28,372 nucleotides of DNA from a virus, in the IMG/VR virus record IMGVR_UViG_3300025732_000205, positions 1 to 28,372 of that record; one strand, 5' to 3'. Every line of letters begins with the position of its first letter. The first letter of the stretch is position 1. Positions 1-28,372 of this stretch are shown one piece after another. The position numbers were made by a program, and so were the translations under genes. The notes below the pieces were generated by a model. The model was given only the letters and a program-made list of their open reading frames with translations, did not search any database and had not been told where the DNA came from.

Positions 1-186
1 GGCGCAAGCACGGCGCTTTCAGGCGCAATGGCATTGACCACCAATGGTGGTGCTGCGCCAAGCGGTACAGGTCAATCTCCTTCAGGTCATATTGGTTTGG
101 TTGAAACTGCGCCGGGTGAAGCGTTAGTGCTGAATCTGTCCGCAGCGATTCAAGTTTCAGGGCATTTGGCTTACCAGTTGATCTGA
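1..186 (+). CDS. C-terminal fragment of a virion-like small protein (5' end outside window)
   Basis: Frame 1 is open from the first base to a TGA at 184-186, giving the last 61 residues of a protein whose start lies outside the window. The visible part is rich in Gly, Ala, Ser and Thr, runs through LSGAMALTTNGG, and ends in alternating hydrophobic residues (ALVLNLSAAIQVSGHLAYQLI, 21 residues at the C-terminus, typical of beta strands). That pattern is like the small beta-rich virion proteins of phages, and like the genes at 14625-15491 here in general character. I cannot name it. The next gene starts two bases after its stop, so it belongs to the same transcription unit. Confidence 0.55.
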   Translation, partial: GASTALSGAMALTTNGGAAPSGTGQSPSGHIGLVETAPGEALVLNLSAAIQVSGHLAYQLI

Positions 187-187
187 T

Positions 188-916
188 ATGGCGCTGCCAA
201 CAGCCAAATCTTTTTTTGGATTTCTGAAAGCCATCTTCACGGGGTATGTCCGTGGGGATGGCAATTTTCTTATTTCAGCCGGTAAAGCACTTCAGCGACT
301 TGGCCAACGGATGATTCGTTTGAGCCAGCCGGGAAAAGCTGGCTTTCAGCCCAAAGCACCAACGGTTACTCCTTATCAACCTCCCAAACAAGCAACTGGG
401 AAACCGATTCCTCCAGCTGCCCCATCTTTGCTTCCCGGGGTATTTCCAAAAAGAGTATCTGGTATTGGGCCTCAAGACAAATTTATTTATACCGATGGAA
501 TTGATGTTGCGGTCAGTTCCAGTTGGATCGCTGCAGTAAATTTTCGTCCCTTAGGTGGCCGTGCCCAAATTGTTCATCAAACATTTGGAAGAAGCAGATT
601 AGGGTCAAGCGTTGGTCAAAGAGATTACCTTTTTCAAAAAGGCGATCTTACTATGGTCGGAAAAGGAGCTAGCCGTAATAACCCAAGCGGTCGTTACACT
701 TACCCAAATGTTCCACGAAAAGTGATGAATGATATGTTGTCTGCTCCATCTAAAGGCAGATTCTACTGGTGGGGATACGGTGGAAGTAAAGCGTTGCGTT
801 CTTATAGCAATCGTGCGAAAATTGGAAAACGAATGAGGGCAACGGGTCGTTACCTGACACGCAATCCAAGAAGTCCACATCATATTAGCCGTAGCCGAGC
901 CAAGAGGTCGCATTGA
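188..916 (+). CDS. KTSC-domain protein with an Arg-rich C-terminus
   Basis: 242 residues. Residues about 106-200 match the KTSC domain pattern: VSSSWIAAVNF (first strand and turn), a strand IVHQTF, then GRYTYPNVPRKVMNDML and the signature SKGRFYW. KTSC domains are usually about 60 residues; here about 35 extra residues (Gly, Ser and basic-rich) sit between the second and third strands. The N-terminus (1-47) is amphipathic and basic, 55-90 is proline-rich, and the last 35 residues are strongly basic (Arg, Lys, Ser, His), which suggests nucleic-acid binding. The biochemical role of KTSC domains is poorly known; they are common in phages and sometimes occur next to nucleases or polymerases. The ATG at 188 follows the previous stop directly and has no good SD, so translation is probably coupled. 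Confidence 0.7.
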   Translation: MALPTAKSFFGFLKAIFTGYVRGDGNFLISAGKALQRLGQRMIRLSQPGKAGFQPKAPTVTPYQPPKQATGKPIPPAAPSLLPGVFPKRVSGIGPQDKFIYTDGIDVAVSSSWIAAVNFRPLGGRAQIVHQTFGRSRLGSSVGQRDYLFQKGDLTMVGKGASRNNPSGRYTYPNVPRKVMNDMLSAPSKGRFYWWGYGGSKALRSYSNRAKIGKRMRATGRYLTRNPRSPHHISRSRAKRSH

Positions 917-1164
917 TGTCTGAACAGCAACCTGCAAATATGCCGTATCATGCCAACCCGGATGTTGGAACAACCGATTGGTTGAACGAAGCGCATTGCG
1001 CTTATTTTGCTGGCAACTATGAACGGGCCAATGTCGCAGCGATTTTGTTTCATGCGGAATCGGTGGACGCTTTGCGCTTGTTGATAATTGAAGGCGCATT
1101 GGCAAATACCGATCAACCGCAAAATGTCAGGCCATTGACGGACGATGTCGTGAAAGGAGGTTGA
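916..1164 (+). CDS. Small unknown phage protein (82 aa)
   Basis: Not recognised. The ATG at 916 overlaps the preceding stop in TGATG, with an SD-like AAGAGGT seven bases upstream; a TTG three bases earlier is also in frame but less likely. The product is mildly acidic. Its middle (residues 18-64) is predicted by eye to be helical, with the hydrophobic run VDALRLLIIEGAL, and both ends are Asn/Pro-rich and probably disordered. There is no cysteine pair, membrane span or catalytic motif. It sits between the KTSC gene and another small gene, coupled to both, so it is a real cistron of unknown job. Confidence 0.6.
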   Translation: MSEQQPANMPYHANPDVGTTDWLNEAHCAYFAGNYERANVAAILFHAESVDALRLLIIEGALANTDQPQNVRPLTDDVVKGG

Positions 1165-1165
1165 T

Positions 1166-1390
1166 GTGGGAATTTACATCAGCGATACTTTGATGCGTCG
1201 ATATTTGAACAATTCAATGGCACGGCTTAACGAAATTGTTGAACATGGCGATGTGGATCAACAGTTGAACGCATCTACTCAATTGGCCAATATTATTCTG
1301 AATATCACTCGTCTTGAGCAAGACGAAGAAAATGATGATCGAGAATATTGGCAAAAATTTGATGAAATGGAAGACGAGGAAAACGAATGA
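1166..1390 (+). CDS. Small acidic helical protein (74 aa)
   Basis: Not recognised. The GTG start at 1166 is chosen because AAAGGAGG at 1153-1160 lies five bases upstream; the overlapping ATG at 1164 is out of frame and closes after nine codons. Residues 1-50 look like two helices (RRYLNNSMARLNEIVE and a second with ANIILNITRLEQ). The last 25 residues are almost all Asp, Glu and Asn with aromatic residues interspersed. Such acidic tails occur on small phage chaperones, DNA mimics and inhibitors, but nothing specific can be claimed. It overlaps the ParB-like gene by ATGA (1387-1390), so the two are translationally coupled. Confidence 0.6.
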   Translation: MGIYISDTLMRRYLNNSMARLNEIVEHGDVDQQLNASTQLANIILNITRLEQDEENDDREYWQKFDEMEDEENE

Positions 1391-2160
1391 AGATTCGTGA
1401 CCGAATCAAGGAATTCAAACGGGTCAAAGCGAGCGAGATTCTTCCCAACCCTAAAAACTGGAGAACGCATCCCAAAGCACAAAAAGATGCTTTGAAGGGA
1501 TTGTTGGCTGAGATTGGATTTGCCGGGGCTGTTCTTGCTCGTGAGACCCCTCAAGGCTTGATGCTGATAGACGGTCACCTACGAACTGAAACGATGGTGG
1601 ATGCCGAGATTCCCGTCCTCATTCTGGATGTAGATGAGGCAGAATCAAACAAGATTTTAGCCACATTTGATCCGATCAGCGCAATGGCTGAATCGGATGC
1701 TGCTGCATTGGACACGCTTCTTCGGGATGTTCAAACATCCAATGAGGCTGTCGCTAATATGCTGACGCAAATCGCAGAGGACGCTGGCATACTCGATGGA
1801 AAATCAGACGAGGAAATGTATTCAAGAAAAATTGAAGCGCCGATCTATGAACCAAAAAACGAAAAGCCAGCCATATCTCTTTTAGTAGACAAGACGAAAA
1901 CTAACGAGCTTGTTGCAAGTATTGAGTTTTCAGATGCTCCTCAAGAGATCAAAGATTTTCTAAAATTAGCAGCTCAAAGGCATTTGGTTTTTGATTATGA
2001 AATGATCGCAGATTTCTATGCTCATTCGAGTGCAGATGTGAAGAAGCTGATGGAGGATTCTGCACTCGTCATCATCGACATGAACAAAGCGATCGAAAAC
2101 GGATATGTCAAATTGAGCAAGGAGTTTTCAGAGTATTATGCCGAAGAAAACGAAAGATGA
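1387..2160 (+). CDS. ParB-like (ParB/Srx fold) protein with a distinct C-terminal domain
   Basis: 257 residues. Residues 14-100 follow the ParB N-terminal domain pattern: ASEILPNPKNWRTHP, a helix, GFAGAVLARET, then LIDGHLRTE (the conserved GHxR segment) and IPVLILDVDEAE. In phages such stand-alone domains occur beside DNA methyltransferases and base-modifying enzymes and are thought to act as DNA-binding or CTP/ATP-using accessory or nuclease proteins. After an Ala-rich helical linker, residues about 150-250 form a second block with KPAISLLVD, FDYEMIADFYAHS and SALVIIDMNKAI. I recall similar C-terminal blocks on phage proteins found next to the glycosyltransferase type encoded by the following gene, but this is from memory. 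The gene is coupled upstream (ATGA overlap) and overlaps the glycosyltransferase gene by 23 bases. Confidence 0.75.
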   Translation: MKIRDRIKEFKRVKASEILPNPKNWRTHPKAQKDALKGLLAEIGFAGAVLARETPQGLMLIDGHLRTETMVDAEIPVLILDVDEAESNKILATFDPISAMAESDAAALDTLLRDVQTSNEAVANMLTQIAEDAGILDGKSDEEMYSRKIEAPIYEPKNEKPAISLLVDKTKTNELVASIEFSDAPQEIKDFLKLAAQRHLVFDYEMIADFYAHSSADVKKLMEDSALVIIDMNKAIENGYVKLSKEFSEYYAEENER

Positions 2161-3025
2161 GCAGGACCGTTTCGCCGTATTTATTTTGACTCACGGTAGG
2201 CCAGACAGGGTCTACACAGAGACTACCCTTCGTCAGGCAGGGTATACCGGCGACATTTACTATATTGTTGACAATGAAGACAAGACTGTAGGCGAATACA
2301 AGACAAAGTATGGCGAATTCGTCATCGTTTTTGATAAGAAATGGTTTGCTGATCAGACAGACGAGATGGACAACTTCGACGATCGTCGAACCACGACTCA
2401 CGCAAGAAACGCAATATTCAAAATTGCAGCCGACCTTGGAATCAAATATTTCGTTCAACTGGACGATGACTACACGGCATTTCAATTCAGGACAGATTCG
2501 AGGGGCCAATACCCAAAAAATGTGTTTACGGTCAAATCGACCTTAGACAAAATATTCAATTCCATGCTGGAGTACTTCAAGTCCACCAATGCAAAATCAA
2601 TCGCCTTTTCTCAGGGTGGAGATTTCATCGGTGGAGCGGACGGGGATTTTGCAACTGTTGCAACCCTGAAACGCAAATGCATGAATTCGTTCTTTTGCTC
2701 GACTGATCGCCCGTTCAAATTCATAGGCAGGCAGAACGAGGATGTGAACACCTATGTTATTGGTGGCCATCGGGGTGATTTGTTTTTGACTGTCCCGCTG
2801 GTTTCCCTGACACAAAAGGCAACCCAGTCTAATGAAGGGGCAATCACGGACGCATACAAACAATATGGAACCTATGTCAAATCGTTCTACACAGTAATGC
2901 TTGCGCCGGGGTGCGCCAAGGTATCTATGATGCACACAACCCACAAACGCATTCACCACACGATTAATTGGAAAGCAACCGCCCCGATGATTCTCAGGGA
3001 ATCTCACGCAAGTTGGACTAAGTAG
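2138..3025 (+). CDS. Glycosyltransferase of the TET-associated (DNA base modification) type
   Basis: 295 residues, GT-A-like fold. The start FAVFILTHGRPDRV followed by IYYIVDNEDK is the nucleotide-sugar binding half, and FVQLDDDYTAF carries the acidic metal-binding motif D109-D111. The conserved-looking RRTTTHARNA helix precedes it, and GGADGDF and QNEDVNTYVIG follow in the acceptor half. This arrangement matches the TET-associated glycosyltransferase (TAGT) family, predicted to attach sugars to hydroxymethylated pyrimidines in phage DNA, with relatives in eukaryotic GREB1. No oxygenase, hydroxymethylase or DNA methyltransferase lies in the window, so its substrate base is unknown. It overlaps the ParB-like gene, and its SD is modest (GGAG at 2121-2124 is far; CAGAG is closer). 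It is followed by 116 bases without a gene. Confidence 0.72.
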   Translation: MPKKTKDEQDRFAVFILTHGRPDRVYTETTLRQAGYTGDIYYIVDNEDKTVGEYKTKYGEFVIVFDKKWFADQTDEMDNFDDRRTTTHARNAIFKIAADLGIKYFVQLDDDYTAFQFRTDSRGQYPKNVFTVKSTLDKIFNSMLEYFKSTNAKSIAFSQGGDFIGGADGDFATVATLKRKCMNSFFCSTDRPFKFIGRQNEDVNTYVIGGHRGDLFLTVPLVSLTQKATQSNEGAITDAYKQYGTYVKSFYTVMLAPGCAKVSMMHTTHKRIHHTINWKATAPMILRESHASWTK

Positions 3026-3063
3026 GTCTTTAATTTATTAAAAAAGCAAAAAAAGTGGACATT

Positions 3064-3085
3064 GGGGTTTACTCTGGTAAATCCC
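3064..3085 (+). repeat. Nine-base-pair inverted repeat (hairpin) in the intergenic regulatory region
   Basis: Bases 3064-3072 (GGGGTTTAC) pair with 3077-3085 (GTAAATCCC) across a four-base loop, with one G-T wobble. No T-run follows on the + strand, so it is not a clear terminator of the glycosyltransferase unit; the A-rich stretch upstream would give T residues only on the other strand, several bases away. It could be an operator or an mRNA processing site. Confidence 0.45.
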
Positions 3086-3095
3086 GTGTTAATAT
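3068..3095 (+). promoter_or_regulatory. Possible sigma70-type promoter for the amidoligase gene
   Basis: TTTACT at 3068-3073 and TAATAT at 3090-3095 are separated by 16 bases inside an AT-rich, gene-free stretch. Matches to the -35 and -10 consensus are only partial. The predicted transcript would start near 3102, at the edge of the inverted repeat at 3101-3120. Tentative. Confidence 0.3.
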
Positions 3096-3100
3096 GAATA

Positions 3101-3120
3101 TGTAACCAATGAAGGTTACA
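3101..3120. promoter_or_regulatory. Candidate operator: perfect 7-bp inverted repeat
   Basis: TGTAACC at 3101-3107 is repeated in inverse orientation as GGTTACA at 3114-3120, with a six-base spacer. The symmetry and position, just downstream of the possible promoter and 22 bases before the chosen amidoligase start, fit a binding site for a dimeric repressor. The XRE-type protein at 4989-5228 is a candidate partner by proximity only. I did not notice a second copy in the window. Confidence 0.4.
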
Positions 3121-3141
3121 TCAAACAAAGGACGCAGAACA

Positions 3142-4026
3142 ATGAGCAGCTCAGTCAACAACATGACCTTTGGAATTGAAATCGAGTGCTACATTCCTGA
3201 ACAAGCCCTTCATAATGCCGGGGTCCGCATCGGCGGGTATCACAATGGCCTTCAGGTCAACTGCCTGCCTCAAGGCTGGAACGCTCAACGGGATTCTTCA
3301 ATCCGTGCTCCTCTTGGCAAACAAGGAATCGAGATTGTCAGCCCGATCTTGATGGGCGCTGACGGTATCCGTCAGGTCGAATTTGTTCTACAATGGCTCA
3401 GGGATATGGGCGCTGGTTGCAACGAATCTTGTGGAATCCATGTCCATGTTGGTTCTAATGAGGAAACGGCCAAGAAACTGGTTGGTCTAGTCGCCCAGCA
3501 CGAAAAGGCCCTATTCGCTGTCAGCGGTCGCAAGGGCAAGACTCGTGCAAACAACCATTATTGCCGTGGTATCCAAAATGACTCAAATATCAAAGCTGCT
3601 TATGAGAATGGCCGACAGATTCAGGCAGCTGCACAAACCCGCTACCAGCTGCTCAACCTGACCAACCTGACCAGCGGTCGCCGTCCTGCGGTTGAGTTTC
3701 GGGCATTCGCTGCAACTTTCCGCACCGAAGTGGTTCTGGGTTATATCCGGGTCAGCATCGGCCTTGTTCAAGTTGCCCAAACGCTCAAGAAATCAGTCAA
3801 GTTCACCAGCGGTTGGCACACCCCGGCATCTTCCGGCCATGAGCATATCCGCTGCTTGATGCAGCGCCTGTGCTGGGGCTGGTCTAACAGCAAGTCAACC
3901 AAGCGAATCAAGAACGGCGCAGATTTCGGATGGATTCCTTCCTCAACCCAGACTGACCCCAAGGTTGCTCGCAAGGCAATGCTAGAAACAGCCAAGGAAT
4001 TCGATCTGGAAATGGCAGCTGTCTGA
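3142..4026 (+). CDS. Amidoligase (ATP-dependent COOH-NH2 ligase family)
   Basis: 294 residues from the chosen start. The N-terminus NMTFGIEIECYIP carries the acidic metal/ATP-binding residues of the putative amidoligase family (glutamine-synthetase/GCS2-like fold). Further family marks are the EIVSPIL strand, CGIHVHVG (the conserved HxHxG-type segment) and VEFRAF near residue 185. These enzymes join a carboxylate to an amine through an acyl phosphate; in phages they are predicted to make peptide or amide conjugates. An upstream in-frame ATG at 3109 would add 11 residues but has no SD and lies within the inverted repeat; AAAGGA about ten bases before 3142 favours the later start. The gene uses noticeably more AAC, ACC, CTG and AAG codons than most neighbours. 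A terminator-like hairpin follows it. Confidence 0.75.
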   Translation: MSSSVNNMTFGIEIECYIPEQALHNAGVRIGGYHNGLQVNCLPQGWNAQRDSSIRAPLGKQGIEIVSPILMGADGIRQVEFVLQWLRDMGAGCNESCGIHVHVGSNEETAKKLVGLVAQHEKALFAVSGRKGKTRANNHYCRGIQNDSNIKAAYENGRQIQAAAQTRYQLLNLTNLTSGRRPAVEFRAFAATFRTEVVLGYIRVSIGLVQVAQTLKKSVKFTSGWHTPASSGHEHIRCLMQRLCWGWSNSKSTKRIKNGADFGWIPSSTQTDPKVARKAMLETAKEFDLEMAAV

Positions 4027-4039
4027 TTTTGGTTCTTTC

Positions 4040-4060
4040 GGGGGAGCGTGTTGCTCCCCC
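4040..4060 (+). terminator. Terminator-like hairpin after the amidoligase gene
   Basis: GGGGGAGC at 4040-4047 pairs perfectly with GCTCCCCC at 4053-4060 around a five-base loop, 13 bases after the amidoligase stop. The tract after it is only ATTTCT, so termination may be partial. It could reduce expression of the amidotransferase gene relative to the ligase, or stabilise the 3' end of the ligase mRNA. Confidence 0.55.
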
Positions 4061-4092
4061 ATTTCTGAAGGTCGCAGTTTGGAGAATTTCAT

Positions 4093-4854
4093 ATGTGCGG
4101 AGTTTTTGGTTTTGTTTCTTCTCCTGAAAATCGGTTCGGCCCTAATGTTGATGCGATCTGCCAAATCGCACAACATAACGATGCAAGGCGTGGAGGTCAT
4201 GCTTGGGGTGTATCTTGGATTGATTCACAAAACCGCCTTAGATCACATAAACAAGCTGGAAGAATCGATCCGCTGGCGCTTGCCCATATGGTTGAGGACG
4301 CTGTCGCCTTAATCGGTCATTTACGCTTTACGACTCAGGGCAGCGAACTGATAAACGCCAACAATCATCCGCACCCATGCGATGGCGGGTGGATGGTTCA
4401 CAACGGAGTGCTGCCGGAATATTCGGAAATTCGTGATTCGTTTTTTACCGAACCGCTTTCTGAATGCGATTCCGAAATGCTGGCAATTGCGTGGACGGAT
4501 GCCCCATCCGACAACGCAACCAAGCGGGCTGAATGGATGCTCAAAACCTGCCAACCCAACCGATATTTCCCGTTGGCTGTTTTGGGTCTTTGGAAGGATC
4601 GACTCGTTGCGATCCGTCAGGGCAACCCGCTGTGTGTCTACAATAATGCGGATGGGTATTATCTCAGTTCTCTGCCCGTTCCCGGCATCAAGGGTATCGG
4701 TGAATCCAAATCCATTTCCGATGAATCGGTCACGGTTTGGAACAAAGGCAAGAACGGTTGGAAGCGATCGTTCAGCAAGATGGAAAAGCGGACGGATGTC
4801 ACTCGACCGGTTCAGCGTCAAATGTTTCAACCGTCCAAGTCTTTGCCGTGGTAA
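4093..4854 (+). CDS. Class II glutamine amidotransferase (Ntn hydrolase)
   Basis: 253 residues. It begins MCGVFGFV, so removal of Met exposes the catalytic Cys at position 2 that hydrolyses glutamine to ammonia and glutamate. Other class II landmarks follow: an Arg/Gly segment (ARRGGHAWG), IGHLRFTTQGS, NNHPHPC, the oxyanion/binding segment MVHNGVLPEY, and CDSEMLA with its acidic residue. The glutaminase domain takes up about residues 1-215; no synthase, ligase or QueC domain follows, so the ammonia must go to a partner. The amidoligase directly upstream is the obvious candidate. The start is fixed by GGAGA at 4081-4085 and by the need for Cys2. The last 56 bases overlap the minus-strand zinc-ribbon gene. 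The C-terminal 45 residues are basic and probably disordered. Confidence 0.85.
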   Translation: MCGVFGFVSSPENRFGPNVDAICQIAQHNDARRGGHAWGVSWIDSQNRLRSHKQAGRIDPLALAHMVEDAVALIGHLRFTTQGSELINANNHPHPCDGGWMVHNGVLPEYSEIRDSFFTEPLSECDSEMLAIAWTDAPSDNATKRAEWMLKTCQPNRYFPLAVLGLWKDRLVAIRQGNPLCVYNNADGYYLSSLPVPGIKGIGESKSISDESVTVWNKGKNGWKRSFSKMEKRTDVTRPVQRQMFQPSKSLPW

Positions 4855-4990
4855 AAATTTGCCCGTCAAATTCCCAAAGTTCGGTGCAGGTTGAGCATTG
4901 CAGCACCAGATAGAATTTGCCAGATTTAGTTTCAATATCCCCGGACTCAACCCCGGGGCTTCCGCATTTATCACAAATGGAGGTTGTCAT
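4799..4990 (-). CDS. Small zinc-ribbon protein (63 aa), divergent from the XRE gene
   Basis: Read on the minus strand from an ATG at 4990. The product has two CxxC knuckles, C6/C9 (SICDKCGSPG) and C32/C35 (LQCSTCTELW), separated by a beta-hairpin-like stretch, followed by a short acidic tail. That spacing is a typical zinc ribbon, as in small transcription- or nucleic-acid-binding proteins. It is the only convincing minus-strand gene in the window. Its start codon shares the palindrome CATG (4988-4991) with the XRE gene on the other strand, and its 3' end overlaps the amidotransferase gene in the opposite direction. No good SD lies upstream of 4990, and its 5' leader would lie within the XRE coding region. 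A longer N-terminus is possible but would be antisense to XRE. The protein-like pattern supports it; expression is uncertain. Confidence 0.6.
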   Translation of the reverse strand: MTTSICDKCGSPGVESGDIETKSGKFYLVLQCSTCTELWEFDGQIFTTAKTWTVETFDAEPVE

Positions 4991-5228
4991 GCCGTCGATT
5001 CCCAATCCTGTTCTTGAGCCATTGCCAGCCAGCGAAGTTAGACGCATTCGTGCCAAACTGGGTTTGTCCCAGCGTGACATGGCTAGACATTTAGGTTATC
5101 CTACTGGGCATATGATTTCCCATTGGGAATCGGGCAGAAAACCATGTGGTGGCGCATCTGCTCAAATTTTGCGTTTATACGACAGATCTAATGGCCGTGC
5201 GATGGAATGGGCGTTCATACCGGAATAA
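4989..5228 (+). CDS. XRE-type helix-turn-helix regulator (79 aa)
   Basis: 79 residues from the ATG at 4989, which has GGAGG at 4979-4983 five bases upstream; an earlier in-frame ATG at 4917 lacks this and would run antisense to the zinc-ribbon gene. Residues 14-66 form a Cro/C1-type helix-turn-helix: ASEVRRIRAKLGLSQRDMAR (helices 1-2), LGYPTGHMISHWESG (turn, recognition helix and the conserved WE.G), then a closing helix AQILRLYD. The conserved Ser-Gln and Trp-Glu pairs are intact, so DNA binding is likely. There is no effector or peptidase domain. Its position between the modification genes and the terminase suggests local control, perhaps of the divergent zinc-ribbon gene or of the 3026-3141 region. 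Confidence 0.75.
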   Translation: MPSIPNPVLEPLPASEVRRIRAKLGLSQRDMARHLGYPTGHMISHWESGRKPCGGASAQILRLYDRSNGRAMEWAFIPE

Positions 5229-5270
5229 CGCAGCACGGGCCAAATAACACACAGGAAAAGGGGGGAATGA

Positions 5271-5669
5271 ATGAATGGAGTAAAGGCAAATGCGGATCGA
5301 ATCGCACAAGCCCTGAAAGCCAGCATGGGCAACATTTCTTTGACTGCTCGATCCTTGAAATGTGAACGGGGCTGGCTGTCCAAGAAAATTCATAAGACCC
5401 CGATGCTCAAAGCCATTTTGGATGACCAGCGAGAAGGCAGCATCGACAATGCCGAATCCGCATTGAATCGGGCAGTTGTTCAAGGTGAGGGCTGGGCTGT
5501 TTGTTTTTTGCTGAAAACCATTGGCCGATCCCGTGGCTATTCTGAACGCTGGGAAATGGAGGAATTGAGGAAAGAGTTGGAGGCTTTCAAAAATGAATTG
5601 TATGGAAGAATTGATCGAACTAAGAAATCTAAAGGCAAGATACTACCAAGCGGAAAATCAAACTCCTGA
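5271..5669 (+). CDS. Terminase small subunit-like DNA-binding protein
   Basis: 132 residues. The N-terminal half has a helix-turn-helix arrangement (ADRIAQALKASMGNISLTAR, then a recognition-type helix around CERGWLSKKI). Residues 56-92, with NAESALNRAVVQGEGWAVCF and the LLKTIGRSRGYSE segment, are typical of small proteins encoded directly before the large terminase. The C-terminus is a charged helix followed by a basic Lys/Ser tail, where the large subunit would dock. The small subunit recognises the packaging site and stimulates the large subunit. The 3' end overlaps the large terminase by 77 bases. An ATG at 5267 is out of frame; AAAGGGGGG just upstream serves the ATG at 5271. Confidence 0.7.
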   Translation: MNGVKANADRIAQALKASMGNISLTARSLKCERGWLSKKIHKTPMLKAILDDQREGSIDNAESALNRAVVQGEGWAVCFLLKTIGRSRGYSERWEMEELRKELEAFKNELYGRIDRTKKSKGKILPSGKSNS

Positions 5670-7083
5670 CTGCCCGGTTGAATATGCCGAAGCCCGTGGA
5701 TGGTTGCTGACGGATCAGCAAAAGCAAATTCTTCGGGCTTTGGTCACGCCACCTTACTCTGTATTGGTTCGTGCTGCCCACAATGTGGGGAAAACATTCA
5801 TCACCGCTGTCGCTTGCAGCTGGTTTTATGACCGTTTTGACCCATCCATTTGCCTTGCGACTGCACCTGTAGCTCGTCAGGTGAAAGACCTTTTGTTTCG
5901 TGAATTGAGGCGAATCAAGCACGACGATCCAAATTTCCTTCCAAAGGCGACACGGCTGGAATCTTCACCAGACCATTGGGTGCATGGTTTCACCGCATCC
6001 AAAGGCGATGCGTTCCAAGGAGCGCATATGCCTAACATCATGATTGTGTTCGATGAAGCTGCCGGTGTGGATGTTTCGTTTTGGGATCGTGCTGAAACGA
6101 TGGTTGAACTTGGAAGGCCGGGGCATTATTTTCTGGCGATTTACAACCCATATGACCAATCGTGTCCAGCGTATCTTGCGGAGCAATCGGGCAAGCACAC
6201 AGTCATTGAAATGAGCGCATTGGAACATCCCAATGTGAAGCGTGGCGAAGAAATCATTCCCGGCGCAATCACACGGGCGACAGTATCGGCCAGAGTGTAC
6301 AACGAATGCCGACGAATTGAAGCGGATGAGCAATTGCCACCCACCGCATTTCTTTGGGAAGGAAAATACTACGAAGCGGAGTCACCGCTGTTTGAAACTC
6401 AGATTCTGGGGCGTTGGCCATCCCGCTCCGTTGCTTCGGTTTGGTCAGATCGTGCGCTTGAATTTGTTCAACAACCGATACCATTGAACCCGGATTGGCT
6501 TGTTCAAATTGGGTGCGACCCAGCAAGGTTTGGCGATGATCGCACAGCGATTGCGGTACGCAAAGGAATGTGCGTTATTCACATGGAATCGCATCGTGGG
6601 TGGAGCTTGAATCAAACCGCTGATCGGCTCAAAGAATTGTGCATCCAGTATCAAACCAAAGGACAATCAGCCAAACAGATTCCTGTGCTGATCGACGCTG
6701 CTGGCCTTGGTGCTGGATTGGTGGATATGCGAGGGAAAGCGACAGACCGTTACAATTTTGTGGAAATCAATTCCGCATTCAAATCCCGTTGGGAAGGCGA
6801 TTTCCCTAACCTTCGTTCTGAACTTTGGTTTGCATCCGCTGATTTGGCAGACGCTGAAAGCTTGTCAATCGCCATGCTTCCAGACGAAATTAAGCAGGCG
6901 CTTTTGTTGGAATTAAGGCAACCCATCTTTACATTGGATACGCTACAAAGGCGTATGGTGGAAGCGAAAGCGATGACCAAACGAAGGTTAAAAGCCAGCC
7001 CCGATCTGGCTGATGCGTTTAATCTGGCTTGTTTACTGCGAAACAATGAAGGATGGACTGAACAGGTCACCGGGCGCATTTAG
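5593..7083 (+). CDS. terL: Terminase large subunit (ATPase and nuclease)
   Basis: 496 residues, full length. ATPase domain: adenine-binding Gln motif around TDQQKQILRAL, a variant Walker A VRAAHNVGKT with K67, Walker B IMIVFDEAAG with D154/E155, and the coupling segment YFLAIYNPY. Nuclease domain (RNase H fold): D309 in IGCDPARFGDDRTA, D368 in VLIDAAGLGAG and D474 in SPDLADAFNLA, the three acidic metal ligands. The enzyme pumps DNA into the prohead through the portal and cuts the concatemer. The start at 5593 is chosen because GGAGG at 5579-5583 lies nine bases upstream; the ATG at 5602 is too far from it. The stop is followed by 26 bases and then the portal gene. The packaging type (cos or headful) cannot be told from this. 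Confidence 0.95.
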   Translation: MNCMEELIELRNLKARYYQAENQTPDCPVEYAEARGWLLTDQQKQILRALVTPPYSVLVRAAHNVGKTFITAVACSWFYDRFDPSICLATAPVARQVKDLLFRELRRIKHDDPNFLPKATRLESSPDHWVHGFTASKGDAFQGAHMPNIMIVFDEAAGVDVSFWDRAETMVELGRPGHYFLAIYNPYDQSCPAYLAEQSGKHTVIEMSALEHPNVKRGEEIIPGAITRATVSARVYNECRRIEADEQLPPTAFLWEGKYYEAESPLFETQILGRWPSRSVASVWSDRALEFVQQPIPLNPDWLVQIGCDPARFGDDRTAIAVRKGMCVIHMESHRGWSLNQTADRLKELCIQYQTKGQSAKQIPVLIDAAGLGAGLVDMRGKATDRYNFVEINSAFKSRWEGDFPNLRSELWFASADLADAESLSIAMLPDEIKQALLLELRQPIFTLDTLQRRMVEAKAMTKRRLKASPDLADAFNLACLLRNNEGWTEQVTGRI

Positions 7084-7109
7084 TCATTTATTTAAGTATG
7101 GGGGACATT

Positions 7110-9050
7110 ATGAACGGCAAAAGCGCATCCGGCCCAAAAAAAGTTCATGAGGCGATGGACTTGTATGCGTCCTTGCCTTATTTCCCGTACTTAGATTCCC
7201 GGGATTTATTTGCCGAAGCTGGCCCATACGGCTTCATGGATGGCGTTCCCCAGCAATATTTGACCCGCCGGGATAACCGGATGGCGGGTGAACTGTTGCC
7301 GTTGTACATCAACTGGTGGCAACTCAAAATCATTCGGGATCGTTCCCGGCAAATCTGTCGCAACAATGAATTTGCCATCGCTGCGATCAATGCACATCGG
7401 AATTATGTAGTTGGAACTGGGTTTCAATATTCGGTTCAAGCACGGGTTGACTCAGCGAATAGCGAGTTGATTTCCCGTACTCAGGATTTGGTTGATTTGT
7501 TCATTGAACACAATCGAATGCCTGAGTTGGAAAGCGAAGTCATTTACAGGCTTCATTCCGATGGCGAATGCTTTTTGCGTTCGTTCAAAGGCGAGGACGG
7601 GCTGCTCCGCATTCGGTTCATCGAGCCTGAACTGGTTCGCCCTCCAGCGGATGACACAACGCCAGCAAGCTCATTTGGAATCAAGTGTGCTGACGAAGAC
7701 ATCCACCATGTCGTTGGCTATTGGGTGATTGAAAAGCCGTGGGAAAATTTGACCCCAACGCTTGTTCCAGCCGATCAAATTCTTCATTTGAAGATCAATT
7801 CAGAATCGAACAGCAAGCGTGGTTTGCCCACCGTTTACGCTGTTGAATCAAACCTTCGGGCTGCTGAGGATGTGTTGCAGTCGATGATTGCCGTTGCGAA
7901 AGCACGAAGCAAAATTGCGGTGATCAGAAAGGTGAACGATTCACCGCCCGAAGCGATCAGCGCATTGACTCAAACGGCTGCTGATTACACGGTGACTGAC
8001 CCCGTGCAGAATCGAGCAACAACCATTAACCACATGGGATATGGTTCTATTCTGACCAGCACCGGAAATGTCGAATACGATTTCCCAGCCATGAATATCG
8101 GCGCTGCCGATTTGGTGGAAACGCTTTCGGCTAACCTTCGGGCCATTGCTGCCCGGTTTGGTATTACCGAGACGATGATGTCAACCGATGCTTCAAACAA
8201 CAACTACGCATCTGCGCTTGTAGCTGAAGCTCCAGCGGTCAAAACTTTTGAGCGTATGCAACGCTTGATCGGTCAATCGGTTGGCGAACGGCGCACCCGT
8301 CCTGAGCGTTCGTTGATTTGGCAGCAAATTTCCCATGCTGTGAATATCGGTATGCTGCCCCGTGATGTTTTGGATCAAGTGATCATTCGGGCCAAAGGCC
8401 CACAATTGATCGCACGGGATTATGATCGAGAAGCTCAAACGGCCAAAACCTACATGGATATGGGTCTGTGGTCACCGCAAACAATCACCGCTGAATCGGG
8501 CAAAAATTTTGAAGAAGAACAACGAAACATTGCCAAAGCAAAAGAAGAAATGGCGAGTCGTGATTTTGAATTAAGTCAAAAATACAAAAAAACGGATGGC
8601 GAGCAGCAAACAGAATTGCCTGAATCCATTCAAGAAATCGAATACGCCACCGAAGCGTTGACACCAGACGAATTGGCGCAATTCAACGCCATCCTTGCAA
8701 AAATGCCCAAGCGCAGCAGCGCAGCGCAAAAAGAAAAAGCTGCACAAAAACGAGCGATTGATCGGCTCAAGAAATCCGGCGATCAATTCAGGTCGATCAT
8801 CAAAAATGCTGAACGGATGATTGCCAATGCACCAAAAGGCGTTGAACCAACCGAAGCACGATCCATATTGGCAAACGCCAAATCCAATTTGGCCGGAATC
8901 GAAACCGAATTGAAAAAGCTTCAAGCAAAAGAAACGCAAGAAGCTAGTGACAAACTTTCTGAAAAGATTAAACTCTTGATGGATGAAGGATATGAACAAA
9001 AACAAGCTGTTGCTATCGCTTTGAGTATGCAACGCCGGGGCGAATTGTAA
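7110..9050 (+). CDS. Portal protein (lambda-like family)
   Basis: 646 residues. Residues about 40-450 match the lambda-type portal family: NEFAIAAINAHRNYVVGTGF, DGECFLRSF with RIRFIEPELVRPP, GYWVIEKPW, ADQILHLKINS, and the long helix after GLPTVYAVESNLRAAEDVLQ. The dodecameric portal forms the DNA channel at one head vertex and docks the terminase and connector. The C-terminal third (from about 480) is a Lys/Glu/Ala-rich helical region with a probable coiled coil (ERMIANAPKG through ELKKLQAKE), longer than in lambda gpB; it may line the head interior or act as internal scaffold. The start is set at 7110 because GGGGGA lies about six bases upstream; an in-frame ATG at 7098 has no SD and would add four residues. 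Confidence 0.9.
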   Translation: MNGKSASGPKKVHEAMDLYASLPYFPYLDSRDLFAEAGPYGFMDGVPQQYLTRRDNRMAGELLPLYINWWQLKIIRDRSRQICRNNEFAIAAINAHRNYVVGTGFQYSVQARVDSANSELISRTQDLVDLFIEHNRMPELESEVIYRLHSDGECFLRSFKGEDGLLRIRFIEPELVRPPADDTTPASSFGIKCADEDIHHVVGYWVIEKPWENLTPTLVPADQILHLKINSESNSKRGLPTVYAVESNLRAAEDVLQSMIAVAKARSKIAVIRKVNDSPPEAISALTQTAADYTVTDPVQNRATTINHMGYGSILTSTGNVEYDFPAMNIGAADLVETLSANLRAIAARFGITETMMSTDASNNNYASALVAEAPAVKTFERMQRLIGQSVGERRTRPERSLIWQQISHAVNIGMLPRDVLDQVIIRAKGPQLIARDYDREAQTAKTYMDMGLWSPQTITAESGKNFEEEQRNIAKAKEEMASRDFELSQKYKKTDGEQQTELPESIQEIEYATEALTPDELAQFNAILAKMPKRSSAAQKEKAAQKRAIDRLKKSGDQFRSIIKNAERMIANAPKGVEPTEARSILANAKSNLAGIETELKKLQAKETQEASDKLSEKIKLLMDEGYEQKQAVAIALSMQRRGEL

Positions 9051-9057
9051 GGAATTC

Positions 9058-9564
9058 ATGTCGGTTACCGATGCAGAAATCCTGAAGTATTCGCCTTTGG
9101 TGCATTCATTCGCCAGAAGGTTTGTTGGTAAATTCCGGCGCAAAAGTTCATATCAAGATTTGGTTCAAGCAGGTTGGTTAGGGATGCTTAAGGGATTGAA
9201 AAATTACGATCCATCCCGTGGCATTACGCTGGGAGCATATTCACGGGCTTGGATTTGGGGTTCGATGTATCGGGAGGTTCATGGGCGAAAGAAAAAAACC
9301 ATTGAAATAGAAATTGGGTTGCCACCCAAGCTGTATTCCAATGATCGTCCTTTGACCGATCTAAATGACGCAATAGGGACGCTTTCGCCAACTGAAGCTG
9401 AATTCATACAGATGATTTGGATCGACGGAGAAACCGCAGAGTCAGCGTGTGCCCGTATGGGCATGATTTTTGTCGAACCGCAAGAAGTTTTGAGGCAAGC
9501 CAGAGAGGCTTTAAAGGAGGTGGTCAATTATTACTATGATGAGCCAGACGAAAACGATTCATGA
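9058..9564 (+). CDS. Phage sigma70-family sigma factor
   Basis: 168 residues. Residues 8-80 are sigma region 2: ILKYSPLVHSFARRF, then SSYQDLVQAGWLGMLKGLKN (core-binding helix 2.2) and YDPSRGITLGAYSRAWIWGS (regions 2.3-2.4 with the aromatic melting residues). Residues about 107-156 (LSPTEAEFIQMIWIDGE, then a helix-turn-helix-like end) are a short, diverged region 4. There is no region 1.1 or 3. Such a minimal factor would direct host RNA polymerase to phage late promoters. It has AAGGA five bases before the ATG and overlaps the protease gene by 29 bases, so it is made together with the head proteins, which would give positive feedback of the late operon. Confidence 0.8.
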   Translation: MSVTDAEILKYSPLVHSFARRFVGKFRRKSSYQDLVQAGWLGMLKGLKNYDPSRGITLGAYSRAWIWGSMYREVHGRKKKTIEIEIGLPPKLYSNDRPLTDLNDAIGTLSPTEAEFIQMIWIDGETAESACARMGMIFVEPQEVLRQAREALKEVVNYYYDEPDENDS

Positions 9565-10951
9565 GCGTTCGTTTGCCTTACCGAAAGGCGAAGCAACCAA
9601 CGACAATCCTGTCGTGCCGGGGGTGAAGGTTCTTGGTATTGAATCCAAGAATGGACGGCGTTACCCGCTTGAAGTGATGAAAAATGCGCTTGAGAAATAC
9701 GAAGGCGCAATTGTGAATATCGACCACCCTGCCGGATCGGAACCACGCTCGTATGAAGACCGTTTCGGTAGGTTGACCAATGCCAGAATGGAATCAGATG
9801 GCATTTACGCTGATTTGGCGTACAACCCCAAGCATCCATTGGCCGAAGGTTTTCAATGGTGGGTCAAGAATGATCCCAAAGCTATTGGCTTGTCACACAA
9901 CGCTCAAGCCAAAACCAAAATGAATGAGCAAGACGGTGTCGAAGAAATTGAAGAAATAGTAGCGGTTGATTCCGTTGATCTTGTGGCTGAGCCAGCTACA
10001 ACTGCTGGATTGTTGGAGGCTGTAATGAGGAAGGACTCTGGGTCGAAGGAAGACAAAAAAAGTGAAGCTTGGACCCCTCCTAAACACGAAAAGCTCGACA
10101 TGGTCTACAACAAGGCTCATGGCGAATTCAAAAAGATTATGGACGAAATCAAAAAAATCGTAGCTGGAACATCTCAAGAGAAATTGATTCGTGCGTCTAG
10201 CATGAAGCTTCAAGAGTTTTTGAACGAACTTGACGATGCGTCCAAGGTGCTTAGGAAAACAAACGAATCCGCAAAGGGGAATCGCATGAATGTGATGGAG
10301 GGAGAGAAAAAATTAAAGGAATCTTTTGGGCCGGTTGAAAAAGTAATCAATGAATTTGCAAAAGATATTGGGGAAGCTTTTTATAACGCTTGCAAATCCG
10401 TTCCAAGGACTGGTGTTCCAAAAGAATGGTATGGCTCTTTGGACCACGGTTTAGGCAAAAGCAGTTCGCCTTGGTACAAAATGATAAATGATGCAAGAAA
10501 TCTTGCAGAAAAAATGTACAAGGATTATGTCGATAGGGTTGAAGACCATCGAGCTGAAGCCAAAAGGCGTGGCATGACTGAATCTAAGCCGTCCAAAAAA
10601 CTCAATGTCGCTGAAGCCCCAATGACACCAAAACAAAAAAGCATCGCTGACAAAAAGGCTTTCATTGCTTCGGTGATGAACAAACAGGCTCCTGTTTCCG
10701 CTGGAATCAACAAAGATGAATATCCCCCAATTCCGGGGATGGAGGGACCGTTCAAATACAGGAATGGCCAAATTCTTTATTACGATCCTAAAGAAGGGAA
10801 ATATTACGACCGCAAAACGGATATGTATCAGTCCCGTGCGCCTGAATCTGTTCAGCGAAAAGTTGCTGAAGCAAAACGGCGCAAAGCCATTCGGCGCAAG
10901 TTGGTTGCTGAAGCGTTGAAGGAAATCTTTTCTGTGAAGAAAGGGGTTTGA
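9536..10951 (+). CDS. Prohead protease with a long scaffold-like C-terminal region
   Basis: 471 residues. The N-terminal 160 residues are a herpesvirus/HK97-like capsid maturation protease: GIESKNGRRYPLEVM, the catalytic His in VNIDHP (H64), Ser in IGLSHNA (S120), and SVDLVAEPATTAGL at the end of the domain. It cleaves scaffold and capsid precursors inside the prohead. Residues 165-365 are Lys/Glu-rich helices unlike the protease. The C-terminus has a tyrosine-rich motif (ILYYDPKEGKYYDRKTDMY) followed by a very basic helix, typical of scaffold parts that contact the shell. Codons in about 10030-10560 are more A-rich than on either side. Two ATGs (9536, 9539) are possible; AAAGGAGG at 9513-9520 is rather far (15 bases), and the gene overlaps the sigma gene. 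Confidence 0.8.
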   Translation: MMSQTKTIHERSFALPKGEATNDNPVVPGVKVLGIESKNGRRYPLEVMKNALEKYEGAIVNIDHPAGSEPRSYEDRFGRLTNARMESDGIYADLAYNPKHPLAEGFQWWVKNDPKAIGLSHNAQAKTKMNEQDGVEEIEEIVAVDSVDLVAEPATTAGLLEAVMRKDSGSKEDKKSEAWTPPKHEKLDMVYNKAHGEFKKIMDEIKKIVAGTSQEKLIRASSMKLQEFLNELDDASKVLRKTNESAKGNRMNVMEGEKKLKESFGPVEKVINEFAKDIGEAFYNACKSVPRTGVPKEWYGSLDHGLGKSSSPWYKMINDARNLAEKMYKDYVDRVEDHRAEAKRRGMTESKPSKKLNVAEAPMTPKQKSIADKKAFIASVMNKQAPVSAGINKDEYPPIPGMEGPFKYRNGQILYYDPKEGKYYDRKTDMYQSRAPESVQRKVAEAKRRKAIRRKLVAEALKEIFSVKKGV

Positions 10952-10953
10952 TC

Positions 10954-11556
10954 GTGAAGGAAGAAGACAAGGTGATTCCAAAACCTGTTCCCCGTTTGGA
11001 GGATGATGGCATGGATGGTGGGTACGAAGATTCGTTGAAAGACAACATCGGTGACATCGTCATGGACGATTCACTTGGTGCTGAAGAAAAGGTTGCCAAG
11101 TTGCTTGCTCTTGTCGGCGGTGAAGCTGACGAGGAAGTGGACGGTGGCGAAGACAAACCAATGGACGAAGCCGAAGATGTCGCCCTTGAGCTTGGCGATG
11201 AGGAAAAGGAAGAAGCCGAGGACGAAAAGGAGCCTCTGAAAACTGAGGAATCCATTCGTCGGCGCAAAGACCCAGCGATTGCAAAATTGCTGGAGGAAGT
11301 CGATGCGTATCGTGCCCGTGATCGCCGTGAAAAGCTGATGGGCGAAGCTCGTAAATTATGCGAATCTGCCAGCTTGCCCAAGTACGCTATCACCGATGCG
11401 TTTCTTGGAATTCTTAGCGAAACCGACAAAAAGAGTTGGAAGACCTTGGTCGAAGACCGTCGCCGGGTGATCTTCCGTGGGGAGCAACCTGTTTCGGCAG
11501 TTGCGTCCAATGGTGATTTGACGGTCGATTCTCTGGTCAAGGCACTTCGGTCCTAA
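10954..11556 (+). CDS. Acidic scaffold-like protein
   Basis: 200 residues. Residues 1-100 are extremely acidic (long Glu/Asp runs such as EADEEVDGGEDKPMDEAED), after which comes a helical, charged region with RRRKDPAIAKLLEEVDAYRARDRREKLMGEA and a C-terminal helix ending in DSLVKALRS. Composition and position between the prohead protease and the decoration/capsid genes fit a head scaffold removed by the protease, but no family signature is visible. The start is GTG at 10954, seven bases after AAGGGG; a TTG at 10948 in the same frame is only one base after that SD. The stop codon of the protease overlaps the intergenic GATCGTG, so the genes are coupled. Confidence 0.6.
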   Translation: MKEEDKVIPKPVPRLEDDGMDGGYEDSLKDNIGDIVMDDSLGAEEKVAKLLALVGGEADEEVDGGEDKPMDEAEDVALELGDEEKEEAEDEKEPLKTEESIRRRKDPAIAKLLEEVDAYRARDRREKLMGEARKLCESASLPKYAITDAFLGILSETDKKSWKTLVEDRRRVIFRGEQPVSAVASNGDLTVDSLVKALRS

Positions 11557-11579
11557 CACGAAAGGGTAGGGTGATTTCA

Positions 11580-12062
11580 ATGCCTGTTTCTCAATACCAG
11601 TACGGTGGAACGAACCCCACGATTGCGACTGTCGCAACCGCTAAAGCTGTTGCTGTCGGCGATCTGTGCGGTATGTCTTCGGGCACTTTGGTGAAGGCCA
11701 GCGACACGACATGGAATACCGATTTGGCTACCACCCAATCGGATTTCAGAGCGTTGTTCCTTGGCGTTTCTGGTCAACAGAAAGATGCCAACCTCGCCCG
11801 TGTTTTTGGAAACGCAACGGACAATGTGATTCGCATTGATGCCGGTGGCGTGTTCACTTTCGATTGCGCCAGCGCAACTTTCGAAGTGGGCGATTTCGTG
11901 GGTGCTGCCAAGCAGTCTGGCAACGCTCTTGAAGACCAGAAAGTTGTCAAGGTTTCCACCGAAGCAACCGCCATCGGCAGGGTTGTCGAGCGTGGCACTT
12001 CCATCACCCGGGTCAAGATTCAGATTCTGTCTGTTCTGAACCCGACCGCTCGTCAGTCCTAA
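11580..12062 (+). CDS. Head decoration-like protein
   Basis: 160 residues, beta-rich, no cysteine cluster apart from isolated Cys. The run AVAVGDLCGMSSGTLVKASD, then ALFLGVSGQQ, VIRIDAGGVFTFDC, FEVGDFVGAA, KVVKVSTEATAIGRVVERG and a final strand TRVKIQILSV resembles capsid decoration/stabilisation proteins (DUF2190-like) that trimerise on the outside of the head. It lies directly before the major capsid gene, the usual place. The start is taken at ATG 11580 with AGGGTAGG nine bases upstream; a GTG at 11571 in the same frame abuts the SD and is unlikely. Confidence 0.65.
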   Translation: MPVSQYQYGGTNPTIATVATAKAVAVGDLCGMSSGTLVKASDTTWNTDLATTQSDFRALFLGVSGQQKDANLARVFGNATDNVIRIDAGGVFTFDCASATFEVGDFVGAAKQSGNALEDQKVVKVSTEATAIGRVVERGTSITRVKIQILSVLNPTARQS

Positions 12063-12089
12063 CACCACAACACAAGGAGGTTTTGAGAG

Positions 12090-13256
12090 ATGATTGAGTA
12101 CAAGCTGAAGCAGGTTTGTGAGCAGAACGGTGTGGCAGCTACTGTCAACACCTTGAAGGAAGCGTTTGCCGAAAAGAAAATCACCGCTGGTGACTTTTCG
12201 CTGCGCCGAATGGCCGAAGCGTTCATCGGCCATCAATGGCAGTCGGTTCTTGAGAATCGCCTGAGTCGGGTGCAGGAGTCCAGCGAAGCGGTTTCCGCAT
12301 CGCTGTTCACCGCCATCACCGGTCAGCTGTTGGTCAACGAAATCAAGGAAAAGTACCAGCTGGCCAGCTTCATTGGCGATCAGTTAGCTACCACCATCCC
12401 GGTGACCAATGGCAACCTTGGAACCCAAAAGGTTCCTTACCTGTCCGATGTGCGTGACATTGGCGAAAAGCTGGAGGAAGGCGAACCCTATCCCCAGACT
12501 CAATTCGCTGGTCAGTACATCACTTACCCCGGCGTTGAGAAGCACGGGCGCATCTGTGCGGTGAGCATGGAAGCGATTTACAGCGACCTGACCACCCAGA
12601 TTCTGGATTCGGCCCGGTCTGTCGGCACTTACCTCGCTCTGACCAAGGAATACAAAATCCTTCAGGTCGTGCTGGGCGTGACCAACAACCACAGCTGGAA
12701 CGGAACCAGCTACAACACCTACCTCACCAGCGGGGCGTGGATCAACAGGATCACCACCTATTCGCTGACGGATTGGACCTCGATCAACAGCCTTGAACAG
12801 CTGTTCGTGAACATGGTCGATCCCGTCACCGGCTACCCCATTCTGGTGGAGCCGAAGCAAATGCTGGTGATGCCTGCCACGAAGTACCAAGCTCGTAGCA
12901 TCATCAACGCAACCGAAGTTCGTCGTAACAATCCGGGTTATGCCACCAGCGGTGCGCCGATCCAGAATGTCAGCGACAACCCGCTGGATCGTGATTACCA
13001 AATCATGACCAGTCCTCACGCTCTGAAGGCGTTGACCGACAGCGGTGTGACCGCTGCCAACGCTAACTTGCGTGTGTATCTGGGCGACTTCAAGAAGGCG
13101 TTCGTCTGGCGTGAAGCGAAGCCTTTGACCGTGGTCGAAGCGCCTCCTTTGAACCCCTTGGAGTTCAACCAAGACATCGCTCTGGCTGTCAAAGCCAGCT
13201 GGATGGGTGTCGCCGGTGTCCGTGATCCCCGTTATGTGGTTCTTGGATCGGAGTAA
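12090..13256 (+). CDS. Major capsid protein (HK97 fold)
   Basis: 388 residues. Predicted features: an N-terminal helical region (1-75), then an E-loop-like and A-domain arrangement with PYLSDVRDIGEKLEEGEPYP, GRICAVSMEAIYSDL, a long central helix SARSVGTYLALTKEYKILQV, the P-domain/A-domain strands PILVEPKQMLVMPATKYQ, and a C-terminal block GDFKKAFVWREAKPLTVVE. Size and neighbours (protease, scaffold, decoration upstream; connectors downstream) fit the HK97-fold capsid. The SD AAGGAGGT at 12073-12080 is close to ideal. Codons are visibly biased towards C/G-ending forms (CTG, AAC, ACC, AAG) compared with the tail genes, consistent with very high expression. It is not clear whether the N-terminus is cleaved. 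Confidence 0.85.
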   Translation: MIEYKLKQVCEQNGVAATVNTLKEAFAEKKITAGDFSLRRMAEAFIGHQWQSVLENRLSRVQESSEAVSASLFTAITGQLLVNEIKEKYQLASFIGDQLATTIPVTNGNLGTQKVPYLSDVRDIGEKLEEGEPYPQTQFAGQYITYPGVEKHGRICAVSMEAIYSDLTTQILDSARSVGTYLALTKEYKILQVVLGVTNNHSWNGTSYNTYLTSGAWINRITTYSLTDWTSINSLEQLFVNMVDPVTGYPILVEPKQMLVMPATKYQARSIINATEVRRNNPGYATSGAPIQNVSDNPLDRDYQIMTSPHALKALTDSGVTAANANLRVYLGDFKKAFVWREAKPLTVVEAPPLNPLEFNQDIALAVKASWMGVAGVRDPRYVVLGSE

Positions 13257-13261
13257 TTTGA

Positions 13262-13504
13262 ATGGCTAGACCCCGCAAAGAGTCTGGCCCTGACCTGATT
13301 CAGCCGGTGACGAGCGAACAGCTCGCACCGGCTGTTCCGGCAGAATCCCAGACGCTCATGGCGAGTGAAAAAAGGATTTGGACAATCGGGTTGGAATCGC
13401 TGCCGAATATGGAAATTGAGGCAGAATCCCAAGCTGAAGCGATCAAGTCCTACAATGACGCAATGGGCATCATCGCAACGGAACACGCTTACAGGGTATC
13501 CTAA
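13262..13504 (+). CDS. Small unknown gene after the capsid (80 aa)
   Basis: 80 residues, not recognised. The N-terminal half is Pro/Ala/Glu-rich and probably disordered; the second half, RIWTIGLESLPNMEIEAESQ then AEAIKSYNDAMGI, looks like a small beta-alpha unit. It starts six bases after the capsid stop with GGAG upstream and ends in an ATG overlap with the next gene. Its 5' part contains a very stable hairpin (13301-13334) that constrains the codons there. Small genes at this place are often head completion proteins or translational spacers. Confidence 0.55.
   Translation: MARPRKESGPDLIQPVTSEQLAPAVPAESQTLMASEKRIWTIGLESLPNMEIEAESQAEAIKSYNDAMGIIATEHAYRVS
13301..13334 (+). repeat. Very stable RNA hairpin 45 bases after the capsid stop
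   Basis: CAGCCGGTG at 13301-13309 pairs with CACCGGCTG at 13326-13334, and CGAGC at 13311-13315 with GCTCG at 13321-13325, leaving one bulged A (13310) and the loop GAACA: 14 base pairs, almost all GC. No T-run follows. It lies inside a coding region, so it is more likely a 3'-end stabiliser or processing signal for capsid mRNA, or a brake on downstream translation, than a full terminator. Confidence 0.7.
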
Positions 13505-13722
13505 TGGCGCTTGCTGATGACATTGCTGCAATTGCAACTCAACGCACCAATTTGATGAATGCGTTGACTGCGGATTCGATTAGCCCCCAGCCGAGCTATT
13601 CGGTTGGGGGCCAGTCGGTTTCACGCTCCGAATGGCGTGAATCGCTTTTGAGGCAGATTCAAGAATTGAATAAGCTGTCGCAGATTTTGAATCCTGTCGA
13701 AATACGGGCGCAAATCTACTGA
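13504..13722 (+). CDS. Small unknown virion/assembly gene (72 aa)
   Basis: 72 residues: an N-terminal helix ALADDIAAIATQRTNLMNAL, a short linker SISPQPSYSVGGQSVSRSEW, and a second helix RESLLRQIQELNKLSQIL, so probably a helical hairpin. It is not assigned to a known family. The start overlaps the preceding stop (TAATG). The linker residues are encoded by a 12-base-pair hairpin (13583-13611). Position between capsid and connector genes suggests a head-completion role. Confidence 0.6.
   Translation: MALADDIAAIATQRTNLMNALTADSISPQPSYSVGGQSVSRSEWRESLLRQIQELNKLSQILNPVEIRAQIY
13583..13611 (+). repeat. Second stable hairpin downstream of the capsid gene
   Basis: GCCCCCAGCCGA at 13583-13594 pairs with TCGGTTGGGGGC at 13600-13611 around the five-base loop GCTAT, with one G-T wobble. 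No T-run follows. Like the hairpin at 13301-13334 it lies within a small gene; the two are about 250 bases apart. Confidence 0.65.
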
Positions 13723-13732
13723 GGTTTGAACC

Positions 13733-14188
13733 ATGCCCACGATCGACATTTCCGGCGATTTCATGGCGTTTGACAACACACAAACTGTCACGCTAACAAA
13801 TCCCGATGGAACAGGTGGAACAGTCGATTACGCTTTGCAACAAGGCGTTGATACCGTTTTAAGCGACATGGGTGACGGAACGCTTGGGTATCGCACTTTT
13901 TGTGTGTGGAACCTTTGGCGTTCACCGGTTCGTGCAGCTAATGCGATTGTGGCCGAATCTAATCCGCAAGCGTTGCTGGCATGGAACACAACAACTTCTG
14001 TGGACGGTTCCCGGGAAATTATTTGGAGATCATTGGTTCCTCAGCTGAACGGGTACATATCCGACATATCGGGAACCAAGTGGTATATTTCAGCCGTGAA
14101 CATTGATGTTTGGGGCAACAAATACCAACTTGAGTGTGAAGCTCAAGCCGGTACTGCCGTGGAAGAAGTGGATTTGCCTCCCCCATGA
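13733..14188 (+). CDS. Probable head-tail connector protein
   Basis: 151 residues, beta-rich, no cysteine cluster. Features include FDNTQTVTLTNPDGTGG near the start and WYISAVNIDVWGNKYQLECE near the end; the latter layout (question of a property, then a strand pair ending in xLxCxA) resembles small head-tail joining proteins. The assignment rests mainly on position between the head genes and the tail terminator-like gene. GAGGT lies upstream of the ATG, and the stop overlaps the next start (ATGA). Confidence 0.45.
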   Translation: MPTIDISGDFMAFDNTQTVTLTNPDGTGGTVDYALQQGVDTVLSDMGDGTLGYRTFCVWNLWRSPVRAANAIVAESNPQALLAWNTTTSVDGSREIIWRSLVPQLNGYISDISGTKWYISAVNIDVWGNKYQLECEAQAGTAVEEVDLPPP

Positions 14189-14625
14189 GTGTTTATTTTG
14201 ACATTTTGAGCGCATTGAAAACACGGGTTGAAACCGCTGTTTCCACCAATGCGACTGTTGCGCTTCGCAAGCGTCCCGTGATGCTTTCAGGCGACCCGTT
14301 TCCAATGGTTGTTATTTCGCCATCCGAAGACGGGGAAATCATTGAACAGGAAACATTCAACAAAAATGTGACTTACATCTACCCTGTTGTGGTGGTGATG
14401 TACCTTGTCGGTGATCGCAATCAAGACCTTGCGGTTGAAGGTTATTTGTCGCTCAGGCAAACCATTCGCAATGCGATTTATCAGCCGTTACTTGGTGGTG
14501 CTGGAACTGTTTACGATACCCAGTTAAATTCAGGTGGGCCATTTATTCAGGTAGAGAACCGATCAACAGTAGAATTGACAACATTTCGTTGCAGTTTCCT
14601 TAGCCTTGAACAGAGGATTAACTGA
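14185..14625 (+). CDS. Probable tail terminator / tail completion protein
   Basis: 146 residues. It starts with a helix SVYFDILSALKTRVETAV, followed by strands (PMVVISPSEDGEIIEQETF), VTYIYPVVVVMYLVGDRNQD, a helix LSLRQTIRNAIYQPLL, and closing strands RSTVELTTFRCSFLSLE. That alpha-beta order, the length, and the place between connector and tail tube match tail terminators/neck proteins (lambda gpU type), which stop tube growth and join tail to head. No motif proves it. Overlaps: ATGA with the previous gene and TGATG with the next. Confidence 0.5.
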   Translation: MSVYFDILSALKTRVETAVSTNATVALRKRPVMLSGDPFPMVVISPSEDGEIIEQETFNKNVTYIYPVVVVMYLVGDRNQDLAVEGYLSLRQTIRNAIYQPLLGGAGTVYDTQLNSGGPFIQVENRSTVELTTFRCSFLSLEQRIN

Positions 14626-15005
14626 TGGCAATCAATCATTCAATCGGAATTGTTTTCAGCAATTCTGGTGGCCCGAATCAGCAATTTACTTCTACGCAAA
14701 CCGCTGACGGATCATCCGCTGCTGAAGTGGTTATCGCTCCCGGCGCAAGCGCATTTGCGGTGATCTTTCCGATTGATGCCAGCCAAGTGAAATCTGTTGT
14801 CATGTGGGCTGATGCAGCCATGACTGTTCTGACTAAAAACAGCGGTGGCAGCACGGTTAACACTTTTGCTTTGGTCGCAAACAAGCCGTTGATTTGGCAA
14901 GACGGATTTCCAACAACCAATCCGATCACGGGCGATTGCGCTACGCTTGCGGTGAGCAGCACCCCCGGCGGGAACCTTTATGTCTATGTGCTTGAGGATG
15001 TGTAA
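14625..15005 (+). CDS. Beta-rich virion protein of unknown function (126 aa)
   Basis: 126 residues with alternating hydrophobic stretches, many Ser, Thr, Asn, Gly and almost no charge: AEVVIAPGASAFAVIFPIDA, KSVVMWADAAMTVLTKNSGG, and the C-terminal strand NLYVYVLEDV. This is the composition of virion surface or tail-associated beta sandwiches. Not recognised. The ATG overlaps the previous stop (TGATG), with GAGGA upstream. The next gene begins three bases after its stop and has the same character, so the two may be partners. Confidence 0.55.
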   Translation: MAINHSIGIVFSNSGGPNQQFTSTQTADGSSAAEVVIAPGASAFAVIFPIDASQVKSVVMWADAAMTVLTKNSGGSTVNTFALVANKPLIWQDGFPTTNPITGDCATLAVSSTPGGNLYVYVLEDV

Positions 15006-15008
15006 CAA

Positions 15009-15491
15009 ATGGCACTAGATTTTGCCAACATTGGGATTTCCGCTGCATGGCAGCAGCGGAAAACCAATACGGGTTATCAAGACACCGTTCAAGGCCCAGA
15101 CGGGCTTTCGTTGAACGCTTCGTTGACTGTTGGCGCAGCAGCAGCGAATAGCATTTATGTCGCTCAAGGAACTCTTGCAGCTTCGGCATCGACAACGATT
15201 GATTTGTTTTCATTCACGGATCAACTTGGCCAAGCGGTTTCGATGGTTCGTGTTTATTCGATTGTTGTGAAGACAACAGACGCTGCATTGAAATTGGAGC
15301 CGGGTGCAAGCAATCCGTTGGTTTGGTTCTTTGGTGGAACAACCCCGAGCATCACCATCCCGTCAAATGGTGGCTTTGGTTTCACCCAACCAACGGCTGC
15401 AACTGTGAGTTCAACTGTTCGCAATCTCAAACTTACAAACACAGGCGCAGTAACGCTGACCTATAACATCGCAATCATTGGAGGACCGTGA
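15009..15491 (+). CDS. Beta-rich virion protein of unknown function (160 aa)
   Basis: 160 residues. It contains LSLNASLTVGAAAANSIYVA, MVRVYSIVVKTTDAALKLEP, GASNPLVWFFGG, a PSNGGFGFTQP turn and final strands NLKLTNTGAVTLTYNIAIIGG. This sequence of strands around a glycine-rich face is like phage virion proteins that decorate heads or tails. No named family. The start follows the previous gene with GAGGAT upstream, and its stop (15489-15491) is just before the tail-tube gene, whose SD lies inside this gene. Confidence 0.55.
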   Translation: MALDFANIGISAAWQQRKTNTGYQDTVQGPDGLSLNASLTVGAAAANSIYVAQGTLAASASTTIDLFSFTDQLGQAVSMVRVYSIVVKTTDAALKLEPGASNPLVWFFGGTTPSITIPSNGGFGFTQPTAATVSSTVRNLKLTNTGAVTLTYNIAIIGGP

Positions 15492-15492
15492 C

Positions 15493-15834
15493 ATGGCTTT
15501 CTATGCCGGTAAAAACGCCAGCATCGTCATTGGGGCTGTCGCTTACCCGATGGACACTTGGACGCTGGATGACACCTGCGAGGAAATCGACTGCACCAAC
15601 TTCACTTCGGGTGGAGTTCGTCAACTGATCGCAGGAATCGTAGCAGGAACCATGTCAGCGTCCGGCCCTTACACGGGACTCACCCCAACCGCTGGGTTGA
15701 CAGGAACCATCATTTTCGATGTCGGTGGTGGAGGTGGCACGGCAACCCGAACCATTCTTTTGACCAGCGTTAAGAAAAATACCGCTGTCAAGGACAAGGC
15801 GACTTTGGAAATTTCGGGTTCCATCACCGCTTGA
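15493..15834 (+). CDS. Major tail tube protein
   Basis: 113 residues from ATG 15493, chosen because GGAGG at 15480-15484 lies eight bases upstream. FYAGKNASIVIGAVAYPMDT, then WTLDDTCEEIDCTNFTSGG and VRQLIAGIVAGTMSASGPY form the usual tail-tube core: a strand-rich start, the acidic DxTNF segment and the R(Q)LIAG-type loop. The C-terminus IFDVGGGGGTATRTILLTSV and KDKATLEISGSITA adds more strands. Tube subunits stack as hexamers around the tape measure. It is short for the family but of the compact kind found in many siphophages. Confidence 0.7.
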   Translation: MAFYAGKNASIVIGAVAYPMDTWTLDDTCEEIDCTNFTSGGVRQLIAGIVAGTMSASGPYTGLTPTAGLTGTIIFDVGGGGGTATRTILLTSVKKNTAVKDKATLEISGSITA

Positions 15835-15846
15835 TCGGGGGCTTGA

Positions 15847-16344
15847 ATGTCTGCCCCATTGGTTTCGCTATACGGAAGAAACGCCCGCCTCATCTACGGC
15901 GCAACGCTGGAGCTTGAGGCGGATTCTTTTTCGTTGACTGTCGATGCGCCAACAGTCGATACCACAAACATTTCAATTTATGGTGGGCAGGTGGATTGGC
16001 CTTATGACCAAGTTCGCTTGAACCCGCTTGTGCCATTGATGGCATCCATTCCCGGTGACAAAAGAAGGTTCATGGAATTCGGCACTCCGGGACAAGTCAC
16101 CTTCGGTGGTGTTCGTCGTGGCAAAGTTTCATTGACTGGAATATGCACCGTTCAAGCTTCAACGCCTCATGTTGGAAATTATGTGCGAATTCTTTTGACG
16201 CATTCAGCCATTTACGGAACAACCGGCGTTGTCACCGTTCCAGCTATTGTTTCGCAATTCTCAATAGAGCAGAATGTTCGTGGGTATATGCGGTGGAATT
16301 GTTCTGCCGATACGCAAGGTGACTTTGATGTTACCCAAACTTGA
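15847..16344 (+). CDS. Second tail-tube-like protein (paralogue)
   Basis: 165 residues. The first 60 residues repeat the layout of the gene just upstream: LYGRNARLIYGATLELEADS, then FSLTVDAPTVDTTNISIYGG, so G.NA.xxxG, a Leu-rich strand and D.TN at the same spacing. The rest differs (VRRGKVSLTGICTVQ and a C-terminal SQFSIEQNVRGYMRW). Two adjacent tube-like genes may encode the tube and a minor tube/initiator or an outer-surface version. GGGGG lies upstream of the ATG. Confidence 0.55.
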   Translation: MSAPLVSLYGRNARLIYGATLELEADSFSLTVDAPTVDTTNISIYGGQVDWPYDQVRLNPLVPLMASIPGDKRRFMEFGTPGQVTFGGVRRGKVSLTGICTVQASTPHVGNYVRILLTHSAIYGTTGVVTVPAIVSQFSIEQNVRGYMRWNCSADTQGDFDVTQT

Positions 16345-16359
16345 TAATAGAGTTTCAAA

Positions 16360-16809
16360 ATGACAATGAGGACGATTTCCGAAACAATCGGAACGCAAGC
16401 AAAAGGAATTACTTTTACTGCCAAGGACGGCAACACGCATCGAGTCAAACCGCTCAATCTTGCGTTAATGGGCCAGTTCGAGAAATGGTTGGAATCCCGT
16501 GCCCTGAAAGCGGTGATCCAGCATAAGGACACTTTAGGCGCATCTTTTCAAGATGCCATTTCGGCGGTTTCGTCCGACATCATTGCTGGCCGTTATGCTT
16601 TTGGTGGGGTTGATTGCCAAAGAGCGTTGCAATCGGTTCCCGGCATGATCGCTTTGACTTGCTTGATGCTAGATGTCGATGAGATTCGGGCCAAGTATTT
16701 GATTCAAAACGAGGCTGAAGCACTTAAAATTGTGATGGATCAAGTGATTCTTGAATCCATGCCGAGAACGGAGGGAAACGAGGAAGCGGGGAAAACGGAA
16801 GCGACATAG
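16360..16809 (+). CDS. Tail assembly chaperone, upstream frame (gpG-like)
   Basis: 149 residues, largely helical: TISETIGTQAKGITFT, LNLALMGQFEKWLE, a central helix pair, VPGMIALTCLMLD and LIQNEAEALKIVMDQVIL, then an acidic Glu/Gly/Lys/Thr tail. It precedes the tape measure gene and carries a slippery heptamer near its 3' end, the pattern of lambda gpG. The chaperone coats the tape measure during tail assembly and is not in the virion. The stop overlaps the next start in TAGTG. Confidence 0.7.
   Translation: MTMRTISETIGTQAKGITFTAKDGNTHRVKPLNLALMGQFEKWLESRALKAVIQHKDTLGASFQDAISAVSSDIIAGRYAFGGVDCQRALQSVPGMIALTCLMLDVDEIRAKYLIQNEAEALKIVMDQVILESMPRTEGNEEAGKTEAT
16773..16779 (+). promoter_or_regulatory. 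Programmed -1 ribosomal frameshift site (GGGAAAC)
   Basis: The heptamer is in the correct register for slippage: the zero frame reads GGA (16774-16776) and AAC (16777-16779), codons 139-140 of the gene at 16360. After a -1 shift both tRNAs can re-pair with GGG and AAA. The -1 frame is open from there through 17063 without a stop, giving a 234-residue fusion of the two chaperone frames. Lambda uses GGGAAAG at the same place in its G-T genes. Confidence 0.75.
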
Positions 16810-17063
16810 TGCCCCATTGGCCACAGATGGTGGCAACGCTCATTGATGAGCCATATTTGCTTTCAATGGAGCAAGTTGCTGACCTGACCCCGAGGCAAAT
16901 TCTGGGCATTTATTTCAGAAAGCGGGATGAAAAAGGAAACGCCATTCCTTTGCCATACGCATGGGATGACGGGGAATCGGATAGACAGCAAGCTGTTCGG
17001 TTTTGGGTAGCTCAAGGCAAATCAGAAGAAGAAGCGAGGGAGATGATTTATGGCAGCCGGTGA
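16809..17063 (+). CDS. Tail assembly chaperone, downstream frame (gpT-like)
   Basis: 84 residues as a separate frame, beginning with the GTG at 16809 if translated alone. It has ATLIDEPYLLSMEQVADLTP, RQILGIYFRKRDEKGNAIPL and a C-terminal helix FWVAQGKSEEEAREMIYGSR. The LTPRQILGIY segment and position are typical of the second tail-chaperone frame. It is probably made mainly as the frameshift product with the upstream frame, using GGGAAAC at 16773-16779. Its 3' end overlaps the tape measure gene by 14 bases. Confidence 0.65.
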   Translation: MPHWPQMVATLIDEPYLLSMEQVADLTPRQILGIYFRKRDEKGNAIPLPYAWDDGESDRQQAVRFWVAQGKSEEEAREMIYGSR

Positions 17064-18156
17064 TGCAGCAATGATGCAACTGGCGCAGACATTTTCCAAC
17101 CTCGCCCAAAGTGCGGTTGTCGGATCAACTGCGCTTTCCAAATTAGGAGCAGCTGCTTCCAAAGTTGGATCAAAATTTTTGAGCATGGAAAACGCTTTTG
17201 GCAAATTGGCCACAACCGTTGCCATGTTGTCTGGAAGTTTTGTTGCTGTAACCGCTTCGTTGGCCAAAGCCCCATTTGCAATTTTTGAAGGAGTCGGAGA
17301 CGCTTTCGGCAGCATTATCGCTGTCGCTGAGAAATTTGCTGGAGCGTTAAACCCAGCGATTGTTGAGCAATTGCAATTAGCGTTTGATGATTTGTTTGCC
17401 GTGATTGGCAGACTGTTTGTGCCTGTCATGGCTGCTGTTGTGCCGGTGGTTCGCACTTTTGCGGATGCAATGGTTCCAGTCGTTCAAGCGTTGATGCCAA
17501 CTTTTAAATTATTGGCCGATGCGATTTTGAATATAGCTGGTCCAGTCATTGCCATTTTTTCTGGCTTGCTGAATGCGCTTGCTCCGCAATTCCAGCTTTT
17601 AGCTGGATGGCTGGGAACACTTGCGACAACCATAGGCCAAGGTTTGTTCAAATACATTGATGCGCTTGTGCCGTTGTTTTCGGCGTTGATGGATGTGGTC
17701 GGGATGTTGATGCCACCGATCACCGATTTGATCGGAGCAATGTTTGCCTTGGCTGTACCAATGATGCAAATCATTGTTCCGCTTTTGATCCCAGCGTTGA
17801 AATTGCTTGCAGCGGTTGTGGCCAAAGTGGTCAGCGTATTCGCTTGGCTCATTGGAAAAGCTGCTGAAGGTCTGCGAATGATCGCACCGACACAGACCGG
17901 CCCCGGTTTGAAAGTTCCCGGAATTCAGCGTGACGCATCCCGTGGCGCTGCTGCAAAAGGCGCATCGTTTGTCGGGTTTGCTGATTTTGGAAGGCAATTG
18001 ATGGAAGCCAGCTTTGGAAGCAGCGTCAATACGCCCGAATTCAAAACGGCTGAAAACACAGCAAAAATGGCTGAAGGAATTGAAACGCTGGTTCGTCAGG
18101 GTGAAAACCAAGCTCCAGCCATTCAGATCGGACAAGCCGGAAGGGGTAAATTCTAA
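17050..18156 (+). CDS. Tape measure protein (short)
   Basis: 368 residues. It is Ala/Val/Leu-rich with long helical, hydrophobic stretches: SKVGSKFLSMENAFGKLATT, VMAAVVPVVRTFADAMVPVV, ALAVPMMQIIVPLLIPALKL, and VVAKVVSVFAWLIGKAAEG, with periodic Pro and repeated VVPVV/VPLL blocks. This composition and its place right after the tail chaperone genes mark the tape measure, which sets tail length and helps eject DNA through the membrane. At roughly 0.15 nm per residue it would give a tail of about 55 nm, short for a siphovirus. GAGGGAG precedes the ATG at 17050; the stop overlaps the next gene (TAATG). Confidence 0.75.
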   Translation: MAAGDAAMMQLAQTFSNLAQSAVVGSTALSKLGAAASKVGSKFLSMENAFGKLATTVAMLSGSFVAVTASLAKAPFAIFEGVGDAFGSIIAVAEKFAGALNPAIVEQLQLAFDDLFAVIGRLFVPVMAAVVPVVRTFADAMVPVVQALMPTFKLLADAILNIAGPVIAIFSGLLNALAPQFQLLAGWLGTLATTIGQGLFKYIDALVPLFSALMDVVGMLMPPITDLIGAMFALAVPMMQIIVPLLIPALKLLAAVVAKVVSVFAWLIGKAAEGLRMIAPTQTGPGLKVPGIQRDASRGAAAKGASFVGFADFGRQLMEASFGSSVNTPEFKTAENTAKMAEGIETLVRQGENQAPAIQIGQAGRGKF

Positions 18157-19286
18157 TGGCTGCTGGAACGCTTTACACAAAATTCTGGGAATCCATTGAT
18201 GCCGTCAGTCCATCCGTTTCTTCGTTTGGCATGGATGGCGGTTCCGCTTCGATGGATTTCATTGTTGTTCGGAATGGGTTGGATTCTTTTTTAACTGAAA
18301 TTCTGGGCAAAGCGGTCATTCAAAAAACAGATGACAATGGAAATTTGACCGGTCGATTGATTCGGACAATTCCATTGGCTCATCCTGAATACAACTGGCT
18401 TTATGCCAGCAAGATTGATCGGGTTGTCGGCATTGGTGCAGCTGGTGCGAATGATGCCGAAATAAGCATTGTTAGTTTGAATGACGAGCTTGAGCGCAAT
18501 TTGCCCAGCTTTTATGTGCGTTATGAAAAGTATCGTGTGACTGTGACTTTTGAATCACGCCCATATTTGCTGATTAACGACACGCAAATGGCTCCGTACT
18601 GGAACAATGTCAGCTATTACAGTCCAGATGGTGGTGGCAAAAATTACAGGGACTACGCAGAATATTTGCGCTATACCCGGATCAAATACGAACCCAACGC
18701 TCAACTGCTACCAAGCAATAATGGTTCGTTTTTCCTTCATTCGCCTGACCTTCCCGGCGGTGTTCCGCAACCGATCAGCCAAGCGAATGGTGCTGGGCCA
18801 CGAATCACCGTTGTCAAAAACTCGGTAAAGATCACTTGGTTCTATGTTCCTTACAAGATGGTGACTAGCAAAACAATTCAGCAAGCTTACGGGCGAGTGA
18901 ATTACGCTTCGACTGGAAACTTCTTTGGATTTCCTGATGGATCGTTGTTGTTCTTGGGAATGGAAATCAACGATTATCCCGGGCCAAGACCTACAACGGC
19001 AATTGATTTGAACAAGATTGACCAGTCAATTTATGACAATAAATATTGCGACATCACTTTTGTTTTTGAGCAGTTTGAAGTTGCCCCTGAAATGCAAGCT
19101 GACACGCCTGCCGGTGTCCCCGGTTGGGTGATTCCCAAGCATCACAACATGATGCCCCATTCAGGGTTGATGCGGTACTGCTATTGTTGCAACAGCAACA
19201 ACCCGGCAACTGGTCAGCCCGTGTTTTACAGTTACGATATGCGTAGGCTTTTCCTTTATCGTGAAACCATTCCGGCGGGTGAATAA
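18156..19286 (+). CDS. Tail protein downstream of the tape measure (possible distal tail protein)
   Basis: 376 residues, beta-rich with many Asn, Tyr, Gly and Pro. It starts with a helix TLYTKFWESIDAVSPS, contains KIDRVVGIGAAGANDAEISI, a strand block YRVTVTFESRPYLLINDTQM, and ends with QPVFYSYDMRRLFLYRETIP. A cysteine trio CYCC lies at about 341-345. By position after the tape measure it should be at the tail tip (distal tail/hub), but I see no family motif. Overlaps by one base with both neighbours (TAATG). Confidence 0.5.
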   Translation: MAAGTLYTKFWESIDAVSPSVSSFGMDGGSASMDFIVVRNGLDSFLTEILGKAVIQKTDDNGNLTGRLIRTIPLAHPEYNWLYASKIDRVVGIGAAGANDAEISIVSLNDELERNLPSFYVRYEKYRVTVTFESRPYLLINDTQMAPYWNNVSYYSPDGGGKNYRDYAEYLRYTRIKYEPNAQLLPSNNGSFFLHSPDLPGGVPQPISQANGAGPRITVVKNSVKITWFYVPYKMVTSKTIQQAYGRVNYASTGNFFGFPDGSLLFLGMEINDYPGPRPTTAIDLNKIDQSIYDNKYCDITFVFEQFEVAPEMQADTPAGVPGWVIPKHHNMMPHSGLMRYCYCCNSNNPATGQPVFYSYDMRRLFLYRETIPAGE

Positions 19287-19687
19287 TGGCGCAAGCCGTT
19301 GATGGGGAAATCCTGAGCGAATGGTTCGTGGCAAAGATCACCGAAGTCGGTGCTGCTGTCGATCCGGCCCCGTGCGATGGAATCCCACACGCATGGACAA
19401 CGATGGAACCATGCGCCAACGCAACCAAATTCAGGGACGATCGGGTTGATTATCCGGTCATCAAAGGAACCACAACCAATATGCCAGCGTATGCGCTTGA
19501 TGGTTCAGCTGCGACTGTTGGCGATATTGTTTTGATGCGTTACAGGGCAAGACCTGACGGAATGCCGGTGATGGAATTCATCACCAAAGGAACAGGCAAC
19601 ACGATGGATTGCCCCCATGTGACTTCCGTTCAATGCACGGGTGGCCAACTTGCTGTCACCTACGACACAACTTGCGTGAGCGTATGA
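19286..19687 (+). CDS. Small tail-tip protein with an OB-like barrel (133 aa)
   Basis: 133 residues, not recognised. It begins with a helix/strand VDGEILSEWFVAKITEVGAA; residues 79-100 (VGDIVLMRYRARPDGMPVME) resemble the loop and strands of a small OB-type barrel, a fold common in tail-tip and baseplate proteins. It contains several cysteines, including two near the C-terminus (MDCPHVTSVQCTGGQ) like other genes here. The ATG at 19286 overlaps the previous stop (AATAATGG). The stop overlaps the next ATG (ATGA). Confidence 0.5.
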   Translation: MAQAVDGEILSEWFVAKITEVGAAVDPAPCDGIPHAWTTMEPCANATKFRDDRVDYPVIKGTTTNMPAYALDGSAATVGDIVLMRYRARPDGMPVMEFITKGTGNTMDCPHVTSVQCTGGQLAVTYDTTCVSV

Positions 19688-20139
19688 CAACCACTTTATT
19701 GGATTGCAAAACACTTGAGCCGACAGTTCCTTACAATCCTTCGTATCATCCATGCTGGGGTTTAAGGGCGCTGCCATCCACTTTGAATTTCACCGCTGGC
19801 CCGTCTACACCCATTCCACCCAACACAAGTTGCAACACGGGATGGCCAACCACAGTCATCACGGGAACGCTTGCAAGAACAGGCGCTTGTGATTTTGCTT
19901 GGAGTTATTCAAGCGGTTCATTTACCATTTTGTTTTCATGGACAAACGCAGGGCCACCGATCAGTTGCACAATCAATCAAACGGAACTTTACCCGAATTG
20001 GTCGCTGGATAATGTCACGGGAACGCCAACCGGATCGTGCAGTCAAAATCCAAGCACGGGCATTGTCACGCTGACATTTACAGGAACGATTTCGGATGGA
20101 TTCTGTGAATGCCCAATCACCGTTTCATTTTCGGGTTAA
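19684..20139 (+). CDS. Small cysteine-rich tail protein (151 aa)
   Basis: 151 residues from ATG 19684, which overlaps the previous stop in ATGA. An upstream ATG at 19609 would run 25 codons antiparallel in character to the previous gene and is unlikely. The protein is beta-rich with eight or so cysteines: LLDCKTLEP, PNTSCNTGW, TGACDFAW, ISCTINQTEL, GSCSQNPSTG and a final pair DGFCECPITV. The pairwise spacing suggests disulfides or a metal site. No known family. It is probably a tail-tip or spike component because it lies within the tail cluster. Confidence 0.5.
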   Translation: MTTTLLDCKTLEPTVPYNPSYHPCWGLRALPSTLNFTAGPSTPIPPNTSCNTGWPTTVITGTLARTGACDFAWSYSSGSFTILFSWTNAGPPISCTINQTELYPNWSLDNVTGTPTGSCSQNPSTGIVTLTFTGTISDGFCECPITVSFSG

Positions 20140-20142
20140 ACA

Positions 20143-21210
20143 ATGGGCGCAGGCGCAAAGGGATATTTGCTGTCAGGGGATTGTCTGGTTGAACCAGTTC
20201 GGCATTGTATGCCGTTCAAAGAATTTTGCATTCATTTGCTTGGATCAAGCCCTCCATTGTCAAGCCACCCGGATTCCGGTTTGTTTGGGTGCAACGCATA
20301 TTTGAGCAATCCCGGCACTCAACTTTTGGACGATCCAAGAATCCCTGACGCATTGTCACCGCATCCTCTTTACGGCAACACCACAGCGACAATCACGCTT
20401 CCAACTTATTTCAATGCTTCTGATCTTGTGAATTGGCGAAGCAGAAAAATCATGGGACCATCTGACCCGTACAACAACCGTGCGTCAGGCCCAGCCGTTC
20501 AAGAAGCGCATATGGTCACAATGGTCAGGCGCAGATTGAAGCGTTCCGCTTTGCCAAACAACAATTCTTATTCTGGAAAAAACAGTTTTTATTTCACCGA
20601 TGCAGCAACGCCATTAAGCAATCAGCCCGATTGGATGGGATTTCTGCACCCGGGAATGTATTTCTGGACAAACAAAGATATTCCGCAACCGTTTCTTGCG
20701 GTCAACTATTACGAGGATTCAGGCGCATCGCCAACGACAACGGATTCTTATTGTCAAAACTTTATTCCGTTTTGTACGCCGGTAAATACTTATTCAAGCG
20801 GTGGAACGCTGCTTGGCCAATATGTTGGCTATACAGCGATGTTTTACTTTGGCATGGGATTCATCAAATATCCGATCCCGGGTTTTAAGCCGGAAGATTA
20901 TTACAGTCCGCTTCCAATCAAACCGGAAGTCACAACCACTTACCAGTTTTTTTCAGTCGATACGCATATGTTTCTTGTCGCTTCTCCAGCGTCTGGCCAA
21001 ACTTTGAAATCGCCAAAAATTGGTTCAGCACGGCATTGGGTTTACAACAGAGATGCAACGACTTGGAATATTTGCGACCAATATATGTATATGCTTTGCG
21101 GAAGCATGACATCGAATTGGAAATGGAACACGGTATTCAATTATGTCAGCGGTGGAAATGAGACAATTCTTTTCAATCTGTCTAATTTTCGGGTATTCGT
21201 GACACCATGA
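20143..21210 (+). CDS. Tail protein of unknown function (355 aa)
   Basis: 355 residues with high Asn, Ser, Tyr, Phe, Pro and Gly content. The N-terminus (YLLSGDCLVEPVRHCMPFKE, then FCIHLLGS and LFGCNAYLS) has four cysteines spread over 40 residues; later parts are aromatic and beta-rich (LGQYVGYTAMFYFGMGFIKY). The C-terminus ends in LFNLSNFRVFVTP. There is no enzyme motif visible. It fits a structural tail-tip or baseplate protein. The start follows the previous stop after three bases, and the stop overlaps the next ATG. Confidence 0.5.
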   Translation: MGAGAKGYLLSGDCLVEPVRHCMPFKEFCIHLLGSSPPLSSHPDSGLFGCNAYLSNPGTQLLDDPRIPDALSPHPLYGNTTATITLPTYFNASDLVNWRSRKIMGPSDPYNNRASGPAVQEAHMVTMVRRRLKRSALPNNNSYSGKNSFYFTDAATPLSNQPDWMGFLHPGMYFWTNKDIPQPFLAVNYYEDSGASPTTTDSYCQNFIPFCTPVNTYSSGGTLLGQYVGYTAMFYFGMGFIKYPIPGFKPEDYYSPLPIKPEVTTTYQFFSVDTHMFLVASPASGQTLKSPKIGSARHWVYNRDATTWNICDQYMYMLCGSMTSNWKWNTVFNYVSGGNETILFNLSNFRVFVTP

Positions 21211-22607
21211 CCACATACAACCAGAATGTGGCATCTAATGTTTGTGGAACCATTCCTTCCACAATTCCGGTTAATATTGATTGCTCGTTGTGCAATATTG
21301 GATTTCCGCAAGCTGGCGGACAAATTGGCATCACTTTTTACGGGCCAATTTGCGCTCCATCCACAACGCCCAGCCCAAGTTATTGGTTGGGATTTGAAGA
21401 AAAAACAGCGCAATTCAAGTGCATCAACCCGGGCAACGATGCGGAACCGAATGCAAATAGGTGGCAAGCAGTCGGATATTTTGCAAGCGTTTCAGGCCCC
21501 GGCGGTTGCGCTCAACAATACAAATGGGTCGCTGTTCTTGATGCTTTGAACAACACTCAAATTTCCGTGACGGTCACCGTTTATGTTTTGGTTCCGACAA
21601 CCGGAGGAAACACTTGGACAACTTATGTTTCTTGGTCTGAAACTTTGACAGAAACGCCAAGCGTTGATCCGACAAAATACCGCTCACGCAGTTTTCAATC
21701 GCCAGCATATTATTCAATTTCAGTTAATCAAATCGGGGGAAAAGGCGATCCGGTTTCTTACGCCAAAATGAATGTTGGAATGTTTTCCATGCGAATCGGT
21801 TGCGGATCAACCGGAAACGCTGTTCCAGACATTTGTGGTTTTTGGGATGGTTCTCAATGGTTGTCGTGTTTTCGTGGATTCATCAAATCGACAAGTAATT
21901 ACAACATTCGTGGGTTCACTCAATTTGGTTTTAATTCGCTGACTTGTGCAGCAACTGATTCGTGCGGTTGTGACACAATCACATTGACCAGCGTTACGCC
22001 ACCAATTGGCACTTGCGTTTACAACACAGCAACATTCGCAGCAACTTACGGGGTTCTTGGATTGCCCGGTGGAATCGAAGCCATTGGGGCTGTTCAACAA
22101 GTTCAACACGCTCCGTCCGTTGCCGGCATTGATGTTATTGTCAAACAAATAAATGGCGGGCCGATTTATATTTGCACCAATGACAATGGGGCTGGTTGGG
22201 TCATTTCAATTGCCAATGTGGCGAAAACAAACAGTCCCAGAATTCTTACTGCGACACGAACCGGCTTTGATGTTTATCTATACGCTTTGAATTTCCCAAA
22301 TTCAGAATTGTTGCCTGAAGAATGTTACACGCCAGTTTCAGAAGGTTCCTACCCTATATACGAATCATCGCCAGCAAATTTTCAAGAAAATTTGAACGAA
22401 CCGGAAATACCTGTACTCATCCCGCCACAAATTCAAAGAATGCGTCTTCCTTGCGTCCATTTGGGAAATCGCATTGAAGGTACAAACCGATCCGGTTGTG
22501 GCGCTTGCCACGAATATGAATGTGCTATTTTTGAAAGATGCCGATTGGTTGATTTGTCTGGTGGAAGGCAATGTTTGACCTGTGAAAAGTATTCCGGGGA
22601 GGAATGA
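21207..22607 (+). CDS. Cysteine-rich tail protein with a C-terminal metal-binding-like cluster
   Basis: 466 residues. The first 300 residues are beta-rich with scattered cysteines (CGTIPST, DCSLCNIGF, GGCAQQYKW, DSCGCDTIT). The last 56 residues hold a compact cluster: LPCVHLGNR, SGCGACHEYECAIFERCRL and QCLTCEKYSG, with ligands C416, H418, C431, C434, C439, C445, C456 and C459. That pattern looks like a zinc-binding or disulfide-stabilised knob; from memory, CxHLG...CxxC tails occur on planctomycete phage and host proteins. It probably forms part of the tail tip or central fibre. GGGGAGG near the stop serves the next gene. Confidence 0.6.
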   Translation: MTTYNQNVASNVCGTIPSTIPVNIDCSLCNIGFPQAGGQIGITFYGPICAPSTTPSPSYWLGFEEKTAQFKCINPGNDAEPNANRWQAVGYFASVSGPGGCAQQYKWVAVLDALNNTQISVTVTVYVLVPTTGGNTWTTYVSWSETLTETPSVDPTKYRSRSFQSPAYYSISVNQIGGKGDPVSYAKMNVGMFSMRIGCGSTGNAVPDICGFWDGSQWLSCFRGFIKSTSNYNIRGFTQFGFNSLTCAATDSCGCDTITLTSVTPPIGTCVYNTATFAATYGVLGLPGGIEAIGAVQQVQHAPSVAGIDVIVKQINGGPIYICTNDNGAGWVISIANVAKTNSPRILTATRTGFDVYLYALNFPNSELLPEECYTPVSEGSYPIYESSPANFQENLNEPEIPVLIPPQIQRMRLPCVHLGNRIEGTNRSGCGACHEYECAIFERCRLVDLSGGRQCLTCEKYSGEE

Positions 22608-22609
22608 AT

Positions 22610-23278
22610 ATGCTTGGATTTTTGCTGCTTGTTTTTAGTCAGGATTTGAAACTGCCAACGGAAATCCGTGGCGAGCCAAATCAATTCATCACTATCATCG
22701 CCGAAACTTCCGGCGAAATAGTTCGGTTCGTTTCTGTCGATCCGGGTTTATCCATCTTCCCAGCTGAATTGTTGGCAAACAAAAAGGCGACTGTCGTTAC
22801 AGGCCCCGCTGGTCGTTACAGAATCATCGCTTATACGGCGATCGGCAATAAGCCAAGTGATCCATCAACCGTGACAGTAATCATCGGGAATGCACCAAAT
22901 CCTTCGCCTAATCCTATTGTTCCCCCAAAACCTGACCCGCTCGCTGCTCTTGGGCAAACGCTTGCTGGGATTTATGGCGGTCTTCAAGAACCGGGCATGA
23001 ATCAGCAAGTTAAAGTTTTGGCATCCATTTATCGTCAAGGCGCAAGCGAATTACCTCGCAATTCAACTGTTGCGGATGTTTACAACGGGCTTCAAGCGCA
23101 AGCAATTGCCAAGTTAAACCCGCAATCCATCGTGGAAATTCGCAGGGCCATTGCTGCTGACATGAAACAAAGATTTGGCAGTCGTGGCGACATGGTGTTA
23201 AGCGAAGAATTAAGGACTTCGCTATCCGATTATTTCACCAGTTTATCAGCCATTTTGGAGGGTTTGGCCAATGGATGA
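22610..23278 (+). CDS. Secreted-like protein with Ig-type domain and Pro-rich linker
   Basis: 222 residues from ATG 22610, eight bases after GGGGAGG; the ATG at 22604 overlaps the previous stop but is too close to that SD. It begins with a short hydrophobic stretch MLGFLLLVFSQ lacking positive charge, a weak signal or anchor. Residues 15-95 form strands (EIVRFVSVDPGLSIFPAELL, GRYRIIAYTAIGN, STVTVIIGN) with an Ig-like look. A proline-rich linker NPSPNPIVPPKPDP follows, and then a helical C-terminus (residues 110-222). No family is recognised. Its position before a cysteine protease and a holin-like gene hints at lysis or cell-surface work, perhaps spanin-like, but this is inference. Confidence 0.5.
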   Translation: MLGFLLLVFSQDLKLPTEIRGEPNQFITIIAETSGEIVRFVSVDPGLSIFPAELLANKKATVVTGPAGRYRIIAYTAIGNKPSDPSTVTVIIGNAPNPSPNPIVPPKPDPLAALGQTLAGIYGGLQEPGMNQQVKVLASIYRQGASELPRNSTVADVYNGLQAQAIAKLNPQSIVEIRRAIAADMKQRFGSRGDMVLSEELRTSLSDYFTSLSAILEGLANG

Positions 23279-24170
23279 ATTAACCGAATACGCTCAGGGA
23301 TGGGTGGACGATCCTGAAGCGGTGGCGCAAATTGCTTCCGATTTGGAATATCAATCATTTGGTGACACGCCAGCTGGTTCAATTCCAGAAGCTGAATTGC
23401 CGAAAAATGTTTTCCTTTGGGATGCAGCCAAAAAGGTTCTTGGGAAATTGCTTCCACCAAGGAACCAAGGCCGGGTAGGCAGTTGTGTAAGCTTCGGCAC
23501 AAACCGAGCCATCGAATACACCATGTTGAGCGAAATCGCCCGTGGCGACCAAGAAGAATATCGAGACATAGCAGAAGAAATAACTTACGGTGGCAGTCGT
23601 GTCGAAATAGGTGGTGGTCGCCTTCGTGGGGATGGTTCCATCGGCGCATGGGCTGCAAAATTCGTGAATCAATGGGGCGTGATTGATCGTGCGGTTTACG
23701 GTCAATTTGATTTGCGCCAATACGATGAAAAACGCTGTCGTGAATTCGGTGCGACTGGCGTTCCGTCTGAATTGGAATCCGTTGCCAAACGGTATCCGGT
23801 CAAAACCACAACGCTGGTTAAAACAATTGAAGAAGCGAAGAAAGCATTGGCCCAAGGCTACGGCATTGCGGTTTGTTCTTCGCAAGGATTTTCGATGTCA
23901 AGAAACGCATCGGGAATCGCTCAACCATCCGGCACTTGGAACCATTGTATGTGCGTTGCTGGATATGCGGACATATCTGGCAAATCGTATTTTCGCATAG
24001 ATAATTCATGGGGCGCATCGGCGCATACTGGCCCAGTTGGCCCGGGTGATCCCGGCCCCGAAGGATTTTATTGTGACGAAATCACATTTTCCAAGATGCT
24101 CAAGATGAATGACACTTGGGCGTTTTCATCCGTGCAAGGATTTCCAGCGAGGGATTTTTGGTTTGTTTGA
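23271..24170 (+). CDS. Papain-like cysteine protease (C1-type fold)
   Basis: 299 residues. The catalytic core is complete: Gln66 and Cys72 in PRNQGRVGSCVSFGTNRAI, His225 in WNHCMCVAGY and Asn245 in FRIDNSWGAS, spaced as in papain-family peptidases. There is no obvious signal peptide and only a short, acidic N-terminal part (1-45) instead of a full propeptide. It overlaps the previous gene by eight bases (ATGG within the coding end). In a tailed phage at this place it could cut virion proteins, act at the host surface on entry, or help lysis of a cell with a protein-rich wall. No amidase or lysozyme motif is present. Confidence 0.8.
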   Translation: MDELTEYAQGWVDDPEAVAQIASDLEYQSFGDTPAGSIPEAELPKNVFLWDAAKKVLGKLLPPRNQGRVGSCVSFGTNRAIEYTMLSEIARGDQEEYRDIAEEITYGGSRVEIGGGRLRGDGSIGAWAAKFVNQWGVIDRAVYGQFDLRQYDEKRCREFGATGVPSELESVAKRYPVKTTTLVKTIEEAKKALAQGYGIAVCSSQGFSMSRNASGIAQPSGTWNHCMCVAGYADISGKSYFRIDNSWGASAHTGPVGPGDPGPEGFYCDEITFSKMLKMNDTWAFSSVQGFPARDFWFV

Positions 24171-24243
24171 TTGGATCATTTACTTAAATAGAGGATACGC
24201 CAAACTTGCGAGGCTTATCTTCGCTTTTTCCAGAAGGGGAAAA

Positions 24244-24537
24244 ATGATGTTTCCTACAGCTGCGTTTGCTATTGTCCTCGATTTCGCCAAAGGCAATCGT
24301 CCTTGGGATGTCGAGGTCTTTGAATCAATTCTTGATTTGCTGAAATGGTGTTACCGATCAATCGCCGGTGCGCCTAAATCGGTGGTTGGCGATTCAATCG
24401 GAACGGACGATCCGATTGAAGCCCTTGAAATGCTCGGTCAAAATCCATCGGAAGGTGTTGTTGCATTCAGCCCAGCTTTGCTGATGTTTGTTGCCAATTA
24501 CCTTCTTGGCATTTTGATCGAGAAATTGAAGAAGTGA
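24244..24537 (+). CDS. Small protein with C-terminal membrane segment
   Basis: 97 residues from ATG 24244, where AGAAGGGGA lies just upstream; a TTG at 24163 in the same frame would add 27 residues (FDWIIYLNRGYAKLARLIFA), giving an N-terminus with another hydrophobic segment, and cannot be excluded. The core has a hydrophobic start (FPTAAFAIVLDFAKG), an acidic middle and a final helix SPALLMFVANYLLGILIEKL that could span a membrane. Not recognised. It lies between the cysteine protease and the holin-like gene and is followed by an intrinsic terminator, so it may belong to the lysis module. Bases 24171-24243 otherwise contain no gene. Confidence 0.45.
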   Translation: MMFPTAAFAIVLDFAKGNRPWDVEVFESILDLLKWCYRSIAGAPKSVVGDSIGTDDPIEALEMLGQNPSEGVVAFSPALLMFVANYLLGILIEKLKK

Positions 24538-24543
24538 ACAACA

Positions 24544-24586
24544 AGCGCAAGCGATTGATTGGAACGATCGCTTGCGCTGGCTTTTT
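24544..24586 (+). terminator. Intrinsic terminator with 12-bp perfect stem
   Basis: AGCGCAAGCGAT at 24544-24555 pairs perfectly with ATCGCTTGCGCT at 24567-24578 around an 11-base loop, followed by GGC and a run of five T (24582-24586). It lies just after the small membrane gene (stop 24535-24537) and before the holin-like gene's SD at 24591. It fits a Rho-independent terminator or attenuator splitting the tail operon from the holin-like and fibre genes. Confidence 0.75.
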
Positions 24587-24602
24587 ATTCGGGGAGTCAT
24601 TC

Positions 24603-24890
24603 ATGGCAGAGGCAGCTGTTGATTGGGGCAAGGTTTTGGAATACGGGATTGGTGCTGCCTCGCTGCTGTGGATTGGCGTTTATGTGGTTGTCCCGCTTCG
24701 GGATCGACATACAAAGTTTTTGGATTCAACCGAAGAAACAAACAAATCATTGGCCAAAACAGTTGAAAAGCAGGCTGACATATTGGTTGGCCTTCAAGCC
24801 GGCTTAGACAAAATGAACACCAAAATTGACAAGATGGAAGAAGTGGTCGAGAAACTTTCCATCGTCACGCAACACTTGAGGATGCCGTAA
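24603..24890 (+). CDS. Holin-like membrane protein
   Basis: 95 residues. A single transmembrane segment lies at about 9-31 (VLEYGIGAASLLWIGVYVVV), followed by a charged stretch and a long coiled coil (residues 40-90: KSLAKTVEKQADILVG, LQAGLDKMNTKIDKMEEVVE). This one-membrane-helix plus coiled-coil layout is that of small holins such as the BhlA/UviB group, but also of some tail-associated membrane proteins. The start is ATG 24603 with GGGGAG six bases upstream; the GTG at 24534 would add 23 residues but lies before the terminator hairpin, whose stem it would have to encode. The fibre gene follows one base after the stop. Confidence 0.55.
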   Translation: MAEAAVDWGKVLEYGIGAASLLWIGVYVVVPLRDRHTKFLDSTEETNKSLAKTVEKQADILVGLQAGLDKMNTKIDKMEEVVEKLSIVTQHLRMP

Positions 24891-27800
24891 ATGAGCCTGC
24901 CCCTCCTTCACGCTGGAAAGTCTGCTGCTGGCCTATCCGCTGCCCTTGACCTTCGCTTCGCCTTGGATAAGTCCCTGACCGCTTATCGTGGACCCACGCC
25001 AAGTTTCAGTCGAGCATCCACCGGCAGCTACTTCGATGGGAGCGGGGTGCTGCGGTACGCTGCTTTAAATCAGGTTTTGTATTCAGAAGATTTTGGCAAC
25101 GCTGCGTGGGTAAAGCAAAACGGAACGATTTCAACCGACCAAATAATTGCGCCAGACGGAAAAACAACCGCAGATAAATTTACAGAAAATGTGGCCAACA
25201 CATTTTTCAATATTTACAACAGTTCAGCAGTTAGTCATTCCGCTGGCGCAACGATGACCGCAAGTGGTTATTTCAAGTATGGAACTAGAAGATACATTCA
25301 ATTTATTCTTGGTCCTGCTGCTGCTGGCGTTTCAGTTGTTGTTGATTTATTAAACGGCTTAATCACAGCGACAGGTTCAAGCGGTGCAGCATCATACACC
25401 TCGTCTTCTATCACTAATGCTGGCAATGGCTGGTACAGGGTTTCTGTGACAGGAACTTTGCCATCAGCCAATACAGGCTATTACGATCTATTTACAAGCA
25501 ACACATCATCTTTTGTGAACCCTTACCCGACATTTTCGTCTTCTGGAGAGTACACCTACATTTGGGGCGCACAAGTTGAAACCGGCTCCACCGTTGGCAC
25601 TTACTGCCCAACTACATCATCAGCAAACTCCGCGCCCCGCTTCGACCACACCTACAACGGCACAAGCTGGGTGAGTCGTGGTTTGCTGATGGAGGAGCAG
25701 AGGACAAACAGCGCACAGTATTCGGAAGATTTCACTAACGCATATTGGACAAAAGCTGGATTAAGTGTTTCTGGAAACAACGCCAATGCTCCAGATGGAA
25801 ATCTGACAGCGGATAAGTTTGTCGAAACAGCAGCTAATTCTCAGCACACCTTATACAATTCTGGATTTTCTGTTACCACAGGAACAGCGTACATAATTAG
25901 TTTTTTTGCCAAGGCTGCTGGAAGGAATTTTATTCAGTTTCCGCTAGCCGATGTAATGACAGGTGTTGGGTCAAATGGCAGGGTTAATTTCGATCTTTCT
26001 ACTGGGACAATTGGGCAGGTAGTTGGAACAAATTTAACTGCTGAAATTATTGACGTGGGGAATGGATGGTATAGGTGCGTAGTCAAGTTGAGCAGCGCAG
26101 CATCTAATGGGACCGGATACCTGCAATTCAATTTGGTTAATTCTGCAACAGCAACTCCCGGCCAAGCCTATCTTGGTGATGGTACTTCTGGCGTTTTGGT
26201 CTGGGGAATCCAGCTTGAGGCTGGTAGTGCCTTTGCGACATCTTACATCCCAAGTTTGTCCAATAGTTCGACAACTCGCTCCGCTGATGTGTGCCAGATT
26301 ACTGGATCGGACTTCTCATCGTTCTGGAATGCGAGTGAGGGATCGGTTGCGGTTGAATTTAGCAGGCCAATAGATGGGTCTGCTTCTGGCGATTCAATGA
26401 TTTACATTTTTCCAGATTCTTCCGATCCAGCAAATTCTCAAATCGGTGCTTACATTACATCTGGGAAAAACACAGCATACGGATATGGGTCATCAGCTTT
26501 CCAATACAACTTTGATCATGGAACACAGTTAGCAAATACCACATACAAAATAGCTACAGGTGTCAAGTTAAATGATTTCGCCTCATCACAAAACGGTGGG
26601 GCAGTTTTAACCGACACTTCTGGCTCAGTTCCCGGTTCTATTTCTAGACTTCTGATTGGCTATTTATCTTGGTCAACGGGTGCAAGACTCAATGGTCACA
26701 TCGCCCGACTGCGCTACTTCAACAAACGCCTGCCGAATGCTACGCTGCAACAATTGAGCGAACCAGATCCAACGCTCAATCTACAATTCGCCTTAAATAA
26801 GACGCTTACTCCAGTCGCTGGGCCTGCGCCGTCATTCAGCAGGGCATCGACTGGAACCTATTTCAATGCGTCAGGAGTCCTAACCAGCGCATCCATTAAC
26901 ACGCCTCGCTTCGACCATGTCTACTCCGGTGGCCAATGGGTCAGCAGGGGATTGTTGATTGAGGAGCAGCGGACGAACAGTTTGGCCTACAGTGAAAATT
27001 TCTCAAATGCTTATTGGGCTAAATTTAACAGTCCGACTCTGACGGCAGATACATCTGAAACAACCTCACCAGATGGCAATAATACGGCTACCAAAGTGGT
27101 TTCTGGAACAACTTCCGAAACAGACATATATCGAACAGGCATATATAGCGGGTCTGCTTCAATAACATTTTCAATCTACGCAAAAGCGGGAACATCCAGT
27201 TTTTTTGGCATTGGCTTGAATGGTGGTGGTGCTGACTTCACCGTAAATTTTAATCTTTCAAACGGCACTTATAATCAAAGAAATTTAACAGGATATACGG
27301 CAACTTCTATTTCGATTACCAGCGTAGGGAATGGTTGGTATAGATGCTCATTGACGGCCACCAATCCATCTGTATCAACAGGGGTTTATTTGTATTGTTG
27401 TGCTAATTCGGTCAGCACGTCAGCGACAACCAGCGGAAACTCCACATATCTTTTTGGTGCCCAATTTGAGATTGGAGCATTTCAAACCAGCTACATCAAA
27501 AGTAATTCCGGCAGCTCTGTCACCCGTTCAGCCGATGTCTGCCAGATCACCGGGACAAGTTTTAACTGGATGTGGAATCAGGGGGAGGGGAGTGTTGTTG
27601 CGGAATGGGATGCCAGAAGAAATTCCGGTGGCCAATTTACTGTTTATTGGGCAAGGGATGCAGCATCAAGCAATACTGTTTTGCATACCGGCAGAGAGGC
27701 TTTAAGCCCTCCCGGCGTTAGATTTACTGCCGTCTCTGGCGCAAGCGTTTCTGCTGAAATAATCAATGCCGGGTTCCCTGATCCGGGAGTGCAAACAAAA

Positions 27801-28010
27801 ACGGCTGGATGCTACAAAGTCAATGATTTTGCATATGCGTACAACGGTAATCTGGTTGGAACTGACACATTAGGCGCAGTACCAGTAAATCCAACTGACA
27901 TTTTGATTGGATCAGACCCATATTCCAACTACCTTAACGGCCACATCGCCAAACTCATCTACTACCCCGCACGATTGACCAACACCAAGCTGCAACAGCT
28001 TTCTACTTGA
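24891..28010 (+). CDS. Modular tail fibre / receptor-binding protein
   Basis: 1039 residues, rich in Ser, Thr, Gly, Asn, with no transmembrane segment. It is built of repeated parts. Two large modules (residues 19-625 and 629-1039) share PSFSRASTG, RFDH.Y.G..WVSRGLL, EEQRTNS..YSE, TRSADVCQITG, G.GSV..E and LNGHIA.L.Y segments. The repeated YSEDF/NA.W units (about 63-240, 266-455, 690-885) resemble head-spike/fibre domains, and the ends of each module (from TRSADVCQITG) resemble concanavalin/LamG-like carbohydrate-binding lectin domains. This fits a fibre that binds host surface glycans. It follows the holin-like gene by one codon with GAGG upstream. No intramolecular chaperone or pectate-lyase signature was seen. 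Confidence 0.75.
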   Translation: MSLPLLHAGKSAAGLSAALDLRFALDKSLTAYRGPTPSFSRASTGSYFDGSGVLRYAALNQVLYSEDFGNAAWVKQNGTISTDQIIAPDGKTTADKFTENVANTFFNIYNSSAVSHSAGATMTASGYFKYGTRRYIQFILGPAAAGVSVVVDLLNGLITATGSSGAASYTSSSITNAGNGWYRVSVTGTLPSANTGYYDLFTSNTSSFVNPYPTFSSSGEYTYIWGAQVETGSTVGTYCPTTSSANSAPRFDHTYNGTSWVSRGLLMEEQRTNSAQYSEDFTNAYWTKAGLSVSGNNANAPDGNLTADKFVETAANSQHTLYNSGFSVTTGTAYIISFFAKAAGRNFIQFPLADVMTGVGSNGRVNFDLSTGTIGQVVGTNLTAEIIDVGNGWYRCVVKLSSAASNGTGYLQFNLVNSATATPGQAYLGDGTSGVLVWGIQLEAGSAFATSYIPSLSNSSTTRSADVCQITGSDFSSFWNASEGSVAVEFSRPIDGSASGDSMIYIFPDSSDPANSQIGAYITSGKNTAYGYGSSAFQYNFDHGTQLANTTYKIATGVKLNDFASSQNGGAVLTDTSGSVPGSISRLLIGYLSWSTGARLNGHIARLRYFNKRLPNATLQQLSEPDPTLNLQFALNKTLTPVAGPAPSFSRASTGTYFNASGVLTSASINTPRFDHVYSGGQWVSRGLLIEEQRTNSLAYSENFSNAYWAKFNSPTLTADTSETTSPDGNNTATKVVSGTTSETDIYRTGIYSGSASITFSIYAKAGTSSFFGIGLNGGGADFTVNFNLSNGTYNQRNLTGYTATSISITSVGNGWYRCSLTATNPSVSTGVYLYCCANSVSTSATTSGNSTYLFGAQFEIGAFQTSYIKSNSGSSVTRSADVCQITGTSFNWMWNQGEGSVVAEWDARRNSGGQFTVYWARDAASSNTVLHTGREALSPPGVRFTAVSGASVSAEIINAGFPDPGVQTKTAGCYKVNDFAYAYNGNLVGTDTLGAVPVNPTDILIGSDPYSNYLNGHIAKLIYYPARLTNTKLQQLST
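24945..26765 (+). repeat. Fibre module 1 (first copy, with an extra block)
   Basis: Codes for residues 19-625. It starts LDLRFALDKSLT and ends at the LNGHIARLRY/QQLSEP segment. Relative to module 2 it carries an extra block of about 188 residues (60-247) that itself resembles the next block (YSEDFGNAAW versus YSEDFTNAYW). The similarity to module 2 is clear in protein and modest in DNA, so the duplication is old. Confidence 0.65.
26775..28007 (+). repeat. Fibre module 2 (second copy)
   Basis: Codes for residues 629-1039. It opens LNLQFALNKTLTP and runs through SFSRASTGTYFNASG, TPRFDHVYSGGQWVSRGLLI, TNSLAYSENFSNAYWAK and SVTRSADVCQITG, ending LNGHIAKLIYYPARLTNTKL. It lacks the 188-residue extra block of module 1. 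Confidence 0.65.
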
Positions 28011-28018
28011 GGTGACCC

Positions 28019-28354
28019 ATGCAGGATTTACTTCTAAAATTCGATTCCCAAGAGCAAGCTGGACTCATTGGAGAGCAGCTTGGATACACCACCCGTGATC
28101 CAGAGACGGGGGAATTCCATACAACACAAGCCACTTTGACGCTGGCAATTTGCGTGATCGGTGTTCACTACTATCCAGACGGAACGACCACCGAAGGCCC
28201 GAATGGTGAGCAGATTCCCAATTTGAAAGCGGATAACCAGTATTGGGTAATGGTCCGCTCTCTGGTGGATATGGATTTGCCACCGGAGATTCTGCCTTTT
28301 GTGGTGGAGCGTAATCCAGACGATCCGACTCAACCCCAGCAAAGGTGGGCGTAA
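28019..28354 (+). CDS. Small gene after the fibre (111 aa)
   Basis: 111 residues, not recognised. It has a strand-rich middle (TLTLAICVIGVHYYPDGTTT, QYWVMVRSLVDMD) and an acidic, Pro/Gln-rich end (ERNPDDPTQPQQRWA). Start ATG 28019 has GAGGTGA just upstream, formed partly by the fibre's stop. Small genes directly after a fibre can be fibre assembly chaperones or tail-tip partners, but this one has no motif to say so. Confidence 0.55.
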   Translation: MQDLLLKFDSQEQAGLIGEQLGYTTRDPETGEFHTTQATLTLAICVIGVHYYPDGTTTEGPNGEQIPNLKADNQYWVMVRSLVDMDLPPEILPFVVERNPDDPTQPQQRWA

Positions 28355-28356
28355 TC

Positions 28357-28372
28357 ATGGCAAGCAAAAAGA
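28357..28372 (+). CDS. Start of a gene running off the window
   Basis: ATG at 28357 follows the previous stop after two bases, with AAAGGTGGG shortly upstream; only the first five codons (MASKK) and one base are inside the window. The start context is good but no function can be read. Confidence 0.45.

Follow-up and report, generated by a model that had tools for sequence, protein, structure and literature searches.

A candidate ParB-tethered glycosylation module of phages that pairs a TAGT-family glycosyltransferase with a conserved acidic domain

The window analyzed here, the complete IMG/VR record IMGVR_UViG_3300025732_000205 (28,372 bases, a fragment of a virus genome), carries two overlapping genes for a ParB-fold protein and a TAGT-family glycosyltransferase. 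We propose with moderate confidence that the pair forms a self-contained unit for DNA glycosylation, tethered by ParB, where a conserved C-terminal domain of the ParB-fold protein (CTD) would replace the oxygenase as obligate partner and DNA would be the substrate. The evidence consists of the genes and their conservation, the mutual exclusion of CTD and TET, the swapping of effectors at one genomic slot, predicted folds and catalytic motifs. PMC13216743 (2026) leaves open the role of many phage TAGTs that lack known glucosyltransferases. A large clade of such TAGTs now gains a near-obligate partner domain, found where the oxygenase is absent, and a "TAGT of unknown substrate" becomes a system of two genes, carried by cultured phages (c5, HHTV-2, NTR1, jlb1) and, at a coverage of at least 80%, by 887 of the 5,426 complete E. 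coli genomes. Were DNA glycosylated without prior hydroxylation, this would be a new pathway to modified DNA; with another substrate, it would become clear what this widespread phage enzyme really acts on.

The gene pair and its predicted folds

Under longest-ORF calling, which applies to all gene calls in this work, the plus-strand ORF at 1387-2160 encodes the ParB-fold protein of 257 residues and the ORF at 2138-3025 on the same strand the glycosyltransferase of 295 residues. As the initial annotation had stated, the two share exactly 23 bases (2138-2160), and an overlap is kept in most relatives, usually of 4-44 bases as called. The module is located just upstream of the packaging genes, represented on the plus strand by a small-terminase-like gene (5271-5669), a type that directly follows the TAGT (position +1) in many relatives, and by the terminase large subunit (5593-7083; phrog_2, E 1e-22). 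A large-terminase gene close to the TAGT was found at 72 loci, mostly two or three genes downstream.

The product of 2138-3025 matches the TAGT profile PF20691 with an E-value of 2.5e-34 and 119.5 bits, against a curated cut-off of 27.5, and phrog_842 with an E-value of 4e-66, which bears out the family originally assigned to it. Its AlphaFold2 model is GT-A-like (pTM 0.82), with less confident stretches at residues ~120-130, ~160-180 and in parts of the last 65, and the Foldseek neighbors are GT-A enzymes, for example LARGE1, ColGalT1, GpgS and SunS, in line with the GT-A-type fold expected for this gene. The predicted FILTHGRPDR start and DDD motif are both present. The DDD triplet, a metal and nucleotide-sugar motif at D109-D111 (2462-2470), is 88-100% conserved in both TAGT clades. 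D202 of NEDVNTY (2741-2743) is 100% conserved in both, and we take it to be a candidate for the catalytic base, assuming that its ED motif plays the role known from GT-A families, as in GT2-like enzymes. The protein is thus a PF20691 member in its profile score, GT-A fold, acidic metal motif and candidate catalytic aspartate. While DDD and D202 are common to both groups, the CTD-linked TAGTs are characterized by K67, D75, G165, N200 and the GTYxKSF region. As the GT-A fold is common to many glycan enzymes, the protein might also be an O-antigen or teichoic acid glycosyltransferase serving seroconversion. We consider this hardly credible given the PF20691 score far above the cut-off, the coupling to ParB and CTD, packaging genes as the only other conserved neighbors, and the slot swaps with TET, Mom and methyltransferases described below.

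Residues 1-137 of the upstream protein (1387-1797, plus strand) are predicted to adopt a ParB/Srx CTPase-type fold, as judged from the AlphaFold2 model, Foldseek and phrog_620/498. The best PDB match of this ParB-N model is the ParB:CDP complex 6sdk (Foldseek, E 2e-6), and PHROGs likewise place the protein among ParB-like families (phrog_620, 5e-18). The GHxR core noted in the initial annotation is present as IDGHLR, with GHLR at residues 63-66 within the ParB/sulfiredoxin-type fold of the predicted structure. The Pfam profile ParB_N (PF02195) does not match the window protein but does match its relatives L125 and L031, the former above the cut-off; fold comparison is more sensitive than this profile for ParB assignment. 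No ParA family was found among the scanned genes of the genome, and the CTD occupies the place of the canonical ParB C-terminus.

The CTD and its distribution

The CTD comprises approximately residues 141-257 (1807-2160, plus strand), with an acidic helical core at about residues 163-243, in which pLDDT values are mostly above 90 over residues ~163-238. It is separated from ParB-N by a disordered linker, with pLDDT below 50 at residues 136-149 and higher values beyond. The linker carries, at low model confidence, a conserved linear motif, Y-x2-K-[IV]-x2-P-x-Y-E-P-x4-P (residues 145-161, 1819-1869, plus strand), in which Y145, P152, Y154, E155 and P161 are near-invariant, as is S225 within the CTD. 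A second conserved stretch reads FL..AA.RH.VFNY.KIADYYAH....Q.LME.SALVIIDF.KAIENG in the alignment of relatives. Conservation in this alignment is strong in the CTD, and the ParB-N part differs from locus to locus, so that ParB-N appears to be an interchangeable module.

Searches of the CTD against Pfam and PDB returned no family above threshold. The best PDB sequence match (E 0.008) is to an apparently unrelated adhesin, and we rejected an assignment of function from PDB sequence or fold for want of a convincing match. A BFVD fold search gave ParB-like matches and relatives only. As a named domain, the CTD is found neither in Pfam, PHROGs (where it is lumped into phrog_620) and PDB nor in the literature examined. 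The domain is acidic, with a median charge of -10 and a negative charge in 99% of 215 sequences, and the TAGT is basic, with a median charge of +7. These charges fit a protein-docking rather than a DNA-binding role of the CTD, and their complementarity is weakly suggestive of CTD-TAGT binding. A small acidic gene that overlaps the gene of a basic enzyme and is carried by prophages is also reminiscent of a host-directed or defense module (toxin/antitoxin-like or for superinfection exclusion), in which the CTD would neutralize or aim the TAGT. We regard such a function as very unlikely, as PADLOC gave no match of note, the genes are ordered inside the packaging region, and the TAGT is catalytically akin to DNA-modifying TAGTs.

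The association of the two genes is strikingly constant. We kept the best 80 loci per scan, and the relatives fall into clades. A CTD gene accompanies 83 of the 86 TAGT loci of the first scan, nearly always directly upstream and overlapping the TAGT, hence the pairing is not due to chance. Across 183 distinct relatives from bacterial phages, prophages and an archaeal virus, the CTD lies beside the TAGT in 180. A scan of IMG/VR with the CTD alone recovered at least 563 relatives, and each of the 77 loci newly kept has a TAGT directly after the CTD (the distance rule identifies 76, and L208, whose TAGT ORF start was called too early, was judged by eye). Bacterial genomes show the CTD at 38 of 39 TAGT loci. 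The 50,697 phage records contain 28 with a CTD, every one of which also encodes a TAGT, and the four TAGT records without a CTD are those of Ld17/LL-Ku, where the TAGT match is in pieces. Hosts of the pair include Bacteroidota, Firmicutes, Proteobacteria, Verrucomicrobia, Spirochaetes and others, in addition to the host of the Haloarcula virus HHTV-2.

The ParB-like part is less constant. The CTD gene stands alone in 57 of 162 distinct loci and has an N-terminal extension of at least 85 residues in 101, of which 80 display a GHxR-like core. The coupling of the TAGT to a ParB-like gene, as initially annotated, thus recurs, but the conserved partner is the CTD rather than ParB as such. Iyer and colleagues reportedly linked TAGT with ParB in 2013, and we make no claim of priority for this link.

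Two unrelated loci carry a class I methyltransferase gene between CTD and TAGT (L014:4334-5185 and L105:5883-6719), whose product could methylate the attached sugar or the base.

The near-invariant linker tyrosines and S225, the proximity of the terminase and the presence of GT-A protein glycosyltransferases among the structural neighbors would be compatible with a protein target: the module might glycosylate the CTD itself, through Tyr, Ser or Thr of the linker, or ParB or the terminase, and so regulate replication or packaging. This is improbable in our view. In a 191-kb Vibrio phage the CTD-TAGT pair adjoins replication genes, away from the terminase, and the enzymes that replace the pair at the same slot are of DNA-modification type.

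In the E. coli case examined, the module is part of a Rac-type prophage, with trkG ahead of it and the terminase genes after it. YnaK of MG1655 (87 residues; L327:5878-6141) is an N-terminal ParB-N stub of the same ParB-CTD protein. K-12 has lost CTD, TAGT and terminase by a deletion of ~11.6 kb relative to the intact prophage, and other E. coli keep all three. The PGAP annotation of strain M18 has ynaK as a partial pseudogene lacking its C-terminus though the ORF is complete (263 residues), apparently an annotation artefact. A literature search on ynaK and on DNA modification of c5 and HHTV-2 yielded nothing useful.

Exclusion of TET/JBP and swaps at the ParB-N slot

The distribution of CTD and TET reveals a clear complementarity. 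In the 183 distinct genes of the window's TAGT group, no TET was detected within 2.5 kb. In a divergent TAGT group found through locus L276, TET is adjacent in 19 of 26 distinct genes and the CTD in none. Clustering of the TAGTs at 60% identity gives 69 clusters with CTD only, 9 with TET only, 8 with neither and none with both; the corresponding Fisher p of 5e-8 overstates independence, as the CTD- and TET-linked TAGTs are separate clades. The window's group is monophyletic with a long stem, so that the counts are not independent and the exclusion is best described as complementarity at the level of clades, which may reflect one or few events. TAGTs with neither partner also exist (L279, L250, L252, L310, L313, L324 and T6). 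The presence of the CTD where the usual oxygenase is absent suggests an alternative route by which sugars are attached to DNA. An association with Tet/JBP is absent from the window clade; the PF20691 profile does not require it, and T6 lacks it too.

Known systems resemble the window module only in part. TET/JBP-TAGT operons (PF12851 and PF20691) share with it the TAGT family, the DDD motif and D202, and L276 also the same ParB slot. They differ in that the window clade has the CTD instead of TET, while TET-linked TAGTs never occur with a CTD. The T6 beta-glucosyl-HMC-alpha-glucosyltransferase (ggt, PF20691) passes the TAGT profile just as the window protein does, yet pairwise BLAST reveals no significant similarity between the two. 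In T6, a dCMP hydroxymethylase, which supplies the hydroxymethylcytosine, is encoded next door and the alpha-glucosyltransferase elsewhere, and there is no CTD; the T-even hydroxymethylcytosine system needs this hydroxymethylase, and the window genome has none. ParB-N fused to an N6/N4 DNA methyltransferase (phrog_498) represents the same ParB-N subfamily at the same place upstream of the terminase. There the effector is joined in cis, whereas in the window module the CTD is in cis and the TAGT in trans. Phage fusions of ParB-N, a known NTP-binding module, with DNA methyltransferases are described in PMC12704722, whose main text makes no mention of glycosyltransferases. The consulted sections of PMC13216743 report solitary TAGTs in 288 of 753 phage genomes, with neither alpha- nor beta-glucosyltransferase; like the window TAGT, they have no known glucosyltransferases alongside, and they probably include the window's group. 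No partner domain is reported in these sections; the CTD, and the finding that it excludes TET, are our addition.

A sibling phage, L085, offers a more direct view of the exchange. Its flanks are 78-86% identical to the window in DNA and its ParB-N is 85% identical, but the C-terminus is different. The ParB-N is followed by a Tet_JBP protein (PF12851, 1.6e-12), which is absent from the window module, and then by an FkbM methyltransferase, before the same amidoligase and glutamine amidotransferase genes resume. Recombination at the junction of ParB and CTD, in which CTD-TAGT moved as one block, would account most simply for this arrangement.

The genes that resume in L085 are located at 3109-4854 in the window, an Amidoligase_2 gene (PF12224) and, behind it, one resembling class II glutamine amidotransferases. 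A part for them in the sugar pathway is unlikely: they are retained in L085 despite the change from CTD-TAGT to TET-FkbM, an amidoligase also accompanies the ABC-GNAT type (L219), and other CTD-TAGT loci lack both genes. They probably belong to an independent peptide- or amide-forming pathway.

Scanning with the ParB-N domain alone, hence with no selection for any effector, allowed a census of the slot. DNA-modification-type effectors occupy it in 60 of 63 distinct loci: a fused N6/N4 methyltransferase in 30 (identified from length and a [DSN]PP[YFW]/CPPY motif, two being checked with Pfam), a C5 methyltransferase in 7, Mom in 5, ABC-ATPase/GNAT in 5 (counted as DNA-modifying by analogy with Mom only), TET in 4, TET with TAGT in 1 (L276), CTD with TAGT in 5 and TAGT alone in 3; the other 3 have no recognized effector. 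As the alternatives at the slot are almost all of DNA-modification type, guilt by replacement points to DNA as the substrate. The DNA-modification role initially proposed for the pair is therefore supported by same-slot swaps with TET/JBP, Mom and DNA methyltransferases.

Several individual loci deserve mention. In L276 (331-2616), ParB-N, Tet_JBP and TAGT follow in a row, the classical TET-TAGT order in the same slot without a CTD. In L219, L231, L249, L262 and L295 (e.g., L295:896-2080), ParB-N is followed by an ABC-ATPase/GNAT fusion (phrog_11143), whose position makes it a candidate for a new DNA-modifying enzyme akin to Mom. One of the three loci with no recognized effector, L270, encodes behind ParB-N a protein (6593-7558) similar to phrog_887 (queuine tRNA-ribosyltransferase) with no Pfam match, possibly a DpdA-like 7-deazaguanine DNA modifier. 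The TET proteins of L085 and L296 match phrog_6059, labeled queuine tRNA-ribosyltransferase, though Pfam finds Tet_JBP; the label looks wrong.

Search for a base hydroxylase and proposed mechanism

The initial annotation had noted that the usual oxygenase or hydroxymethyltransferase is absent, and had suggested that it lies elsewhere in the genome or that the pair uses another base or substrate. The window can be extended by L002 (99.99% identical over 11 kb), which adds 4.9 kb to its left, and by L084 (99.98% identical to L002), which adds a further 8.5 kb and whose far end falls within a diverged version of the last gene in the window. A related contig of 41.9 kb has its genes in the same order over this junction. 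The phage genome, as pieced together from different strains, is thus about 41.8 kb long. Pfam scans of this reconstruction found no oxygenase, thymidylate-synthase-like hydroxymethylase or DNA methyltransferase, so that the absence holds for nearly the whole genome, and we rejected the idea of a recognizable enzyme of this kind encoded outside the window.

The relatives tested, whose genomes are complete or nearly so, display the same picture. Searches for TET, in which L085 served as positive control, were negative for 31 virus records and for c5, jlb1, HHTV-2, NTR1, pv27 and an E. coli phage. PF00303, the superfamily of thymidylate synthase and dCMP hydroxymethylase, was not found in 20 of 21 records, the exception being pv27, where it is annotated as an ordinary thymidylate synthase beside dihydrofolate reductase. 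The C5 methyltransferase family PF00145 was not found in any of the 9 relatives tested. Of the two options offered initially, an oxygenase elsewhere finds less support: TET never occurs near this clade's TAGT and the CTD nearly always does, which favors another base or substrate.

It is nevertheless conceivable that the TAGT needs a hydroxylated base from an unrecognized phage enzyme or from the host, the CTD being only a docking or regulatory subunit. Characterized TAGTs act on glucosylated hydroxymethylcytosine (T6) or adjoin TET, and many genes of these phages lack a Pfam family, which leaves room for a hydroxylase of a novel family. However, no relative tested has a TET or dCMP hydroxymethylase, and no conserved extra gene was seen to accompany CTD-TAGT other than terminase and packaging genes. 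A common supply by the host is unlikely as well, since some of the genomes are small (c5, 31.8 kb) and the pair extends across many bacterial phyla and to an archaeal virus. We therefore judge a need for hydroxylated bases unlikely, though it is the alternative that we take most seriously.

In the ParB-tethered module that we favor, the TAGT, with its GT-A fold, DDD motif and D202, would move a sugar from a nucleotide-sugar onto phage DNA. The CTD would bind the basic TAGT and be needed for its activity or its choice of acceptor, filling the place of the Tet/JBP oxygenase in classical TET-TAGT systems. In the other TAGT clade, TET can provide a hydroxylated acceptor. As nothing recognizable does so here, the simplest model is that the CTD lets the TAGT use another acceptor, and the lack of a recognizable base-hydroxylating enzyme would make a canonical DNA base, or else another group in DNA, the most likely candidate. 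When fused, ParB-N may serve as an NTP-gated DNA-loading or targeting module, one that the other modification enzymes at this position ahead of the terminase, namely methyltransferases, Mom and TET, appear to use as well. The modified DNA, once packaged, would be shielded from host restriction. A more specific and more tentative version, which we put forward as a possibility, is an oxygenase-free two-protein enzyme that attaches the sugar straight onto a canonical DNA base, with the CTD as obligate subunit and ParB-N as exchangeable, NTP-controlled targeting part. If true, it would amount to a new base chemistry, shared by an archaeal virus and by phages from many phyla.

Two further features of this small phage lie outside the module. 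It carries two sigma-factor-like genes, one in the window (9058-9564) and one in the extension (L002:2737-3285), one of them with a clear match to Sigma70 region 2; they are a possible phage-encoded transcription switch. A papain-family cysteine protease gene (PF00112) is found at 23271-24170 of the window, within the tail-gene region.
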